A DNA stretch of 64,000 nucleotides from Pedobacter sp. JY14-1 (GTDB taxonomy: Bacteria; Bacteroidota; Bacteroidia; Sphingobacteriales; Sphingobacteriaceae): NCBI RefSeq assembly GCF_029269825.1, contig NZ_JARJHU010000003.1, positions 872,353 through 936,352 of the forward strand, given 5' to 3'. The notes under the pieces were generated by a model that worked only from the letters and a program-made list of their open reading frames with translations, had not been told where the DNA came from and did not search any database. Below are positions 1-64,000 of this stretch, piece by piece. Both the position numbers and the translations under genes were made by a program. The number at the start of each line of letters is the position of its first letter. Positions within the stretch are counted from its first letter, which is position 1.

Positions 1-1
1 G

Positions 2-865
2 GCGCGGCAGGTAGTGGAGGGCTTTATCACAGGGCTGCATAAAAGCCCGTTTCACGGATTTTCAGTAGAATTTGCAGAACACCGGCTTTACAATACAGGA
101 GACAGCGTAAAGAACATCGACTGGAAACTTTTTGCCCGGACAGATAAGTTGTTCAGTAAAAGGTATGAAGAGGAAACCAATCTTCGGTGCCAGTTTGTGA
201 TGGATATTTCCTCCTCTATGTATTTTCCGCCCGGCGCTTATAACAAACTGAATTTTTCTGTGGAAGCAGCCGCTTCGCTGATCTATCTGCTGAAACGCCA
301 GCGCGATGCGTTCGGACTCAGTCTGTTTACAGAAGAACTGTTGCTGAATACTCCGGCGAAATCGACCACAGCTCACCAGAAATATTTATTCGGTGAACTG
401 GAACGCGTGCTTTCCAGCCCGAAAATGGAGCTAAGGACGAACCTGGAGCAGGCATTGCACCAGGTGGCCGAGCTGATCCATAAACGATCGCTGGTGGTCG
501 TCTTCAGTGATCTTCTGAACACCCTGTACAGCGAAGAACAGACAGAAGTATTGTTTTCTGCCTTGCAGCACCTGAAATTCAATAAGCACGAAGTAGTGAT
601 CTTTAATGTAACGGATAAGGCACGTGAAGTGGATTTTGCTTTTGATAACCGTCCTTATGAGTTCGTAGATATGGAGACTGGGATGAAACTAAAAGCCCAC
701 GTTTCGGGCATACGGGAAAATTATCTGGACCGGATGAGGGCATACCGTCATGCCATACAACTGAAGTGCATCCAGTATAAGATCGATATGGTGGATGCAG
801 ACATAGCTGAAGGTTTTTATCCGGTATTGCAGGCCTATTTGATCAAGCGTCAGAAAATGAGCTAG
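2..865 (+). CDS. DUF58 domain-containing protein (5' end outside window)
   Basis: The frame is open from the first bases, so the start lies upstream of the window; the GTG at 14 is internal. The visible part begins with the DUF58 motif region (VEGFITGLHKSPFHGFSVEF, then YNTGDSVKNIDWKLFART) and continues into a von Willebrand A-like fold with a DISSSM metal-site-like motif. DUF58 proteins usually sit beside a MoxR AAA+ ATPase and are thought to act in envelope or metal-centre maturation; such a partner would be upstream, out of view. No membrane segment is visible, so this is the short soluble form. The family is secure; the biological role is not known from the sequence. Confidence 0.88.
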   Translation, partial: ARQVVEGFITGLHKSPFHGFSVEFAEHRLYNTGDSVKNIDWKLFARTDKLFSKRYEEETNLRCQFVMDISSSMYFPPGAYNKLNFSVEAAASLIYLLKRQRDAFGLSLFTEELLLNTPAKSTTAHQKYLFGELERVLSSPKMELRTNLEQALHQVAELIHKRSLVVVFSDLLNTLYSEEQTEVLFSALQHLKFNKHEVVIFNVTDKAREVDFAFDNRPYEFVDMETGMKLKAHVSGIRENYLDRMRAYRHAIQLKCIQYKIDMVDADIAEGFYPVLQAYLIKRQKMS

Positions 866-920
866 TGAGCGCTTTTCCCGGTATCATGGCAGACGGATGA
901 TTTTCCGCAACGTCTTCGCC

Positions 921-2105
921 TCAAATGCGATCACAATTCTTTAAAATGATTGCACACGCCTGCCTGATCTCTTCTTCGGAAATGATCAGCGGAGGCGCAA
1001 TGCGCATCGAATTGGCGCAATGCAGGAACCAGTCAGTAATGAGTCCATCTTCAATACAAGCGTCGATTATCCTTTTGTTCTGATCAAAATTTTCAAATTC
1101 AACAGCGATCATAAGTCCCTTTCCACGTACTTCCTTAATGGCCGGGTGCCTGAGCAGCTCGCGGAAAAGCTGGCCTTTGGCTTCAACACCGGCTATCATC
1201 TCTTCACAAAGGATGGTTTGCAGTGTCGCAAGGCCAGCGGCACAGCTTACCGGATGTCCGCCAAAAGTGGTAATATGACCCAAAATGGGGGCAGTGGCCA
1301 GGGAAGCCATGAGCTCACCAGAGCTGATAAATGCCCCGATGGGCATTCCGCCTCCTATACCCTTGGCCAGTAACAGAATGTCAGGGACTATACCGAAATG
1401 CTCGAACCCAAACAGCTTACCCGTACGCCCGAAACCCGTTTGTATCTCATCCAGTACCAGTAAGGTTCCTGTCTCTGTGCACTTTTCGCGTAGGGCCCGG
1501 AAATAAGCAGCGTCTGCCACCCGGATACCTGCTTCGCCCTGTATGGTCTCCACAAATACTGCTGCTGTGTTTTCGGTAATACGGTCGAGATCAGTGAACG
1601 AGCCGTAATGAATGAATCCGGTCCGAGGCAGCAAGGGCCGGTAGGCTTGTTTAAATTCCTCGTTGCCCATCAGGCTGAGCGCACCCTGGGTACTGCCATG
1701 ATAGGAATGATGACAGGCAAGTAGTTCTGCCCGCCCGGTATAACGTTTTGCAAGTTTCATGGCTCCTTCAACAGCTTCAGCTCCTGAATTGACAAAATAG
1801 GTGCAGTCGAGGGGTGGAGGAAGGACTTCAGCCAGGGCCCTGGCAAAGTTGACCTGAGGGCTTTGTACAAATTCCCCGTAAACCATGATATGCATATAGC
1901 TTTCTGCCTGGGCCTTGACCGCGGTCACCACGTTCTGGTGGCAATGACCAACATTGCTGACCCCTATGCCTGCGATCAGGTCCATGTATCTGCGCCCGGA
2001 AGGATCATACAGGTACATGCCTTCAGCTTTGACAAATTCAAGAAGAAGCGGTGCTAAAGTAGTCTGGGCATTGTGCCGGAGGAACAGCTGGCGTTGTGTA
2101 AGCAT
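921..2105 (-). CDS. class III pyridoxal-phosphate aminotransferase
   Basis: A 394-residue fold-type I PLP enzyme of the acetylornithine/ornithine aminotransferase family. The cofactor-binding Asp is in VLDEIQTGFGRTGKLF and the Schiff-base Lys in LLAKGIGGGMPIGAF; NSGAEAVEGAMKLAKRYTGR is the class III phosphate-binding segment. It should transfer an amino group between an omega-amino compound and a 2-oxo acid, but the substrate cannot be read from sequence. No arginine or lysine pathway genes adjoin it, so argD is not claimed. It follows the sigma-factor operon on the same strand but has its own TACCTTTG element at 2113-2120, which implies separate transcription with a leader of only a few nucleotides. 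Confidence 0.9.
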   Translation of the reverse strand: MLTQRQLFLRHNAQTTLAPLLLEFVKAEGMYLYDPSGRRYMDLIAGIGVSNVGHCHQNVVTAVKAQAESYMHIMVYGEFVQSPQVNFARALAEVLPPPLDCTYFVNSGAEAVEGAMKLAKRYTGRAELLACHHSYHGSTQGALSLMGNEEFKQAYRPLLPRTGFIHYGSFTDLDRITENTAAVFVETIQGEAGIRVADAAYFRALREKCTETGTLLVLDEIQTGFGRTGKLFGFEHFGIVPDILLLAKGIGGGMPIGAFISSGELMASLATAPILGHITTFGGHPVSCAAGLATLQTILCEEMIAGVEAKGQLFRELLRHPAIKEVRGKGLMIAVEFENFDQNKRIIDACIEDGLITDWFLHCANSMRIAPPLIISEEEIRQACAIILKNCDRI

Positions 2106-2112
2106 AACAACG

Positions 2113-2120
2113 CAAAGGTA
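2113..2120 (-). promoter_or_regulatory. -7 promoter element TACCTTTG of the aminotransferase
   Basis: The minus strand reads TACCTTTG, an exact match to the Bacteroidota TAnnTTTG. It lies between the stop codon of the upstream gene (2121) and the aminotransferase ATG (2105). Transcription would start about 3-5 nt before the ATG. No good TTG is seen at the -33 position. Confidence 0.55.
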
Positions 2121-2570
2121 CTAATTTCTTCCCGGTCTGCCGTTGCGGTACCTGGACAGGATCTCACGTTTGAATGCTTCCTGGGCACGGTAATACTTAC
2201 CTACCGTCTTAATGGGCAGGTTCGATCTGAGCTTATAGTAATATTTCTTTTCGAGGTTCAGCTCCCGCTGCCTGATGCTGAAATCGTTAGTAATGAGTTC
2301 CTGTACCTGTGCATCTGAAAGGTCCTCGATTTCGTTGATCTTCCGGAAACTGATCATCTTCTGAAAACGTTCTTTGCGCAGTGCTGCCTGTTCTTTCTGA
2401 TAGTCATTATAAATAGGCCAGAAAATCTTAGCCTCTTCAGCGCTCAGACCAAGCTTTTCGGTCAGGTATGCAATTTTATAAGTTTCAATCTCGTTGATGC
2501 GATCACCTTGTGCTTTTGCGGAGACCGTAACTGTAAAAAGCAACATTGCAGAAAGGATTAGGTTTTTCAT
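2121..2570 (-). CDS. secreted protein of an ECF sigma operon (sensor of ECF-type sigma factor family)
   Basis: About 149 residues starting at MKNLILSAML, a signal peptide ending near AKAQG. The mature part is helical and charged (RINEIETYKIAYLTEKLGLS, then AEEAKIFWPIYNDYQKEQ), the pattern of small Bacteroidota periplasmic proteins annotated as sensors of ECF-type sigma factors and distantly like Spy/CpxP. The longer frame from 2603 would overlap the upstream gene and bury the signal peptide, so the start at 2570 is chosen, 10 bp after the upstream stop. As the third gene behind a sigma factor and a membrane protein, it probably reports an envelope condition to the sigma switch. Confidence 0.72.
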   Translation of the reverse strand: MKNLILSAMLLFTVTVSAKAQGDRINEIETYKIAYLTEKLGLSAEEAKIFWPIYNDYQKEQAALRKERFQKMISFRKINEIEDLSDAQVQELITNDFSIRQRELNLEKKYYYKLRSNLPIKTVGKYYRAQEAFKREILSRYRNGRPGRN

Positions 2571-2580
2571 AGTGCGTCTT

Positions 2581-3090
2581 TTATAAAATACTGGCCAGGT
2601 CATTCTGTGAATAATTATTTAGAATGTAATTTTCCAGTTCCATATCGGCAGTATTTGTCTTCTTGTCTTCTTTGTAGTTAGCCTCAATGTGTTCCATGAT
2701 TACATCTTCATCGATATCAAACAGGATCTGTTCTGCGGCTATATCTGCATGCGGGTTTCCAGGTATCTTTTCCCGGTTGCCGGTACTGAAGAATAAAATG
2801 CCTGCTGCGGCTATAATGATAAAGCAGGCTGCAGTAGCATATTTCAGTACGCCGGACCGCCACAGCCGGAACACAGGCTTCTGGCTGATTTTGTTTGTAA
2901 TACTTGTCTCCAGGTGATCAAAATAGGCATCAGGAACCGTAAAGCCGGAATCCTGAGGAACCAGCACCTTAAGCCGTTCCACTGAAATACGGGTATTGAT
3001 CTCATGGCTCAGTCCGTCAAAATAACCGGAAGGAACAGTAAAGCCAGTTCCGCTCACACTCCTTTCACTATGTTCGCTATGTTCTTCCAT
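2581..3090 (-). CDS. membrane protein, probable anti-sigma partner of the ECF sigma factor
   Basis: About 169 residues. The N-terminal soluble part has two repeats of a motif like GFTVPSGYFDGL and GFTVPDAYFDHLE, then one hydrophobic segment (YATAACFIIIAAAGILFF) and an acidic C-terminal part ending YILNNYSQNDLASIL. This single-pass layout directly behind a sigma gene fits an anti-sigma factor, although no zinc-binding anti-sigma motif is visible. The frame is open to 3144, overlapping the sigma gene; MEEHSEHSER at 3090 is the better start because the repeats follow it directly and it lies just outside the sigma stop. The function is inferred from position and topology. Confidence 0.62.
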   Translation of the reverse strand: MEEHSEHSERSVSGTGFTVPSGYFDGLSHEINTRISVERLKVLVPQDSGFTVPDAYFDHLETSITNKISQKPVFRLWRSGVLKYATAACFIIIAAAGILFFSTGNREKIPGNPHADIAAEQILFDIDEDVIMEHIEANYKEDKKTNTADMELENYILNNYSQNDLASIL

Positions 3091-3124
3091 TTCAGATATA
3101 TTGATGCATCGGAGGGCAAAAGGT

Positions 3125-3685
3125 TTAAAAGGTAATGTCCTCATTTAGCATAAAAGTTTCTATTTTTTTGACGGCGATGTGGAATGAGGCTTTCAACGCG
3201 CCCACACTGGTACCTGTGATCTCTGCAATCTCCTCGTATTTAAGGTCATCGAAATACTTCATGTTGAAAATCAGCCGCTGTTTTTCGGGCAGACTGAGGA
3301 TGGCCTTCTGTAGTTTGAGCTGCAGTTTGTCACCGTTAAAATAAGAAGACGCGACCAGGCTTTGTTCCAGTTCTCCAGATACCTCATCAAGGGGCGTATT
3401 GTTACGCTGCTTTTGTTTGTTCAGGAAAGTAATGGATTCATTGGTAGCGATCCGGTAAATCCAGGTATAGAGCTGGGAATCGCTGCGGAACTTTTCCAGG
3501 TTGTTCCATACCTTAATAAAAGTTTCCTGCACCAGATCATCTGCATCGTCATGGTCAATGACCAGCCTGCGGATATGCCAGTAGATCTTTTGCTGATATT
3601 TCTTAAGAAGCAGATTGAAGGCCTCATTGCGTGTTTTGCTATCCGAGAATTTTTCCAGGATATCTGCGTCTTCAACCTGCTTCAT
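3125..3685 (-). CDS. ECF-type RNA polymerase sigma factor
   Basis: A 186-residue sigma-70 family protein with region 2 (DDADDLVQETFIKVWNNLEK, YTWIYRIATNES) and region 4 (LPEKQRLIFNMKYFDDLKYE, then a helix-turn-helix around EIAEITGTSVGALKASF). Regions 1 and 3 are absent, as expected for the ECF group. It should direct RNA polymerase to a small regulon, controlled by the two downstream products, a membrane protein and a secreted protein. The start is MKQVEDADIL at 3685, 17 bp after the preceding gene. Its targets cannot be predicted from this window. Confidence 0.93.
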   Translation of the reverse strand: MKQVEDADILEKFSDSKTRNEAFNLLLKKYQQKIYWHIRRLVIDHDDADDLVQETFIKVWNNLEKFRSDSQLYTWIYRIATNESITFLNKQKQRNNTPLDEVSGELEQSLVASSYFNGDKLQLKLQKAILSLPEKQRLIFNMKYFDDLKYEEIAEITGTSVGALKASFHIAVKKIETFMLNEDITF

Positions 3686-3702
3686 GTATTGTGCTTAAGC
3701 TG

Positions 3703-4662
3703 TTATTTGCCTGCCCTCTTCATCACTTTTTGTGCAGCCTCCACAATATTGATACTGTCCAGACCATATTTGGTCATCAGCTGGTCAGGGGTGCCGCTTT
3801 CGCCGAAACTGTCGTTCACAGCAACAAATTCCTGAGGTGTCGGCAGTTCGGTAACGAGCAGCCTGGCTATGCTTTCGCCCAGTCCGCCAAACTTATTGTG
3901 TTCTTCACAGGTTACTACACATCCGGTTTTCCGTACCGATTTCAAGACTGCCTCTTCATCCAGAGGTTTAATCGTATGGATATTGATGATCTCGGCATCG
4001 ATTCCCAGATCGGCCAGTTTTTCACCTGCTTCTATTGCCTTCCATACCATGTGTCCGGTGGCAATGATGGTCACATCTTTACCTTCATTTACCATCCAGG
4101 CCTTGCCGATCTCAAATTTCTGGTCAGGATCAGTAAATACCGGGATCACGGGACGTCCGAAGCGCAGGTATACCGGGCCATGGTGCTCCGCAATGGCCAT
4201 GGTCGCCGCCTTTGTCTGGTTGTAGTCACAAGGGTTGATCACCGTCATACCCGGCAGCATTTTCATGAGGCCGATATCTTCCAGGATCTGGTGGGTAGCT
4301 CCGTCCTCACCAAGGGTAAGGCCCGCATGGGAAGCACAGATCTTGACATTTTTGTCCGAATACGCCACTGACTGACGGATCTGGTCATACACCCTGCCTG
4401 TCGAGAAATTGGCAAAAGTTCCGGTAAAAGGAATTTTTCCGCCAATGGTCAGACCTGCGGCAATGCCGATCATATTGGCTTCCGCAATACCCACCTGGAA
4501 GAAACGTTCCGGAAATTCCTTGATGAAGGCATCCATTTTCAGCGAGCCAACCAGGTCAGCACAAAGCGCAACCACTTCTGGATTTTTCTTTCCGGCTTCC
4601 AGTAGCCCCGCACCGAAACCGGAACGTGTATCTTTCTTTTCTGTATATGTATATTTTTTCAC
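3703..4662 (-). CDS. transketolase, C-terminal subunit
   Basis: A 319-residue protein covering the pyrimidine-binding and C-terminal domains of transketolase. The TPP-activating Glu region is in FFQVGIAEANMIGIAAGL and the C-terminal domain begins at FEIGKAWMVNEGKDVTIIAT. With the preceding gene it forms a split transketolase; together they equal one normal transketolase of about 600 residues. The enzyme moves two-carbon ketol units between sugar phosphates in the non-oxidative pentose phosphate pathway. The gap from the N-terminal gene is 13 bp, so the two are surely co-transcribed. Two-gene transketolases are known in many bacteria and archaea. Confidence 0.93.
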   Translation of the reverse strand: MKKYTYTEKKDTRSGFGAGLLEAGKKNPEVVALCADLVGSLKMDAFIKEFPERFFQVGIAEANMIGIAAGLTIGGKIPFTGTFANFSTGRVYDQIRQSVAYSDKNVKICASHAGLTLGEDGATHQILEDIGLMKMLPGMTVINPCDYNQTKAATMAIAEHHGPVYLRFGRPVIPVFTDPDQKFEIGKAWMVNEGKDVTIIATGHMVWKAIEAGEKLADLGIDAEIINIHTIKPLDEEAVLKSVRKTGCVVTCEEHNKFGGLGESIARLLVTELPTPQEFVAVNDSFGESGTPDQLMTKYGLDSINIVEAAQKVMKRAGK

Positions 4663-4675
4663 AGCTTTTCTGTTT

Positions 4676-5521
4676 TTAGTAATCCTGCAATGTAGCGCTT
4701 AATTGTGACAAGGCATTGGCCAGTTGCTCGTCATTAGGGGCAACGCCATGCCATTTGTGAGATCCCATCATGAAATCCACACCATAGCCCATCTGTGTAC
4801 TCATCAGGTTCATAATTGGTTTGCCTTTGCCGGTCAGTGACCTGGCCAGAAGCAGTGCCTTGATGATGCTGTCCATATCATTGCCGTCCGATGTGATCAC
4901 CTGCCAGCCGAACGCCTCAAATTTGGCCTGAAGACTATCCAGAGAAAGTACTTTTTCGGTCGGTCCGTCGATCTGCTGGCCGTTATAGTCGACAGTAGCG
5001 ATCAGGTTGTCCACTTTGTTGAAAGGCGCAAACATGGCGGCTTCCCAGTTCTGGCCTTCCTGCAGCTCCCCGTCACCGTGCAGGGAATATACTATGGAGT
5101 TATCCTTATTCAGCTTTTTGGCAAGCGCGGCACCAATGGCTACCGACATGCCTTGTCCCAATGAACCGGAAGCTATTCTTACTCCAGGAAGCCCTTCATG
5201 TGTGGTCGGGTGCCCCTGCAGCCTTGAATTCAGCTTTCTGAAAGTAGCCAGCTCACTTACCTCAAAATAGCCCGATCTGGCCAGTACACTATAGAAAACC
5301 GGAGAAATATGCCCGTTGGAAAGAAAAAACAAATCTTCGCCCTTACCATCCATCGAGAAGTTTGGATTGTGCTTCATGACTTCAAAATAAAGTGCGGTTA
5401 AAAAGTCGGCGCAGCCCAGTGACCCACCCGGATGACCGGACTGGCAGGCATGTACCATTCTGACAATATCCCTTCTTACCTGAGTAGCGATATCTTCTAG
5501 TTCATTTATTGTATGTTTCAT
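4676..5521 (-). CDS. transketolase, N-terminal (TPP-binding) subunit
   Basis: A 281-residue protein with the TPP-binding domain only: SGHPGGSLGCADFLTALYF near the N-terminus and the metal/TPP motif GDGELQEGQNWEAAM with NGQQIDGPT further on. It pairs with the C-terminal subunit just downstream. The start MKHTINELED at 5521 is used; upstream lies a leader of about 165 nt containing a strong hairpin with a U-run and a -7 element at 5692-5699, so expression may be attenuated. Confidence 0.93.
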   Translation of the reverse strand: MKHTINELEDIATQVRRDIVRMVHACQSGHPGGSLGCADFLTALYFEVMKHNPNFSMDGKGEDLFFLSNGHISPVFYSVLARSGYFEVSELATFRKLNSRLQGHPTTHEGLPGVRIASGSLGQGMSVAIGAALAKKLNKDNSIVYSLHGDGELQEGQNWEAAMFAPFNKVDNLIATVDYNGQQIDGPTEKVLSLDSLQAKFEAFGWQVITSDGNDMDSIIKALLLARSLTGKGKPIMNLMSTQMGYGVDFMMGSHKWHGVAPNDEQLANALSQLSATLQDY

Positions 5522-5630
5522 TAATTGGGGTTATTTATTCTCACAAACTTATAGAAAAGGAGCCGGATATGCAATCGATCTCCCGCCCCGCAGACATACA
5601 AAATGCAGGCCGTATCGCCTGTAAAAACAA

Positions 5631-5656
5631 AAAGGGGCAGAAATACCTGCCCCTTT
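5631..5656 (-). terminator. hairpin with U-run inside the transketolase leader
   Basis: A perfect 10-bp stem, AAAGGGGCAG pairing with CTGCCCCTTT, with a 6-nt loop. On the minus strand it is followed by TTTTTGTTTTT, so it has the form of an intrinsic terminator for minus-strand transcription. It lies between the candidate promoter at 5692-5699 and the transketolase start at 5521, where it would end transcripts after about 60 nt. It may be an attenuator or the end of a very short RNA. Confidence 0.65.
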
Positions 5657-5691
5657 AATGAAAAATTAAGCTTTATGAACAAAAGTTGGTA

Positions 5692-5699
5692 CAAAGGTA
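5692..5699 (-). promoter_or_regulatory. -7 promoter element TACCTTTG, transketolase operon
   Basis: An exact TAnnTTTG match on the minus strand. The predicted transcript starts near 5688 and runs through the hairpin at 5631-5656 before the transketolase gene. No clear -33 TTG is seen. On the plus strand a weaker TTAATTTG (5705-5712) with TTG at 5686-5688 could serve the divergent GH26 gene. Confidence 0.5.
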
Positions 5700-5740
5700 G
5701 TATATTAATTTGTGAAAAAGCTACTACCCTAGATGAACAG

Positions 5741-6709
5741 ATGAAGAAAATCGGCCTTATCCTTATTTTTGTTACGGTATGTAATTGCGTCATAGCACAA
5801 AGAAACGGGCGCACACTGGAACTGCTTTACCGGATTTCAGGGAAACAGTCCATAATGGGCATACACAACAGGGAACCCAATACAAAGCCTGCCGCCTGGA
5901 CAGACGAAATGTTTAGGGTAAGTGGTAAGTATCCGGCACTTTGGAGCGGCGACTTCCTTTTTCAGGGCGAGAATATTGCCAGCCGCCAGGTTATGATCGA
6001 TGAAGCAGTAAGACAATGGAAGAAAGGTGCCTTGATCAACCTCATGTGGCATGCCTGTAACCCGGCCTTTGAGCAACCCTGCGGCTGGGATAAAAAAGGC
6101 GTGCTGAGCCAGCTCAGCGACGAGCAATGGCAGGAATTGCTCACAAGCGGTACCCGGCTTAATGTGCGCTGGAAAATGATGATGGATGAAATCGCTGTTT
6201 ACCTGAAGCAGTTGCAGGACAAAGGCGTAGAAGTAATGTTCCGCCCATTGCATGAGATGAACCAGAAAGTCTTCTGGTGGGGCGGGCGTCCGGGCCCGGA
6301 AGGGACGCTTAAACTCTACCAGCTGACGCATGATTATTTTACAAAGCGCAAAGGGCTCCGTAACCTGATCTGGATATGGGACATGCAGGACTTCGGCACA
6401 CTGGAGCATGATGTGAACGTTTATAACCCGGGACATGCCTACTGGGATATCGCTGCCCTCGACATTTACGACGACAAGAGTGGCTTCAGCAGGGAAAAAT
6501 ACGATGTTATGGTTGAAGTAGCTAAAGGCAAGCCGGTTGCAATCGGCGAATGCCAGAAATATCCTACGGCAGACCAGCTATCCAGACAGCCAAAATGGAC
6601 ATTTTTTATGGGCTGGTCAGAGCTGGTATTTAAATATAATAACCAGGAAGCCATCAGGATGCTAGCCGGTGCATCGAATGTCCTTACGCTGGACGAATTA
6701 AAAAAATAA
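5741..6709 (+). CDS. secreted glycoside hydrolase family 26 (beta-mannanase-like)
   Basis: About 322 residues. The chosen start (MKKIGLILIF at 5741) gives a clean signal peptide ending CNCVIAQ; the longer frame from 5603 would bury it. The GH26 signatures are both present: the acid/base Glu in MFRPLHEMNQKVFWWGG and the nucleophile Glu in KPVAIGECQKYP, with YNPGHAYWDIAALDIYDDKS between them. GH26 enzymes cleave beta-1,4-mannans (some beta-1,3-xylans) with retention. It should act in the periplasm or outside the cell. No SusC/SusD pair, sensor or other glycosidase adjoins it, so it is not in a polysaccharide utilisation locus here. The exact substrate is not determined. Confidence 0.88.
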   Translation: MKKIGLILIFVTVCNCVIAQRNGRTLELLYRISGKQSIMGIHNREPNTKPAAWTDEMFRVSGKYPALWSGDFLFQGENIASRQVMIDEAVRQWKKGALINLMWHACNPAFEQPCGWDKKGVLSQLSDEQWQELLTSGTRLNVRWKMMMDEIAVYLKQLQDKGVEVMFRPLHEMNQKVFWWGGRPGPEGTLKLYQLTHDYFTKRKGLRNLIWIWDMQDFGTLEHDVNVYNPGHAYWDIAALDIYDDKSGFSREKYDVMVEVAKGKPVAIGECQKYPTADQLSRQPKWTFFMGWSELVFKYNNQEAIRMLAGASNVLTLDELKK

Positions 6710-7241
6710 AAGAATCTTCCTGTTCGGGTTTCCTTAACCGTTTTAATAACAAATAAACATACGTTTTGTGCTGATCAATCAGCCGGAGCGACCATATGAG
6801 GTTAAAATCCCCATAATCAGGTTTATTAATTTTTTCCCTCAGGAGCGGATTGTGGATACAAGGCCGCTCTTGTTTTTGGTATATATCTACCATTTCCGGG
6901 GCGGTAGGAGCGGATGTAACCCTAAAAACACCCGCTCCATGCTTCCGGAATCCCCGCGCAGGATTTTCCCTTCGTTGTCTGCATGTACTGCTCACTGATC
7001 CTGCGCGTCTTCCCCTCAACGGTCCCCATCTAAAAAAGTCCTCCCCGGACAATTCCAGTATTGCCAAGATAGTGCCAGCAGAGATTTCCACGTTTATATC
7101 ACCTTCAACGCAGATCAACCCGGGAAAGCCAGGAAATAAATTCATCAATTTGTAGCAAATTGGGTATTATGCATGCATAGTAAAGCAGACGGTCCATGTC
7201 AGCGTTGACATGGACCGCCCTTGGTATATATAAGCGTAAGG
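6710..7241. other. gene-free convergent region with several stable hairpins
   Basis: About 530 bp between two convergent genes. The open frames present are not protein-like. It holds several inverted repeats: GAGCGG/CCGCTC (about 6843-6869, with inner TTGT/ACAA), GGAGCGG/CCGCTCC (about 6907-6938, with inner TGT/ACA), CGCGCAGGAT/ATCCTGCGCG (about 6954-7007) and the terminator at 7190-7217. The first two share the start AGGAGCGGAT. It could encode a structured RNA or be a pair of REP-like elements. I do not recognise tmRNA, RNase P RNA, SRP RNA or a known riboswitch. Confidence 0.5.
7190..7217 (-). terminator. hairpin downstream of the propeller/cytochrome gene
   Basis: A perfect 12-bp stem, CGGTCCATGTCA with TGACATGGACCG, and a 4-nt loop, 24 bp past the stop codon at 7242. 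The U-run is poor, so termination is likely but not certain. Confidence 0.6.
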
Positions 7242-9884
7242 TTATTTTTTCTGTTCAGAAAGGAATGTGATCAATGATGCGAACTCTTCGTAAGACAGCG
7301 AATTGGCAAGTCCTTCAGGCATCATGGACGTTTCCAGCTCCTTCCGTGTGGCAATGTCTGAGGTTTTGATGTTGCTCACCTGTCCTGCAATGTCGCGAAG
7401 GGTAACCTTGCCCGCTGTTTCGGCAGTTACAAAGCCCATATAAGTCTTGTCATCTTTTGTCGTAATCATTACTGTGGCAAAGCCTTGTGAAATTGATGCG
7501 TTTGGCTTCAGGATGGATTCCGCAATATGCTCGCGACTCATGATTGATCCAATCTGCCCCATGAAAGGCCCTTTCAGCGGTTCGCCCTTGCTCAGGCTAT
7601 GACAGGCAACACAGCCTTGCTTAGTGAAAATACCTTTGCCCAGGGCCGGATTGCCTTTAATCTTTGCCATAGCCAGCATGATATCTTCTATAGAAGACTC
7701 GCCGATCTGCCCCTTTTTGTTTCTGATCTTTTCCAGGTCGATCTTATCTTCCACTTTGGCTACCGGTTTTTCCTCAACACTGAATTCAGGTATTTCCATC
7801 TGGTATTTTTCATTAAGATCGATGAAGAAGGTCTTGCCGGCAGTGCCTGATTTTCCTGCCTCAGCCAGCATAAACTGTCTGATGGCGGCAGAGCCTGCCC
7901 ATTCTACGGCATCATAATAGGGGCCATGACCGTCTGGCCGGGTAGACCACCAGGTCTCTGCGGTATAGGGAGCCTCCGTCTTATACGTTCTTGCTAGTGT
8001 ATTGATGATCGCAGTCTTCAGATTCTGGTCATTGCTCTTCTGATAGGCTGTGATCAGGCTGCTAACTGCTTTCTGGTCATGCACATAACGCAGTACCCAT
8101 AGTGCCAGTGTAGCGTTTTCAGTACCTACTGCATTCAAACACGCATCGGTCGCATTCAGCTCCAAAAGTGCCTGTACGGCAAGGTGAGCAGGAATGATCG
8201 CCGAGTTCGGCGTTGCATGAGGACCTTCAGTATCTTTGGCCGGGGCTGCAAACGAGCTGGGTACCTTTACCCCCAGCAGTGCAGGAATTGCTTCGGCCTT
8301 ACCCAGACGGCCCAGGCCGATAATGGCAGCAGCCTGTATCCTAGGTGAGTTGTCTTTAAGCCCCTCCAGGAATGGCTGTACGGGCACACTCGGTGCATTG
8401 GCCTTCCGGTCTGCAAGTGCACGCAGGGCAAATTCCCTTACCTCAGGTTCTGCTGTCAGTTTTACCAGATTTACGGTGCCTTGTGCCCCCGCGGCCTGTG
8501 CATATGTAAAGATACCGGCTACACGGTTATACAGAGGGAGAGATCTGTCGGCGGCAATAATCCACGATGCCTTTGCAGCATCAGCCGGTTTGCGGCTCAG
8601 CAATTCCTGCTGGGCATTCAGCCTGGCTACGGAGCTATTCGATTTCAGCAGTTCGCTGAGTTTTTTTACCGGTGCCTTTTTCAGATCTGGAAATGCAGTG
8701 TATTGCCAGCCCTTTGGAACGGCTCTGACAATAAAGCCTTTATCCGGACTGCCGGAATAACCCGCACCATCCCAGGCAGAAAGGTACAGTCGGCCAGAGC
8801 CGTCAACATCCAGGTCAGTGATCTGGTTCAGCTTGATAAAGTTTTCGTCCTTTTGCGTAAAGCTCGCGCCGTCAGGTGTTACACGGTGAAGGTAAAGAAA
8901 GCTGTTTCCCCAATCTGCCATCATCGGTACATGATTATATTGCTCTGGCCAGGTCGGCTCATCCATGAAAAGACAGCCTGTACCTGAGCCTCCGCCTACA
9001 TCGACCAGGCCAGGCAGAATCTCTTCTGTAAAATGCTTGAACAATAACGGGTAGCCATACTCTCCTGACTGGATATGGTGACTAAAGCGGATATTCCAGC
9101 CACCTCCGTCGTTCGTATTGTCACGGGTAAAGATGTTCATGTAGGGGTCGATGGCCACGTCATAAATATTACGTGTACCATGTGTATAGGTTTCCATTTC
9201 AGTTCCGTCCGGCCTTACCCGTACGATACCGCCACCATGCATGGTTAGTTTTTTGCCGTTACGGTCCACAGCATTATAAAAGCCGAAGTCCCCGACAGCA
9301 ATATAGATCCAGCCATCTATGCCCATCCGGATTCCGTTGGTGGCATGGTCGGTGCCCCGGCTCTGCAGGAATTTCGGGGCGCTGATGTGTTCGATCAAGG
9401 GCTTGGAAGGGCCATCGGCTACGCCGTCATTGTTTTTGTCTTCAAACACGACCAGGTCCATGCCGGTAGCAATTCCCTTCTCGAAAACGGTATGGAGTAC
9501 AAAAACTTTGTCGCCCATAGCAATAATTCCTCTGGGATTGTCTACCGCGGCAAACTCGGTGTGGCTTTCCGGCTTTCCGTCGTTGTCTTTGTCAATCAGC
9601 TTGATGATGCTGCCTTTCCCCGGGTCTTTGCCCAGTGAACCGATCTGGTCTACACCTACAAATACTTCGCCGGTAGCTGCCACAGCAAGACATGCGGGAC
9701 TTGGTGTAAGGTCGGAACCGGCAAAATTGTTCAGTATCAGCGCTCCCGGCCAGCTGGAAGCATTGCGTGGTGTATCGGCCTGAATGCTCAGCGCCTGGTG
9801 TGTTTCGGTGTTAAAACCCATGCGTGCTGCAAAACCCAGCAGCAGCAGGAAGGAGTAGATGAGTAAAAGGTTGATCTTAAACAT
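7242..9884 (-). CDS. secreted beta-propeller / HEAT-repeat / heme c protein (PVC-type heme-binding family)
   Basis: About 880 residues from MFKINLLLIY, which begins a hydrophobic export signal; the frame upstream to 9944 lacks such a feature. Three modules follow. A sorbosone/glucose dehydrogenase-like propeller holds GSLGKDPGKGSIIKLIDKDN and GTDHATNGIRMGIDGWIYIA. A middle helical part resembles HEAT repeats (IQAAAIIGLGRLGKAEAIPA). A C-terminal cytochrome c-like domain has a single CVACH heme site in FTKQGCVACHSLSKGEPLKG and the usual trailer around TKDDKTYMGFVTAET. Such proteins are common in Planctomycetes and Bacteroidota and are presumed periplasmic sugar or polyol dehydrogenases passing electrons to heme c. 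Substrate and electron acceptor are unknown. It is transcribed alone from 9942-9949. Confidence 0.85.
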   Translation of the reverse strand: MFKINLLLIYSFLLLLGFAARMGFNTETHQALSIQADTPRNASSWPGALILNNFAGSDLTPSPACLAVAATGEVFVGVDQIGSLGKDPGKGSIIKLIDKDNDGKPESHTEFAAVDNPRGIIAMGDKVFVLHTVFEKGIATGMDLVVFEDKNNDGVADGPSKPLIEHISAPKFLQSRGTDHATNGIRMGIDGWIYIAVGDFGFYNAVDRNGKKLTMHGGGIVRVRPDGTEMETYTHGTRNIYDVAIDPYMNIFTRDNTNDGGGWNIRFSHHIQSGEYGYPLLFKHFTEEILPGLVDVGGGSGTGCLFMDEPTWPEQYNHVPMMADWGNSFLYLHRVTPDGASFTQKDENFIKLNQITDLDVDGSGRLYLSAWDGAGYSGSPDKGFIVRAVPKGWQYTAFPDLKKAPVKKLSELLKSNSSVARLNAQQELLSRKPADAAKASWIIAADRSLPLYNRVAGIFTYAQAAGAQGTVNLVKLTAEPEVREFALRALADRKANAPSVPVQPFLEGLKDNSPRIQAAAIIGLGRLGKAEAIPALLGVKVPSSFAAPAKDTEGPHATPNSAIIPAHLAVQALLELNATDACLNAVGTENATLALWVLRYVHDQKAVSSLITAYQKSNDQNLKTAIINTLARTYKTEAPYTAETWWSTRPDGHGPYYDAVEWAGSAAIRQFMLAEAGKSGTAGKTFFIDLNEKYQMEIPEFSVEEKPVAKVEDKIDLEKIRNKKGQIGESSIEDIMLAMAKIKGNPALGKGIFTKQGCVACHSLSKGEPLKGPFMGQIGSIMSREHIAESILKPNASISQGFATVMITTKDDKTYMGFVTAETAGKVTLRDIAGQVSNIKTSDIATRKELETSMMPEGLANSLSYEEFASLITFLSEQKK

Positions 9885-9941
9885 GGTTTTGGTTATAGTC
9901 CCTGGCGGGAAATAGTGATTAGTGTGTGTTTTTGGTACTAT

Positions 9942-9949
9942 CAAACTTA
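9942..9949 (-). promoter_or_regulatory. -7 promoter element TAAGTTTG
   Basis: An exact TAnnTTTG on the minus strand, about 55 nt before the ATG at 9884 of the propeller/heme c gene. No convincing -33 TTG is seen. Confidence 0.45.
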
Positions 9950-9983
9950 CTATTTTTTGGCGATAATTCTACAGATGTTCATG

Positions 9984-10040
9984 CATGAAACACCGTTGTA
10001 CTTACCAGGAACTTACAATAAGGTATTACCGGTGTTTCAT
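9984..10040. repeat. inverted repeat ATGAAACACCG / CGGTGTTTCAT
   Basis: Two perfect 11-bp arms (9984-9994 and 10030-10040) with a 35-bp spacer, between the divergent propeller and DUF92 genes. A related ATGAAACCCGG occurs at about 10088. The spacer is long for a terminator; a protein-binding site or the base of a structured RNA are both possible. Confidence 0.5.
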
Positions 10041-10178
10041 ACAGGCGCTTTGCAGCATTCTGGCGGAAATAGCCGAACCAAACCCGTATGAAACCCGGTC
10101 CAATGCCGTAGCGAAGGGGCTAAGCATTGCAAGGTATTAAGCCGGAAAAGCTTAGCTTTACCTGGAAAAGTCAGGTTT

Positions 10179-10883
10179 ATGGATATGATTTTATTGACGC
10201 TCTGCCTGGTATTCCTGATGGTGGTCTGTGTTAGGAAACAAAAACTGACTACCGGAGGTGCCTTTGCCGCGGGATTAGTAGGGGCACTGGTGTATCTTGC
10301 CTCAGGCTGGAATGGACTGCTGATGTTGCTTGGCTTCTTCCTGGTCAGTGTCTGGGCAACTGCACACGGCCGGGCAAAGAAAGTGGCAGCGGGTGAGGTG
10401 CATTCGGGCAGGCGTAATGCAGGTCAGGTCCTGGCAAACGGGGGAGTAGCTGCGCTGATGGCAATCGCCATGATCACAGATCGGGTGCATGATGAGATGT
10501 ACCTGTTAATGATGGCGGCGAGCCTTGCCTCGGCACTATCTGATACCTTATCTTCAGAATTGGGTATGGTCTACGGACGAAGGTTTTATCATATACTGAA
10601 CCTCAGGCCTGGTGTCAGGGGAACAGATGGCGTCATTAGCCTTGAAGGTACGCTTGCCGGGCTGGCCGGGTCTGCCCTCGTAGCATTGATCTTCGCAGGC
10701 TGGAGTCTCCAGGCCTTATTAACAGCACTGGCGGGTATGGCGGGCAATTTTGCCGACTCATTGCTGGGTGATCTGCTGGAACGCAAAGGCCATATTGGTA
10801 ATGATCTGGTGAATTTTCTAAATACGCTTGTTGCAGCGTTGGTCGTACTGGGGCTTTTTCTTGCCACACAAGCGTTTGCGTAA
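10179..10883 (+). CDS. DUF92 family integral membrane protein
   Basis: A 234-residue polytopic protein with about six hydrophobic helices. It carries the family features: the N-terminal [20 protein letters not shown], the loop [20 protein letters not shown] and the C-terminal [20 protein letters not shown] with its conserved acidic residues. The DUF92/TMEM19 family includes plant VTE6 phytyl-phosphate kinase, so a role with prenyl or phytyl phosphates is possible, but bacterial members are uncharacterised. It stands alone, with TAGCTTTA (10153-10160) as a near-match promoter element and an AT-rich hairpin at its stop codon. Confidence 0.85.
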
Positions 10884-10902
10884 AAGATTTATACAATCTT
10901 TT
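10882..10902 (+). terminator. AT-rich terminator of the DUF92 gene
   Basis: AAAAGATT pairs with AATCTTTT over a 5-nt loop and overlaps the stop codon (10881-10883). The stem is perfect but A/T-rich, so its strength is uncertain. Confidence 0.45.
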
Positions 10903-11035
10903 GGCATTTACAGTCCGACTTGCTTTATATTTACGAAATGCAAGCGGTTTTTATCTGCTGACCGGCATCTTTCCGGGAAGGGCAATAATGACCTGATAAC
11001 TAAACAAAATACAACTGACCAAACTAGAACCACAC

Positions 11036-12298
11036 ATGCCAAATCAAAGCAGAACATCCGGAATACCTCCAATTGCAATCATAGGCGCCTTATTCTTCAT
11101 TTTCGGGTTTGTTACCTGGTTAAACTCCGTATTGATCCCTTATCTGAAGATTGCCTGTGAGCTGACCAATTTTGAGTCTTATCTCGTAGCTTTTGCTTTT
11201 TATATTGCCTATTTTGTTATGGCGCTGCCTTCCGCATGGGTACTGAAGATGACCGGATTTAAAAATGGCATGGCAGTGGGCCTGGTGATCATGGCGGTAG
11301 GCGCACTGCTGTTTATCCCCGCGGCCCTGAGTCGTACCTATATGCTGTTCCTGCTGGGACTTTTTGTGCAGGGTACCGGCCTTGCGGTGCTGCAAACTGC
11401 TTCTAATCCGTACATTACGATATTGGGTCCCGTAGAGAGCGCAGCCAGGCGGATCAGTATCATGGGTATATGTAATAAGGTCGCAGGTGCGATAGCACCT
11501 ATATTGCTGGGTGCGGTCACGCTGAAAGATGCTGATGGTGTTATTGCCCGGGTAGCTACCGCAAACGCTGTGGAAAAGGCTGCCGAGCTGGATGCCCTTG
11601 CCCATAAGGTAATCTGGCCCTATGTGGCCATAATAGCAGTACTAGTGGTACTTGCCGTATTGATCTATTTTTCCGGCCTGCCTGAGGTAGATACTGAGAA
11701 AGAAGAAGGTGAAGTTGCACAGGCAAATACCAACAAGACCAGCATTATGCAGTTTCCGCATTTGTTACTAGGCGCATTTACGCTGTTCTTATATGTAGGT
11801 GTTGAAGTAATGGCCGGAGATACGGTTATTGCGTACGGTGCGACCAAGGGTATTGCTTTATCTGAGGCTAAATTCTTTACTACCTATACGCTGATCAGCA
11901 TGATCGTGGGTTATATCGTTGGTATCATCTGTATCCCAAGATTTTTCAGTCAGCAAACCGCGCTGAAGGGGTCTGCGGTACTGGGCGTTATATTTTCGCT
12001 GGCTGCCATCTTTTCAGGTGGTTATACTTCGGTACTTATGATTTCCTTACTCGGGCTGGCCAATTCACTGATGTGGCCGGCGATATGGCCACTGGCCATT
12101 GATGGTCTGGGCCGCTTTACCAAGACCGGGGCTTCACTGCTGATCATGGGTATTTCCGGCGGTGCGCTGCTGCCCCTGCTTTATGGCTATCTGACCGATG
12201 TGGTCAATGCACAGCAGGCTTACTGGATCATGGTGCCCTGCTACCTGGTAATCTGGTATTATGCGGTTTATGGCCATAAACTCAGGTCCCGTTCATAA
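11036..12298 (+). CDS. sugar MFS transporter, FucP/GluP type
   Basis: A 420-residue protein with about 12 hydrophobic segments, of the fucose/glucose-galactose proton symporter branch of the major facilitator superfamily. The typical N-terminal part reads FGFVTWLNSVLIPYLKIACE and FYIAYFVMALPSAWVLKMTG; the conserved GLAVLQTASNPYITILGP and the C-terminal LANSLMWPAIWPLAIDGLGR are also present. It imports a hexose or deoxyhexose across the inner membrane; the actual sugar is not evident, since no catabolic gene adjoins it. The start MPNQSRTSGI is followed directly by the first membrane helix. A possible promoter, TATATTTA, lies about 100 nt upstream. Confidence 0.92.
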   Translation: MPNQSRTSGIPPIAIIGALFFIFGFVTWLNSVLIPYLKIACELTNFESYLVAFAFYIAYFVMALPSAWVLKMTGFKNGMAVGLVIMAVGALLFIPAALSRTYMLFLLGLFVQGTGLAVLQTASNPYITILGPVESAARRISIMGICNKVAGAIAPILLGAVTLKDADGVIARVATANAVEKAAELDALAHKVIWPYVAIIAVLVVLAVLIYFSGLPEVDTEKEEGEVAQANTNKTSIMQFPHLLLGAFTLFLYVGVEVMAGDTVIAYGATKGIALSEAKFFTTYTLISMIVGYIVGIICIPRFFSQQTALKGSAVLGVIFSLAAIFSGGYTSVLMISLLGLANSLMWPAIWPLAIDGLGRFTKTGASLLIMGISGGALLPLLYGYLTDVVNAQQAYWIMVPCYLVIWYYAVYGHKLRSRS

Positions 12299-12385
12299 TT
12301 TCGGGAGATTGAACGAAATGAACACTTTCATCAGTACCTGAAATCTTCACTGAAGTGCTATTTTAAGGGTATTGAATGAGCAAGT

Positions 12386-13905
12386 GTGGCGTTTTTAAGA
12401 CTGAATAACATATCCATTTCCAGGAAACTGTACTTTACGATCGGGTTTACGGCTTTGCTTGTGACGATCGAACTGTGTACGTTGTGGTTTGCAATAACGA
12501 CATTGTCTGCGGTCCGGTCTTATGTAAGCGGAGAAGGCCTTTGGTCCAAGGCGCAGAAGGATGCGGTCATGAACCTGCGGAGATATGCCCAAACGCAAGA
12601 TGAAAATGACTACGAGGAGTTTAAGCGTTTTCTGGAGGTACCCTACGGGGACAAAGCCGCCAGGCTGGAACTGATGAAGTCCATGCCTGATTTTGAAAAG
12701 CCAGGCAGCATTTTATCCAGGGCCGGAACCATCCGGATGATGTCGATGGAATGATCAACCTGTTGATGCGTTTCCATGACGTAAGTTACCTGAAGAGGGC
12801 CTTTACCGCATGGGCGAATGCAGAACCCGCGCTGGAAAAACTGATCGTGATCGGCGAAAACCTCCACGATCTTGTCGCACAAGGTGCGGATCAGGACGAA
12901 ATACAGGTGTTGCTGAAGGAGGTTGATTATATCAACGTACAACTGACCGGATTAGAGGATAATTTTTCCTATACACTTGGCGAAGGGGCCCGCTGGCTGG
13001 AGGGACTCATATTAAAGGTAGTCATGGCATTGTCGCTGACAATTGGAACGGCAACTGTACTGTTATCGGTTTCCATCAATCGGAATCTGAAAAAGGGCGT
13101 GGACGCAATTATTGAAGGTTCAGCAAGGGTAGGAAGCGGTTTACTGTCTGAGCGTGTGCAAGTATTTTCTTCAGATGAGATCGGAATGGTCGCAATGGCA
13201 TTTAATGAAATGACGGCAACTGTAGAGCGGAATAAAAATGCCCGGCGCGAATTCCTGCTGAACATGAGCCACGAAGTACGTACGCCGATGAACGCAATAC
13301 TTGGCTTTTCCCGGCATTTGATCGAGACAGAATATAATAAAGAACGTAGACAGTCTCTGCAACTGATCATTGAGTCTGGTGACCGTTTGCTGCAGGCACT
13401 GAATAAGGCACTTGAGCAACTGGAAATAGAGAAAGGGGGCGCTGTCATGCAAACAGTGGAAGCGACGATGTATGAGGAGCGCAATGAGGACTGGGGGAAG
13501 GGGGTCAGGGTACTGGTCGTGGAGGACAATGAGATCAACCTGATGCTGGTTCAGAAACTGCTGGAAAAGCGTGGATTCGAAGTTCTGGCAGCTGAAAATG
13601 GCAGGGTTGCCCTGCAAAGGCTTGAAGAAGCGGGGGCAGATATCGTACTGATGGACTTGCAGATGCCAGAGATGGATGGTTACGAGGCAAGCAGCAGGAT
13701 CCGGGGTTTGCCTTCGGAAAAAGCAGCGGTACCCATCATTGCAATGACTGCGCATACTGTGACAGGTGACCGGGAGCGTTGCCTGGAAATCGGAATCAAT
13801 GAATACATATCCAAACCGTACAGGGCGGCAGAACTTTACAGCAAGCTTTCTGAAGCCCTGTATGGCAGGTCATCTATTTCAGCAGGTCAAGCACCTGGGC
13901 CGTAG
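12386..13905 (+). pseudogene. frameshifted sensor protein: membrane sensor, HAMP, HisKA, receiver; no ATPase domain
   Basis: Two overlapping frames (12386-12754 and 12751-13905) make one protein of about 506 residues. In the first frame the sequence runs to PDFEK and then degenerates. The other frame takes over as ARQHFIQGRNHPDDVDGM, so one G appears to be missing near 12700. Domains in order: a membrane helix, an extracytoplasmic helical sensor region (EGLWSKAQKDAVMNLRRYAQ), a second membrane helix, HAMP, HisKA with NMSHEVRTPMNAILGF, then directly a receiver domain with VEDNEINLMLVQKLL and the phospho-acceptor in DIVLMDLQMPEMDGYEA. The HATPase_c domain is absent, so it cannot autophosphorylate. 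A sequencing error is possible. The GTG start follows an in-frame stop at 12377. Confidence 0.75.
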
Positions 13906-14335
13906 CATTTTTAGTGTCTACTTTTTTAATGATATGGGCAATGTTGCCATTCTCGTCGATAATAAAGGTGCTGCGGTTGGTACCCATATAAGTCTTTCCG
14001 TACATATTTTTTTCTCCCCATACACCATAGGCTTCCACAATCTTTTTGTCGGTATCTGCGAGCAGGGTAAACGGAAGACTGTATTTGCTGGCAAATTTAT
14101 GGTGTGATTTTTCATCGTCTACGCTTACGCCAAGCACGACGATACCCTTGGCGCTGAGGCCCTGGTAGTTGTCGCGGTAGTCGCACGCTTCTGCTGTACA
14201 GCCCGGAGTGTCGTCCTTAGGATAGAAATAAAGCACGACAGTCTTCCCTGCAAACTGTCCGAGGGATACCGTGTTACCATGCTGGTCTGTTGAGGTGAAA
14301 TCGGGGGCCTTCTGGCCTTCTTTTAATTCGCTCAT
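13874..14335 (-). CDS. bcp: thioredoxin-dependent thiol peroxidase (Bcp family peroxiredoxin)
   Basis: A 153-residue 2-Cys peroxiredoxin. The peroxidatic Cys46 and resolving Cys51 lie in YPKDDTPGCTAEACDYRD, the BCP/PrxQ arrangement. It reduces hydrogen peroxide and organic or fatty-acid hydroperoxides in the cytoplasm, using thioredoxin. Length and start (MSELKEGQKAPDF) are typical. It lies directly downstream of the M23 peptidase gene (5 bp), so co-transcription is likely, and its last 32 bp overlap the end of the convergent sensor gene. Confidence 0.95.
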   Translation of the reverse strand: MSELKEGQKAPDFTSTDQHGNTVSLGQFAGKTVVLYFYPKDDTPGCTAEACDYRDNYQGLSAKGIVVLGVSVDDEKSHHKFASKYSLPFTLLADTDKKIVEAYGVWGEKNMYGKTYMGTNRSTFIIDENGNIAHIIKKVDTKNATAQVLDLLK

Positions 14336-14340
14336 GATGT

Positions 14341-16059
14341 TTATCTGTAAAAAGTAATGGAATAGTTCCTGGTGTTGTCCTTCATATCTGTAACCACCAG
14401 CTCGAGCCTATGTTTGCCCGGACCTGTATTTTCGTCAAAGGTATGCCAAAGGCCGGCAGTCTTGGTATCAAATTCCATTAGTACCCAACGTCCGTCAATG
14501 TAACCGTTAAAGCTCTTGATGCCAGACAGGTTATCGCTTATCCGGAAGGACATTTTGCTGAGGCCGGCCATACGTTTACCTTCCGAAATGTTAAGCGGGC
14601 TTACAGAGGGCGCGATGGTATCTAATGCGATAAAGAAGCTGCCGAAGTTCCGGGGGCTTGTCTTGATGTAACCATCTTCATAGGCTCCGCCCTGCGAGAC
14701 CCTGTTTGTATTAACGATCAGTGCTTTTTCCCGGTATTTTTCAGGCACTGCGTCTGCCCTGATCCAGAGCTGGAACCCATTATGCAGCGGGGTAAGCTTG
14801 TTGTGTACCTGGTGTATACCGGAATAGGCCCCGGCAGCAGAATTGGGTAATTTCTTGTAAACGAAGCTCAGGTCGTCATAAAGGCTGCCTTTTGGGATGA
14901 TGACCCTAATATCTTCGGTGTTGTATTCATTGGCTGTGGCATACGAAAAGGCAGGCTGACCGGAACTGCCGGCTGCAGGAAGAGGAGCGTCATCGGCACC
15001 GGCCTGAACCTGGAAACTGAGGCTGCTTTTATTGCCTTTTGCATCAGTAACAATATATTTAAGCTCATGTAACTTTCCGTCATTGAACAGCATGCGCCCG
15101 TTATTGACCAGGTTGCTGTAAATGCCGAGAGGGTTGCCCGGATCGACAAAGCTTTTTTGTATAGAACGTTTGGTATTGAGCCATGCGGGGTAATCAATGT
15201 GAGCGTTAATGGCCTTGCTGTTTTCGAACTGGAAACGTTCAAGTGCTGAGATACAGACCGGTGTACCATCCAGCTGTAATTCTATGGAATATACGCCATT
15301 GAGTCCGGAAGCGCCGTTGTGCCTGTCGGTCGTCACAATACCGAACCCGGTCTCACCGCTGAGCTGTAAGGCCGGACCAGACAACCGGTAATTGCCCGCA
15401 CTTCCGGTTACCTGGTGCAGCTGCTTGGGGGTAAATTCGTTAAATGGCCTGTGGCCGAGCCGGTAGCTGTAAATAGCGTAGATCACCGGTGGGATATCAT
15501 CCGGAATGTCTATACCAAAGAACTGCGGGTTAATGGTGGCTTCGTTTTTTGTATCCCTGATCTCGAAATGCAGGTGTGGCCCGCCCGAGCTCCCGGTATT
15601 TCCTGAATAAGCGATGATCTCGCCCTTATGTACAGGAATCAGCAGCGCGTTTGGGAATTCGTCGATTTCGTAGGATTTCTTTTGATATTGAAGGGCTTTG
15701 ACCTCACGGGCGATTTTTGGGTTGAAGCGCTGCAGATGGCCGTATACCGAGGTGTAACCGTTGGGGTGATTGATGTAAAGCGCAAGCCCGAAACCACTGT
15801 TCTGCACGCGGAGCCTGGAAATATACCCGTCGGCTATTGCATACACAGGATAACCCTGGCGCTGGTTTGTCCGGAAATCGATACCAGAATGAAAGTGGTT
15901 CGCCCGTAGTTCCCCAAAGGATCCTGCCAGCGCTGGCGGTGTAATGTCCAGGGGCCGCCTAAAGTCAGTAAGCGGGTACTTATTTCCGCTATAGATATGC
16001 TGAGCATTTAATTTCAGGTATGCGCCTGCGAACAGGATGAACAGTAAGGGAAGTTTCAT
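14341..16059 (-). CDS. secreted M23 family metallopeptidase
   Basis: A 572-residue exported protein with signal peptide MKLPLLFILFAGAYLKLNAQ. The LytM/M23 zinc site is complete: HSGIDFRTN supplies the first His and Asp, and GGPHLHFEIRD the HxH. The catalytic domain occupies roughly residues 45-190. The remaining 380 residues are a beta-rich C-terminal region of unknown function, far longer than in plain endopeptidases. M23 enzymes cut peptidoglycan cross-bridges or act as scaffolds; the intact site suggests an active enzyme in the periplasm. It lies 6 bp after the FAH-family gene. Confidence 0.9.
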   Translation of the reverse strand: MKLPLLFILFAGAYLKLNAQHIYSGNKYPLTDFRRPLDITPPALAGSFGELRANHFHSGIDFRTNQRQGYPVYAIADGYISRLRVQNSGFGLALYINHPNGYTSVYGHLQRFNPKIAREVKALQYQKKSYEIDEFPNALLIPVHKGEIIAYSGNTGSSGGPHLHFEIRDTKNEATINPQFFGIDIPDDIPPVIYAIYSYRLGHRPFNEFTPKQLHQVTGSAGNYRLSGPALQLSGETGFGIVTTDRHNGASGLNGVYSIELQLDGTPVCISALERFQFENSKAINAHIDYPAWLNTKRSIQKSFVDPGNPLGIYSNLVNNGRMLFNDGKLHELKYIVTDAKGNKSSLSFQVQAGADDAPLPAAGSSGQPAFSYATANEYNTEDIRVIIPKGSLYDDLSFVYKKLPNSAAGAYSGIHQVHNKLTPLHNGFQLWIRADAVPEKYREKALIVNTNRVSQGGAYEDGYIKTSPRNFGSFFIALDTIAPSVSPLNISEGKRMAGLSKMSFRISDNLSGIKSFNGYIDGRWVLMEFDTKTAGLWHTFDENTGPGKHRLELVVTDMKDNTRNYSITFYR

Positions 16060-16065
16060 GGATGA

Positions 16066-16677
16066 TTATTTGATGTCGAAACTGAGCAGTTGCGTCCCGT
16101 TGAGGCTGGCTTCCAGGTGGTCGCCCTGCTGAACACGGCCCACGCCTTCGGGTGTCCCGGTAAAAATGAGGTCGCCCTTTTTCAGGGTAATGTACCGGGA
16201 TACAAAGGAAATGATATGTTCGAAAGAGAACAGCAAATTGGCAGTGTTGCCCTGCTGTCTCGTTTCTCCGTTAATCTGCAGGTCGAAATGGATGCCGTAA
16301 ATGTCGGGGATACCAGATTTAGGTAGGAACGGGCTGATGGCAGCGGAATTGTCAAAGGCTTTGGCCAATTCCCAGGGCAGGCCCTGTTCCTTATGTTTTG
16401 CCTGGATGTCACGGGCGGTAAAATCTACGCCCAGGCCGAGCTCTTCATAATAATTATGGGCAAATTTTTCTGCGATATGCTTGCCTTCCCTGCTGATCTT
16501 GAGCACAACTTCCAGTTCATAATGGATATCGGCTGAAAAGTCCGGCAGATAGAAGGGGCGGTTGTCCTTTAATGCTGCGGTATCAGGTTTGAGAAAGATG
16601 ACGGGCTGGCCAGGTACTGGATTATTGAGTTCCCTCGCATGTGCTGCGTAATTACGTCCTACGGCAATTATCTTCAT
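16066..16677 (-). CDS. fumarylacetoacetate hydrolase family protein
   Basis: A 203-residue compact FAH-fold protein. The N-terminal part has KIIAVGRNYAAHARELN and FLKPDTAALKDN; metal ligands are in DIHYELEVVLKI and GLGVDFTARDIQ; the C-terminal signature is GDLIFTGTPEGVGRV. Small members of this family act as acylpyruvate hydrolases or oxaloacetate decarboxylases, sometimes in breakdown of aromatic compounds. Nothing nearby indicates an aromatic pathway, so it may be a housekeeping repair enzyme. A near-match -7 element (TATTTTAG, 16707-16700 on the minus strand) precedes it, and the M23 and bcp genes probably share its transcript. Confidence 0.9.
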   Translation of the reverse strand: MKIIAVGRNYAAHARELNNPVPGQPVIFLKPDTAALKDNRPFYLPDFSADIHYELEVVLKISREGKHIAEKFAHNYYEELGLGVDFTARDIQAKHKEQGLPWELAKAFDNSAAISPFLPKSGIPDIYGIHFDLQINGETRQQGNTANLLFSFEHIISFVSRYITLKKGDLIFTGTPEGVGRVQQGDHLEASLNGTQLLSFDIK

Positions 16678-16758
16678 AGTGTTATACTGGAGAATGCTGC
16701 TAAAATAGACATTCCTGCGCTTAAATCCTTAGAAGAAGGAATAAAACCGGGGGGCTGT

Positions 16759-17277
16759 TTAGAGAACAGAAATCCGTTTGACGACCGTTTCTGATCCTGC
16801 GGTGATTTTCAGGAAGTAAATACCGGCATTGAGACGGTTGGGGATGTTGTAATTTTTGGTCTGCTCCCCAGACTGGGTACGTTCATTGGAAAGCGTAACG
16901 ATCTCATTGCCCAGTAAATCCATGATCTTCACCGAAAGCGGGGATTCGCGGTCCAGGCGCAGGATCAGGTTGATCTGGTCTTCGACCGGATTAGGATACA
17001 CTTTAAGTACGGAGAGCAGTTTTGATGCAGGCTGCGGAATGGATTTTGTTATGCCGGTTGCGGAAGCATCCGCGTAGGGATTGGAACCAATACCATAGTT
17101 GGGCCTGTAGGTAGGAACACTTGCCTTGATCTGCGGCGTCTTACTGATCCTTTTCAGGCGGATGCTGTTGATGATACTGTCAGATTTCTGAGCATAAACC
17201 TCACTGCTGCCCAGAACACCCAAGCATAAAATGCAAAAGATATAAAGGAGCCGGGTTGTCTGGAGGGTCTTGCTCAT
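16759..17277 (-). CDS. small secreted protein with T9SS type A sorting domain
   Basis: About 172 residues from MSKTLQTTRLLY, which begins a signal peptide ending EVYAQKSD. The C-terminal 80 residues are a type A sorting domain (LLSVLKVYPNPVEDQINLIL, LLGNEIVTLSNERTQSGEQ, NRLNAGIYFLKITAGSETVV), the signal for export through the type IX system and attachment at the surface. Between the two signals only about 60 low-complexity residues remain, so the protein has almost no cargo. The start at 17277 rather than 17313 is set by the signal peptide and by the -7 element at 17291-17298. Confidence 0.85.
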   Translation of the reverse strand: MSKTLQTTRLLYIFCILCLGVLGSSEVYAQKSDSIINSIRLKRISKTPQIKASVPTYRPNYGIGSNPYADASATGITKSIPQPASKLLSVLKVYPNPVEDQINLILRLDRESPLSVKIMDLLGNEIVTLSNERTQSGEQTKNYNIPNRLNAGIYFLKITAGSETVVKRISVL

Positions 17278-17290
17278 GTTTGGTACTCGC

Positions 17291-17298
17291 CAAAAATA
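17291..17298 (-). promoter_or_regulatory. -7 promoter element TATTTTTG
   Basis: An exact TAnnTTTG on the minus strand. Predicted transcription start is about 10 nt before the ATG at 17277; it excludes the longer reading frame that starts at 17313. Confidence 0.5.
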
Positions 17299-17399
17299 TA
17301 AATAAAAAAACAAAATAATTAATGATTTTGTTCGATGATCAGATTTTTAACAATATTTAACAAGTTATTACGTTGAGCGGCTACCTGAATATTTATTTG

Positions 17400-17407
17400 T
17401 AGTTTTG
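17400..17407 (+). promoter_or_regulatory. -7 promoter element TAGTTTTG upstream of kup
   Basis: An exact TAnnTTTG, giving a leader of about 15 nt before the GTG at 17427. A TTG at 17373-17375 is 24 bp upstream, slightly far for a -33 element. Confidence 0.5.
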
Positions 17408-17426
17408 CGCGCATAATTAAATCAAA

Positions 17427-19379
17427 GTGTCAGATCATAAGAATTTGAATGCGGTCACTGCTGGTGGCCTGCTGGTCAGTTTAGGGATTGTTTATGGTGA
17501 TATCGGTACCTCACCACTCTACACACTTAAAGCGATCTTTAATTCGGCAGCGGCAGGGGGGCATCCGCTGGATGTAAATTTTGTACTTGGTGCTCTTTCC
17601 TGTATCATATGGACGCTTACCCTGCAGACGACGTTGAAATATGTGGTGGTGACGCTGCGGGCAGATAACAGAGGAGAAGGCGGAATTTTTTCGCTGTATT
17701 CCCTGGTACGGAAGAATGCAAAGTGGCTGGTCATCCCGGCAGTGATCGGAGGTTGTGCATTGCTGGCGGACGGTATCATTACGCCAAGTATTACCGTCAC
17801 ATCTGCCATCGAAGGGTTGAAACTGAAGTTCCCGGAGGTTCAGGTGATCCCGATTGTATTGACGATCATTACGGTTTTATTCGTGATCCAGCAATTTGGC
17901 ACAGACCTGGTAGGCCGGCTTTTCGGCCCGGTAATGTTCCTGTGGTTCACTACACTTGGTTTCCTGGGGTTGTTATTTGTGATGCAGGACCTGAGTATCC
18001 TGAGGGCCTTCAATCCTTATTATGCGGTGATGCTGCTGGCTAAAAGCCCTATCGCCCTGCTGATCTTAGGTGGTGTGTTCCTGTGTACAACTGGTGCGGA
18101 GGCATTGTATTCAGACATGGGGCATTGCGGGCGGAAGAACATCCGGGTAAGCTGGGTATTTGTGAAGCTGATGCTGATCCTGAACTATCTTGGTCAGGGC
18201 GTGTGGACATTGAAACACGGCAATTACGATACGCACCTGAACCCGTTCTTTGAGATGATCCCGTCCCAATATTTATTGTTCCTGGTCGGTCTGGCCACGT
18301 GTGCAGCGATTATTGCAAGCCAGGCGATGATTACAGGATCTTTTACCCTTATCTCTGAAGCTGTAAGACTGAATCTCTGGCCTAAAGTTCGGATCAATTA
18401 TCCGAGTAACCAGAAGGGACAGATCTATGTGCCTTCAATCAACTGGATATTGTGGGCGGGATGTATGGTTATCGTTTTGATCTTTCAGAATTCATCCAGA
18501 ATGGAAGGAGCATATGGCCTGGCCATCAATATGACTTTTCTTGCTACCACCATACTGATTGCGGCCTATATGAAGCGTAAAAAAGTGCCTTTGTATGTCA
18601 TCGTTGTCTTCCTGCTGATCTATGGCGCTATCGAGGTCACCTTCCTGGTAGGTAACATGGCCAAGTTCCTGCACGGTGGCTGGGTAACGGTGATGATCGG
18701 TATGGCGCTTTTCACGGTGATGTGGAGTTGGTATGTATCCCGTAAGATCAAGAACCGCTTTGTAAAGTATGTGGAGATTGAGGACTATTACCAGATCATC
18801 GGAGAATTGAGCAACGATGAGTCTGTACCTAAATACTGCTCTCAGCTGGTTTACCTGACCAGCGCCAACTTTAAAACAGAGATAGAATCGAAAATCATTT
18901 ACTCGATCATACAAAAGGAACCTAAGCGTGCCGATGTGTACTGGCTGGTGCATGTAGATGTAGTTGACGAGCCGTTTACCAGGGAATATAAGGTAGAGTT
19001 CCTGATCCCGGGTAAGCTGATACGTATCGACTTCAAACTGGGTTTCCGCGTGGAGCAAAGGGTTAATCTGCTGTACCGGAAAGTTGTGGAAGAACTGGTG
19101 AAAAACGGGGAAATTGACATTACAAGCCAGTATACTTCGCTGAACAAGCACAAAATTGCCGGAGATTTCAGATTTGTACTTCTTGAAAAACATTTGTCCA
19201 AGTTTTCCAATCTGAGCTTCTATGAGCGTACGATTATGGATTATTACTTTATCCTGAAACGCCTGAGCCTTTCAGAGGTAAGAAGTTTTGGTCTGGATTC
19301 AAGCTATGTGAATGTAGAAAAGGTACCGCTGATCTTTGTGGCACCTGATGATATTGAACTGGACAGGATCAGCACATAG
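17427..19379 (+). CDS. kup: KUP/HAK/KT family potassium uptake permease
   Basis: A 650-residue protein with about 12 membrane helices in the first 430 residues and a C-terminal cytoplasmic domain. The family signature GIVYGDIGTSPLYTLKAIF is at the N-terminus, with TGAEALYSDMGHCGRKNIR in the middle. It imports potassium, probably with protons. The start is a GTG (MSDHKNLN) just after a TAnnTTTG element; no earlier in-frame start is plausible. It is a single-gene transcription unit ending at the hairpin at 19420-19442. Confidence 0.95.
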   Translation: MSDHKNLNAVTAGGLLVSLGIVYGDIGTSPLYTLKAIFNSAAAGGHPLDVNFVLGALSCIIWTLTLQTTLKYVVVTLRADNRGEGGIFSLYSLVRKNAKWLVIPAVIGGCALLADGIITPSITVTSAIEGLKLKFPEVQVIPIVLTIITVLFVIQQFGTDLVGRLFGPVMFLWFTTLGFLGLLFVMQDLSILRAFNPYYAVMLLAKSPIALLILGGVFLCTTGAEALYSDMGHCGRKNIRVSWVFVKLMLILNYLGQGVWTLKHGNYDTHLNPFFEMIPSQYLLFLVGLATCAAIIASQAMITGSFTLISEAVRLNLWPKVRINYPSNQKGQIYVPSINWILWAGCMVIVLIFQNSSRMEGAYGLAINMTFLATTILIAAYMKRKKVPLYVIVVFLLIYGAIEVTFLVGNMAKFLHGGWVTVMIGMALFTVMWSWYVSRKIKNRFVKYVEIEDYYQIIGELSNDESVPKYCSQLVYLTSANFKTEIESKIIYSIIQKEPKRADVYWLVHVDVVDEPFTREYKVEFLIPGKLIRIDFKLGFRVEQRVNLLYRKVVEELVKNGEIDITSQYTSLNKHKIAGDFRFVLLEKHLSKFSNLSFYERTIMDYYFILKRLSLSEVRSFGLDSSYVNVEKVPLIFVAPDDIELDRIST

Positions 19380-19419
19380 GAGGGTGTAGGGGTTTCCAGC
19401 ATAGTTGACCGTATAAAAA

Positions 19420-19442
19420 AAAAGCTCCGGGGAGGAGCTTTT
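19420..19442. terminator. bidirectional terminator between kup and the amino acid permease
   Basis: AAAAGCTCC pairs with GGAGCTTTT across a 5-nt loop. The minus strand has a long run of T after the stem and the plus strand a short one, so it can end transcripts of both convergent genes. A second small hairpin (GTCTGG/CCAGAC, 19446-19465) follows. Confidence 0.75.
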
Positions 19443-19623
19443 ACTGTCTGGTTTTCCTGCCAGACAATGTAGGGATAATTAGGAGGGCAATTCAACAGAT
19501 ATCCTCTCCGGGATATTGTATTGAGTTATAAATACTAATGTAGAGATATATTCTCGAATTGTAGAATTTATTTTAAATATTTTTTAATTTCCACAAAAGA
19601 AGGTTTTTATTGTGTAATTTTTT

Positions 19624-21573
19624 CTACATATTCTGACTGTTGAGCTTGCTGTGGTGGTATCCGTAGCAAATGTACAGGATCAGCCCGACAACAAGCCAAA
19701 CACCAAACCCTATCCAGTTGGAGATACCGAGCTCGCACATCATATAAAGGCAGCTGATGAGTCCCAGGACCGGGATCAGGGATAGGTTTCGGGTAATACA
19801 GTAATACATAATCACCATACAGATGAGCAGAAAAATCCACATGGGGATTTTATGTTTGAAGAGCGCCCAGCCGCTTTCATACTTGCTGTCCGCAGGAAGT
19901 GCGGAATTGGCGATAAATTCTCCGTAGGCCGAAGGGCTGAGGCTGTTCAGATAGTCGATAGCGTTGATGTTGCGTTCAACGCTGCCCGTCTTCGCTTTTT
20001 CTGCCTGTATTTCTCTTTTCAATACCACGAGCTGTTGCTTGTTCAGCGAAGTAACCAACGCAACAGGATCGTGGTTTTTCGGCTGGTTCAGGAGAAATGC
20101 GGTGCTTTCTGAGCGATAGAGACCAAAAGCGATCCCAATGCCGGCAACGAAGGCAGCCGGGATAAAGAACCTGGAATTGATATAAGGGATACGGAATTTT
20201 CCACGTTGAATACCTGGTCTGTTTTGTAATACCAGTACGCCCGCGCAAACGAGCACAAAAGCAAACAAGGTACCTATAGAGCATAAATCGGTAACCATGG
20301 TCAGGTTCATAAACAAGGCGGGTATGGCGACAACGAAACCGGTAACGACCGTAGCGAACGAAGGGGTTTTGTATTTTGGATGTATCCTCGAAAAGGATTT
20401 GGGCAGCAGGCCATCCCTGCTCATGCTCATCCATATCCTGGGCTGTCCCATCTGAAAGACCAGCAGTACACTCGCCATGGCAAAAACCGCGCTGACAGCA
20501 ATGATTCCGCTGAGTAACTTGAGGTCGATCTGATCGAATACGAAAGCCAGCGGGTCTCCTACCGCCAGGGATCTGTAACTGACAATCCCGGTAAGGACAA
20601 GCGCTATCGCAACATAAAGAATGGTACAGATAATGATGGCCCACATCATCCCTCTGGGCAGGTCCCGCTGCGGGTTTTTGCATTCTTCGGCTGTGGTGGA
20701 GATGGCATCAAACCCGATGTAGGCAAAGAATACTGCAGATACACCTTTAAGTACACCGGAAATGCCGTTTGGAGCGAAGGGATCCCAATTTCTGGTGTCG
20801 ACATAAAAAACGCCGACGGCAAGTACCAGCAGAATTACAGCAAGCTTGATGATGACCATAGCGTTACTTGCGTTTCTGGATTCTTTCATACCGCGGTATA
20901 CCAGATAGGTAATGAAGATAATAATGCCCAGGGCTGGAAGGTCTGCAACGATATGCAGGCCACCTATGTTTGGAGCGGTAAGCCAGGCGTTGCTGGCCTC
21001 CCGGATGGAACTGTCGAGGTTTTCATAATTGCTGCCCGCGTTCATGAGTGCTTGTGCGTGCTGGTGTCCCTTGTAAGCGGTGAAGTAATCCATGGTCATC
21101 CAGTCGGGGAGATGGATGCCCTCAATTTGCAGGGCCGGTATCTTTATGGAAGATAAAAGCCCCGTAAAGTAATCAGACCAGGATATGGCAACGGTGATAT
21201 TGCCAATGGCATATTCCATAATCAGCGACCAGCCGATGATCCAGGCTACCAGTTCTCCAAATGCTACATAGGAATACGTGTATGCACTTCCGGAAACAGG
21301 AACCATCGAAGCGAATTCGGCATAGGCAAAGGCAGCGAAACTACAGGCAGCTGCAGTGAAAATGAACAGAAAGATGACCGCCGGGCCGCCGTCTGCACTA
21401 GCTTTGCCAATGGTGCTGAAAATTCCGGCGCCGATGATCGCAGCGATGCCGAATGCGGTCAGGTCCTTTACGCCGAGAGTCTTATGTAAGGAGGTACCGT
21501 GTGTGGAATCGCCTTTTTCTGCGTCAGCAAGTATTTTTGATACCTCTTTTTTCCGGAAGAGTTGTTCGAACAT
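19624..21573 (-). CDS. amino acid permease, APC superfamily (cationic amino acid transporter-like)
   Basis: A 649-residue polytopic protein. The N-terminal part has KDLTAFGIAAIIGAGIFSTI and YAEFASMVPVSGSAYTYSYV, hallmarks of the CAT branch of the APC family; FAYIGFDAISTTAEECKNPQ follows in the middle. It exchanges or imports amino acids across the inner membrane. It is longer than its paralogue at 44020-45726 because of a hydrophilic insert of about 80 residues (starting LLNQPKNHDPVALVTSL) before the last helices and another between helices 3 and 5. It begins 1 bp after the stop of the M3 peptidase gene, suggesting that peptides cleaved by that enzyme and amino acid transport are co-expressed. 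Confidence 0.9.
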   Translation of the reverse strand: MFEQLFRKKEVSKILADAEKGDSTHGTSLHKTLGVKDLTAFGIAAIIGAGIFSTIGKASADGGPAVIFLFIFTAAACSFAAFAYAEFASMVPVSGSAYTYSYVAFGELVAWIIGWSLIMEYAIGNITVAISWSDYFTGLLSSIKIPALQIEGIHLPDWMTMDYFTAYKGHQHAQALMNAGSNYENLDSSIREASNAWLTAPNIGGLHIVADLPALGIIIFITYLVYRGMKESRNASNAMVIIKLAVILLVLAVGVFYVDTRNWDPFAPNGISGVLKGVSAVFFAYIGFDAISTTAEECKNPQRDLPRGMMWAIIICTILYVAIALVLTGIVSYRSLAVGDPLAFVFDQIDLKLLSGIIAVSAVFAMASVLLVFQMGQPRIWMSMSRDGLLPKSFSRIHPKYKTPSFATVVTGFVVAIPALFMNLTMVTDLCSIGTLFAFVLVCAGVLVLQNRPGIQRGKFRIPYINSRFFIPAAFVAGIGIAFGLYRSESTAFLLNQPKNHDPVALVTSLNKQQLVVLKREIQAEKAKTGSVERNINAIDYLNSLSPSAYGEFIANSALPADSKYESGWALFKHKIPMWIFLLICMVIMYYCITRNLSLIPVLGLISCLYMMCELGISNWIGFGVWLVVGLILYICYGYHHSKLNSQNM

Positions 21574-21574
21574 C

Positions 21575-23290
21575 TTAACCTAATTTAGCCAGTTCTTCTT
21601 TAATGAATGCTGCAAGCTCCTGCACGTAAGCAGGGCTGAAGTCGAACCTGATCCCCGCTGTCTTATAGATCTCACCTATTGGCTTGCTGTAGCCCAAAGA
21701 TAAGGCTGCAAGGTATTGTTTCAGCGCATCCTGCGGATTTTCTTTATAGTTCTTCCATATGGCGATCGCACCAAGCTGGGCAATGGCATATTCGATATAG
21801 TAAAAGGGTACTTCGAACAGATGCAGCTGTTTTTGCCATAGGTTGCCCATTTGCTGTTCCAGCCCGTCCCAGTGTGTAAAGCCTGCACCGAACCTGCTGT
21901 AGATTTGCTTGAACGCTTCTTCCCTGTCGGCCGCATTGTGCTCCGGATTGGTGTATATCCAGTGCTGGAACTGATCGATAACAGCTACCCACGGCAGGGT
22001 CTTGAGGACATCGGTGAGTTGTTCCTTTTTTGCGCGCAGCAAGTCATCCTCGTTGTCGAAATAGATATTCCAGTTGCCCATGGAGATTAGTTCCATACTC
22101 ATGGAAGCGAGTTCGGCTACTTCGGACGGGCAGTGCTTGAAGTCATTCAGCTCAAGCCCGGCCGTAAGAAAGGTATGCACGGCATGCCCCCCTTCATGGA
22201 CCATCGTGGTCAGGTCACGCAGCGAATTGGCAGAGTTCATGAAGATAAACGGAGCTCCGGTTTCTGCTAACGGATAGTTATAACCTCCCGGGGCCTTTCC
22301 TTTGCGGCTCTCTACATCGAAAAGCTTATTGGCTTTCATGATAGATAACATATGCCCAAGTTTCGGGTCGATCTGATTAAAACAGGCAATACTTTTGTCA
22401 ATCAGCTCTTCTCCGTTTCTGAAAGGCTTGAGGGCCGGTTTTCCGGTGGTGCTGACTTCCATATCCCAGGGCCTGAGATTGGGTATGCCTAGTGCCGAGG
22501 CTCTTTTTTCGGCCTGTTCGCTCAGCAGAGGTACAATATGTTTTTCAATAGCCTCATGGAACTGGTAACAGTCTTGTGGCGTATAGTCAAATCTGCCCAA
22601 TGCCTGGAACATATAATCCCGGTAGTTCTCGAAGCCTGCATTGAGGGCAACCTGATGGCGCATGGCAACGAGCTCATCAAAAAGAAGATTAAGGTTATCT
22701 TTGTCAACCAGCCTGCGCTGCTGTATGGTTTCCCAGGCGTTCTGCCTTACTGCCCGGTCGGTGTCCCTGAGGAAATTGGACGCCTGTTCCAGCGTATATT
22801 CCTGATCTTTGATGATTACACTCATGGCGCCGGTGGTGGCCTGGTATTTTTGTTGCGCGACCTGTAGTTTGGTCAGCAGTTCAACGTTCTCATCCCTGTA
22901 GATCTCTATGGCCTTACGGATGCCTCTGATATAGACGAAGTATTTTTCCTGGTCAAGCGCGTCTATATAGGGATTATCGTTGAACTTCTTGTTCAGCTGA
23001 TTGTTGATTGGAGAGACCTTAGGTTCGATCTCTGTAGCAAAATATTGAAAGTCCTGTACCAGTTTTTCATTCGCGGTATCGCAACTCATCCGGATATACC
23101 TCCAGGCAAAGTCTTCTTCGAGGGCTGCCTCAAGTTCGCTTTTGTCCTTCAGCCAGTTTTCAAGTGCTTGTACGCTATTGATTTCCCTTGATAACAGCTC
23201 ATCGAGTATGGGCTTAATGTTATCCCATTTGATTTCCAGTTCCTGTGGAATATAATTGCGTTTTTTGGGAGGTATGGTCAGGTCTATCAT
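21575..23290 (-). CDS. M3 family oligoendopeptidase
   Basis: A 571-residue zinc metallopeptidase of the thimet/PepF group. The HExxH site is in TTMVHEGGHAVHTFL and the third-ligand helix in CPSEVAELASMSMELISMG. It degrades short peptides in the cytoplasm; there is no signal peptide. Length fits the PepF-like subgroup. It is followed immediately by an amino acid permease and preceded by the UbiA-like gene (11 bp), so the yihA-ubiA-pepF-permease genes form one unit. Confidence 0.92.
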   Translation of the reverse strand: MIDLTIPPKKRNYIPQELEIKWDNIKPILDELLSREINSVQALENWLKDKSELEAALEEDFAWRYIRMSCDTANEKLVQDFQYFATEIEPKVSPINNQLNKKFNDNPYIDALDQEKYFVYIRGIRKAIEIYRDENVELLTKLQVAQQKYQATTGAMSVIIKDQEYTLEQASNFLRDTDRAVRQNAWETIQQRRLVDKDNLNLLFDELVAMRHQVALNAGFENYRDYMFQALGRFDYTPQDCYQFHEAIEKHIVPLLSEQAEKRASALGIPNLRPWDMEVSTTGKPALKPFRNGEELIDKSIACFNQIDPKLGHMLSIMKANKLFDVESRKGKAPGGYNYPLAETGAPFIFMNSANSLRDLTTMVHEGGHAVHTFLTAGLELNDFKHCPSEVAELASMSMELISMGNWNIYFDNEDDLLRAKKEQLTDVLKTLPWVAVIDQFQHWIYTNPEHNAADREEAFKQIYSRFGAGFTHWDGLEQQMGNLWQKQLHLFEVPFYYIEYAIAQLGAIAIWKNYKENPQDALKQYLAALSLGYSKPIGEIYKTAGIRFDFSPAYVQELAAFIKEELAKLG

Positions 23291-23301
23291 TATCTGAAAT
23301 A

Positions 23302-24168
23302 TTATAGGTTGAAGTTTGTACGTAAAAAGGTGTCAAGGAGGAAGCAAGCCGCAAAAATTACTGAGGCATAGCCATTGGTGGTAGCAAAGGCACGGTCTAC
23401 CCTGCTGATATCTTCAGGTTTGACCAGCAAGTGCTGGTAGACAAGCATTGCGCAAAAGAAAACGACGCCCGCATAGTAGGCGTAGCTGAGCTGGGTAAGG
23501 AATACAGGAGCGATGACACATAGGGCCGCGCCGGTATGGAGCAGTTCGGAAAGTCTTAGTGCATTGCGGGTCCCGAGTGCTGCGGGAATGGAATGTAGTT
23601 TCTCCCGGCGGTCAAAATCCTGGTCCTGAAGTGCATAGATGATGTCGAAGCCACTTACCCAGAAGAGTACGGCAAAAGAATACAATACAGGCACAATGCT
23701 AAAGGCTCCGGTTACGGCAATATAGGCACCGACCGGAGCGAGCCCAAGCCCAAGTCCAAGCACAAGATGGCAAAGGGCGGTAAACCTTTTGGTATAACTG
23801 TAAACCAGTACTATAAACAATGCCACTGGCGAAAGGTAAAAGCACAAGGGGTTGATGAACCAAGTGGTGGTGACGAAGAGCAGGCAGTTGATGATCACAA
23901 AAATGAGCGCTTCACTGGCAGAGACCCTGCCCGATGGAATGTCACGTGTTTTTGTCCTCGGATTTTTTGCATCTATCTTGCGGTCAAGATAGCGGTTAAA
24001 AGCCATTGCGGAATTTCGCGCAAATACCATGCATAGGATCACCAGAACAAACAAACTCCAGCTAAAAGGAGACGTATTGTCAGCGAGTCCAAGGAAAAAG
24101 CCGATCATGGCAAAAGGCAGGGCAAAAACGGAATGCGCAAATAATACGAGTGAAAAGTATTTCTTCAT
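23302..24168 (-). CDS. UbiA-like polyprenyltransferase (possibly MqnP type)
   Basis: A 288-residue integral membrane protein with about eight helices. Both Asp-rich prenyl diphosphate/Mg sites are present: AFNRYLDRKIDAKNPRTKTR and DIIYALQDQDFDRREKL. It attaches a prenyl chain to an aromatic acid in quinone biosynthesis. The SRDIPSGR-like TKTRDIPSGRVSASEALIF region resembles the UbiA-like group that includes MqnP of the futalosine menaquinone pathway, rather than MenA; this is a family-level inference. The methylase gene ubiE lies divergently 0.7 kb away, consistent with menaquinone synthesis. It overlaps the yihA stop by 4 bp (ATGA). Confidence 0.87.
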   Translation of the reverse strand: MKKYFSLVLFAHSVFALPFAMIGFFLGLADNTSPFSWSLFVLVILCMVFARNSAMAFNRYLDRKIDAKNPRTKTRDIPSGRVSASEALIFVIINCLLFVTTTWFINPLCFYLSPVALFIVLVYSYTKRFTALCHLVLGLGLGLAPVGAYIAVTGAFSIVPVLYSFAVLFWVSGFDIIYALQDQDFDRREKLHSIPAALGTRNALRLSELLHTGAALCVIAPVFLTQLSYAYYAGVVFFCAMLVYQHLLVKPEDISRVDRAFATTNGYASVIFAACFLLDTFLRTNFNL

Positions 24169-24803
24169 TGGTCTTGCGGTTGCGTTGTTTTTTGGAGGAC
24201 TGGCATGACAAAATCATGGTTGGTCTGACTGATGAAGTCCAGGACCTGATCCTTTCCCTGGCCACTTTCAGCGGACGTTACAAAGGCCGGCGGAACTTCT
24301 TCAAACCATTGCTGCAGCGCTTTCCTGAACAGGGAAACGTTTTTACTGGTTTTGGTAGCCGATTGTTTGTCTGATTTGGTAAAAATGAGGACAAACGGGA
24401 TCTGTATCTCACCCAGCCAGTAACAGAAGTCCAGGTCAATCTGCTGAGGTTCAAGCCGGCTGTCGATAAGCACCATGATGCATTGCAGGCTTTCCCTTTT
24501 TTGTATGTAATTGCGGATAAATTTTTCCCATTTTTCACGGCTGCTTTTGGAAACCTTTGCATAACCATAACCAGGAAGATCAACGATATACCATTCGTTA
24601 TTAACCAGGAAATGGTTGATCAGTTGTGTTTTGCCTGGTTTCTGGGAGGTTTTGGCAAGTCCGTGCTGGTTGACCAGTTTGTTGATCAATGAAGATTTAC
24701 CCACATTTGATCTCCCAATAAAAGCGTATTCGGGCATCACGGGGGGGGGCAGCGCAGAAACTTTGGTATTGCTGCAGACGAAGGCCGCTGATTTTATAAT
24801 CAT
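24165..24803 (-). CDS. yihA: ribosome biogenesis GTPase YihA/YsxC (EngB)
   Basis: A 212-residue TRAFAC GTPase. G1 is GRSNVGKSSLINKL, G2/G3 are KPGKTQLINHF and VDLPGYGYAKVSKSSREKWE, and G4 is TKSD. It assists late assembly of the large ribosomal subunit and is usually essential. A run of nine C residues (24741-24749) encodes Pro-Pro-Pro ahead of the G1 motif and is a potential slippage site. The -7 element TACCTTTG at 24808-24815 is so close to the ATG (24803) that the mRNA should start at the start codon. Confidence 0.95.
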   Translation of the reverse strand: MIIKSAAFVCSNTKVSALPPPVMPEYAFIGRSNVGKSSLINKLVNQHGLAKTSQKPGKTQLINHFLVNNEWYIVDLPGYGYAKVSKSSREKWEKFIRNYIQKRESLQCIMVLIDSRLEPQQIDLDFCYWLGEIQIPFVLIFTKSDKQSATKTSKNVSLFRKALQQWFEEVPPAFVTSAESGQGKDQVLDFISQTNHDFVMPVLQKTTQPQDQ

Positions 24804-24807
24804 CTGA

Positions 24808-24815
24808 CAAAGGTA
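24808..24815 (-). promoter_or_regulatory. -7 element TACCTTTG of yihA (leaderless)
   Basis: An exact TAnnTTTG on the minus strand with TTG at 24834-24832, spacer 16. Only 4 nt separate it from the ATG at 24803. Confidence 0.6.
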
Positions 24816-24838
24816 GAAAATTAGTTTTCAACAATACT

Positions 24839-24846
24839 TATCTTTG
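24839..24846 (+). promoter_or_regulatory. -7 element TATCTTTG of ubiE
   Basis: An exact TAnnTTTG, 8 nt before the ubiE ATG at 24855, predicting a leader of 2-5 nt. It is divergent from the yihA promoter, with the two elements only 23 bp apart. Confidence 0.55.
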
Positions 24847-24854
24847 CGGTATCC

Positions 24855-25586
24855 ATGAACGAAAACATTACACCTTATCAATCTGCTACCACTTCTAAAA
24901 AGGAGCAGGTTGCGGAGATGTTCAACAATATTTCCGGCACCTATGATTTTCTGAACCATTTTATGTCAATGGGCATTGATATTATCTGGAGAAAGAAGGC
25001 GGTCGGTGAGCTGAAGCAATTGAAACCTGCCCTGATCCTCGATGTAGCCACCGGTACAGGTGACTTTGCTTTTGAGGCGATAAGGATACTGAAGCCTGAA
25101 AAGGTGATCGGCGTAGATATTTCGGAGGGAATGCTGGAGGTCGCCAGGAAGAAGATCACCGAACGACGTCTGGAACCGATTTTTTCTGTGCAGGCAGGGG
25201 ATTCAGAGGGACTACATTTTCCGGATAATACCTTTGACGCGATAACCGTGGCTTTTGGCGTGAGAAATTTTGAAAATCTGGAAAAGGGACTGAGGGATAT
25301 GCACCGTGTTCTGAAGCCGGGAGGCAAACTGGTGGTACTCGAATTCTCGAAGCCAAGAAGGTTTCCGGTAAAGCAGGCTTATCATTTTTACTTTAAATAT
25401 GTAACTCCGATCCTGGGCAAATGGTTCTCCAGAGACAGCAGGGCTTATACTTATCTTCCTGAGTCTGTGGCTGCTTTTCCTGACGGGTCTGATTTTCTCG
25501 GAGTAATGAAGAGGGCAGGCTTTAAAAATACTACAGAAAAACGTTTAACGTTTGGAATAAGTGCAATTTATACCGGTACCAAATGA
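24855..25586 (+). CDS. ubiE: demethylmenaquinone methyltransferase (UbiE/MenG)
   Basis: A 243-residue class I SAM methyltransferase. The SAM motif I is LILDVATGTGDFAFEA, followed by VIGVDISEGMLEVARKK, DAITVAFGVRNFENLEKGL and the motif HRVLKPGGKLVVLEFSKP, all typical of UbiE. It methylates the ring of demethylmenaquinone in the last step of menaquinone synthesis. The stop codon overlaps the start of porT by 4 bp; ubiE-porT linkage is common in Bacteroidota. Confidence 0.95.
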   Translation: MNENITPYQSATTSKKEQVAEMFNNISGTYDFLNHFMSMGIDIIWRKKAVGELKQLKPALILDVATGTGDFAFEAIRILKPEKVIGVDISEGMLEVARKKITERRLEPIFSVQAGDSEGLHFPDNTFDAITVAFGVRNFENLEKGLRDMHRVLKPGGKLVVLEFSKPRRFPVKQAYHFYFKYVTPILGKWFSRDSRAYTYLPESVAAFPDGSDFLGVMKRAGFKNTTEKRLTFGISAIYTGTK

Positions 25587-26317
25587 ACATAAGACCAGGA
25601 CTGATTCTTGTTTTTTTGCTTTGCTGCTCACGCGCAGGTGCACAAAACTGGGGTGGTGGCGTGGATGAAACGGATTTGCATTTCGGGTTCACTTTCCAGT
25701 ATTTGTCTTCTGAATATAAGGTATTGAAAAACAAGGACTGGGCGGAGCCCTATACCATAGATATAGATGGACAGGACAGGATACCTTCCCGGATGAGGTC
25801 GATTGCGGCCATACCCTCTGCAGGGTTTGGTATTGGCTTTGTTTCCAATAAACGGATCAACGAAAACGCCGATGTAAGATTTACACCTACGCTTGTCTTC
25901 AGCGATCGTATCCTGAGGTATACCTATGAGGAACCGGAGGATAATACCGATAAGAAGGTCCAGGCAACGCTGGTGGAATTTCCACTGGGGGTCAAATTGA
26001 AGTCGGACCGCAGAAACAACTTCAGGGCTTATATGCTTGGAGGTGCAAAGTATTCCGTTGATATTTCTTCCAGAAAGAAAACAAATAATGCGCTGATCAC
26101 TGATCCGATGGAGAAGTTTGTGAACAATAAGCGAAGTTATTTGTCTTATGAGGCAGGTTTTGGATTTGACTTGTATTTTGAATATTTCAAGATGTCCCCT
26201 GAACTGAAATTGTCTTATTCGCTGAAGGATGTATTGAGGCATGAGCCTAACCGTTATGCTTCACCCATTGACAAACTGATGTTACGACAGATCACCTTTA
26301 GTTTGTTTTTTGAATAA
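25583..26317 (+). CDS. porT: PorT family outer membrane protein of the type IX secretion system
   Basis: A 244-residue protein with signal peptide MNIRPGLILVFLLCCSRAGA. The remainder is a beta-barrel-like sequence: GVDETDLHFGFTFQYLSSEY near the start, VEFPLGVKLKSDRRNNFRAY in the middle and a final strand RQITFSLFFE ending in an aromatic residue, as in outer membrane barrels. PorT is required for type IX secretion, which exports proteins with C-terminal sorting domains such as the one encoded at 16759-17277. It is translationally coupled to ubiE. The identification rests on sequence pattern plus the ubiE linkage. Confidence 0.88.
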   Translation: MNIRPGLILVFLLCCSRAGAQNWGGGVDETDLHFGFTFQYLSSEYKVLKNKDWAEPYTIDIDGQDRIPSRMRSIAAIPSAGFGIGFVSNKRINENADVRFTPTLVFSDRILRYTYEEPEDNTDKKVQATLVEFPLGVKLKSDRRNNFRAYMLGGAKYSVDISSRKKTNNALITDPMEKFVNNKRSYLSYEAGFGFDLYFEYFKMSPELKLSYSLKDVLRHEPNRYASPIDKLMLRQITFSLFFE

Positions 26318-26362
26318 ATGTGCTGAAAAAGCATAGTTTTGTTAAATAAAGCTGTTTGGATA

Positions 26363-27121
26363 ATGTCAAAAATCGCATTGATTACCGGCGCTACTTCGGG
26401 CATAGGGAAAGCTTGTGCTGATTTATTTGCCGCCCAGGGCTATGATCTTGTGCTGCTTGCGAGGCGTGCAGCGCTGCTGGAGGTTATTTCTTCCGCGTTA
26501 CGGGAAACACATCATGTCAACGTAAAGTGCCTGGAAGTTGATGTACGGGACCAGGAAGAGCTGGCCTACAGGCTGGATACTTTACCTGCTCAGTGGAAGA
26601 AGGTAAATGTACTGATCAATAATGCCGGGCTGAGCCTGGGTCTGGATCCGATTGACAAAGGGAACATTATGGATTGGGACACGATGATCGATACCAATAT
26701 CAAGGGCTTACTTTATGTTACCAGGCTTGTATCGCCATGGATGGTGGCAGAAAAGACCGGGCATATTGTGAACATCGGGTCAATTGCAGGCCAGGAGGTG
26801 TATCCTAACGGTAATGTATATTGTGCGACAAAGCACGCGGTTGACGCACTGAGCCAGGGTATGCGGATTGACTTGCTGCCACACGGGATAAGGGTGACCT
26901 CGGTTAACCCGGGTATGGTGGAGACAGAATTTTCAATGGTGAGGTTTAAGGGGGATGAGGGGCGGGCCAGGAAGGTTTACGATGGGCTTGAACCATTGGC
27001 TGCCAATGATATTGCGGAGGCGATCTGGTTTGCGGTGAGCCGGCCTGCCCATGTAAATATTAACGATATGCTGATCATGCCGACTGCACAGGCTACGGCT
27101 ACGGTCATTAACAGAAAGTAG
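26363..27121 (+). CDS. SDR family NAD(P)-dependent oxidoreductase (YdfG-like)
   Basis: About 252 residues starting at MSKIALITGATSGIGKACAD. The open frame extends to a TTG at 26339, but the Rossmann motif starts right after the ATG at 26363. It has the cofactor motif TGATSGIG, NNAG, and the active site Ser with YCATKHAV. The extent and motif set fit the classical YdfG group, which reduces 3-hydroxy acid semialdehydes or similar carbonyl compounds. The substrate is not known. It sits 5 bp before the YqeY-like gene. Confidence 0.9.
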   Translation: MSKIALITGATSGIGKACADLFAAQGYDLVLLARRAALLEVISSALRETHHVNVKCLEVDVRDQEELAYRLDTLPAQWKKVNVLINNAGLSLGLDPIDKGNIMDWDTMIDTNIKGLLYVTRLVSPWMVAEKTGHIVNIGSIAGQEVYPNGNVYCATKHAVDALSQGMRIDLLPHGIRVTSVNPGMVETEFSMVRFKGDEGRARKVYDGLEPLAANDIAEAIWFAVSRPAHVNINDMLIMPTAQATATVINRK

Positions 27122-27126
27122 ATAAT

Positions 27127-27573
27127 ATGATTGCAAATACGATAGACCAGGAGATAAAAGCGGCCATGCTGGCCAGAGATCAGGTAAAACTCAGAGGGCT
27201 GAGGGCAATAAAGGCGGCGATATTGCTGGCCAGGACTGAGAAGGGACCGTCTGAGGACATTACGGAAGAAACGGAACTGAAGATACTTCAAAAATTAATC
27301 AAGCAGCGAAAAGAATCTGCTGATATCTACCGCTCGCAGGGCAGGGAAGACCTGAGTCACATCGAAGAAGAGGAAGTCGTGGTGATCAGCACCTATCTTC
27401 CTGCTCAGCTGGACCGCGATGCCGTGGAGAAAATCGTAACGGGACTAATTACTGCTTCAGGCGCAAGTTCTGTAAAGGACATGGGAAAAGTGATGGCACT
27501 GGCCAATAAGGAACTTGCGGGGAAAGCAGAAGGGAAGCTGATCGCTGAGGTAGTAAAGGCCCTTCTGGCATAA
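27127..27573 (+). CDS. GatB/YqeY domain-containing protein
   Basis: A 148-residue protein resembling the tail domain of GatB/GatE amidotransferase subunits: KAAMLARDQVKLRGLRAIKA, EEEVVVISTYLPAQLDRDAV and GKVMALANKELAGKAEGKLI. Stand-alone YqeY proteins may bind tRNA or assist aminoacyl-tRNA quality control, but their role is not established. It is co-transcribed with the SDR gene. Confidence 0.93.
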   Translation: MIANTIDQEIKAAMLARDQVKLRGLRAIKAAILLARTEKGPSEDITEETELKILQKLIKQRKESADIYRSQGREDLSHIEEEEVVVISTYLPAQLDRDAVEKIVTGLITASGASSVKDMGKVMALANKELAGKAEGKLIAEVVKALLA

Positions 27574-27611
27574 AAATGATTTCAAATTACATTAAATTAA
27601 TTTAAGTCAGC

Positions 27612-27625
27612 TAACTTAGCATCGA
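27612..27625 (+). promoter_or_regulatory. promoter-like 14-mer TAACTTAGCATCGA upstream of the hydrolase operon
   Basis: TAACTTAG is a one-base variant of TAnnTTTG, about 20 nt before the ATG at 27644 when the start site is placed as usual. The identical 14-mer precedes bamA at 31581-31594. Confidence 0.5.
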
Positions 27626-27643
27626 GACGTTATAATCTGATAT

Positions 27644-28408
27644 ATGAAATACGAAGTGATAGACGAGAGCGGGTTTAAGTATATTGAAGCTGGAAAAGGT
27701 GAAACCCTGGTATTACTTCATGGTTTAATGGGGGAACTGAGCAACTGGGAACCGGTGATCGACGAGTTTAAGGACCGCTATCATATTCTCGTTCCGATCT
27801 TGCCGATCTATGAATTGCCGATACTCACACTTGGGGTAAAGAGTCTTTCAAAATATATATACAGATTTATCAGGCATAAGAAGTTAGGACAGGTTGTACT
27901 CATTGGAAATTCACTGGGCGGACATGTCGGACTCGTGTTCACTACTACACACCAGGAACACGTAAAGGCATTGGTACTTACGGGAAGCTCAGGGCTTTAT
28001 GAGAACGCATTCGGTGGCTCTTTCCCAAGAAGGGAGAGCTATGACTATGTGCGTGAAAAGGTAGCATTTACCTTTTATGACCCTGCTATCGCGACGAAGG
28101 AACTGGTAGACGAAGTCTTTAAAACAATAAATGAGCGCTCCCGTGTGATCAGGATACTTGCGCTTGCGAAATCTGCGATCCGCCACAATATGGCAAAGGA
28201 ACTTTCCAGGATCACGATTCCGGTGTCTTTGATATGGGGCCGGCAGGATAAGATTACACCACCGGATGTTGCAGAAGAGTTTCACGAACTGTTGCCCAAT
28301 TCTGAACTGAACTGGGTTGATCTTTGCGGTCACGCGCCGATGATGGAACGGCCTCATGAATTTAATGTTTACCTTGATAAATTTTTAAACAGAATACTGC
28401 TCAAGTAA
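27644..28408 (+). CDS. alpha/beta hydrolase
   Basis: A 254-residue alpha/beta-fold hydrolase. The oxyanion region is VLLHGLMGELSNWEP, the nucleophile Ser is in LIGNSLGGHVGLVF, the acid Asp in WGRQDKITPP and the His in LCGHAPMMERP. No signal peptide, so cytoplasmic. The substrate cannot be told from sequence. It heads a series of abutting genes: CBS protein, NAD kinase, PorG-like protein and UppS. Confidence 0.92.
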   Translation: MKYEVIDESGFKYIEAGKGETLVLLHGLMGELSNWEPVIDEFKDRYHILVPILPIYELPILTLGVKSLSKYIYRFIRHKKLGQVVLIGNSLGGHVGLVFTTTHQEHVKALVLTGSSGLYENAFGGSFPRRESYDYVREKVAFTFYDPAIATKELVDEVFKTINERSRVIRILALAKSAIRHNMAKELSRITIPVSLIWGRQDKITPPDVAEEFHELLPNSELNWVDLCGHAPMMERPHEFNVYLDKFLNRILLK

Positions 28409-29071
28409 ATGCTGGCTTCCCAAATGATATCTGATGCCATCCCGCCGCTGAAGACTTCGGATTCGGTAAGGAAGTCCCTGGAAAGGATGACGGAGTTTAA
28501 GTTGTCCCATATGCCGGTGGTCAACGCGTCTAAATTTCTGGGACTTATGAAGGAAGATGATCTGATTGAGGTAAGGGATGGTGACCTGCCGGTCGGGAGC
28601 TTGTCCCTGTCTATTCTGAATCCCTTTGTATATGAAGATACACATATATATGATGTGATCAGGTTATTTAACCAGCTTCGGTTGTCCGTTGTACCGGTAC
28701 TGGATGTCAACAGGAATTATCTCGGTCTGATCTCGGTGAACAATCTTACTGAATACATATCGGAATTGTTTGCGGTAAAGGAACCTGGCGGTATATTGGT
28801 ACTGGAGATCAGCAACCGGAATAATTCTCTTGCGCATATGGCTCAGATCGTAGAGGCAGACGGCGCACAGATATTGTCTTCTTATGTGCAGTCATTTCCG
28901 GATTCGACCAGGCTGGAGGTCACACTGAAAATAAACAAAACTGATCTGTCCGGTATTGTCGCTGCTTTCGAGCGGTATAGCTACGAGGTAAAAGCAGCTT
29001 TCAATAGTACCATTTCCGATAACGGAACGGAAGACAGGTATAATTCACTGATGAATTATTTAAATGTATAA
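28409..29071 (+). CDS. CBS domain-containing protein
   Basis: A 220-residue protein whose start codon directly follows the stop of the hydrolase gene. Two CBS repeats cover residues 1-125 (SDAIPPLKTSDSVRKSLERM, SHMPVVNASKFLGLMKEDD, then IRLFNQLRLSVVPVLDVNRN). The C-terminal half (GGILVLEISNRNNSLAHMAQ) resembles an ACT-like fold. CBS pairs bind adenosine nucleotides; with NAD kinase next door it may sense energy or nucleotide state, but this is only inference. Confidence 0.9.
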   Translation: MLASQMISDAIPPLKTSDSVRKSLERMTEFKLSHMPVVNASKFLGLMKEDDLIEVRDGDLPVGSLSLSILNPFVYEDTHIYDVIRLFNQLRLSVVPVLDVNRNYLGLISVNNLTEYISELFAVKEPGGILVLEISNRNNSLAHMAQIVEADGAQILSSYVQSFPDSTRLEVTLKINKTDLSGIVAAFERYSYEVKAAFNSTISDNGTEDRYNSLMNYLNV

Positions 29072-29094
29072 GGTATCTGATGCCGGCTGATGTC

Positions 29095-29979
29095 ATGAAA
29101 ATTGCTGTTTACGGAAGGGAATTTAACGATAGTGTGCTGCCCTATGTCCAGGAGGTGTTTGATGTGCTGTATGAATCTGGTGCAGAGGCCGTTGTTTATT
29201 CCAAGTATTTCGATTTTATCTGCGGAAGGAATGTGAAGCTAAATACATCGGTCGGTACATTTGAGGGCAATCTGGATTTGTTGAACGGAGTCGATGTGCT
29301 GTTAAGTCTGGGTGGTGACGGTACATTGCTGGATACACTTTCACTGATCCGGGACTCGGGAATACCTGTTATCGGGATTAATTTTGGCCGTATGGGGTTC
29401 CTTGCCAGTATCAACAAAGAGGAAATACGCAAAGCGATCACTGCCTTACGTTATAAAGAATTTACAATTGATCAGAGGACGCTTTTAAGCCTGGAATCAA
29501 AGCATGGGCTATTTGAGGACGAGAATTTCGCACTGAACGACATTACCATTCATAAACGCGACAACTCGGCAATGATGATTATCCATGCTTATATGAACGA
29601 CGAGTTTGTCAATTCCTATTGGGCAGACGGGTTGATCATTGCGACGCCCACCGGCTCTACTGCATATTCGCTGAGTTGCGGTGGTCCGATCATTTACCCG
29701 GGTGCCCAGAACCTGGTAATCACACCTATTGCGGCCCACAACCTGAACGTGCGGCCCCTGGTAGTGCCTGACGATGTGTCGCTTGTCTTTGAGATCGAAG
29801 CCAGAAGTGCGAAGTTTCTGGTGTCCTGTGATTCAAGGACCGAGATCGTTGACAGATCTGTAAAGATCATCCTGAAAAAAGCTGCTTTTTATGTGAACCT
29901 TGTGCGGCTGAATAATGAAAGCTATTTAACTACGTTAAGGAAGAAGTTACTTTGGGGCATTGACTCCAGGAATTATTAA
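29095..29979 (+). CDS. nadK: NAD kinase
   Basis: About 294 residues. It has the family motif LLSLGGDGTLLDTLSLI, the FGRMGFLASINKEEI segment and TPTGSTAYSLSCGGPIIYPG. It phosphorylates NAD to NADP in the cytoplasm. ATG codons occur at 29080 and 29095; MKIAVYGREF at 29095 begins the first beta strand and is preferred. It lies 2 bp before the PorG-like gene. Confidence 0.95.
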   Translation: MKIAVYGREFNDSVLPYVQEVFDVLYESGAEAVVYSKYFDFICGRNVKLNTSVGTFEGNLDLLNGVDVLLSLGGDGTLLDTLSLIRDSGIPVIGINFGRMGFLASINKEEIRKAITALRYKEFTIDQRTLLSLESKHGLFEDENFALNDITIHKRDNSAMMIIHAYMNDEFVNSYWADGLIIATPTGSTAYSLSCGGPIIYPGAQNLVITPIAAHNLNVRPLVVPDDVSLVFEIEARSAKFLVSCDSRTEIVDRSVKIILKKAAFYVNLVRLNNESYLTTLRKKLLWGIDSRNY

Positions 29980-29981
29980 GT

Positions 29982-30785
29982 ATGCGGTATATTTTACGGG
30001 GTTTCTTGAGTTTTTTGTTTGTGCTGACAGGGAGTATGCTTCGGGCGCAGACAATGGAACTCGGATTAAGTGCCGGCGGAGCGGGCTATATCGGTGACCT
30101 TAACCAGGACAGGCTGTTTAAGTTAAGCGGGATCTCTGCAGGCGCATACGTGAAAATGAACTTTGATCCTTACTGGGCGCTCGGGCTTCACTACACTTAT
30201 GGCAAGATCAGGGCCAACGATGCAGATTCCGATAATGAACAGTTCAGGAACAGGAATCTGAATTTCAGGACACCCTTGAACGAAATAAGCCTACAGGTAG
30301 ACTTTAACTTTTTTGAATATTTTGCCGGCGGCGGGCGCAGGATATTTTCCCCGTATATCTTCACCGGTATCGGGGCAACATTGTTTAACCCTTCTGCCAC
30401 CTATAATGGCACAGACTATAAGTTGAGGCACTACCTGACAGAAGGGCAAGGGGCGCCCTACAAGAATTATACATTTGCAGTACCGTATGGTGCCGGGGTA
30501 AAGGTAAGATTAAAGGAAAACTGGGGCATGTTTGCACAGGCCGGGTACAGGACTTCCTATTCAGACTACCTGGATGATGTCAGGGGGCGGTACCCCAATG
30601 AATCTAAGTGGCCTGAAAATGACTCCCCTGAATTGAGAGCAACAAGACGGATGCTTTCCGATCCTTCCGGAAATCCATACCGCCCTGAATTACAGCGGGG
30701 CGATTTGAGAAAAAGAGATACTTATATGTTTGTAGGTATTGGCATATCTTATACCTTTGTGTCCCAAAAATGTTATACATTTTAG
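29982..30785 (+). CDS. porG: PorG-like outer membrane protein (DUF6089 family)
   Basis: A 267-residue beta-barrel-like protein with signal peptide ending GSMLRAQ. It starts TMELGLSAGGAGYIGDLNQD and shows alternating strands (LNEISLQVDFNFFEYF, ENWGMFAQAGYRTSY, DTYMFVGIGISYTF). The DUF6089 family includes PorG of the type IX secretion system, and in Porphyromonas the porG gene also lies just before the isoprenyl transferase and bamA genes, as here. The name therefore rests on family and synteny; a DUF6089 protein with another function is possible. Confidence 0.77.
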   Translation: MRYILRGFLSFLFVLTGSMLRAQTMELGLSAGGAGYIGDLNQDRLFKLSGISAGAYVKMNFDPYWALGLHYTYGKIRANDADSDNEQFRNRNLNFRTPLNEISLQVDFNFFEYFAGGGRRIFSPYIFTGIGATLFNPSATYNGTDYKLRHYLTEGQGAPYKNYTFAVPYGAGVKVRLKENWGMFAQAGYRTSYSDYLDDVRGRYPNESKWPENDSPELRATRRMLSDPSGNPYRPELQRGDLRKRDTYMFVGIGISYTFVSQKCYTF

Positions 30786-30804
30786 GCATATTTGCGCGGA
30801 ATTA

Positions 30805-31545
30805 ATGGGATTTAGAGAACAATTAGATATCACGAGGTTACCCCAGCACATCGCTGTGATCATGGATGGTAATGGCAGGTGGGCCAAAAACCAGGGAAAG
30901 ATCAGACATTTCGGGCATGAAAGCGGAGTCTTGTCCGTGAAGGACATTGTAGAAGGCTGTGCGGATATCGGTGTCAAATACCTGACGGTTTATGCCTTTT
31001 CTACGGAAAACTGGAACAGACCTGTCGAGGAAGTGAATGCACTGATGGAACTGTTGATCTCTACCATTAACCAGGAAACGGCTACCCTGACTAAAAATAA
31101 TGTCCGACTAAATGCAATTGGAGATATTTCATCCCTTCCCGAGCAGTGCATCCATGACCTGGGGGAGGCGATGAGAAAGACGGCAGACAACACCCGTTGT
31201 ACACTGACACTCGCTTTGAGCTACAGCGCAAAGTGGGAACTGGTAACCGCTGCAAAAAAACTGGCGGCCCAGGTTGCCGAAGGAAAGCTTAATATCGAGG
31301 ATATTGATGAACATAGCTTTTCCGCCCAGCTGACGACCCACGATATGCCGGAACCTGAACTGATGATCAGGACCAGTGGTGAGCACAGGATCAGTAACTT
31401 TTTACTTTGGCAAATGGCTTACACGGAATTCTATTTTACGGATACCCTCTGGCCGGACTTCAGAAGAGAGGATCTTTTTGAGGCAATCGTGGACTTCCAG
31501 AAACGGGAAAGACGCTTCGGTAAAACTAGTGAGCAACTGAACTAA
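30805..31545 (+). CDS. uppS: isoprenyl transferase (undecaprenyl diphosphate synthase)
   Basis: About 246 residues starting MGFREQLDITRLP at 30805. The longer frame from 30739 overlaps the preceding gene and has no conserved sequence. The cis-prenyltransferase signature HIAVIMDGNGRWAKNQGKIR carries the catalytic Asp, and the C-terminal MIRTSGEHRISNFLLWQMAY holds the conserved RxSxxxR-type motif. It makes the undecaprenyl diphosphate lipid carrier for peptidoglycan and other wall polymers. It is the last gene of the run beginning at 27644, with bamA next. Confidence 0.95.
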   Translation: MGFREQLDITRLPQHIAVIMDGNGRWAKNQGKIRHFGHESGVLSVKDIVEGCADIGVKYLTVYAFSTENWNRPVEEVNALMELLISTINQETATLTKNNVRLNAIGDISSLPEQCIHDLGEAMRKTADNTRCTLTLALSYSAKWELVTAAKKLAAQVAEGKLNIEDIDEHSFSAQLTTHDMPEPELMIRTSGEHRISNFLLWQMAYTEFYFTDTLWPDFRREDLFEAIVDFQKRERRFGKTSEQLN

Positions 31546-31580
31546 TTTTACTTTTAACACTTTTTAACATGTGTTTAAAT

Positions 31581-31594
31581 TAACTTAGCATCGA
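31581..31594 (+). promoter_or_regulatory. promoter-like 14-mer TAACTTAGCATCGA upstream of bamA
   Basis: Identical to the motif at 27612-27625. TAACTTAG differs from TAnnTTTG by one base. It predicts a leader of about 17 nt for bamA. Confidence 0.5.
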
Positions 31595-31608
31595 TTTTTT
31601 AGATTTAA

Positions 31609-34155
31609 ATGAAAAGAATATACCAATTTATATTTCTGTTGATGATGGGATTGCCGGCGACGGCGCAGATTAGCAGGCCGCAGGTAAACCCGGTGCAGCC
31701 TTCCCTCAAGGTAAACGGACTGGACTTAGATTATTTCAATCCCAAGGAATATATTATTGGTGGTACCACACTGAGTGGCTCTAAGTTTCTTGAAAAAGAT
31801 GTGATCATTACCCTTTCCAAACTCATTAAAGGTGAACGTATTGTTTTGCCGGGGGAAGGCACGGCAAATGCAATCAAAAACCTTTGGGCACAGGGGCTGT
31901 TCGATGATGTGCAACTGGATATCGAGAAGATCGTTGAGGATACTGTCTACTTTGACATCAGTGTAGTGGAACGTCCGAGGCTTGCATCTTTTGATCTGCA
32001 TGGGGTCAGCAAGTCGCAGAAGACAGATATTCTCGAAAAGCTGAATGAGAAAAGCGGAAAATCGATCATTAATGATAACCTCTACAATTCTACAAGCACT
32101 ACGATCAAAAAATATCTGCTCCAGAAAGGGTTTTTCTTTACTTCGGTGAACTTTAAGACGAGGCCGGATTCGACGATTGATAATGGAATGGTACTGGAGG
32201 TATATGTAGATAAGGGCCGTAAAGTCAAAATCTACGAGATCAACTTTACGGGTAATCAGGATTTCTCTGCCTCAAAGCTGAGGAAATTTCTCAGTAAGAC
32301 AAAGCAACAGGCATTCTATAAAATATTTGGCTCGGGAAAGTTTAGCAAAGAAAAATATGAGGAAGATAAGCAGAAACTGATCGCTAAGATGAAGGACCGT
32401 GGTTATATGGATGCAGCCATCCTGAAGGACACTGTCTACCAGTATAATGAGAAATCTGTAGGTATAAAGATTGATTTGTTCGAAGGACCTAAATATTACT
32501 TTGGTAACATAACCTGGGCCGGAAACGCAAAATATACTACTGAGTACCTGGAAAAGGTACTTGGCATTGAAAAAGGCGAGGTATTCAGTGAGGAGAAACT
32601 GGAGAAGAAACTACGGGGCAGTGCCAACAGCGACGATGTTTCCAGTGTCTACCTGAATGATGGTTATCTGACATTTAACGTAGAGCCTGTACAGAGCCGG
32701 ATACAGGGAGATACCGTTGATATTGAAATGCGTATTTATGAGGGCCCTCAGTATACCAATAACAGGATAACCGTAAAAGGCAATACAATTACCAATGACA
32801 GGGTAGTGCTTCGTGAAGTGCGTACGAAACCAGGCGAGAAGTTCTCTAAAGACCTGCTGATCCGTACGGTGCGTGAAATCGGACAGCTGGGTAATTTTGA
32901 TGAGTCTAAGACTGTACCGACACCAAGACCGAATCCGGCAGATGGTACTGTAGATATCGAATATACGGTAGAAGAAAAGCCTTCTGATCAGGTTGAGCTG
33001 TCTGGCGGCTTTGGCGGCGGTAATATCATTGGTACTTTAGGTTTGACTTTTAATAACTTCTCTTTACGGAACCTGTTTAATCTGGATGCTTACAAACCCC
33101 TTCCGAAAGGAGATGGCCAAAAACTGAGCCTGAGGGGTCAGACCAATGGTAAGTATTATCAGTCTTACAGCTTTTCGTTCTCTGAGCCCTGGCTGGGCGG
33201 GAAGAAGCCGATCAGCTTTGGCGTCAGTGCATTTACTTCCCTGCAGTCAAACGGCGCTGCGAGAACAGCCTCAAATTTTCAGAAGATCCGTTTGAACGGT
33301 GTGACTGTCAGTCTTGGAAGAAGGCTTAATTTTCCGGATAACTATTTTCAGTTAAGCCATTCGATCAATATTCAGCAATATATACTGAACAATTATCCTG
33401 GCTATCTTTTCAGTACAGGTACCTCTTATAACTTTAACCTGACACAGGAACTGACACGTGACTCCAGAAACTCGCCGATTTTTCCAACGGAAGGTTCTAT
33501 ATTCAGGTTTACCATACAGGCTACACCACCATATTCGTTACTAAATAATATCAACTACGCAACAGCATCAGATAAACAACGTTATAAGTTTACGGAGTAT
33601 CACAAATGGAAGTTTGAGACGCAATGGTTCCAGAAACTGGCGGGTAAGTTTGTAGTAAAGGCGCAGGCGCAGTTCGGATTCCTTGGATCGTACAATCAGG
33701 CCGTTGGGCAGTCTCCGTTTGAGCGTTTTAAACTCGGCGGTGACGGTATGCAGGGATTTGACTTCTTACAGGGTTCTGAATTGATCGCAATGCGTGGTTA
33801 TGCAAATAATTCGGTAATCCCTGTCGGTGCGAATGAGAATGTTGCAAGGAATTCAGGCAGCCCGATATTCACCAAATATGTGATGGAGTTAAGGTACCCG
33901 GTTATTGCCAGCCAGCAGGCAACTGCCTTTCTGGTAGGTTTTGCGGAAGGTGGAAATACCTGGAATCGATTTAACGACTTTAATCCTTTCAATATCAGAA
34001 GGTCTGTCGGTTTGGGAGCAAAGATATTTTTACCGATATTCGGAATGCTTGGCATTGATTATGGATATGGATTTGATAAGATCCCAGGTATCCCGGATGC
34101 AAATAAAGGCCAGTTCCACTTTAGTATCGCTCAGCAGCTTGGAGGATTTAATTAA
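31609..34155 (+). CDS. bamA: outer membrane protein assembly factor BamA
   Basis: An 848-residue Omp85 protein with signal peptide MKRIYQFIFLLMMGLPATAQ. The first 440 residues or so form POTRA repeats (NLWAQGLFDDVQLDIEKI, EGPKYYFGNITWAGNAKYT, YTNNRITVKGNTITNDRVVL), followed by the 16-stranded barrel starting near VELSGGFGGGNIIGTLGLTF and ending FHFSIAQQLGGFN. It inserts beta-barrel proteins into the outer membrane. Two Skp-type chaperones follow at once, a functional pairing that is conserved across Bacteroidota. Confidence 0.96.
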   Translation: MKRIYQFIFLLMMGLPATAQISRPQVNPVQPSLKVNGLDLDYFNPKEYIIGGTTLSGSKFLEKDVIITLSKLIKGERIVLPGEGTANAIKNLWAQGLFDDVQLDIEKIVEDTVYFDISVVERPRLASFDLHGVSKSQKTDILEKLNEKSGKSIINDNLYNSTSTTIKKYLLQKGFFFTSVNFKTRPDSTIDNGMVLEVYVDKGRKVKIYEINFTGNQDFSASKLRKFLSKTKQQAFYKIFGSGKFSKEKYEEDKQKLIAKMKDRGYMDAAILKDTVYQYNEKSVGIKIDLFEGPKYYFGNITWAGNAKYTTEYLEKVLGIEKGEVFSEEKLEKKLRGSANSDDVSSVYLNDGYLTFNVEPVQSRIQGDTVDIEMRIYEGPQYTNNRITVKGNTITNDRVVLREVRTKPGEKFSKDLLIRTVREIGQLGNFDESKTVPTPRPNPADGTVDIEYTVEEKPSDQVELSGGFGGGNIIGTLGLTFNNFSLRNLFNLDAYKPLPKGDGQKLSLRGQTNGKYYQSYSFSFSEPWLGGKKPISFGVSAFTSLQSNGAARTASNFQKIRLNGVTVSLGRRLNFPDNYFQLSHSINIQQYILNNYPGYLFSTGTSYNFNLTQELTRDSRNSPIFPTEGSIFRFTIQATPPYSLLNNINYATASDKQRYKFTEYHKWKFETQWFQKLAGKFVVKAQAQFGFLGSYNQAVGQSPFERFKLGGDGMQGFDFLQGSELIAMRGYANNSVIPVGANENVARNSGSPIFTKYVMELRYPVIASQQATAFLVGFAEGGNTWNRFNDFNPFNIRRSVGLGAKIFLPIFGMLGIDYGYGFDKIPGIPDANKGQFHFSIAQQLGGFN

Positions 34156-34170
34156 TTTGAGAAAATCAGG

Positions 34171-34704
34171 ATGAAAAAATATATAATCGCATTTATCGTT
34201 TTGCTCTTATCCGGAACAGTAGCGTCTGCCCAGAAATTTGCTTATGTAGATACAGAATATATCCTCAAGCATTTACCAGAGTATAAGTCTTCATTGAACC
34301 AGCTGAATGTATTGTCCGAACAGTGGCAGAAGCAGGTTGACAATAATTTTACGGAAATTGACAAGATGTACAAGGCGTATCAGGCAGATCAGGTATTGCT
34401 GACTGAGGACATGCGCAAGCGAAGGGAAAACGAGATTATCGAAAAGGAGAAGCAGGCGAAGGATTTTCAGCGGAGGATATTCGGACCGGACGGGGAGTTG
34501 TTTCAAAGCAGGACCAAACTGCTGAGCCCGATTCAGGATAAGGTCAGCAAGGCTGTTGCTGAAGTGGCCAAGGTAAAATTGCTGGACTTTATCTTTGACA
34601 AGAGCAGTGAGGCTACCATGATGATCTACGCCAGTACATCTTATGATATCAGTAATGATGTAATTACAAGGCTTGGTTACAAGCCGGGGTCGATAGTAAA
34701 ATAG
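34171..34704 (+). CDS. OmpH/Skp family periplasmic chaperone (first copy)
   Basis: A 177-residue protein with signal peptide MKKYIIAFIVLLLSGTVASA. The mature part is FAYVDTEYILKHLPEYKSSL followed by a long coiled-coil rich in Lys, Glu and Gln, the Skp tentacle pattern. It should hold unfolded outer membrane proteins on their way to BamA. It lies 15 bp after bamA. It differs from the second copy in the C-terminal part (FIFDKSSEATMMIYASTSYD), so the two may have distinct clients. Confidence 0.92.
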   Translation: MKKYIIAFIVLLLSGTVASAQKFAYVDTEYILKHLPEYKSSLNQLNVLSEQWQKQVDNNFTEIDKMYKAYQADQVLLTEDMRKRRENEIIEKEKQAKDFQRRIFGPDGELFQSRTKLLSPIQDKVSKAVAEVAKVKLLDFIFDKSSEATMMIYASTSYDISNDVITRLGYKPGSIVK

Positions 34705-34747
34705 GACACACAAAGGGATAATTTAAAAACAATTAAGAAAAATAGAA

Positions 34748-35329
34748 ATGAGAAAGTTAATGAACGCTTTTTTTGTAGCTGCGGGTTTGATTTGTGCTGC
34801 AAATATTGCCAATGCTCAACAGAAGATCGCACACTTGAACTCTGCAGATATTATCCAGGCTATGCCTGAGGTAAAAACTGCTCAGGAGACGCTGGAAACC
34901 TTCAGGAAGACTAAGACTGCCGACATTGATAAAATGATCAATGAGTATCAGACTAAATATAAGGCTGCACAGGACAAAGAAAAAACATTGAGCGAGGCCA
35001 ATAAGGAAGCGGTGACCAAAGAACTTCAGACCATGGGCAATGACTTGCAGGATCTTCAGAAACGTATCGAAGATGCAAGAACTAAAGCTCAGCAGGAAAT
35101 GGAGCAGAAAAATGCAGAATTGTTCAATCCGATCCAGGTTAAAGCTGATGGTGCGATCAAGGCAGTATCTAAGGAGAAAGGATATGCTTATGTATTCGAT
35201 ACAGCAAACCCTGCCCTGGTCTACTTTGATGGGGGAGAAGACATTACTCCGTTAGTAAAGGCTAAGCTGGGTATCAGTGCTACTGCGCCGGCTGCAACTG
35301 CGGCACCTAAAGCGGCTCCTAAGAAATAA
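34748..35329 (+). CDS. OmpH/Skp family periplasmic chaperone (second copy)
   Basis: A 193-residue Skp-like protein with signal peptide ending NIANAQ, then KIAHLNSADIIQAMPEVKTA and a long helical region. The C-terminus is an Ala/Pro/Lys-rich tail (ATAPAATAAPKAAPKK) absent from the first copy. The gene follows the first copy by 43 bp. A strong terminator directly after it closes the bamA operon. Confidence 0.92.
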   Translation: MRKLMNAFFVAAGLICAANIANAQQKIAHLNSADIIQAMPEVKTAQETLETFRKTKTADIDKMINEYQTKYKAAQDKEKTLSEANKEAVTKELQTMGNDLQDLQKRIEDARTKAQQEMEQKNAELFNPIQVKADGAIKAVSKEKGYAYVFDTANPALVYFDGGEDITPLVKAKLGISATAPAATAAPKAAPKK

Positions 35330-35354
35330 TTGGAATTTAAAGTTTAAATTGCAG

Positions 35355-35381
35355 GCCCAACGAATTAGTTGGGCTTTTTTT
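35355..35381 (+). terminator. intrinsic terminator abutting the murI start codon
   Basis: GCCCAAC pairs with GTTGGGC over a 6-nt loop and is followed by seven T (35375-35381). The next base is the A of the murI ATG. Confidence 0.8.
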
Positions 35382-36209
35382 ATGGAGAACAGGCACTCAA
35401 TCGGTATTTTCGACTCTGGATACGGTGGACTGACGATATTTAAGTCTATAATCGGGAAGCTTCCGGAGTACAATTATATTTATCTGGGAGACAATGCCCG
35501 TACACCTTACGGTGACCATTCTTTTGAGACGGTTTACAGGTATACACTGGAATGTGTGGAGTGGCTTTTTTCTCAGGGATGCCCCCTGGTGATACTGGCA
35601 TGTAATACGGCCTCCGCAAAGGCGTTGAGATCTATTCAGCAAAATGTCCTGCCTTATAAGTATCCCGGCCGCAGGGTTTTAGGCGTAATCCGCCCGACTG
35701 CTGAGGTCATCGGAAATTATACAGATTCAAAGACAGTGGGTGTGCTGGGCACAAGGGGTACAGTTAAGTCTGCATCTTACCTGATGGAAATTTCTAAGTT
35801 TTATCCCGAAATCCGCGTCCTGCAACAGAGTTGTCCTATGTGGGTGCCGCTGGTGGAAAACAATGAGCATCTTGGGCCCGGCGCAGACTATTTCGTTGAA
35901 AAATATATTGGCAGAATCCTGGAGGCCGATGACCGGATCGACTGCCTGCTCCTTGCCTGCACACATTATCCGTTGCTGATCCCCAAAATCAGAAAAATAC
36001 TGCCTGAAAACATCCGTTTGATGGCACAGGGGGAGATCGTTGCGGACAGTCTTGGTGATTATCTGAACAGACATCCGGAAATTGAACAAATAATTGCGAA
36101 GGAGGGTATACGGAAGTTTTTTACTTCTGGTGATACGGAAAATTTTGACCGCCATACCTCTGTTTTCTTTGGCGAGCATGTGGCTTCTGAACCGATGTCT
36201 GTGGGCTAG
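35382..36209 (+). CDS. murI: glutamate racemase
   Basis: About 275 residues starting MENRHSIGIFDSGYGGLTIF at 35382; the frame is open further upstream to 35277 through the terminator and the previous gene's tail, which cannot be coding. The two catalytic cysteines are in LVILACNTASAKALRS and CLLLACTHYPLLIP. It makes D-glutamate for peptidoglycan. The U-run of a terminator touches its start codon, so no leader or ribosome-binding site separates them; expression may depend on readthrough from the bamA-skp operon. Confidence 0.94.
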   Translation: MENRHSIGIFDSGYGGLTIFKSIIGKLPEYNYIYLGDNARTPYGDHSFETVYRYTLECVEWLFSQGCPLVILACNTASAKALRSIQQNVLPYKYPGRRVLGVIRPTAEVIGNYTDSKTVGVLGTRGTVKSASYLMEISKFYPEIRVLQQSCPMWVPLVENNEHLGPGADYFVEKYIGRILEADDRIDCLLLACTHYPLLIPKIRKILPENIRLMAQGEIVADSLGDYLNRHPEIEQIIAKEGIRKFFTSGDTENFDRHTSVFFGEHVASEPMSVG

Positions 36210-36272
36210 GGTCAGGTTTATAATCTGAAAATAAGATTCTATTTCTTTCTAGGTTCTCATTATTATTAAAGG

Positions 36273-36280
36273 TAAATTTG
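36273..36280 (+). promoter_or_regulatory. -7 promoter element TAAATTTG of the purF-like gene
   Basis: An exact TAnnTTTG, about 20 nt upstream of the ATG at 36301. No clear -33 TTG. Confidence 0.5.
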
Positions 36281-36300
36281 CGGCTCAAATTAAACACCTA

Positions 36301-38202
36301 ATGAGTGACTCCATAAAACACGAGTGCGGTATTGCCTTTATCCGCCTTTTAAAACCGCTCTCATACTACCAGGAAAAATACGGAACAGCACTTTACGGAC
36401 TTAATAAGCTCTATCTTTTGATGGAAAAACAGCATAACCGCGGCCAGGACGGGGCGGGTATTGCCACTATCAAGCTTGATGTGAAGCCCGGGCACCGCTA
36501 TATCAGCAGGTACAGGTCTATGGCACAAAATGCTGTTGCAGACATTTTCGGGTATGTTCAGAACAAGTTTGTGGATATTCAGAACGAACGACCTGAGCTG
36601 ATGCAGGATACGGAATGGTTAAAGGCTAATGTAAGTTTTATTGGCGAAGTACTTTTGGGACACCTGCGTTATGGTACTCATGGTAAGAACAGTATTGAGA
36701 ATTGCCATCCTTTCCTCCGCCAGAACAACTGGATGACCAGGAACCTGGTTATTGCAGGGAACTTTAACATGACCAATGTAGATGAACTGCTGAGGCAACT
36801 TTATGAGCTGGGCCAGCATCCTAAAGAGCAGGCAGATACCGTAACCGTACTGGAAAAGATCGGTCACTTCCTCGATGACGAAAACCAGGATTTGTTTGAT
36901 GAATATAAAAAAGAAGGGTTGACCAATGTAGAGATCACCCAGAAGATTTCTGCTAATCTTGATATTGCCAAGATATTAAGACGTTCTGCTAAAAACTGGG
37001 ATGGCGGATATGCGATCTCCGGTATTGTGGGCAATGGTGACGCCTTTGTGTTAAGAGATCCGTCGGGTATTCGTCCAGCTTACTATTATTGTGATGATGA
37101 AATTGTAGTAGCGGCGTCCGAACGTCCGGCAATACAAACAGCTTTCAATATTGCATTCAGGGATGTAAAGGAGATCCAGCCGGGGCATGCACTGATCGTT
37201 AAGAAAAATGGGGTCGTTTCGCAGGAGATTTTCCGTGAGCCTCAGGAGAAGCGGGCCTGTTCCTTTGAAAGGATCTATTTTTCAAGAGGAAGTGATGCAG
37301 AGATCTACAGAGAACGGAAGCATTTGGGTGCGCTGCTGTGTAAGCAGATTCTTGATGCAGTTCACTCTGATCTTAAGAATACTGTTTTCTCTTTTATTCC
37401 CAATACTGCGGAAGTTTCTTTTTACGGCTTGGTAGAAGGACTCCATGCTTACATCAGAGGCGTACAGAAGGATACTTTGCTTCACCGTAAGGATGTGCTT
37501 ACCGATGAGCAAATGGACGAGTTGCTGTCCATGACGCCCAGGGTTGAGAAACTAGCCATCAAGGATGTCAAGCTGAGGACATTTATTACCCAGGACGCGG
37601 ACAGACAGGATATGGTTGCCCACGTATATGATACTACTTACGGAGTGATCAAGAACCATACAGATACGCTGGTGGCTATAGATGATTCCATCGTGAGAGG
37701 TACAACACTAAAACAAAGCATCATTAAAATTATTGATCGCCTGCACCCTAAGAAAATTATCATAGTATCTTCGGCACCTCAGATCAGGTATCCTGACTGC
37801 TACGGCATCGATATGTCTAAAATGGGCCAGTTTGTTGCCTTTGAGGCAGCTGTGCAGCTATTGAAGCAAAGGGGTATGGAACAAGTGATCGAGGATGTCT
37901 ATCAAAAATGTAAAGAGTCCCTGAAATTGCCGAAGGAAGAGATCGTTAACCATGTAAAGGAGATCTATAAACCGTTTACTGAAGAGGAGATCTCTGCTCA
38001 GATCACCAAGATCATTACTCCTGAAAATATTGAGGCAGAAGTGCAGGTCATTTATCAAACGTTGGACAATCTTCATGTTGCCTGTCCGAACCATAGCGGA
38101 GACTGGTATTTCTCCGGTGATTATCCGACCCCCGGAGGTAACAAGGTCGTCAATAAGGCTTTTGTAAACTGGAAGGAAGGAAATAATCAGAGGGCTTATT
38201 AA
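36301..38202 (+). CDS. purF: amidophosphoribosyltransferase-like protein (PurF family)
   Basis: A 633-residue class II glutamine amidotransferase fused to a phosphoribosyltransferase domain. The Ntn nucleophile should be Cys9 (KHECGIAFIRLL), implying removal of an eight-residue leader; GQDGAGIATIKLD and the HLRYGTHGKN segment complete the glutaminase site. The PRPP-binding motif is VAIDDSIVRGTTLKQSI. It would transfer ammonia from glutamine to PRPP in the first step of purine synthesis. It is longer than E. coli PurF (about 505 residues) because of insertions, a known Bacteroidota form. A second, conventional PurF may exist elsewhere in the genome. The stop codon lies in the loop of its terminator. 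Confidence 0.85.
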   Translation: MSDSIKHECGIAFIRLLKPLSYYQEKYGTALYGLNKLYLLMEKQHNRGQDGAGIATIKLDVKPGHRYISRYRSMAQNAVADIFGYVQNKFVDIQNERPELMQDTEWLKANVSFIGEVLLGHLRYGTHGKNSIENCHPFLRQNNWMTRNLVIAGNFNMTNVDELLRQLYELGQHPKEQADTVTVLEKIGHFLDDENQDLFDEYKKEGLTNVEITQKISANLDIAKILRRSAKNWDGGYAISGIVGNGDAFVLRDPSGIRPAYYYCDDEIVVAASERPAIQTAFNIAFRDVKEIQPGHALIVKKNGVVSQEIFREPQEKRACSFERIYFSRGSDAEIYRERKHLGALLCKQILDAVHSDLKNTVFSFIPNTAEVSFYGLVEGLHAYIRGVQKDTLLHRKDVLTDEQMDELLSMTPRVEKLAIKDVKLRTFITQDADRQDMVAHVYDTTYGVIKNHTDTLVAIDDSIVRGTTLKQSIIKIIDRLHPKKIIIVSSAPQIRYPDCYGIDMSKMGQFVAFEAAVQLLKQRGMEQVIEDVYQKCKESLKLPKEEIVNHVKEIYKPFTEEEISAQITKIITPENIEAEVQVIYQTLDNLHVACPNHSGDWYFSGDYPTPGGNKVVNKAFVNWKEGNNQRAY

Positions 38203-38214
38203 AGCCCTTTTTTT
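38191..38214 (+). terminator. terminator overlapping the purF-like stop codon
   Basis: AGGGCTT pairs with AAGCCCT over a 4-nt loop, followed by seven T. The hairpin contains the TAA at 38200-38202, and the T-run reaches the stop codon of the convergent LysE gene (38213-38215). Confidence 0.75.
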
Positions 38215-38839
38215 ACATGTAATGTTTGATGATTACCTGTATGAACAACCTGATGGCAAAAACGATAATTACCGCTCCGGCTATCTTATTGAGGTTCTGA
38301 ATGGATTTTTCCTTAATGCGGTAACGTAGTTTGGCTGCATAATACGTTTTAATGCAATCTACTGAAAGCTGAGTGGTCATAGCAACGGCGAAGAAAACTA
38401 TTTTTTCTGCCATGTCATAATGCAACTGTACCGATATGATGCCGCCAACCATGATCCAGAACATCAATGTTGAAGGCGAGAGGAGGCACATCAGGAAGCC
38501 TTTCAGTATATAGCCTCTTTTTTTGATCTTTATAGTTTCTGAGACGTCGTAGCTGACCTTCACTTTATTAAAGAGATAGTACAAGCCGATACCCAACAAA
38601 AACAAGCCTCCGATGATAGCGACATACTGGTTATACGCAGCGTTGTAATCTACGAACTGGGAACTGAAAATAGTTAGTGAAATGAAGATGATATCACTGA
38701 AAACAACGCCTATTGCAAGAGAGAACCCAGCTTTGAATCCGCGTTCGATACTCGTTTTGATCATGGAGAAGAAAACTGGCCCTGTCAGGAAGGAAAACAG
38801 GATGCCGGCACCTATCCCTTGTACTATGGCTTCAAACAT
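38213..38839 (-). CDS. LysE family translocator
   Basis: A 208-residue protein with about six hydrophobic helices. It matches the LysE/RhtB exporter pattern: GIGAGILFSFLTGPVFFSMI at the N-terminus, then GGLFLLGIGLYYLFNKV and CLLSPSTLMFWIMVGGI. The family exports amino acids or related solutes; the cargo is not known. Convergent with the purF-like gene, only 10 bp apart. A promoter-like TATTAG element lies about 30 nt upstream on the minus strand. Confidence 0.9.
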   Translation of the reverse strand: MFEAIVQGIGAGILFSFLTGPVFFSMIKTSIERGFKAGFSLAIGVVFSDIIFISLTIFSSQFVDYNAAYNQYVAIIGGLFLLGIGLYYLFNKVKVSYDVSETIKIKKRGYILKGFLMCLLSPSTLMFWIMVGGIISVQLHYDMAEKIVFFAVAMTTQLSVDCIKTYYAAKLRYRIKEKSIQNLNKIAGAVIIVFAIRLFIQVIIKHYM

Positions 38840-38928
38840 TCAGTCTTTGCATATATCTGGCGCTAATATGCGATTTTATTGCTTTTTTTCATCTGCTTTT
38901 TTTTACTTATGTTTAGCACCCTTAAGAC

Positions 38929-39381
38929 ATGAATAAACCAGGTTTCACAGATATTTATATGAATCTTGCGGCAGATCTGGCCGGACGTTCGCATTGTGTA
39001 CGTGCGCAGGTGGGAGCAGTGCTTGCAAAGGATACGCGCATCATTTCCATTGGCTATAACGGTCCGCCTTCCGGTACGCACAATTGCGATGAGGAATGGC
39101 CGGAAACTGGTTGCGCACGTGATTCCAGGGGAAGTTGTTCTCTGGCTTTACATGCCGAGGAAAATGCAATACTTTATGCAGTGAAGAACGGGTCAAATAT
39201 TGCGGGCTCTACGCTTTATACCACGCTTTCTCCCTGTATCGCCTGTGCAAGGCTTATCCTCTCTTCAGGAATAGTAAAAGTATATTTTAAGCACTCCTAT
39301 GCGGCTTACAAAGGCCTTCCCAGCGATGAAGGGGTAGATTTTTTGAGAAAGTTTGGAGTAGATGTGGTGAAGTATGCTTAA
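38929..39381 (+). CDS. dCMP deaminase family protein
   Basis: A 150-residue zinc-dependent cytidine/deoxycytidylate deaminase. The zinc ligands are His and Glu in [12 protein letters not shown] and the two Cys in [35 protein letters not shown] is the dCMP deaminase extra segment. It converts dCMP to dUMP for thymidylate synthesis (ComEB type). It precedes guaA by a few bases but guaA has its own promoter element that overlaps the end of this gene. Confidence 0.93.
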
Positions 39382-39386
39382 CTTTG
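39379..39386 (+). promoter_or_regulatory. promoter of guaA (-33 TTTG, -7 TAACTTTG), leaderless
   Basis: TAACTTTG (39379-39386) overlaps the stop codon of the deaminase gene. TTTG at 39352-39355 is 23 bp upstream. Only 3 nt separate the element from the guaA ATG at 39390, so the transcript should begin at or next to the start codon. Confidence 0.6.
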
Positions 39387-39389
39387 GCC

Positions 39390-40919
39390 ATGCTAGAAAA
39401 AATCATAATCCTCGATTTTGGTTCCCAATATACACAGTTAATTGCCCGTAGGGTACGCGAATTAAACGTTTATTGCGAGATTCATCCCTTTAATAATATT
39501 CCAGAGATTTCTTCCGATGTAAAGGGAATCATTTTTTCCGGCAGTCCCTATTCCGTGCGGCAGGAAGATGCTCCGCAGATCGATATCGCGAGGTTTCATC
39601 AGAAGTATCCATTGTTAGGTGTTTGCTATGGAGCCCAATATATTGCCCAGCATTCGGGCGGGGAGGTGCAGCCTTCTTCCATCAGGGAATACGGCAGAGC
39701 CAACCTTGGCTTTATCGCTCCAGACAATAAGTTATTTAAAAATATCGGCGCAGGGTCCCAGGTCTGGATGTCTCACGGCGATACCATTACCAGTATCCCT
39801 GAGGATTTTGAGCTGATTGCCAGTACAGATTCGGTGAAGGTGGCTGCTTATCAGGTCAGGGGGACTGATACTTATGCAATTCAATTCCATCCGGAGGTCA
39901 CCCATAGTACTGACGGCAAACAATTACTGGCAAACTTCCTGGTAGATATCTGCGGTTGCAGGCAGGAATGGACCCCCGATGCCTTTGTAGATACCACAAT
40001 TACCTCATTACGCGAGAAACTGGGTGATGATAAAGTTGTACTTGCTCTTTCTGGAGGAGTCGACTCCAGCGTTGCTGCCATACTGTTACATAAGGCCATT
40101 GGTAAAAACCTGCACTGTATCTTTGTAGACAATGGATTGCTGCGCAAAGGTGAGTATGATGCTGTTCTTGAACAATATAAACACCTAGGGCTGAATATCA
40201 AGGGGGTTGATGCAAAGGACCGGTTCCTTGGGCAACTGGCAGGTGTAAGTGATCCCGAGCAAAAGCGGAAGGCAATCGGCAGGGTATTTATCGAAGTTTT
40301 TGACGATGAGGCGCACGAAGTAAAAGATGTAAAATGGCTTGCACAGGGCACTATTTATCCTGATGTCATTGAATCGGTATCGGTAAAGGGGCCATCAGCA
40401 ACGATAAAATCACACCATAATGTAGGGGGGCTCCCTGACTTTATGAAGCTCAAAGTTGTTGAGCCGCTAAATACACTTTTCAAGGATGAGGTACGAAGAG
40501 TGGGGACCTCTCTGGGACTAGAGGATTTCATCATCGGCAGGCATCCTTTTCCCGGCCCGGGGCTGGCCATCCGGATCCTTGGTGAGGTAACTGCAGAAAA
40601 AGTCGCAATTCTTCAGGAGGCAGATGCTATTTATATCAATAACCTTAAAGAAGCAGGCCTGTATGACAAGATATGGCAGGCAGGGGCAATCTTTCTTCCG
40701 GTAAGATCTGTCGGCGTCATGGGTGATGAGCGCACCTATGAAAATGTAGTCTGTCTGAGGGCGGTAGAATCAGTGGACGGTATGACTGCAGACTGGTGCC
40801 ATCTTCCCTATAACGTACTCGCAAAGATTTCCAATGAAATCATCAATAAAGTAAAAGGAATTAACCGCGTAGTATATGACATCAGTTCAAAACCACCTGC
40901 AACCATTGAGTGGGAATAA
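39390..40919 (+). CDS. guaA: GMP synthase (glutamine-hydrolysing)
   Basis: About 509 residues, starting [20 protein letters not shown] at 39390; a TTG two codons earlier lies inside the promoter element. The amidotransferase Cys is in [17 protein letters not shown] with His in [10 protein letters not shown]. The ATP-pyrophosphatase loop is [17 protein letters not shown] and the C-terminal dimerisation domain ends [12 protein letters not shown]. It makes GMP from XMP in the cytoplasm. The last 44 bp overlap the following lipoprotein gene if that gene starts at its ATG. Confidence 0.97.
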
Positions 40920-42105
40920 ATACTGGCTGACTTTACTGGTCAGCCTTTTTTTGTATTCGTGTGCGCCAAAGGTAACAAGCCCGGTGAAAAAGGAGCCCGA
41001 AAAGGTGCCGGAAAAACCGGTTGAGAAACCGGAGGCTAAGTTTCGTGAGGCAGAAATTGCACTTCTGGCCCCTTTTAGACTTAATGAATTCAATCAGAAA
41101 ACGGCTACAAAGGCGGATGTCGAGCGTTCTGCAATGGCAGTCGATTTTTACCAGGGATTTAAAATGGGCATTGATTCTGCAGCTGCAACAGGATTGAATT
41201 TCAAGCTTAAGGTCTACGATACAAGGGACAATAATACCCAGCTTGACAAATTGCTGAAGGAAGGGAGTCTGAATACAGCTGATCTGATCGTAGGACCAGT
41301 ATTTCCGGATGGCTTGAAGTATATCCGGGACTATGCCGTTGCACACAAGTTAACTATTGTAAATCCACTTTCAGCAAGCCATCCGAGTGAGTTCAACAAT
41401 CCCAATCTCATTTCCATAGTCAATAACATAGACCTGCATGCCCGGAAGGCAGGAGATTTTATCGTAGGGCATTATGATCCGGCGCAAACCGTTGTGGTCC
41501 TGATCAATCCAAAATCCCCTGAAGATGAGGTCATGGGTGCGCCCGTCAGAGATTATTTCAAAAGTAAAGGAGCTAAGTTTGTTTTCCAGGAATATGGCTC
41601 CGTATTTACGATGGAGACCAAACTCATCAAGGGGAAGAAATATGTAATTATTGTCAGTTCAAGTGATCGGAAGTTTGTAGTGCCGACACTGGATAAACTG
41701 GTAAAAATGAAATCTGCGGGCATATTAAACCCCGATGTTTTTGGTCACCCTGACTGGATAAGGCAAAACTACAGTACAGATAAACTACAGGCATTGCATA
41801 CGACAATCAGCTCTTCCTATAAAGTTGATTACAGCGATGCGTCGGTCAGTACATTTATCAAAAGATACCGTTCGGCATTTCACTTTGAGCCGGGTGAATA
41901 TGCATTTAAGGGATTTGATATCGGATATTACTTCGGGACACTTCTGGCAAGGCATGGCCGGGAATTTACAGCTTACCTTACAAAGGATAACTATAAAGGC
42001 TTGCATAACCATTTTTCATTCGTTAAAGATGAACAGACAGGCTATGTCAATACCAGCCTGATGCTGCTGCGCTATGAGAAGTTTGCGCTAAAGAAAATAG
42101 AATAA
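40876..42105 (+). CDS. lipoprotein with periplasmic-binding-protein fold
   Basis: A 409-residue protein. The N-terminal hydrophobic stretch [16 protein letters not shown] ends in a lipobox with the acylated Cys about residue 29. A Pro/Lys/Glu linker follows, then a type 1 periplasmic binding fold ([55 protein letters not shown]). Such proteins bind amino acids or peptidoglycan-related ligands; no ABC transporter genes adjoin it. The ATG at 40876 lies within guaA, 44 bp before its end. A TTG at 40906 would give a more usual lipoprotein start, so the true start is uncertain. The ligand is unknown. Confidence 0.8.
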
Positions 42106-42114
42106 CGGATTCAT

Positions 42115-43281
42115 ATGATGAAAGCAGCACACCAGATCAGGGCCTTCCGGCAAATCCTGGAACAATACAATGGTAATGTACCCCTGCACCGTTTCCTGTT
42201 TACCTATTTTAAACAGCATAGAGAAATGGGCTCATCTGACAGAAGGTGGGCTACCCGTCATATTTATAGCTATTTCCGCCTAGGCCGGGCACTTGCTGAC
42301 CACGACGTTGATATCCGGCTTGCGGTAGCAGATTTTCTTTGTAATGCTGAACCTGGTATGGTCACCTCCTATTTCCTGTCCGATCTGACAGCCTTCCAGG
42401 GCGAAAGTACGGTAAGGAAAGTCGAGTTGATCCGGGAGCGGTTTGGCAGTTTTAACCTGGATGACGTATTTGCCTTCTCGGCAGAACTGAGTGAAGGAAT
42501 TACGCGGTATGAGCTGAATCTGGCCAGCTTCGTTCAGCCTGATCTCTTTATCCGGGTAAAACTCAGCGCCATGGACGAAATCATTGCCCGGCTGAAGGCA
42601 AATCATATAGAATGCAGACAGATCGGAAACCAGACCCTTGCCTTACCAAACGGGACTAAATTAGAGCAATTGATCCAGGGTGCGGGTAAATACCAGGTAC
42701 AAGATCTTTCCTCTCAGAAAACGGCTTTATTTTTTGAGCCCCGGGAATGGGAGTATTGGTGGGACTGCTGTGCCGCATCGGGAGGAAAGTCCTTGCTGCT
42801 GCATGACCTTGAACCTAAGGTCCAGTTACTGGTCAGCGACTATCGGTCAAGTAGTCTTGAAAACCTGGATGAACGTTTCCGGGAAGCAGGGATCAGGAAA
42901 TATCAGAAAAAGGTACTTGACCTTGTTGCCAATAATGATCCTGATCTTCATCATTACGAATTCGACGGGATTATTCTCGATGCCCCCTGCTCGGGCTCGG
43001 GTACCTGGAGGCGTACACCCGAAATGCTACATTACTTTGATCCGGTCAAAATCAATTCATTTTCCAGGTTACAGAAAGCCATTTCGGGCAATGTCGTGAA
43101 ATACCTGAAACCAGGCAAACCGCTGATTTATATTACCTGTTCTGTTTTCAGGGAGGAGAATGAATATGTAGTTTCCTGGATGCAGGAGAACCTGCCGCTT
43201 AAACTGGAAAGAATGGAAACAATTACCGGATATGCGGAAAGGGCCGATAGTATGTTTGTTGCACGCCTCATTAAGGTCTGA
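42115..43281 (+). CDS. RsmB/NOP-family RNA cytosine-C5 methyltransferase
   Basis: A 388-residue protein with an N-terminal NusB-like helical domain and a SAM-binding C-terminal domain. The catalytic Cys motifs are ILDAPCSGSGTWRRTPE and LIYITCSVFREENEYV; CAASGGKSLLLHDL is the SAM-binding motif I. It probably methylates a cytosine in 16S rRNA, as RsmB (position 967) or RsmF do. The lipoprotein gene ends 9 bp upstream. The exact target is inferred only from the family. Confidence 0.92.
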   Translation: MMKAAHQIRAFRQILEQYNGNVPLHRFLFTYFKQHREMGSSDRRWATRHIYSYFRLGRALADHDVDIRLAVADFLCNAEPGMVTSYFLSDLTAFQGESTVRKVELIRERFGSFNLDDVFAFSAELSEGITRYELNLASFVQPDLFIRVKLSAMDEIIARLKANHIECRQIGNQTLALPNGTKLEQLIQGAGKYQVQDLSSQKTALFFEPREWEYWWDCCAASGGKSLLLHDLEPKVQLLVSDYRSSSLENLDERFREAGIRKYQKKVLDLVANNDPDLHHYEFDGIILDAPCSGSGTWRRTPEMLHYFDPVKINSFSRLQKAISGNVVKYLKPGKPLIYITCSVFREENEYVVSWMQENLPLKLERMETITGYAERADSMFVARLIKV

Positions 43282-43340
43282 TCCGATAAGGCTCAACCCC
43301 ACTAAAGTAGAGAGAGGTTTTATTGCTAAGTGGTATTGGA

Positions 43341-43910
43341 CTAAAGGCCTGTATTGTTCCGGAACAGTTTAATGGCTATCGCCAGCAAAATAATCCCGAA
43401 TGCCTTACGCAGTATACTCAGGCCAGACCTGCCCAGAAGTTTCTCCAGACGGTTTGTGTTTTTAAGGACAAAATAGACAAACAGCATATTGAGCAATATT
43501 CCGATAATGATATTCTGTGTTTCATATTCCGTCTTCAGCGACAACAATGTAGTCATCGTTCCGGCACCGGCAATAAGCGGAAAAGCAAGCGGTACTATGG
43601 AAACTGTTTCATGAACATCCTCCTTAAAGATGGTCAGGCCTAAAACCATTTCCATGGCAATAAAAAAGATCACAAATGAACCTGCAATCGCAAAGGATTC
43701 CACATCCAGTCCAATGATCTTAAGCAAACTTTCACCTGCAAAAAGGAAAATGACCATCAGCGATGCCGCTACCAGAGTAGCTTTTTCAGACTGGATATGG
43801 CCACCGGCTTTTTTTCTCAGTTCAATAACAACCGGGATCGATCCCAAGATATCTATGATCGCGAAGATCACCATGGTGCTGGACAGGATCTGACTGAAAT
43901 TGAATCGCAT
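43341..43910 (-). CDS. MarC family integral membrane protein
   Basis: A 189-residue protein with about six helices. Family features include IDILGSIPVVIELRKKAGGH and PLAFPLIAGAGTMTTLLSLK. MarC proteins (UPF0056) were once linked to antibiotic resistance, but that link was not confirmed and the function is unknown. It is convergent with the RNA methyltransferase gene and is expressed from the promoter at 43929-43961. Confidence 0.93.
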   Translation of the reverse strand: MRFNFSQILSSTMVIFAIIDILGSIPVVIELRKKAGGHIQSEKATLVAASLMVIFLFAGESLLKIIGLDVESFAIAGSFVIFFIAMEMVLGLTIFKEDVHETVSIVPLAFPLIAGAGTMTTLLSLKTEYETQNIIIGILLNMLFVYFVLKNTNRLEKLLGRSGLSILRKAFGIILLAIAIKLFRNNTGL

Positions 43911-43928
43911 AAAAGCTAGTTTTTGAAC

Positions 43929-43961
43929 AAAGGTAATTTATATCTGATAAATCCAGCAAAA
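43929..43961 (-). promoter_or_regulatory. promoter of the MarC gene (TTTG, 21 bp, TACCTTTG)
   Basis: Minus strand: -33 TTTG (43961-43958), spacer 21, -7 TACCTTTG (43936-43929). The start site is about 14 nt before the ATG at 43910. The -33 element lies in the T-run of the upstream permease terminator. Confidence 0.65.
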
Positions 43962-43962
43962 A

Positions 43963-43987
43963 AAGCCGCCCCATAAGGACGGCTTTG
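43963..43987 (-). terminator. terminator of the amino acid permease gene
   Basis: AAAGCCG pairs with CGGCTTT, with an inner CC/GG pair, and on the minus strand is followed by a run of T. It lies 33 bp past the stop codon at 44020. Confidence 0.75.
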
Positions 43988-44019
43988 TTACCATGTAATT
44001 ATTTCAGCTGTCGTTCGGT

Positions 44020-45726
44020 TCAGCCGATCCGCTTGGGTTCAACATTGCCGGAACTTGCAGACTTATAGGCATATAGCAGGATATGCGCTACCGCAAAGGC
44101 CAGGGAGAAATAATAGAGTCCCGTATCCTCGCCATTGGTTACGCTATGGTGTATGATTGCAACAACGATAAGCAGAACAGCAAGCGCCAGGCCGACCCAG
44201 GATACAACTTTTGTACTTTTCACAAGCGTAGTCTTCAGATTGTCAGAAAGTAAGCTGTTCTTAAGGCCATAAAAAAGATAAACATTAATGCCAATGATCA
44301 TCCATACCAGCAGTCGCACCCAGGTATCCAGCGGTAGAAAAACCATCATGCCCAGGCACACAAGAATACCCAAGACAGGAATCAGCGGGACCATTGGTAC
44401 CTTAAATGACCTCTCCAGCTCCGGCATGCGCTTCCTCAGAATAATTACGCCGATGCAAACCAGAATAAAAGCGAACAGTGTACCGATACTGGTCATCTCA
44501 CCAACTACCCTCGCAGGAACGAATGCGGCAAAAAGACTCACAAATACCATGAAAAGTAAATTGCTTTTAGCGGGCGTGCTGAACTTGGAATGTACATCCG
44601 AAAATACCTTTGGCAGCAAGCCATCCTTACTCATGGAGAAGAATACTCTCGATTGTCCGAGCAACATGACCAGGATAACTGATGCATAACCACCAAGAAT
44701 GGCTACGATAATTCCCTTGTTGAGCCATGGATAGGCCGGTGTCACTACTCCGGCTGCATCTTTAGTGCCCATATTGTCTATGGCAACTGCAACAGGAGCG
44801 ATCCCGTCCTGGCCTTTGAACAGGTCATAGTTAGCCACACCGGTCATGACATGTGCAAAGAGAATATACAATATAGTGCAGATAAACAGCGATACCAGGA
44901 TGCCGATTGGCATATCCTTTTTAGGATTTTTAGCCTCCTGCGCAGCTGTTGAAACGGCATCAAAGCCGATGTAGGCAAAGAACACTATACCTGCCGCACG
45001 TATTACCCCGCCCCAGCCATGCGTGAATATGCTTTCATGACCAGCCTTGTCAGCTGGAATAAAATAAGGAGTATAGTTATCGGTATTGATGTATTTCCAA
45101 CCGAGGAAGATAAAGATAAAGACGATTACCACCTTAACGGCTACGATCAGGCCATTGACAAAAGCGGATTCGCTCGTTCCCCTGATCAGTACAAAAGACA
45201 TCAAAATAATGATGAAAACAGCGGGGAGATTCAGCATACCTGAAACCACGGTGCCGTCTATCAGCGTTACCGTATCAAATGGAGACATCGTCAGCTGGGG
45301 GGGGAGATGAATATTATAATAGTCGAGAAACTTCACCAGATACCTGCTCCAGCTGATGGAGACCGTGGCAGCACCGACAGCATATTCCAATACAAGGTCC
45401 CAGCCGATGATCCAAGCAATGAACTCACCCATTGTGGCATAGGAATACGTATACGCACTTCCCGCAACAGGGATCATAGATGCAAATTCGGCATAGCAGA
45501 GTCCGGCAAAGGCACATCCAATTGCCGCAATTACAAAAGAGACTGTAATTGCAGGGCCGGCATTGTTTGCGGCAGCAGATCCGGTGATCGAAAATAAACC
45601 AGCGCCAATAATTGCGCCGATACCCAGGGCCACCAGATTGACCGGCCCCAGTGTCCGTTTCAGCGTACCCTCTCCACTCTCGGCAGCTTCTTTTTTAAGC
45701 AAGTCGATCGACTTTCTAAAATTCAT
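44020..45726 (-). CDS. amino acid permease, APC superfamily (cationic amino acid transporter-like)
   Basis: A 568-residue polytopic protein closely related to the permease at 19624-21573: LGPVNLVALGIGAIIGAGLF, YAEFASMIPVAGSAYTYSYA and FAYIGFDAVSTAAQEAKNPK. It lacks the long inserts of that paralogue. It imports or exchanges an amino acid at the inner membrane; the specificity is unknown. An eight-C run (around 45297-45304) encodes Pro-Pro in a periplasmic loop. It is a single-gene unit bounded by terminators. Confidence 0.92.
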   Translation of the reverse strand: MNFRKSIDLLKKEAAESGEGTLKRTLGPVNLVALGIGAIIGAGLFSITGSAAANNAGPAITVSFVIAAIGCAFAGLCYAEFASMIPVAGSAYTYSYATMGEFIAWIIGWDLVLEYAVGAATVSISWSRYLVKFLDYYNIHLPPQLTMSPFDTVTLIDGTVVSGMLNLPAVFIIILMSFVLIRGTSESAFVNGLIVAVKVVIVFIFIFLGWKYINTDNYTPYFIPADKAGHESIFTHGWGGVIRAAGIVFFAYIGFDAVSTAAQEAKNPKKDMPIGILVSLFICTILYILFAHVMTGVANYDLFKGQDGIAPVAVAIDNMGTKDAAGVVTPAYPWLNKGIIVAILGGYASVILVMLLGQSRVFFSMSKDGLLPKVFSDVHSKFSTPAKSNLLFMVFVSLFAAFVPARVVGEMTSIGTLFAFILVCIGVIILRKRMPELERSFKVPMVPLIPVLGILVCLGMMVFLPLDTWVRLLVWMIIGINVYLFYGLKNSLLSDNLKTTLVKSTKVVSWVGLALAVLLIVVAIIHHSVTNGEDTGLYYFSLAFAVAHILLYAYKSASSGNVEPKRIG

Positions 45727-45814
45727 AAATTCAAAGTTTAGTTACAGTTTTTTCAGTAAATGTCGCTTATTTTATATCTAGGAGTCAAACCTAATTAAAT
45801 ATATCTAAAAATAA

Positions 45815-45843
45815 AAAAGGGATTCCTGTTGAAAATCCCTTTT
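45815..45843 (-). terminator. terminator of hppA
   Basis: AAAAGGGATT pairs with AATCCCTTTT across a 9-nt loop, followed on the minus strand by a T-rich run. It lies 19 bp past the stop codon at 45862. Confidence 0.8.
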
Positions 45844-45861
45844 GTTTCTAAAAATGCTGAA

Positions 45862-48192
45862 TTAATTTGCGTTCCCCGCATCGGTCCTGAGTTTGTCTAC
45901 CAGATTTTGTAATGAATCTGACTTTTTGTTGAGCATTTTCTGGATAGTCTCCAGGTTCACGGTCATTTGTATTGAATTTTCCGTCGGGTTGCTCTGGACC
46001 TTGATCTCATTTCCGATTCTGGTCACCACCCCTCCATCGGTCCCAGACACCGCAATATAAGGTGCGATAACCAGCGAAACAATAGACATCAGTTTAATGA
46101 GGATATTCATTGAAGGACCGGATGTATCCTTGAACGGATCACCCACCGTATCACCGGTAACGGAAGCCTTATGGGGTTCCGATTTCTTGTAGTGCATTTC
46201 GCCATTGATCTCTACCCCTTTCTCAAACGATTTCTTCGCATTATCCCAGGCGCCTCCGGCATTGCTTTGAAAGATGCCCATCAGTACACCCGACACCGTC
46301 ACCCCGGCCAGTAAACCGCCAAGGATTTCCGCAGAGCTTACGGCAGGAAATACGCCCTTAAAGCCAAAACCGACAATGATCGGTACCAGTATGGCAATAC
46401 CACCGGGCAGAAGCATTTCCCGGATAGAGGCCTTTGTGGAAATGTCAACACATTTTTCATATTCAGGTTTTGCCTGGTATTCCATGATGCCCGGAATTTC
46501 CCGGAACTGCCGGCGTACCTCACGTACCATATCCATCGCGGCTTTACCCACCGCAGCTATACAAAGGGCTGAGAAAATAAAGGGAATCATGGCCCCTACG
46601 AACAGGCCCGCCAATACTGGAGCCTTATAAATGTCAATGGCGGAAATTCCGGCCACACCTACAAATGCAGCAAATAGTGCGAGTGAGGTAAGTGCAGCAG
46701 AAGCAATGGCAAATCCCTTACCTGTGGCCGCAGTTGTATTGCCCACTGCATCCAGATTATCTGTACGTTCACGCACTTCCGGGGGGAGCTGGCTCATTTC
46801 GGCAATGCCGCCCGCGTTGTCCGCGATTGGCCCGAACGCATCGATCGCCAGCTGCATAGCTGTAGTTGCCATCATCCCTGCAGCTGCAATGGCTACTCCG
46901 TACAGCCCGGCAAAAGCATAAGAGGAGATGATCCCGGCCGCAAGGACAAGGATAGGTGCTACAGTGGATTTCATGCCTACCGAGAGGCCACCGATAATGT
47001 TTGTTGCGTGGCCTGTGCCCGATTGCTGGATGATCGAGTTTACCGGACCCTTGCCCATAGCTGTGTAATACTCCGTGATGATGCTCATCAAAGTACCTAC
47101 CACCAGGCCGACAATGATCGAATAGAACACATCGATGCTTTCAAAGTTCACCCCCCGCAGGGAAAGCTGTTCGGGCAGCATGCAGATGACTACGAAGTAA
47201 GCGGCAATTGCCGTAATCACAATGGAGCCCCAGTTGCCCAGGTTGAGTGCATGCTGCACATTGGAATCCTCGCCTTTGATCCTGACAAACCAGGTACCGA
47301 CGATAGAGAAGATAATCCCCAGTCCGCAGATCACCATAGGAAGGAGGATAGGAGACATCCCCCCGAAACGGTCCTGGGCAACGATTTCCTGTCCAAGTAC
47401 CATCGTAGCGAGAATTGTGGCCACATAAGAACCAAATAAATCTGCACCCATCCCCGCAACGTCGCCCACATTGTCCCCGACATTATCTGCAATTGTAGCC
47501 GGGTTGCGCACGTCATCTTCTGGAATACCGGCCTCAACCTTGCCTACCAGGTCAGCACCGACATCGGCAGCCTTGGTATAGATACCGCCGCCTACACGGG
47601 CAAAAAGTGCAATAGATTCAGCACCCAGCGAAAAGCCGGTCAGTACCTCTATGGCTGTTCTCATCTCATTGCTGTTGGCGCTTACCACGCCAAAGATATT
47701 CAGAAAAACAATGAACAATCCTCCAAGTCCAAGTATGGCTAGGCCTGCCACACCCAGTCCCATTACGGTACCGCCAGTAAACGATACCTTAAGTGCCTGT
47801 TTCAGGCTGGTCCTTGCTGCCTGCGTCGTCCTTACGTTCGCCTTGGTAGCCGCCTTCATACCGATATAACCTGCCGTAGCAGAAAATACCGCGCCGATCA
47901 CAAATGCTACAGCGATGATCCAGCTTGAATGCAGCTGTACCCCGTTTACCTCATGGACTGTTCCTGAATAGGCCAGCAGGGCAGCGGTGATCAGCACAAA
48001 AACGCTGAGTACCCGCCATTCCGCCTTCAGGAAAGCCATCGCTCCATCGGCAATATAGCCTGCCAGCTCCTGCATGTTCTTGTCTCCGGCGTCCTGTTTG
48101 TTTACCCATGCACTCTTCACGGCCATTACCAGGATGCCCACCAGACCCATCGCCGGGATCAGGTAGATCAAATTGTTCTGTAAAAACTCCAT
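45862..48192 (-). CDS. hppA: membrane-bound ion-pumping pyrophosphatase
   Basis: A 776-residue protein with about 16 helices. The substrate site includes [20 protein letters not shown] (the D-x7-KxE motif), then [20 protein letters not shown], and the C-terminal [19 protein letters not shown]. It hydrolyses pyrophosphate and pumps H+ or Na+ across the inner membrane. [20 protein letters not shown] has Ala at the position occupied by Lys in potassium-independent enzymes, so this should be the potassium-dependent form. Whether H+ or Na+ is pumped cannot be decided by eye. The upstream promoter is the best in the window. Confidence 0.95.
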
Positions 48193-48303
48193 ATATTAAT
48201 TTTCTCGTTTAGGTTTCCTTGTCAGGATATTGTTTATACTTGGTTTCTGATTCTTGTTTAAGTTAAGGCAGCAAGGCCGTTCATTTACAGAACAGGTGGT
48301 CTG

Positions 48304-48334
48304 CAAAAATAACGGTGTCAGTGTAATTACCAAA
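48304..48334 (-). promoter_or_regulatory. consensus promoter of hppA
   Basis: Minus strand TTTG (48334-48331), 19-bp spacer, TATTTTTG (48311-48304). Both elements match the Bacteroidota housekeeping consensus. It predicts a leader of about 108 nt before the ATG at 48192. Confidence 0.75.
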
Positions 48335-48390
48335 TTAAAATAATTTTTGCAAACCGCAAGCCTCAATAGTGGTGTTTACTCAGGATTAAA

Positions 48391-48398
48391 TATATTAG
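48391..48398 (+). promoter_or_regulatory. -7-like element TATATTAG of the amino acid permease
   Basis: TATATTAGCG, a one-base variant of TAnnTTTG in the same TTAGC form as the bamA and hydrolase elements, about 29 nt before the expected leader end at the ATG (48431). No -33 TTG at the right distance. Confidence 0.4.
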
Positions 48399-48430
48399 CG
48401 TCTAATGCTTAACTTATCAACTCAACTCAC

Positions 48431-49843
48431 ATGACAGAACAACAAGAAGACGGATCATTCAAAAGAGAACTTGGCCTGCTGGACGGCACCATGCTCGTTG
48501 TAGGCTCTATGATCGGTTCAGGGATATTTATCGTCAGTGCCGATATTACCCGGAATGTGGGTTCGGCGGGCTGGCTGATCCTCATCTGGGTGCTTACCGC
48601 AATCCTGACCATTATAGCAGCGGTCAGCTACGGTGAACTCAGTGCCATGTTCCCTAAAGCAGGCGGCCAGTATGTATATCTGAAGGAAGCCTATAACAAG
48701 CTGATCGCTTTTCTTTACGGGTGGAGTTTATTCTCCGTTATCCAGACGGGCACCATTGCAGCAGTGGGCGTTGCCTTCGCTAAGTTTGCCGCTTATCTTT
48801 ATAAACCGTTCGGCGATGAGCACATCCTGTGGCAGACCGGCAGTTTCCAGCTGAATGCTGCTCAGATCGTTTCTATCGTTACCATCGTGCTGCTCACCTA
48901 CCTCAACAGTAAAGGTGTAAAAGACAGTAAGATCCTGCAAACCATACTTACCATCATCAAAATCCTGTCGCTGTTCGGGCTTATTGTCTTCGGTTTTACA
49001 CTTGCCGCAAAAGCAGACATCTGGAATGCCAACTGGGGCGATGCCTGGCAGACCCGCAGGTTCAGCCCGGATACCCTTCAGTGGTCGGACATCAGTGGTA
49101 GCCTGTTGCTTTCCGGTGTCTGTGCCGCGATGGTGGGTTCTCTCTTTTCCAGCGACGCCTGGGCAGGTGTTACGTTCATTGCCGGCGAGATCAGAAACCC
49201 TAAGCGCAACGTAGGTCTAAGCCTGTTTATGGGCACCTTTATCGTCAGTCTCATCTATATTCTGGCCAACCTCATGTATGTAGCCGTGCTGCCGCTCGAT
49301 GCCATTGCTACTGCCAAGTCAGACAGAGTTGCAGTCGTTGCGGCACAGCAGATCTTCGGGCCTTATGGTACCATGATCATCGCCATCATGATCATGATCT
49401 CTACTTTTGCCTGCAATAACGGTCTTATCATGGCAGGTGCCCGTGTATATTATACCATGGCTAAAGACGGCCTGTTCTTCAAGAAGGCTGCAATGCTCAA
49501 TACCTCGGATGTGCCTGGCTGGGCGCTGTGGATACAGGGGGTATGGGCCTCGGCGCTTTGCCTCACGGGCAGATATGGTGACCTGCTTGATTTTGTGGTC
49601 ATCATTGTCATGATTTTTTATATCCTTACCATATATGGCATCTTTATCCTGAGGAAGAAAATGCCCGATGCTGAACGTCCTTATAAAGCATTTGGTTATC
49701 CGCTGCTGCCGATGTTTTATATCCTGCTCGCTGCTGCCTTATGCATTGGCCTGCTCATCTACAAAACCAGTACCTGTGGCTGGGGAGTCCTGATCATGCT
49801 TGCGGGTATCCCGATCTATTACCTCACCAAGGATAAGGCATAA
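48431..49843 (+). CDS. amino acid permease, APC superfamily (LAT-like)
   Basis: A 470-residue permease with 12 predicted helices. It starts KRELGLLDGTMLVVGSMIGS and contains YGELSAMFPKAGGQYVYLKE and DAWAGVTFIAGEIRNPKRNV, features of the L-type/heteromeric branch of the APC family rather than the CAT type of the other two permeases here. It transports amino acids across the inner membrane; the substrate is unknown. Its 3' hairpin also serves the convergent lipoprotein gene. Confidence 0.92.
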   Translation: MTEQQEDGSFKRELGLLDGTMLVVGSMIGSGIFIVSADITRNVGSAGWLILIWVLTAILTIIAAVSYGELSAMFPKAGGQYVYLKEAYNKLIAFLYGWSLFSVIQTGTIAAVGVAFAKFAAYLYKPFGDEHILWQTGSFQLNAAQIVSIVTIVLLTYLNSKGVKDSKILQTILTIIKILSLFGLIVFGFTLAAKADIWNANWGDAWQTRRFSPDTLQWSDISGSLLLSGVCAAMVGSLFSSDAWAGVTFIAGEIRNPKRNVGLSLFMGTFIVSLIYILANLMYVAVLPLDAIATAKSDRVAVVAAQQIFGPYGTMIIAIMIMISTFACNNGLIMAGARVYYTMAKDGLFFKKAAMLNTSDVPGWALWIQGVWASALCLTGRYGDLLDFVVIIVMIFYILTIYGIFILRKKMPDAERPYKAFGYPLLPMFYILLAAALCIGLLIYKTSTCGWGVLIMLAGIPIYYLTKDKA

Positions 49844-49844
49844 A

Positions 49845-49874
49845 AAAGCCCGGTCCCTGTCAGGGTCGGGCTTT
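49845..49874. terminator. terminator between permease and lipoprotein genes
   Basis: AAAGCCCG pairs with CGGGCTTT, with further inner pairing (TCCCTG/CAGGG). The T-run is good on the minus strand and poor on the plus strand, so it best suits the minus-strand lipoprotein gene but can fold in both transcripts. Confidence 0.75.
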
Positions 49875-49902
49875 CAAGGAATATGAGTTGTCCTGAAAAT
49901 AA

Positions 49903-50703
49903 TTATTTAAAGGAGCTGATATCTACCGGATTTTCAGCACTGCCAGGCTTAAAGAAATAAGTGCCGTTTTTATTGGGTTGCCAGGTGAAGTTCTTTTGTA
50001 CATATCGGTAAGCATCCTCCAGGGCCTCTTTTGAAAGCGGCTGATCCAGAACTTCTCCTGAAACATAATTTGTCTGGTATACCGATGAAGTCTGGGAAGT
50101 CAGAAATGCAAGTGTAGTTCGGTCAGGTGAATTGCCCAGGAATTCACCCTGGATCCTTTCTTCAGGCTTCTGGCGCTTCAGGATATACACCTTTGCATTT
50201 ACATTGGCGACAAAGAAATCGTTGTTTACCAGGTAGCCATTTCTTCCTATCCGTGTCTGGCCCTTGGTAAACTCGCTGTCCATCTTTCCGTTAGAAGGCC
50301 TGTAAAGACTCACTACATCCAGCTTACCATCCTTCAGCGCAATGACAAAGAAAGGAGCAGTCAGCCCGGAATTATCCGAGATCTGGGCCAGGATTGCGGT
50401 TTTCTGGGTATTTATAAATTCAGCGAACCCGAATTTGCCAACTGCCCCACTGTCGGATTCATGAAGTTTAATATTTACCAGCGTGTCCCGGAAAGTGATG
50501 GCCATCAGGTCTTTCGATGCAGCCTCTTCTTTTTCGTCCGCCGTATACTTTACAATTTTCAGAGCGCTGTCGGCCTGGTCATTGCTGTCATTGAATTTTT
50601 CGGTCACTGTGATCGTCCGGGGAACATAGGTTGCCGAAGGACCTTTCTTGCCGCAGCTGTAAACTACGGCAGACAGGACCAAAAGATATACCGCTTTTTT
50701 CAT
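49903..50703 (-). CDS. predicted lipoprotein of unknown function
   Basis: A 266-residue protein with a lipoprotein signal (MKKAVYLLVLSAVVYSCGKK, Cys at residue 17). No family is recognised. The mature part is mixed alpha/beta, with FFVIALKDGKLDVVSLYRPS and YRYVQKNFTWQPNKNGTYFF near the end. It stands alone between two terminators, between an amino acid permease and the wall-synthesis operon. Nothing ties it to that operon: the hairpin at 50798-50830 separates them. Confidence 0.8.
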   Translation of the reverse strand: MKKAVYLLVLSAVVYSCGKKGPSATYVPRTITVTEKFNDSNDQADSALKIVKYTADEKEEAASKDLMAITFRDTLVNIKLHESDSGAVGKFGFAEFINTQKTAILAQISDNSGLTAPFFVIALKDGKLDVVSLYRPSNGKMDSEFTKGQTRIGRNGYLVNNDFFVANVNAKVYILKRQKPEERIQGEFLGNSPDRTTLAFLTSQTSSVYQTNYVSGEVLDQPLSKEALEDAYRYVQKNFTWQPNKNGTYFFKPGSAENPVDISSFK

Positions 50704-50797
50704 ATCGATTAGTTTTAAGGTTTATAAAGGTTTTTTAAGTTATCCTGTAAAATTAAAACTTCAGCGGGATTACCGAAACAAAATGCGAAAAAAGAGA

Positions 50798-50830
50798 AAC
50801 AGGGGTAAAACCCTCGCGGCTACCCCTGTT
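50798..50830 (-). terminator. terminator of the kinase/SEDS-PBP operon
   Basis: AACAGGGGTA pairs with TACCCCTGTT over a 13-nt loop, followed on the minus strand by a T-rich stretch. It is the first terminator downstream of the six-gene operon. Confidence 0.7.
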
Positions 50831-50935
50831 ATTAGATGGTTGATCCACCACAGATCAACCTAAACCAAACAAACCAACATTATAACGCTGCTGGTTAAAA
50901 AAAGTTTTAGGATATAAAAAAAACTTATAAATATT

Positions 50936-52522
50936 TCACGGGACCTCCTTCAGATCCGCTTTGTTGATCCAACCTTTGGTGACTTCACCATCATTGTTCG
51001 TATGGGTTACATAGATGAAATTGTTCTGTTCGTCCACAACTGAAAAACCGTTGCTCGTCCAGAGCCCCAATACACCCTTTCGCGGTTTCGACGGGTCGGG
51101 GGCCTCATAAAAGTAAAGAATCCCTTTCGGCACCAGGTATCTTTTTCCTTCACTCGTCAGTACTACTTCACGGCTTTTTTCCTTCGTCGCGGTATTGGTT
51201 GTTGCCGGAGGCGGCGGAATAACCGGTTTTGCTGTGCTGACGGCCGCAGTTTGACGCTCATATTCTTTTTGAAGACTATCCACTTCTGTATTTTCTTTCA
51301 ATACCGCCGTATCCGTAATGATCGGTTTGATTGCATTTGCCGTATCAGGCTCCGGTTCAGGCATTGTTTCTGCTGTTGTGTCCTGGCCGGCAGCCGACAA
51401 GCTATCTGTGTAAGCAGTCAGCTGTCGTTTGTCCATGTCAGACCTGTAAATGGAGTAACCTGCAAAAAGGCTTAAAACGACCAGGGCCAGGATCATTACA
51501 AAAAAGATTGGTCTCGACACTTTCACTATGCCGCCTTCCGGCTCTGCAGGTAGCGTGGCACCTGTCTCCCTGTCTGCAGTTACGATCTGCTCCAGCACCG
51601 CTACCTTTTTTTCGGCCTCCATATTATTTCTTTGAATGGCTTCCTGCAGGGCCATTCCATTTGCATAACGCTTCTCCGGTTGTTTCTCCAGGCACCGGCT
51701 GATCAGCGCCAGCAGCCAGCCAGGTACTTTCATCTCCTGTTGTTTCTGTGTGTCTGTCCAGGATTCGGGTAAATGTACTCTTCTCAACTGCATCAGGTCT
51801 GGCAGCGGTTTTTCCATGTGTGCCAGCATTACCGTGTTCCTGGAAGTCTCGCCCTTCCCCGTCTGCGGAAAAGGTACAGTACCGGCGAGCAGCTCATATA
51901 AGATCACCCCGTAACTATAGATGTCTGTCTGGAAAAACATTTCACCGTCGTGCTGTTCGGGAGCCATAAATTCCACTGCCCCGGCATGGCGAATGCTGCT
52001 CCTGCGTTGTTCATCAGACATCACGGCCAGACCGAAGTCAAACAGGATATAGTTGCCGGTAGCCGTATTGAATTTCACATTATTGCTTTTGATGTCCCCG
52101 TGCTTCACGCCCACGCTGTGACAATGCGCCAGGGCATTTGCCAGCTGTTCCGCAAGCTTTATGGTCTCCCGTATGGTAAATACAGGATCATGAGGTGCTT
52201 TCAGTAACTCTTCCAGGTCGGGCCCCTCAATATATTCCATCTCGATAAAAGGAAAGGACCCGCTTTCGGTAAGTCCCGAATTAAGGATTTTTACCACATT
52301 TGGACAAGGATTTTCATTGACCTTCTTTAGTTTTTCCACTTCATTCCTGAAGTTCCTGAAATTTCTGTCGTCAGCATTTTCAGTATGGATTGGTGTAGGT
52401 AATATCTTTACCGCAGTAAAGATTGCACCCATTCTTTTTCCTTTATATACTGAACCCTGACCGCCCGTACGCAGGGCGCCCATGTTTTCCAGTCCTTCTG
52501 CTATGGTAAATACTTTACTCAT
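50936..52522 (-). CDS. membrane Ser/Thr protein kinase with SH3-like ectodomain
   Basis: A 528-residue eukaryotic-like kinase. The kinase domain covers about residues 15-300: glycine loop RTGGQGSVYKGKR, Lys39 in AVKIL, catalytic loop HGDIKSNN with Asp143, DFG at 162-164 and MAPEQ. The usual HRD Arg is Gly, so this is a non-RD kinase. A membrane helix lies at about 337-357, then a Pro-rich linker (KPVIPPPPATTNTATK) and a C-terminal SH3-like domain from about 455 (RYLVPKGILYFYEAPDPSKP, VTKGWINKADLKEVP). It is the last gene of the operon, 18 bp after its paralogue. The ectodomain may sense wall material, in place of the PASTA repeats of PknB. Confidence 0.93.
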   Translation of the reverse strand: MSKVFTIAEGLENMGALRTGGQGSVYKGKRMGAIFTAVKILPTPIHTENADDRNFRNFRNEVEKLKKVNENPCPNVVKILNSGLTESGSFPFIEMEYIEGPDLEELLKAPHDPVFTIRETIKLAEQLANALAHCHSVGVKHGDIKSNNVKFNTATGNYILFDFGLAVMSDEQRRSSIRHAGAVEFMAPEQHDGEMFFQTDIYSYGVILYELLAGTVPFPQTGKGETSRNTVMLAHMEKPLPDLMQLRRVHLPESWTDTQKQQEMKVPGWLLALISRCLEKQPEKRYANGMALQEAIQRNNMEAEKKVAVLEQIVTADRETGATLPAEPEGGIVKVSRPIFFVMILALVVLSLFAGYSIYRSDMDKRQLTAYTDSLSAAGQDTTAETMPEPEPDTANAIKPIITDTAVLKENTEVDSLQKEYERQTAAVSTAKPVIPPPPATTNTATKEKSREVVLTSEGKRYLVPKGILYFYEAPDPSKPRKGVLGLWTSNGFSVVDEQNNFIYVTHTNNDGEVTKGWINKADLKEVP

Positions 52523-52540
52523 ATCTGTCGCTAGTTAATA

Positions 52541-53830
52541 TCAAAAATAAGGTACATCGTTCACTATTCCATCTTTTGTTTTCTGCAGATTGACAGTCCC
52601 CGGCTTTTTCTTCACACTATCTCTTTTTACCGCGCTCCCGGCCCTTTTAACCGTATCCGCAGCAGGCTTTTCAGTGCCTGGTATACCAGTGGAGGTGGCT
52701 TGCACACCTGTGCTGTCTTTTCCGGTTCCGGAATTGCCTTGCCTGTAGTCACCCAGGAGGGCATTTACGCCAAAGATACTCAGGGCCAGTAATATCAGGA
52801 CCATTATTCCGAATACCCACTTCAGCTTCTCAAGTGAACGGTATTTTTTCAGTTCTCCCAGTAAAAGTTCGTTCTCAGTCTTATAACCGCTCAATACCTC
52901 CAGATAACGTTCTGTATTGTTGCTGGCTTCAATGCCGCTGCATACGGCCTCATGCAGTTCCATCCCATCTGCAAACCTCCGTTCCGGCTGTTTTTCCAGG
53001 CACCGGTCAATTACCGCCAGCAACCATTCGGGAATTTGCTGTTCATGCGCTTTTTTGTCTTCCGGCCAGTCTTCCGGTATGCGGACACTCCGCAGTCCCC
53101 CCAGATCGGGGACTTGCTTTTCCAGGTGTGCCAGCATGACCATATTTCTTGACGATTCATTTCTGTTCATCAACGGAAAAGGCACCGTGCCTGTCAGCAC
53201 CTCATACAACACCACACCATAACTATATACATCGCTTTCCAGGAGCATCTTCCCGTCGTATTGTTCCGGAGCCATAAATTCCACCGCACCAGCATTGCGC
53301 AGGCTGCTGCGGCGCTGTTCGTCCGACATGACCGCCAATCCGAAATCCAGCAGCATATAATTGCCTGTTTCCGTATTGAACTTTACATTATTGCTCTTAA
53401 TGTCCCCGTGTTTTACACCTACCCGGTGGCAGTGGGCAAGCGCCGCAGCCAGCTGTTCCGCCAGCTTCATCACTTCTCTGATCGTAAATACGGGATTATG
53501 CGGAGGCCGCAGCAAATCTTCCAGGTCGGGGCCTTCAATATATTCCATCTCAATGAATGGCAATGACCCGCTTTCAGTTAACCCTGAATTGAGTATCTTT
53601 ACCACGTGAGGGGAGGGGTTTTCATTCACCTTTTTCAGCTTGTCCACCTCATTCTGGAAATCTCGGAAATTCCTGTCGTCTTTATTTTCCGTATAGATCG
53701 GTGTCGGCAGCAGCTTCACCGCCGTCATTACGGGTGCCATGCGTTTGCCCTTATACACAGAGCCCTGTCCGCCTGTGCGTATCGCCCCCATATTCTCCAG
53801 GCCCTCGGTTATGGTAAATACCTTTGCCAT
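52541..53830 (-). CDS. membrane Ser/Thr protein kinase (paralogue without SH3 domain)
   Basis: A 429-residue kinase very similar to the next one in its first 300 residues: RTGGQGSVYKGKR, Lys39, HGDIKSNN with Asp143, DFG at 162-164. It also lacks the HRD Arg. After the kinase domain comes a short coiled region, a membrane helix (about VFGIMVLILLALSIFGV), and a short extracytoplasmic tail of about 60 residues (GTEKPAADTVKRAGSAVKRD) with no domain. The duplication is therefore recent in the kinase domain and divergent outside the membrane. It starts on the last base of the FHA gene's stop codon (TAATG). Confidence 0.93.
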   Translation of the reverse strand: MAKVFTITEGLENMGAIRTGGQGSVYKGKRMAPVMTAVKLLPTPIYTENKDDRNFRDFQNEVDKLKKVNENPSPHVVKILNSGLTESGSLPFIEMEYIEGPDLEDLLRPPHNPVFTIREVMKLAEQLAAALAHCHRVGVKHGDIKSNNVKFNTETGNYMLLDFGLAVMSDEQRRSSLRNAGAVEFMAPEQYDGKMLLESDVYSYGVVLYEVLTGTVPFPLMNRNESSRNMVMLAHLEKQVPDLGGLRSVRIPEDWPEDKKAHEQQIPEWLLAVIDRCLEKQPERRFADGMELHEAVCSGIEASNNTERYLEVLSGYKTENELLLGELKKYRSLEKLKWVFGIMVLILLALSIFGVNALLGDYRQGNSGTGKDSTGVQATSTGIPGTEKPAADTVKRAGSAVKRDSVKKKPGTVNLQKTKDGIVNDVPYF

Positions 53831-54615
53831 TAACTCATCTGATAACTAAACTCCAATATTGCAGACTCACCAAGAACAATCTGGTCGCCTTCCTGCAGCA
53901 CATGCCCAAACTCGGTGAAGGTCAGCTTTACGGTATTGTGTCCGTCAGCCGGTTTCACCTTTACCTTGTTCCTTGGGGGGATACCCCCTTCATCTGCAAA
54001 GAGCATAAATACGTAGTCGTTTTTATTCCATTCTATATGGGCATGCTGCCTGCTGATGTATTTGTTCCCGGCATTGCTGCTTGAGTCTGGAAAAGCGATC
54101 GTATTTTCGCGTACGAATCCCTCGTTGTCCCTGGTCTCCCGACCCCGTCCGATATTGATCCGTCCTTCGCCTGCATGGATCCTGTACACCTCCTGTTCCG
54201 CCTCTCCGTTTATCACCCTGATGTAAGCCGCATCCGAGCGTTGGACCACCACATGCTCAGGAACCTTTACCACAAGCGCAACATCCATACGTTCCGTCTT
54301 CGCACTGCCTTCCGGGAGTTCTTCTGTAAAGTGGATTTCCAGTAACCATTTGGATGGCAGGTCAATTGCAAAATCATCTGCGATCCGCTGTACCTCATTC
54401 TTGAAACGCTCCTCATCCTCAAAGAATACCGCAGAGTCATACAGGAACCTTTCCTCAGGGGGGCAGGCGATATAAAGTTCCAGCCCACGGATATGCCGGC
54501 CCTCGCCGCCTTCCATTTTCTGCAGTTCCTGCCTGATAAACAGGAGCAAGGCTTCCCTTACCGTTTTTACATCCTGCGGCCTTTCCGGCGTATTCTTCTT
54601 AAAAAAGCTAAACAT
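53830..54615 (-). CDS. FHA domain protein with FhaA-like N-terminal domain
   Basis: A 261-residue cytoplasmic protein. The N-terminal half (about 1-125) is helical then beta, with REALLLFIRQELQKMEGGEG and LELYIACPPEERFLYDSAVF, resembling the N-terminal domain of actinobacterial FhaA. The C-terminal FHA domain keeps the phosphothreonine-binding residues: INIGRGRETRDNEGF and KYISRQHAHIEWNK. It should bind Thr-phosphorylated partners, presumably the kinases or the SEDS-PBP fusion encoded beside it. It lies 1 bp after the fusion gene and overlaps the first kinase gene by one base. Confidence 0.9.
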   Translation of the reverse strand: MFSFFKKNTPERPQDVKTVREALLLFIRQELQKMEGGEGRHIRGLELYIACPPEERFLYDSAVFFEDEERFKNEVQRIADDFAIDLPSKWLLEIHFTEELPEGSAKTERMDVALVVKVPEHVVVQRSDAAYIRVINGEAEQEVYRIHAGEGRINIGRGRETRDNEGFVRENTIAFPDSSSNAGNKYISRQHAHIEWNKNDYVFMLFADEGGIPPRNKVKVKPADGHNTVKLTFTEFGHVLQEGDQIVLGESAILEFSYQMS

Positions 54616-54616
54616 A

Positions 54617-57600
54617 TCAAAACTGTATTTGCGTTTTAGTTTTCAGGCTGTCCGTTTTCTTTGCCTGTTTAAAATCCCGGATATAACCCAGTTTCAGCAA
54701 TGCGGGGATCACGTGCTGCCCTGCAGCCAGTACTGCCTTACTCGATCCCCTGGTCGACTCGATCCGGATGCAGGTCACAATATGTCCGCCGCCCGTCTTT
54801 TTCGGGACGAAGAAAACATACCAGCCATCATTGATCTGCTCCTGTTTCCATATTCTCTCCGGCGTACCGGTTTTCCCGGCCACCGTCAGTTTCAGCGTCC
54901 ATACTTTCCCCGCACTTTGCTTCAGCATATAATCCGTCATCAGCGCTGCGTATCCCGGTTGATCAGCCAGTTTTATGCCATTTTTCACGGAGGTCAGCGA
55001 ATCATTTACTTTCAGGACGAAGCGGTTGGTCATCAGCGTGCCTCCGTTGGCGATCCCGGAAGCCATCCTGGCCACCGCTGCAGGTGTAGCGATCAGTTCT
55101 CCCTGGCCCCAGGACATGCCCGAGATGCCTTTGGCCCGCGTCCGTTTGATGTTTGACGGGTCATAACGTGGCTTCGTATTAAATTCTGTCCGTTCCCAGA
55201 GCGCATGCCATTTCTGCTGTTGCTCCGGTGTAACCTTGCCTGGTTCGTAGTAATAACCGCCGACACCATGCAGGAACATACCAGTCTTCTGATAAAGTTC
55301 CGTCATCTTATCCTGCAGATGTTCTTCATTTGCCAGTTTAATAAAATAGACGTTGTTTGATTTTACCACGGCCTTTTCCAGTGTAATGACACCGGTTTCA
55401 TCCGGTTCAATTCCCTTTGTCCGGATCCTTTCGCCCATACTTACCGTAAACTTACGGTCAGCGGCCGCCATGCCCAGTTTATTGAAGGCTGCCATGGCCG
55501 TAACGAGCTTTGCCGTAGAACCCGGCTGCGTAGCGGTAGTAAAACCCAGGTCCGCTGTCGTATACCAGCCCGCCAGCCTGTTCTGTTCTGCAGTGGTCAT
55601 GGTCAGCAGTTCCCAGTCTTTCACCGGCGGCAGGGGGTACACCGCCGAAGCCAGGACATCGCCCGTATTGTCTTCCATGACGACTACCGAAACCCGGCTT
55701 TTCTTCAGCGAGTCATCTGCGGCCAGTGCATGCTGAATGGTTGCCTGCAGGCGTGCATCAATGGTGAGCTGGACATCTCTGTTACGTTTCTTGAATGCTG
55801 CCACTTCCCCGCTGTTGATTCCCGCCAGCAGGAGTGGAGCGAGGGCCGAATAATCTCTCTTGCTTACCGTCATTTCTTTAATACCCCTAGGCAGGAAACG
55901 GTCTTCCTGATAATGGCTTGCCCTGGTAGTAAAGGATATTGCCGGTGTGTGGAAACCCCGCAGCTCAGCTGCATGTTCGTATTCCGCAAAATAGCCGTTC
56001 GTGCTGCCATTGAACACGCCTGTATTCACATCGCCGGTCCAGAAGAAAGTCTGTTCCTCAAAAGGATAATACCTGTCCACGCGTTTGTGGATGGCCGAAT
56101 CCAGGTTATACCGGATCCCTGCTGCCTGAAGTGTCTTTACCTGTCCGCGAACAAAGGCAGGATTGCTGGTTGCCAGTACGCGCCCTTTGCGGTCGTAAAG
56201 CTGACCGGCCTCCAGCTTATTCATCAGTATCGAAATCCTGGGGTTATAGCTGAACATGCGCAAGCCACTACGGTCAGCTACCAGGGCCGGCCGTACCACC
56301 CATTTCCGGTTTTCCGTAGCGTATCTCGATACCGTAAAGCAAAGCAGCCCTACGGCCACGGTAGCGGAAAGCAGTGCAGGCACCAGGTTCTTGTCCTGCT
56401 GTGCAGTAATGAACTCCATCTGTACCGGTGTGCCGCGGATCCGGGATACCGAAAGCAGGATGCCCGCAGCCAGCATGTTGGCAATGAGCGACGACCCTCC
56501 GTAACTGATAAAGGGCAGAGCTACACCCGACAGGGGAAGGGCACCGGTAGATCCGCCGGCGATCAGTACAAACTGTGTAAACAGACTGATTCCTATGCCC
56601 GCGCATAAATAAAATAAAAAAGGTGTACCTGTTTTCCTCCCGATCACAATGGACCGGTTCAGAAAGATGAGAAAGAGAATAAATACAGAAGCGATACCTG
56701 TCCAACCAAATTCCTCACCGATAGCAGGCAGGATCATATCGGTATGTGCTTCCGGTATATTTTTAGCAAATCCCTCACCCACACCCTGACCGTTCAGGCC
56801 GCCCCCGGCCATTGCCCAGATGCCGTTAGCTACCTGGTCTCCACCGTAGACCTCGTTGTTCCAGGGATCCTGCCAGATCGACTTTCGTTCGGTCAGACGG
56901 TTCACCGGACCGGGGATCAGTTTGTCGAGGTAAGGCACCTGGTCAATCAGGAGAAAACCTGCCATGACCATCGTGACCATGATTGCCGACTCACTCGTGC
57001 GCTTCTGGACAAATACCATGATCAGGGTCAGCAATACAGCTGTCAGCAGGCTCGCGATCCAGATGTTCAGGAACCATACCGTCAGCACGTAGGCCAGGAC
57101 AGCGACGACCATCATCATGAAATCGCCCCTAGAGAAGGAAAACAGGATAATAAAGGTAAAGCAGACCACCATTGCCGGGCCAAGGTCGCCCAGTGCCAGG
57201 TAAAGCAATATGGCGAACAACATGGCCACCAAAGCGAAGGAAAAGAAATACCAACGCTTCTGCCAGCTCAGGTATTCGGAAATGAAACGCTCGTTTGCGG
57301 AAAAGAAACCCGCCAGAAAAAGGATGATCGCATATTTTACAATTTCGCTGGGTTGCACCCCGAAAAGATTGACCTTCACGCCACTGCCTTCCGGACCATG
57401 TCCGAACATGACGGTCAGCGAGAGCAGGGCCAGTGCAGCAAGTGCCCATTGCCAGCCATTGGCTTTACCGCTGTTGCGACCAAGGACCAACATGCGGTAA
57501 AACCTCGAATCCACCGTCAGCTTACGGAAATTGACCAGGAGCATGAGCACGATACCCAGCAGCCCCATGCCGAAGAAGATCAGGGTATCTTTTGCCAGGA

Positions 57601-58612
57601 AGCGGTCGCGGAGCGGGTCCTGGAGGCTGAGCAAGGTAATGACCGAAAGTCCTGTCATCAGCATCACCACCGGGAGGATAAGCCGGTCCGATTCCCGGAA
57701 CCGGTAGCGTAAAAATAAGTTCAGCAGCAGGAAACCACCCAGGAAACCACCTGTAACGATCCAGTACCACTTCCTGAAGTCTTCCGGCGTACGTACGATC
57801 AGCGATTTTTCCTTTTTCAGGATCTTAAAGTCGCGGGCAGAGAACAGGCGGATGGTATGCGGACTCTGGTGAAAGGTAAATACAGCATCTTCATCCAGCG
57901 CCTGCACTCCCTGCGAACGGCCGAACTGAAAGCCCGGTTGCAAAGGCAACACATTATAAGCCTTACCTTCCTGCAGGTTCCGGAAACCAAAACGCCCCGA
58001 GGCATCTGTACGGGCATAAGCAGTCACGCCGATATTTCTGGTGCCTTCCTCATCGCTCACAAAGCTGCTGTCCTGAGGCAACACCATCTGCAGTTTCACC
58101 AGCACGCCAGCCACGGGGTGGTCGAGCGAATCCAGTATGTATCCACCCAGGCTGTATGGGCCGCTGTGCAGATCGGTAAATGCCGGCAGGCGGGGAGGGT
58201 GTTTTCTTTCCTGTTCGAAACGCAGGGAGTCTGCGCCGGTATAACCCAGCAGCGCCCTCGAATCCATCACCCTTTTCTTAAAATTCTTTCCGCCTTTGAT
58301 GAAGGCCTCGTCCGCGTTGACAAAGAAACGGCGTTTGTTCAACTCACCCACATTGTCCAGTGGTTCAGGAAGTGATGCCGCTGCACGCGTAACGATCTCA
58401 CCGATCAGGGCGATATCCCTTTTGTCCTCAAAGTAATAACCTTTCTCCAGTAACTGTACGATTCTTTTGCCCGGTTCTTTGTCGTTCAGGTTCATTATTG
58501 TACCATTTGACAGGCGCTCCTGTACATTCGCAAAACCCGGTTGCAGATTTCCGTACAGCGTGATGAAGAAACCTCCGAGAATGATGAAAATGACCAGGAA
58601 TAAAAAGCGCAT
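54617..58612 (-). CDS. fused SEDS glycosyltransferase and class B penicillin-binding protein
   Basis: A 1331-residue inner membrane protein. After a membrane anchor (residues 1-20), the extracytoplasmic segment contains a carboxypeptidase-regulatory-like fold (about 150-235, GGYILDSLDHPVAGVLVKLQ). From about 290 to 775 follows a polytopic SEDS domain with the FtsW/RodA motifs LGDLGPAMVV, EAHTDMILPAIGEEFG and SGVALPFISYGGSSL. The C-terminal part is a class B transpeptidase with all three active-site motifs: S1032-T-A-K, S1085-N-N and K1247-T-G. It can in principle both polymerise and cross-link peptidoglycan in one chain. The gene lies 1 bp after the phosphatase gene and 1 bp before the FHA gene. 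Confidence 0.95.
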   Translation of the reverse strand: MRFLFLVIFIILGGFFITLYGNLQPGFANVQERLSNGTIMNLNDKEPGKRIVQLLEKGYYFEDKRDIALIGEIVTRAAASLPEPLDNVGELNKRRFFVNADEAFIKGGKNFKKRVMDSRALLGYTGADSLRFEQERKHPPRLPAFTDLHSGPYSLGGYILDSLDHPVAGVLVKLQMVLPQDSSFVSDEEGTRNIGVTAYARTDASGRFGFRNLQEGKAYNVLPLQPGFQFGRSQGVQALDEDAVFTFHQSPHTIRLFSARDFKILKKEKSLIVRTPEDFRKWYWIVTGGFLGGFLLLNLFLRYRFRESDRLILPVVMLMTGLSVITLLSLQDPLRDRFLAKDTLIFFGMGLLGIVLMLLVNFRKLTVDSRFYRMLVLGRNSGKANGWQWALAALALLSLTVMFGHGPEGSGVKVNLFGVQPSEIVKYAIILFLAGFFSANERFISEYLSWQKRWYFFSFALVAMLFAILLYLALGDLGPAMVVCFTFIILFSFSRGDFMMMVVAVLAYVLTVWFLNIWIASLLTAVLLTLIMVFVQKRTSESAIMVTMVMAGFLLIDQVPYLDKLIPGPVNRLTERKSIWQDPWNNEVYGGDQVANGIWAMAGGGLNGQGVGEGFAKNIPEAHTDMILPAIGEEFGWTGIASVFILFLIFLNRSIVIGRKTGTPFLFYLCAGIGISLFTQFVLIAGGSTGALPLSGVALPFISYGGSSLIANMLAAGILLSVSRIRGTPVQMEFITAQQDKNLVPALLSATVAVGLLCFTVSRYATENRKWVVRPALVADRSGLRMFSYNPRISILMNKLEAGQLYDRKGRVLATSNPAFVRGQVKTLQAAGIRYNLDSAIHKRVDRYYPFEEQTFFWTGDVNTGVFNGSTNGYFAEYEHAAELRGFHTPAISFTTRASHYQEDRFLPRGIKEMTVSKRDYSALAPLLLAGINSGEVAAFKKRNRDVQLTIDARLQATIQHALAADDSLKKSRVSVVVMEDNTGDVLASAVYPLPPVKDWELLTMTTAEQNRLAGWYTTADLGFTTATQPGSTAKLVTAMAAFNKLGMAAADRKFTVSMGERIRTKGIEPDETGVITLEKAVVKSNNVYFIKLANEEHLQDKMTELYQKTGMFLHGVGGYYYEPGKVTPEQQQKWHALWERTEFNTKPRYDPSNIKRTRAKGISGMSWGQGELIATPAAVARMASGIANGGTLMTNRFVLKVNDSLTSVKNGIKLADQPGYAALMTDYMLKQSAGKVWTLKLTVAGKTGTPERIWKQEQINDGWYVFFVPKKTGGGHIVTCIRIESTRGSSKAVLAAGQHVIPALLKLGYIRDFKQAKKTDSLKTKTQIQF

Positions 58613-58613
58613 A

Positions 58614-60056
58614 TCAAGGGGTTACAGTGACAGGTAATGAATCAGTTTTAAAGGTACTCTTCGGCAGCTTGCCGCTCACATACCGGCCCTGCGGAAAATG
58701 GTAGACAATCTCCATCGCGTTCGGGCAATTGACAAAACGCACATTTTTCAATATGACCGCATTGTTCTGCGAGGCAATGGCTGTAGGGAAATCCTCAAAG
58801 GTCAGGTTCTCCAGCTGCAGATGCTGGTTGGAAGGCAACACCTCTATCGGCACTTCGTTAAAGCTGGTATCCCGCTTTAGGGTGATGCCTTTTTCCGCGA
58901 TTAGGTATACCGTATCGCCCCTGAAGCGCAGCGGTTCAGTGATCAGTATGGGCGACTGAAACAAGGAATCTGTCAGCACCAGGATCTTTCCTGTCATGCG
59001 GTTCAGGGTATCCTGCAGTTTCTTCTCCTGTGGATTGCGGGGCGGCTTGATCTGGCTCAGCCGCTGGCTGCTGAGTGCCTTGCGTTCATTGCTGCGGTTC
59101 CGCCAGAGCAGGTATGCATTTGCCCCGAGCAAGGCCAGGCAAATGACAACCAGCAGGGTTATTGTTCCCTTTTTGCCTTTGTCATGATTCGCGGGATGAT
59201 TGTTTCCTGTAATTGCGGGCTGCACCGCTTCTTTTTCCGGGACCTGGCTTGCCGCAGGCTTTCGTGTCAATCTTGTCTTTGGTTTTTCCGGTTTATGCAG
59301 CGCCGATTTCCTGTCATTTTCTATCAGTACTACCGTAATGTTGTCCAGCCCGCCATTGGCGTTGGCCATCTCTGTCAGTTTCAATGCCTTTTCCTGCAGC
59401 GAAGCATTGATGGTCATCACCGAAGTGATCTGTTCCCTGTTCACCATATCCGACAGGCCATCACTGCAGATCAGCAGTACATCTCCCGGCAAAAAGGGCG
59501 ACTGTCCCGTTTCAATATAATCGCTTTGCCCTTTGATGTTGGCTCCGAAACCCAGCGCCTTATTGATCTCGTTCCGCTTAGGGTGCTTCATCGCCTGCTC
59601 TTCCGACAAGCGCCCGCTGTCTTCCATAAAGCCCACAAAGCTCTGGTCCTTGGTGATCTTTACCAGCGACTGGTCACGCAACAGGTACAGCCGTGTATCA
59701 CCTACATGGGCATAATGGAACAGGTTACGTTCAGGGTCCGCGACCACCAGTGTCAGCACACAGGCCATCTTTTCATGTTCCTTTACCAGCTGTTTCTCAT
59801 TCATGATCTGCTGGTCAGCTGCGATGATCGCCTCACGCATCAGTGCAGGCAGATCGGCATTGGGCAGGTTCAGGTGCTGCAAAATTGATTTACGGGCAAT
59901 TGCAGAAGCGATCTCCCCTCCCGAATAGCCACCTACACCGTCGATCACACAGCCCATGATCAGTGCTGTGCCTGCAATCTTCTCGGCAATAAAGGCATCT
60001 TCGTTATTGTCCCTTACCTTGCCGGTATCTGTGGTGCCAAAGAAATGCTTATCCAT
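58614..60056 (-). CDS. membrane PP2C-type protein phosphatase with extracytoplasmic domain
   Basis: About 480 residues, starting MDKHFFGTTDTGKVRDNNED at 60056; the frame extends to 60110 but only through non-conserved sequence. The metal-site motifs are VRDNNEDAF, VIDGVGGYSGGEIAS, ICSDGLSDMV and GGLDNITVVLI. After the phosphatase (about 1-240) come a basic linker, one membrane helix (TITLLVVICLALLGANAYLL) and an ectodomain of about 150 residues with beta-helix-like repeats (LQLENLTFEDFPTAIASQNN, AVILKNVRFVNC). It is the counterpart of mycobacterial PstP and should reverse the kinases encoded downstream. Its start overlaps the small ORF at 60049-60147 by 8 nt. Confidence 0.93.
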   Translation of the reverse strand: MDKHFFGTTDTGKVRDNNEDAFIAEKIAGTALIMGCVIDGVGGYSGGEIASAIARKSILQHLNLPNADLPALMREAIIAADQQIMNEKQLVKEHEKMACVLTLVVADPERNLFHYAHVGDTRLYLLRDQSLVKITKDQSFVGFMEDSGRLSEEQAMKHPKRNEINKALGFGANIKGQSDYIETGQSPFLPGDVLLICSDGLSDMVNREQITSVMTINASLQEKALKLTEMANANGGLDNITVVLIENDRKSALHKPEKPKTRLTRKPAASQVPEKEAVQPAITGNNHPANHDKGKKGTITLLVVICLALLGANAYLLWRNRSNERKALSSQRLSQIKPPRNPQEKKLQDTLNRMTGKILVLTDSLFQSPILITEPLRFRGDTVYLIAEKGITLKRDTSFNEVPIEVLPSNQHLQLENLTFEDFPTAIASQNNAVILKNVRFVNCPNAMEIVYHFPQGRYVSGKLPKSTFKTDSLPVTVTP

Positions 60057-60147
60057 TCTTACGCGATGAATTTTTAATGTCTGCAAAGTGTGCCAGCAGG
60101 AGCAGCACACATAAGATAAATAACGCTGCGGAGAGTAACTGTGACAT
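60049..60147 (-). CDS. predicted 32-residue single-pass membrane peptide
   Basis: An open frame of 33 codons starting at the ATG at 60147, three bases after the stop codon of the FHA-like gene, and ending in the TAA at 60049-60051. Its last 8 nt overlap the PP2C start. It encodes MSQLLSAALFILCVLLLLA, one hydrophobic helix, followed by a polar, mostly basic tail (HFADIKNSSRKNG). The fit at both ends of an otherwise 94-bp gap in a tightly packed operon suggests a real gene. Its function is unknown; small membrane peptides in signalling operons often regulate a partner membrane protein, here possibly the phosphatase or the SEDS-PBP fusion. Too short to judge by codon usage. Confidence 0.6.
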   Translation of the reverse strand: MSQLLSAALFILCVLLLLAHFADIKNSSRKNG

Positions 60148-60150
60148 ACT

Positions 60151-61155
60151 TCAGGATTTAAATATGTTCATTCCGATGATGCCGTTCAGGATGATCCTCG
60201 AGTTCAGGGGCAGTTCCGCCCATTTCGGGCCATTAATATCGCTGCGCTCCATCAGCACTTCGTTTAAAATTGTTTTCTCTCCAAATGAGGCCAGGTAGAA
60301 TTTGTCTTCCTGCCGGTCATAACGTACCTTCAGGTGTGGTGTGTTCACCCATTCCGAAGGAATCCTGAAGATGTCAGGCGCATTGCGCTCCTCTTCATCT
60401 CCGGATATGGTGATCTGTTCGTATTTCATGACAAACTCCAGTTTCTTACCGGCATATGCCTTGTCGGGTATGGTGGTCTCAAACCTGGCCAGTACAGCAG
60501 ATTGCTGTGCAGCGGTTGTTTTTTTTGCTCCCGCGGTTGTTTCTGTTTGCACCGGGGCAGCTTCCGGTGGCGCCGGTGGTGGTACGAGCTGATCATCCTG
60601 AAAAGGGATCTCATAATAGCCGTCACTGTAATAGATAAAGTCTTTCAGGATATCATTGTTGATGTCAAAGGTCTGGGCCATCCCCGTCTGACGCGGAATG
60701 AATGTTACCCTGAGGTTTTCTTCCTTCTGGTGACTGTCGGGCAGGAGCTTACCGATAAAACCGATATCACCGGGCCTGTAGTCAGGGTGCGACACGAAGC
60801 GGAATACCCATTTGTTGCTGGCCGGCTCCACCTGTTTGCCGTTTTTGATCTCCCTGTTCAGGATAGTGTAAAAATTCTTCACTGTTTCGTGTGCGATCAG
60901 GCCCAGTATGCCTTTTTTGTGGTCCATAAATTCCCTGTAATCGTCACCATTCAGGCAAATGATGAACTCGTGGTAAAATACGACCCTTTGGGCAAAGGAG
61001 AGTTCTTCCAGTGACTTTTTAAATCCGTCAACAATGTATCTGTAGACCGTGTCCGGTTTCAGTTGTTTTGGTTTGCCCGATGATGATGTGCCTTCGTTGG
61101 TAAGGAACCAGTCCTGTATGCCAATACGCTGCCAGAAAGAGGGTTTTGTCGTCAT
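60151..61155 (-). CDS. FHA-like protein with degenerate phosphopeptide site
   Basis: A 334-residue protein, first gene of the operon. The N-terminal half resembles that of the second FHA protein (helix then strand, with RVVFYHEFIICLNGDDYREF in the place of LELYIACPPEERFLYD). A Pro/Ala/Thr-rich linker follows (PPPAPPEAAPVQTETTAGAK), then a C-terminal part with FHA-like strands (TPHLKVRYDRQEDKFYLASF, ELPLNSRIILNGIIGMNIF). The GR and SxxH residues that bind phosphothreonine are missing: the strand reads ITISGDEEE and VNTPHLKV. It may be a scaffold or regulator rather than a phosphopeptide reader. The assignment is by overall pattern and position, so it is less certain than the others. Confidence 0.7.
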   Translation of the reverse strand: MTTKPSFWQRIGIQDWFLTNEGTSSSGKPKQLKPDTVYRYIVDGFKKSLEELSFAQRVVFYHEFIICLNGDDYREFMDHKKGILGLIAHETVKNFYTILNREIKNGKQVEPASNKWVFRFVSHPDYRPGDIGFIGKLLPDSHQKEENLRVTFIPRQTGMAQTFDINNDILKDFIYYSDGYYEIPFQDDQLVPPPAPPEAAPVQTETTAGAKKTTAAQQSAVLARFETTIPDKAYAGKKLEFVMKYEQITISGDEEERNAPDIFRIPSEWVNTPHLKVRYDRQEDKFYLASFGEKTILNEVLMERSDINGPKWAELPLNSRIILNGIIGMNIFKS

Positions 61156-61189
61156 TGATCCGCTCAGGTAATAATCTGAAAAGTAATTT

Positions 61190-61220
61190 CTAAAGTATTC
61201 CTAAAGATAGAAAAACCAAA
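61190..61220 (-). promoter_or_regulatory. probable promoter of the kinase/SEDS-PBP operon
   Basis: Minus strand TTTG (61220-61217), 19-bp spacer, TACTTTAG (61197-61190), a one-base variant of TAnnTTTG. The start site would be about 30 nt before the ATG at 61155. A second, TATCTTTA (61209-61202), is also a near match. Confidence 0.5.
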
Positions 61221-61354
61221 GCAAAGATGAATTGTTTTATGGCTGAGGTCTCAAATCAAATTGGTCAGTATGTATTTAAGGGCATATTGATCTTTTAATT
61301 GATTTTTTTGTAGTGGGCGGCTTGCAAACAGCCGTCCGCTTTATTTTAAAAGTT

Positions 61355-61792
61355 TTATTCTTCTTCTTCCAGGAACTTTCTCAGCGACTCACCCAGGATG
61401 AAATTCCAGCCCGCGGTAAAGCTTTCCACAGCAAAATTAGGGTCATTATCCGGGAAGCTCTCCAGTCCTTCATGGGTTAGCCTGACGGTGGTCGTTCCCG
61501 GGCCTTCCCCCATCAGTTCCCAGGTTACTACAGAGTAACCGTCATTATGTTCAGGATAGGTCCAGGTATGGCTGAGTCGATTAGGGGCATCGGCAGATAG
61601 TACTTCGCATCTGTGCAGGTACTGCACATTTTCGTCACCACCGGTAAACTCAAACTGGAAACCGCTCTCAGGTTTGAACGCTTTAAGGTCAAAGTACCAT
61701 TTCCTCATCTGGTCTTTTTCTGTGATGGCAGCCCATACCTTTTCGACAGGTACCGTGTAAGTGCGCTCTACGATCAGGGGTGATGTTTTCAT
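61355..61792 (-). CDS. SRPBCC (AHSA1-type) domain protein
   Basis: A 145-residue START-like protein. It begins SPLIVERTYTVPVEKVWAAI, contains MRKWYFDLKAFKPESGFQFE and ends with GWNFILGESLRKFLEE, the pattern of the AHSA1 family of hydrophobic-ligand-binding proteins. No signal peptide. The ligand is unknown. It is a single gene upstream of the wall-synthesis operon; the 200-bp gap and a separate promoter for the operon suggest they are not co-transcribed. Confidence 0.92.
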   Translation of the reverse strand: MKTSPLIVERTYTVPVEKVWAAITEKDQMRKWYFDLKAFKPESGFQFEFTGGDENVQYLHRCEVLSADAPNRLSHTWTYPEHNDGYSVVTWELMGEGPGTTTVRLTHEGLESFPDNDPNFAVESFTAGWNFILGESLRKFLEEEE

Positions 61793-61914
61793 AGCTGTAA
61801 GATTAGGTTACAGCTATTATACGAAAAATTTTGCAACCAGGTATGACAATACTGTTCCTGTGCCAACTCCGTAGAATTTATTATCTTTATAAAAACCTTA
61901 TAAAAAGACATACT

Positions 61915-62472
61915 ATGCTTATTGCAGGAATTATCGCTGTCCTGGTGCTGATCTTCGGTATCGGAATTTACAACTCACTCATAAACAAGAAAAACCAGGT
62001 AACCAACGCCTTTTCGGCTATCGATGTAATGGTCAAGAAACGTTTTGATCTGATCCCAAACCTTGTAGAAGTAGTGAAACAATACACCGGGCATGAGGCA
62101 GGTACGCTGGAAAAGATCACGGAACTAAGGGGCAGGGCAATATCACCTGTTGCAACAGAAGGCGATAAGCTTGCGCTTGATCAGCAGATTGGTGCGGCGG
62201 TGAAGGGCCTGATGGTCAGTGTGGAGAATTATCCGGAGCTGAAGGCAAATACTAATTTTCTCAACCTGCAGTCGACCTGGACGGAAAGCGAAGAACAGAT
62301 TGCTGCTGCGCGCAGGAATTACAACGCCACTGTGACGAGTTATAACAATGCAGTGATGCAGTTCCCCGGAAATATGTTTGCCGGTATGCTCGGTTACGTG
62401 CCCATGCCCGTGCTGGCGGCTTCTGAACAGGAGCGGGCGAACATCAGTGCTAAAGAACTTTTCAACAGCTAA
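61915..62472 (+). CDS. lemA: LemA family membrane protein
   Basis: About 185 residues from MLIAGIIAVLVLIFGIGIYN at 61915, an N-terminal membrane helix with an outside C-terminal helical domain. Family motifs include NQVTNAFSAIDVMVKKRFDL and IPNLVEVVKQYTGHE. The function of LemA proteins is not known. The frame is open from 61831, but that part would place residues before the helix. A near-match promoter element (TATCTTTA, 61882-61889) precedes it. It is paired with a DUF3137 gene 17 bp downstream, a conserved neighbour. Confidence 0.93.
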   Translation: MLIAGIIAVLVLIFGIGIYNSLINKKNQVTNAFSAIDVMVKKRFDLIPNLVEVVKQYTGHEAGTLEKITELRGRAISPVATEGDKLALDQQIGAAVKGLMVSVENYPELKANTNFLNLQSTWTESEEQIAAARRNYNATVTSYNNAVMQFPGNMFAGMLGYVPMPVLAASEQERANISAKELFNS

Positions 62473-62489
62473 GTTTCAGATACTGTTGA

Positions 62490-63446
62490 ATGGAAGCGTT
62501 TTTTGTGCAGGATCCTTCAGTTAGTACTGCGCTTAATGAACTGGAACTGACCAGGAAGTATATTGCCAGAATGAACATACAGGGCATTGCCTGTATTGCT
62601 CTGGCGGTACTGGTTTTTATAGCAGGGAATAGTTTTGCAGGTGTCGAAATAGGCGTGGTGCTGGGTTTATGTGCCCTGATACCGGGTATAGTTTTTCTGA
62701 GCAGGGCGGGAAGCAGGTCAGGAGCATATAAATCCGGTTTTAAGCAAAAGGTAATCGGTGCGGCACTCACCAGGATGGACAGCAGCCTGAGCATGCAGCC
62801 GGATCAGGGGATACCAGAGCACGAGTTTGTCAGTTCCCGGTTGTTCGTTACCGAGCCTGACCGCTACAATGCTGAAGACCTGGTAGTGGGAAAGGCAGGG
62901 AAAACCGGGTTTTATTTTTCTGAGGTACATGCAGAATATAAGACGGAGGTAAGGACCAAGAACGGAACGCGGACGGAATGGCATGATATTTTGAGCGGAA
63001 TCGTTTTCTGTGCTGACTTTAATAAAGATTTCAGGGGTTTTACGGTAGTACGCCCGCAGGACATAGGCTCGAAGCTGGGCGGATGGTTTTCTAAGCATGT
63101 ATTTTCTTTTGGTAGCAATGACGTGGTGGAACTGGAAAATGAGGCATTCAGTAAGCTGTTTATCACACATAGTACAGACCAGGTGGAAGCCAGGTATATC
63201 CTTACACCGGCATTGATGGAGCGTATCTGTAAGTTGAACGAACTGTGCGCCTATACGGTTTCCTTGTCTTTCATAGATTCCAGGATGTATATTGCTTTCC
63301 CGCTGGACAGAAATTATTTTGAGCCGCCTGTCTTCACAAGTTTGCTGAAACCAGGTATTCTTGACCATGATCTGAACATACTCCGCTTTATGTACAATAT
63401 CGTTAAGGATCTGGATCTCAATACCAGGATCTGGACCAAACAGTAG
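62490..63446 (+). CDS. DUF3137 domain-containing membrane protein
   Basis: A 318-residue protein with two membrane helices near the N-terminus (IQGIACIALAVLVFIAGN and GVVLGLCALIPGIVFL) and a large cytoplasmic C-terminal domain with EDLVVGKAGKTGFYFSEVHA and IFITHSTD-like (KLFITHSTDQVEARYI) segments. DUF3137 proteins commonly follow lemA; they are a conserved pair of unknown function. A start at MEAFFVQDPS is natural given the short gap after lemA. Confidence 0.9.
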   Translation: MEAFFVQDPSVSTALNELELTRKYIARMNIQGIACIALAVLVFIAGNSFAGVEIGVVLGLCALIPGIVFLSRAGSRSGAYKSGFKQKVIGAALTRMDSSLSMQPDQGIPEHEFVSSRLFVTEPDRYNAEDLVVGKAGKTGFYFSEVHAEYKTEVRTKNGTRTEWHDILSGIVFCADFNKDFRGFTVVRPQDIGSKLGGWFSKHVFSFGSNDVVELENEAFSKLFITHSTDQVEARYILTPALMERICKLNELCAYTVSLSFIDSRMYIAFPLDRNYFEPPVFTSLLKPGILDHDLNILRFMYNIVKDLDLNTRIWTKQ

Positions 63447-63511
63447 ACAAAGCCGCAGTAGTTTCCAGTCCTGCAATGAGAAGGCGTTTAGTGATTGTGC
63501 AGGAAAAGCCC

Positions 63512-63519
63512 TATTTTTG
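63512..63519 (+). promoter_or_regulatory. -7 promoter element TATTTTTG upstream of the radical SAM gene
   Basis: An exact TAnnTTTG. It predicts transcription from about 63523, which rules out the in-frame TTG at 63517 as a start and supports TTG at 63538. A TTG at 63495-63497 is only 14 bp upstream, so the -33 element is unclear. Confidence 0.5.
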
Positions 63520-63537
63520 CAAAAAAAGAATAAGGCA

Positions 63538-64000
63538 TTGGGAACATTACTGGATACGGGTATTAAAGGCTATAACAACTACGGGACACACCTGAAGGAA
63601 AAATATAAGGGACAAAGGGTGTTTAAGGCCATCGTGGACGGAGGTTTTACCTGTCCCAACCGTGATGGCAGCAAGGGATATGGCGGTTGTACGTATTGTA
63701 ATGTAGACTCCTTTACCCCTGAAACTGCCCGCAAACTGCCTACGCTGCGTGAGCAGCTGACAGAGAACATGGAGCGGGGACGTAATTTGTACAAAGCCGA
63801 TAAGTTCATTGTCTATTTCCAGCCCAATACCAATACCTACGCACCGGCACATTATCTGAAGATGATGTACGACGAGGCTTTGTCGGTAAATACAGAAGAT
63901 ATTGTTGGGCTTGCGGTGGGTACCCGCCCGGATTGTATCGATGCTGAAAAGATCGCCTTGCTGGAAAGCTATACCGACCGTTTTCATGTAGATCTGGAAA
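63538..64000 (+). CDS. TIGR01212-type radical SAM protein (partial, cut by window end)
   Basis: An open frame not ended by the window. From 63568 the sequence reads GYNNYGTHLKEKYKGQRVF, then VDGGFTCPNRDGSKGYGGC and TYC, the iron-sulfur cluster motif of this YhcC-like family, and FIVYFQPNTNTYAPAHYLKM, VGLAVGTRPDCIDAEKIALL. The first in-frame ATG is past the cluster motif, so the start must be non-ATG; TTG at 63538 is chosen, 15 nt downstream of the promoter's predicted start. Radical SAM enzymes use SAM and a [4Fe-4S] cluster; the substrate of this family is unknown. Confidence 0.9.
   Translation, partial: MGTLLDTGIKGYNNYGTHLKEKYKGQRVFKAIVDGGFTCPNRDGSKGYGGCTYCNVDSFTPETARKLPTLREQLTENMERGRNLYKADKFIVYFQPNTNTYAPAHYLKMMYDEALSVNTEDIVGLAVGTRPDCIDAEKIALLESYTDRFHVDLE

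Follow-up and report, generated by a model that had tools for sequence, protein, structure and literature searches.

A kinase-phosphatase-FHA operon built around a SEDS-PBP fusion in Pedobacter: a probable Bacteroidota version of the actinobacterial wall-synthase module

The window analyzed here, a 64,000-nucleotide stretch of the genome of Pedobacter sp. JY14-1 (contig NZ_JARJHU010000003.1, positions 872,353 to 936,352), contains an operon that is probably the Bacteroidota version of the actinobacterial wall-synthase module, with the SEDS polymerase and the transpeptidase made one protein and with kinases, FHA proteins and a PP2C phosphatase that would act on this synthase. The original prediction of an actinobacterial-type module survives the examination of neighborhood conservation, the SEDS trees, the link to FhaA, the joint presence and absence of the components, and a PP2C-SEDS-PBP triple fusion found in a distant relative.

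Gene content of the operon

The ORF coordinates, spacings and domain matches bear out the predicted seven-gene operon, in which all genes lie on the minus strand. From the FhaA-like gene to the downstream kinase, successive genes are separated by 3 bp, an 8-bp overlap, 1 bp, 1 bp, a 1-bp overlap and 18 bp, in agreement with the prediction of overlaps or gaps of at most 18 bp throughout. A scan for promoters and terminators gave values near the shuffle level (9 versus 13.3 and 18 versus 13.4).

The first gene (60151-61155) encodes a protein of 334 aa without predicted transmembrane (TM) segments, here denoted X, with an FhaA_N-like N-domain and a degenerate C-terminal FHA domain. It is followed by a gene for a single-pass membrane microprotein of 32 aa (60049-60147), the 3′ end of which overlaps by 8 nt the start of the gene for a PstP/Stp1-like PP2C phosphatase (58614-60056; 480 aa). 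The phosphatase comprises a catalytic domain, one predicted TM segment (approximately residues 293-311) and a C-terminal tail. It matches PP2C_2 (E 5e-13) and, at E 1e-57, the Stp1/IreP model (NF033484), where it reaches 195 bits and the equivalog cut-off is 230 bits, below which the PP2C of the Nocardia farcinica operon likewise falls (229.3 bits). Stp1_PP2C_phos is its best NCBIfam match, and among solved structures it comes closest to 1txo (E 6e-32), titled ‘Putative Bacterial Enzyme’, and to 2cm1 (E 1e-31), which bears the name PstP. Asp38, Gly39, Asp198 and Asp237, among other residues, are kept in more than 97% of 90 sequences.

The SEDS-PBP fusion (54617-58612; 1331 aa) consists of a TM segment, a periplasmic N-domain, a SEDS polymerase and a class B PBP transpeptidase; FTSW_RODA_SPOVE (PF01098, E 2e-47) and Transpeptidase (E 6e-22) match within one ORF, as the prediction of a single protein had it. 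The N-domain (57764-58549), periplasmic by topology, combines a helical part with a beta-sandwich and is modeled by AlphaFold with a mean pLDDT of 90 over residues 1-300. CarboxypepD_reg matches it with 21.6 bits, below the cut-off of 32.3, and its assignment to a known wall-binding fold was rejected, the Foldseek matches being beta-sandwich proteins with TM-scores of at most 0.28 of the query. The SEDS domain (approximately residues 301-742; 56387-57712) resembles RodA of the actinobacterial operon in the trees, and the PBP half includes its own TM helix (54620-56386). Across 96 fusions, His-Thr-Asp625, SxxK, SxN and the Lys and Gly of KTG are invariant, the Thr of KTG being replaced by Ser in 12; Asp625 we take to be the catalytic Asp of the SEDS polymerase. 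Position 728 (codon 56429-56431), within the linker that joins the SEDS domain to the PBP half, is occupied by Thr in 76 of the 96 fusions and by Ser in another 13, and is a candidate phosphosite; from known SEDS and PBP topology, the surrounding linker is presumably cytosolic.

Downstream of the fusion, a protein of 261 aa with no predicted TM segments (53830-54615) carries a canonical phosphothreonine-binding FHA domain (Pfam FHA, E 3e-4; 21.6 bits, cut-off 20.7) and an N-domain of its own. The GR and SxxH motifs, described as phosphothreonine-binding in PMC1262709, are present in 90 of 90 of these proteins and fail in X. Profile matches to the FHA protein extend over almost its whole length in five loci of another class (E 3e-43 to 5e-55). 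This protein was also considered as a candidate FhaA and rejected, its N-domain not aligning with FhaA_N (probability 0.2).

The operon ends with two Ser/Thr kinases, each with one predicted TM segment, of 429 aa (52541-53830; short tail) and 528 aa (50936-52522), with Pfam Pkinase E-values of 7e-37 and 4e-37. The end of the tail of the longer kinase appears SH3b-like by eye, with no Pfam SH3 model reported for it, and such a tail domain is seen in 33 of 145 kinases, this one included. PknB_PASTA_kin is the best NCBIfam match of both kinases, although the scores of 142 and 139 bits lie far under the cut-off of 450 and only the kinase part of the model is matched. As predicted, neither has a PASTA domain by Pfam, nor do six others of the 145. 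By inspection, their activation loops contain Ser and no Thr, whereas that of PknB has a Thr; given this and the lack of PASTA domains, the input and the targets of these kinases need not be those of PknB.

Conservation of the neighborhood

The original prediction had staked itself on conservation beyond close relatives, and the neighborhood is indeed kept across families and, in part, in another class. The association exceeds chance: 80 named loci all contain the fusion and PP2C (80/80), with X in 78, the FHA protein in 77 and at least one kinase in 75, and they share a single gene order, X-PP2C-fusion-FHA; those that lack a component are cut short at a contig end. Two loci are irregular: in L129 the FHA gene lies 4.2 kb past the fusion, and in L117 the fusion frame is broken. 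The kinase genes of the named loci are located upstream of X, after the FHA gene or at both positions, and in L042, L043 and L144 a kinase stands between PP2C and the fusion. The X-PP2C-fusion-FHA order also occurs in nine loci of the same class and on a Spirosoma plasmid, leaving the kinases out of account. In the other class, three loci (L045, L047 and L048) show no PP2C or kinase within the 19 kb examined; in L049, PP2C is a separate gene ahead of the fusion, and in L050 the phosphatase is joined onto the synthase in one frame, yielding a PP2C-SEDS-PBP triple fusion.

The fusion is an accessory, third SEDS-PBP machine besides the host's own two. Within the genus, the Stp1-type PP2C is present in 10 of 10 fusion-bearing genomes versus none of 10 fusion-less ones, and the kinases in 10 of 10 versus 1 of 10; in the fusion-bearing genomes, 10 PP2C matches and 19 of 20 kinase matches adjoin the fusion. 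In the genome that holds the window, no Hanks kinase or Stp1-type phosphatase was detected besides those of the operon.

No title or abstract opening found in the literature, a scope mostly outside subscription journals, describes the operon or the fusion in Bacteroidota, and the accessible part of PMC7159879 contains nothing on either.

Relationship to the actinobacterial operon

The actinobacterial operon fhaA-fhaB-pstP-rodA-pbpA-pknA-pknB, the linkage of which is documented in PMC6554272 and PMC11898655, was read in Nocardia farcinica (L145) and Nonomuraea gerenzanensis (L149). The Pedobacter operon is collinear with both, contrary to the original prediction that the order differs, and shares with them an FhaA-type gene, a gene with a TM segment, a PstP-type PP2C, a RodA-type SEDS protein, a class B PBP and two kinases. 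Unlike its actinobacterial counterparts, it has SEDS and PBP fused, with an N-domain added, a microprotein without an FHA domain at the position of FhaB, and an extra FHA protein past the synthase; moreover, no PASTA domain is found, and the operon is accessory in the genus. In trees of 34 and 37 rows, which include two actinobacterial operons (two actinobacterial RodA rows) and few other phyla and are midpoint-rooted, the SEDS half of the fusion groups with the actinobacterial operon RodA (branch 100/99), apart from the RodA and FtsW native to the host.

X appears linked to FhaA by profile comparisons, most firmly via relatives in the other class. There, five genomes have a match to FhaA_N (PF12401) in the gene that immediately precedes the fusion, three of them above the cut-off; these three, all of the other class, are the only ones above the cut-off among 15 genomes, and among 14 control genomes Corynebacterium glutamicum alone has a match. 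X itself has no Pfam match; PF12401 is absent from 10 of 10 X proteins tried, even at E 10, and does not match at X in the genome of the window or the other same-class genomes tried. A single weak FhaA_N match (18.9 bits) in G000 is located elsewhere than X. A joint FhaA/X profile spans residues 36-327 of X (E 4e-20; 0 of 200 shuffled decoys match), and the N-domain of X aligns with FhaA_N with an hhalign probability of 63% (E 7e-5). The C-terminal part of X folds as an FHA domain according to AlphaFold and Foldseek, this being the part used of a model of middling quality (mean pLDDT 68). At the phosphothreonine site of 88 X proteins, Arg is changed to Gly in 85 and Ser to Asn in 81, with His and Asn kept in all 88. 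The predicted ‘FHA-like protein’ does have the FHA fold and resembles FhaA, but the Arg and Ser that bind phosphothreonine are gone from its FHA domain.

The synthase was predicted to be unusual, but a natural fusion of this type has a precedent: PMC10449877 reports natural SEDS-PBP fusions in Rhodococcus, with SEDS followed by a class B PBP in one ORF, as in Pedobacter. The Rhodococcus plasmid fusions (L146-L148; 941-946 aa) are without the long N-domain, occupy a separate place in the trees and, as far as the incomplete annotation of the flanking 8 kb on either side shows, have no kinase, PP2C or FHA gene nearby; they look separate in origin from the Pedobacter fusion. Escherichia coli RodA-PBP2 likewise pairs a polymerase with a transpeptidase, encoded in nature by separate genes without such an operon; engineered RodA-PBP2 fusions, the same pair in one chain, are active, according to PMC10449877 and PMC6207328.

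The membrane microprotein

A short hydrophobic ORF occupies the position of the microprotein in 88 of 88 loci that contain X and PP2C, the window included, and in five of six loci of another class; the case for the microprotein is based less on these counts than on a sequence pattern common to 81 copies and on a selection test (pN/pS 0.33, pS 0.74). That the microprotein is a shrunken FhaB is no more than an idea: the position fits, but FhaB combines a TM anchor with an FHA domain, whereas the microprotein is a TM segment only, and its likeness to the FhaB anchor does not exceed that of control TM segments. Of 600 controls, 7-18% score at least as well as the four distant copies compared, 53-84% as well as the six near ones and 4% as well as the L042 copy.

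Proposed mechanism and alternative explanations

Kinase control of the synthase, whichever the direction of its effect, would start with the membrane kinases phosphorylating threonines where the complex faces the cytosol, with Thr728 and the kinases themselves as candidates. The canonical FHA protein would dock on those phosphothreonines, X, its phosphothreonine pocket lost in this lineage, could serve as a phospho-independent scaffold, and the membrane PP2C would reset the phosphorylation state. The microprotein may sit in the membrane with the phosphatase or the synthase. More tentatively, this protein of approximately 30 aa could be a core, undescribed subunit of a synthase-phosphatase complex that takes the place of FhaB and couples PP2C to SEDS-PBP in the membrane, with the entire Hanks-kinase signaling of the cell serving this accessory wall machine.

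It is unlikely that the operon was assembled independently in Bacteroidota from kinase, PP2C, FHA and wall-synthase genes, such that the likeness to actinobacteria would be functional and not by descent. Convergence would fit the PBP half, which does not resolve with PbpA (the best tree leaves the two unjoined, and forcing them together costs 0.81 lnL, AU p 0.065), the failure of the N-domain of the downstream FHA protein to align with FhaA_N, the non-specific profile matches of the FHA part, and the lack of an FhaB, to the anchor of which the microprotein is no closer than controls. The collinear gene order, FhaA_N in the other class together with its alignment with X, and the SEDS branch shared with the actinobacterial operon RodA all argue for descent.

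The kinases, PP2C and FHA proteins might instead mainly govern another process, such as stress response, secretion or gene expression, with the synthase as a passenger. The variable position and number of the kinases and the three distant loci that combine the fusion with FHA proteins, with no kinase or PP2C in the examined stretch, agree with this reading, which is nevertheless rather improbable in view of the phosphatase and kinases being present or absent together with the fusion in the genus and of PP2C and the synthase sharing one frame in L050. An antiphage system, or a kinase-phosphatase-FHA trio of the T6SS type, is very improbable: PADLOC does assign PD-T4-6 models to the two kinases (best E 1e-48), but over the kinase domain, and the other four operon proteins submitted to PADLOC have no match.

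Biological implications

Hanks kinases are known to control peptidoglycan growth mainly in Gram-positive and mycobacterial cells, where they have many targets. The Bacteroidota version of the wall-synthase module would place the same kind of system in a Gram-negative envelope, with the halves of the synthase locked together and the whole absent from many species of the genus. As this operon has the sole Hanks kinases and Stp1-type phosphatase detected in the genome of the window, a single deletable operon would hold an entire signaling system along with its output enzyme. That phosphatase and synthase are in direct physical contact is suggested by the microprotein and by the PP2C-SEDS-PBP triple fusion.

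Organization of the operon

Between 61155 and 50936, the minus strand carries seven genes in the order FhaA-like protein (X, 60151–61155), microprotein (32 codons), PP2C phosphatase, SEDS-PBP fusion, FHA protein and two kinases; the intergenic spacing nowhere exceeds 18 bp and some genes overlap, in agreement with the tight packing originally noted. Pfam and NCBIfam supplied family names for both kinases, for the PP2C and the FHA protein, and for each half of the fusion; a SEDS and a PBP family match indeed fall within one 1331-aa open reading frame. The same search yielded no family match for X, the C-terminal part of which is predicted to adopt the FHA fold. A hydropathy scan predicted one transmembrane segment behind the catalytic domain in each kinase and in the PP2C, and none in X or the FHA protein. 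Among the best 80 of 286 matches in named genomes, the closest relatives of the fusion come from Pedobacter (up to 78%, in P. deserti), and by this similarity the host, too, looks like a member of that genus.

Probable relationship to the actinobacterial wall-growth operon

pstP, rodA, pbpA and a PASTA kinase are linked throughout Actinobacteria (PMC6554272), the actinobacterial operon has been described together with FhaA (PMC11898655), and in Gram-positives the genes for kinases have been noted to cluster with rodA and with genes for PP2C (PMC1262709). The operons of Nocardia farcinica (L145) and Nonomuraea gerenzanensis (L149), the two yardsticks employed here, share the order FhaA, FhaB, PstP, RodA, PbpA, kinase, kinase. 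In the window, the microprotein occupies the position of FhaB and the PP2C that of PstP; a single SEDS-PBP gene, followed by the FHA gene, stands in place of RodA and PbpA, and two kinase genes again come last. The proposed correspondence in gene content with the actinobacterial wall-growth operon is thus borne out; the order, however, is collinear and not different as had been claimed.

In a tree of 34 SEDS domains, the fusions and the RodA of the actinobacterial operon fall on one side of a branch (support 100/99), opposite Bacteroidota RodA and FtsW, the rows of E. coli and Listeria, and the plasmid-borne fusions of Rhodococcus; a Bacillus SEDS protein and Streptomyces plasmid FtsW added in a 37-row tree also lie opposite the fusions, both trees being midpoint-rooted and lacking most phyla. 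In the PBP tree, the fusions form one clade (100/100) that does not join PbpA in the best tree; the AU p for a grouping of the two is 0.065. The solved PP2C structures nearest to the phosphatase include one named PstP. Single-ORF SEDS-PBP fusions are on record in PMC10449877, which cites the Rhodococcus RHA1 genome. The Rhodococcus plasmid fusions (L146–L148) form a separate long branch in the SEDS trees, and multicopper-oxidase genes lie near those of L146 and L148.

The FhaA_N domain (PF12401) is detected in the gene directly upstream of the fusion, above the cut-off in genomes G013, G034 and G131 and below it in G030 and G179; among 14 control genomes, C. glutamicum alone shows a match. There is no FhaA_N match at X in the window genome, in which the single weak match lies elsewhere, or in G261, G033, G249, G371 and G269. 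Profile comparison of the whole proteins aligned the FHA part of X with that of FhaA from a second class, that of G030 (probability 97%), and the N-domains alone gave a probability of 63% (E 7e-5). A joint profile of distant FhaAs and three X proteins spans residues 36–327 of the window X (E 4e-20) and matches 88 of 88 X proteins, two of which had served to build it; none of 200 shuffled decoys is matched. It also matches both actinobacterial FhaAs (E 3e-7 and 1e-6), chiefly through the FHA part; such matches are not specific, as a distant-FhaA profile also recovers the other FHA protein of Spirosoma (1e-7). At the phosphothreonine site of X, Gly stands in place of Arg in 85 of 88 proteins and Asn in place of Ser in 81, which makes phosphothreonine recognition by X improbable in this lineage. 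Shared ancestry with the actinobacterial operon has good support from the SEDS half and the gene order and fair support from FhaA; it may also hold for the PBP half, the PP2C and the kinases. Given the missing FhaA_N match at X and the low specificity of the FHA-part matches, we regard it as likely, short of firmly established, that the operon is a variant of the wall-control operon of actinobacteria. This variant occurs patchily; its synthase is fused, its microprotein is conserved, and the FHA domain of its FhaA-like protein is degenerate.

A short hydrophobic ORF was found between X and the PP2C in 85 of 88 loci on a first scan and, in the remaining three, which have longer gaps, on a second. 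The 81 copies that pass a motif filter resemble MSQILS...THFxDIKNS, and their pN/pS of 0.33 (pN 0.25; pS 0.74, near saturation) indicates purifying selection; the copies of L042, L043 and L044 follow a looser pattern. In the second class, a transmembrane micro-ORF occupies the same place in five of six loci. Actinobacterial FhaB starts with a hydrophobic segment, and sequence comparison demonstrated no kinship between it and the microprotein.

Distribution and conservation of the neighborhood

The fusion is a patchy, accessory gene: it is present in 41 of 201 genomes and 7 of 25 genera of the family, in 10 of 395 genomes and 5 of 196 genera of the class (E 1e-120), and in 6 of 195 genomes of the second class (E 1e-60). 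Among the matches listed for 395 genomes of the phylum, those with an open frame of at least 1200 aa occur in at least 15 genomes and at least 16 loci. In the best 80 of 286 matches, a named set consequently dominated by the nearest relatives, the PP2C accompanies the fusion in 80 loci, X in 78, the FHA gene in 77 and a kinase in 75, in a single order; loci without one of these genes are short and at contig ends, and in the irregular L129 the FHA gene lies 4.2 kb from the fusion. These loci are not all independent, as L055 and L056 share a contig and L038 and L080 appear to come from one genome. L055 and L056 (NZ_LGEL01000011.1, Pedobacter panaciterrae O48) repeat the layout in opposite orientation, by duplication or assembly artefact. 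In L117, a Segetibacter MAG, a stop codon interrupts the fusion frame, through decay or sequencing error. Three consecutive kinase genes are found in Segetibacter L124, L125 and L126.

Conservation beyond close relatives, on which the original prediction depended, was found: X, PP2C, fusion, FHA and kinase are present in 9 of 9 same-class loci of the first locus set, also on a Spirosoma oryzicola plasmid and, in part, in the second class. This plasmid (unnamed7; L144, 66396–88286; 137 kb) is typed as non-mobilizable, and the plasmid location might bear on the patchy spread of the module. In the second class, L049 has the order FhaA, PP2C, fusion, FHA, and in L050 a single open frame of 1384 aa (L050:6762-10916), placed between FhaA and FHA, encodes PP2C, N-domain, SEDS and PBP, linking a phosphatase to a wall synthase. 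L045, L047 and L048 contain FhaA, fusion and FHA, with no PP2C or kinase within the 19 kb read; in L046, whose contig spans 14.8 kb, a fusion and a kinase are present and no FHA gene was recognised. Unexpectedly for proteins with an FHA domain, those at L049:11435-12805, L050:10979-12253 and L141:7072-8373 in the second class carry an N-terminal Swt1-like HEPN domain (PF18731), and L140:1854-3554, a neighbor of an FHA protein, matches it slightly below the cut-off. A second FhaA_N-FHA gene adjoins another PP2C gene at L140:1854-5821 (G131, 9.3-kb contig).

Signalling genes and the synthase

Within the genus, all 10 fusion-bearing genomes, including that of the window, were compared with the first 10 of 20 fusion-less genomes shown, a comparison weakened as statistics by their relatedness: Stp1-type PP2C is present in 10/10 versus 0/10 and Pkinase (E 1e-15) in 10/10 versus 1/10 (G478). 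The best PP2C match lies within ~5 kb of the fusion in all 10 genomes, as do 19 of 20 kinase matches. G504 encodes another kinase and PP2C as a pair at a different site, and G551 shows an additional weak match for PP2C; in the window genome, the only matches are those of this operon. The host has two more SEDS genes with class B-type PBP genes within ~5 kb, so the fusion is its third such machine.

The SEDS His-Thr-Asp residues and the PBP residues (Ser and Lys of SxxK, Ser and Asn of SxN, Lys and Gly of KTG) are retained in 96 of 96 fusions; the 145 kinases keep the Lys of AxK in 141, the catalytic Asp in 144 and the Asp of DFG in 145, and GR and SxxH are present in 90 of 90 FHA proteins. The N-domain of the fusion has a well-predicted structure and no informative relative among solved structures. 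At the end of the larger kinase lies a domain with a visual likeness to bacterial SH3, to which Pfam assigned no SH3 model; such a domain is present in 33 of 145 kinases, and PMC1262709 mentions a kinase-SH3b protein in Synechocystis. A literature search by title and opening lines of the abstract, covering few subscription papers, yielded no description of this system in Bacteroidota, and PMC12088040 and PMC6213207 offered nothing on it. Position 728, between the membrane parts of SEDS and PBP, holds Thr in 76 of 96 fusions and Ser in 13, and would be the best candidate phosphosite. The kinases and the phosphatase may regulate the synthase.
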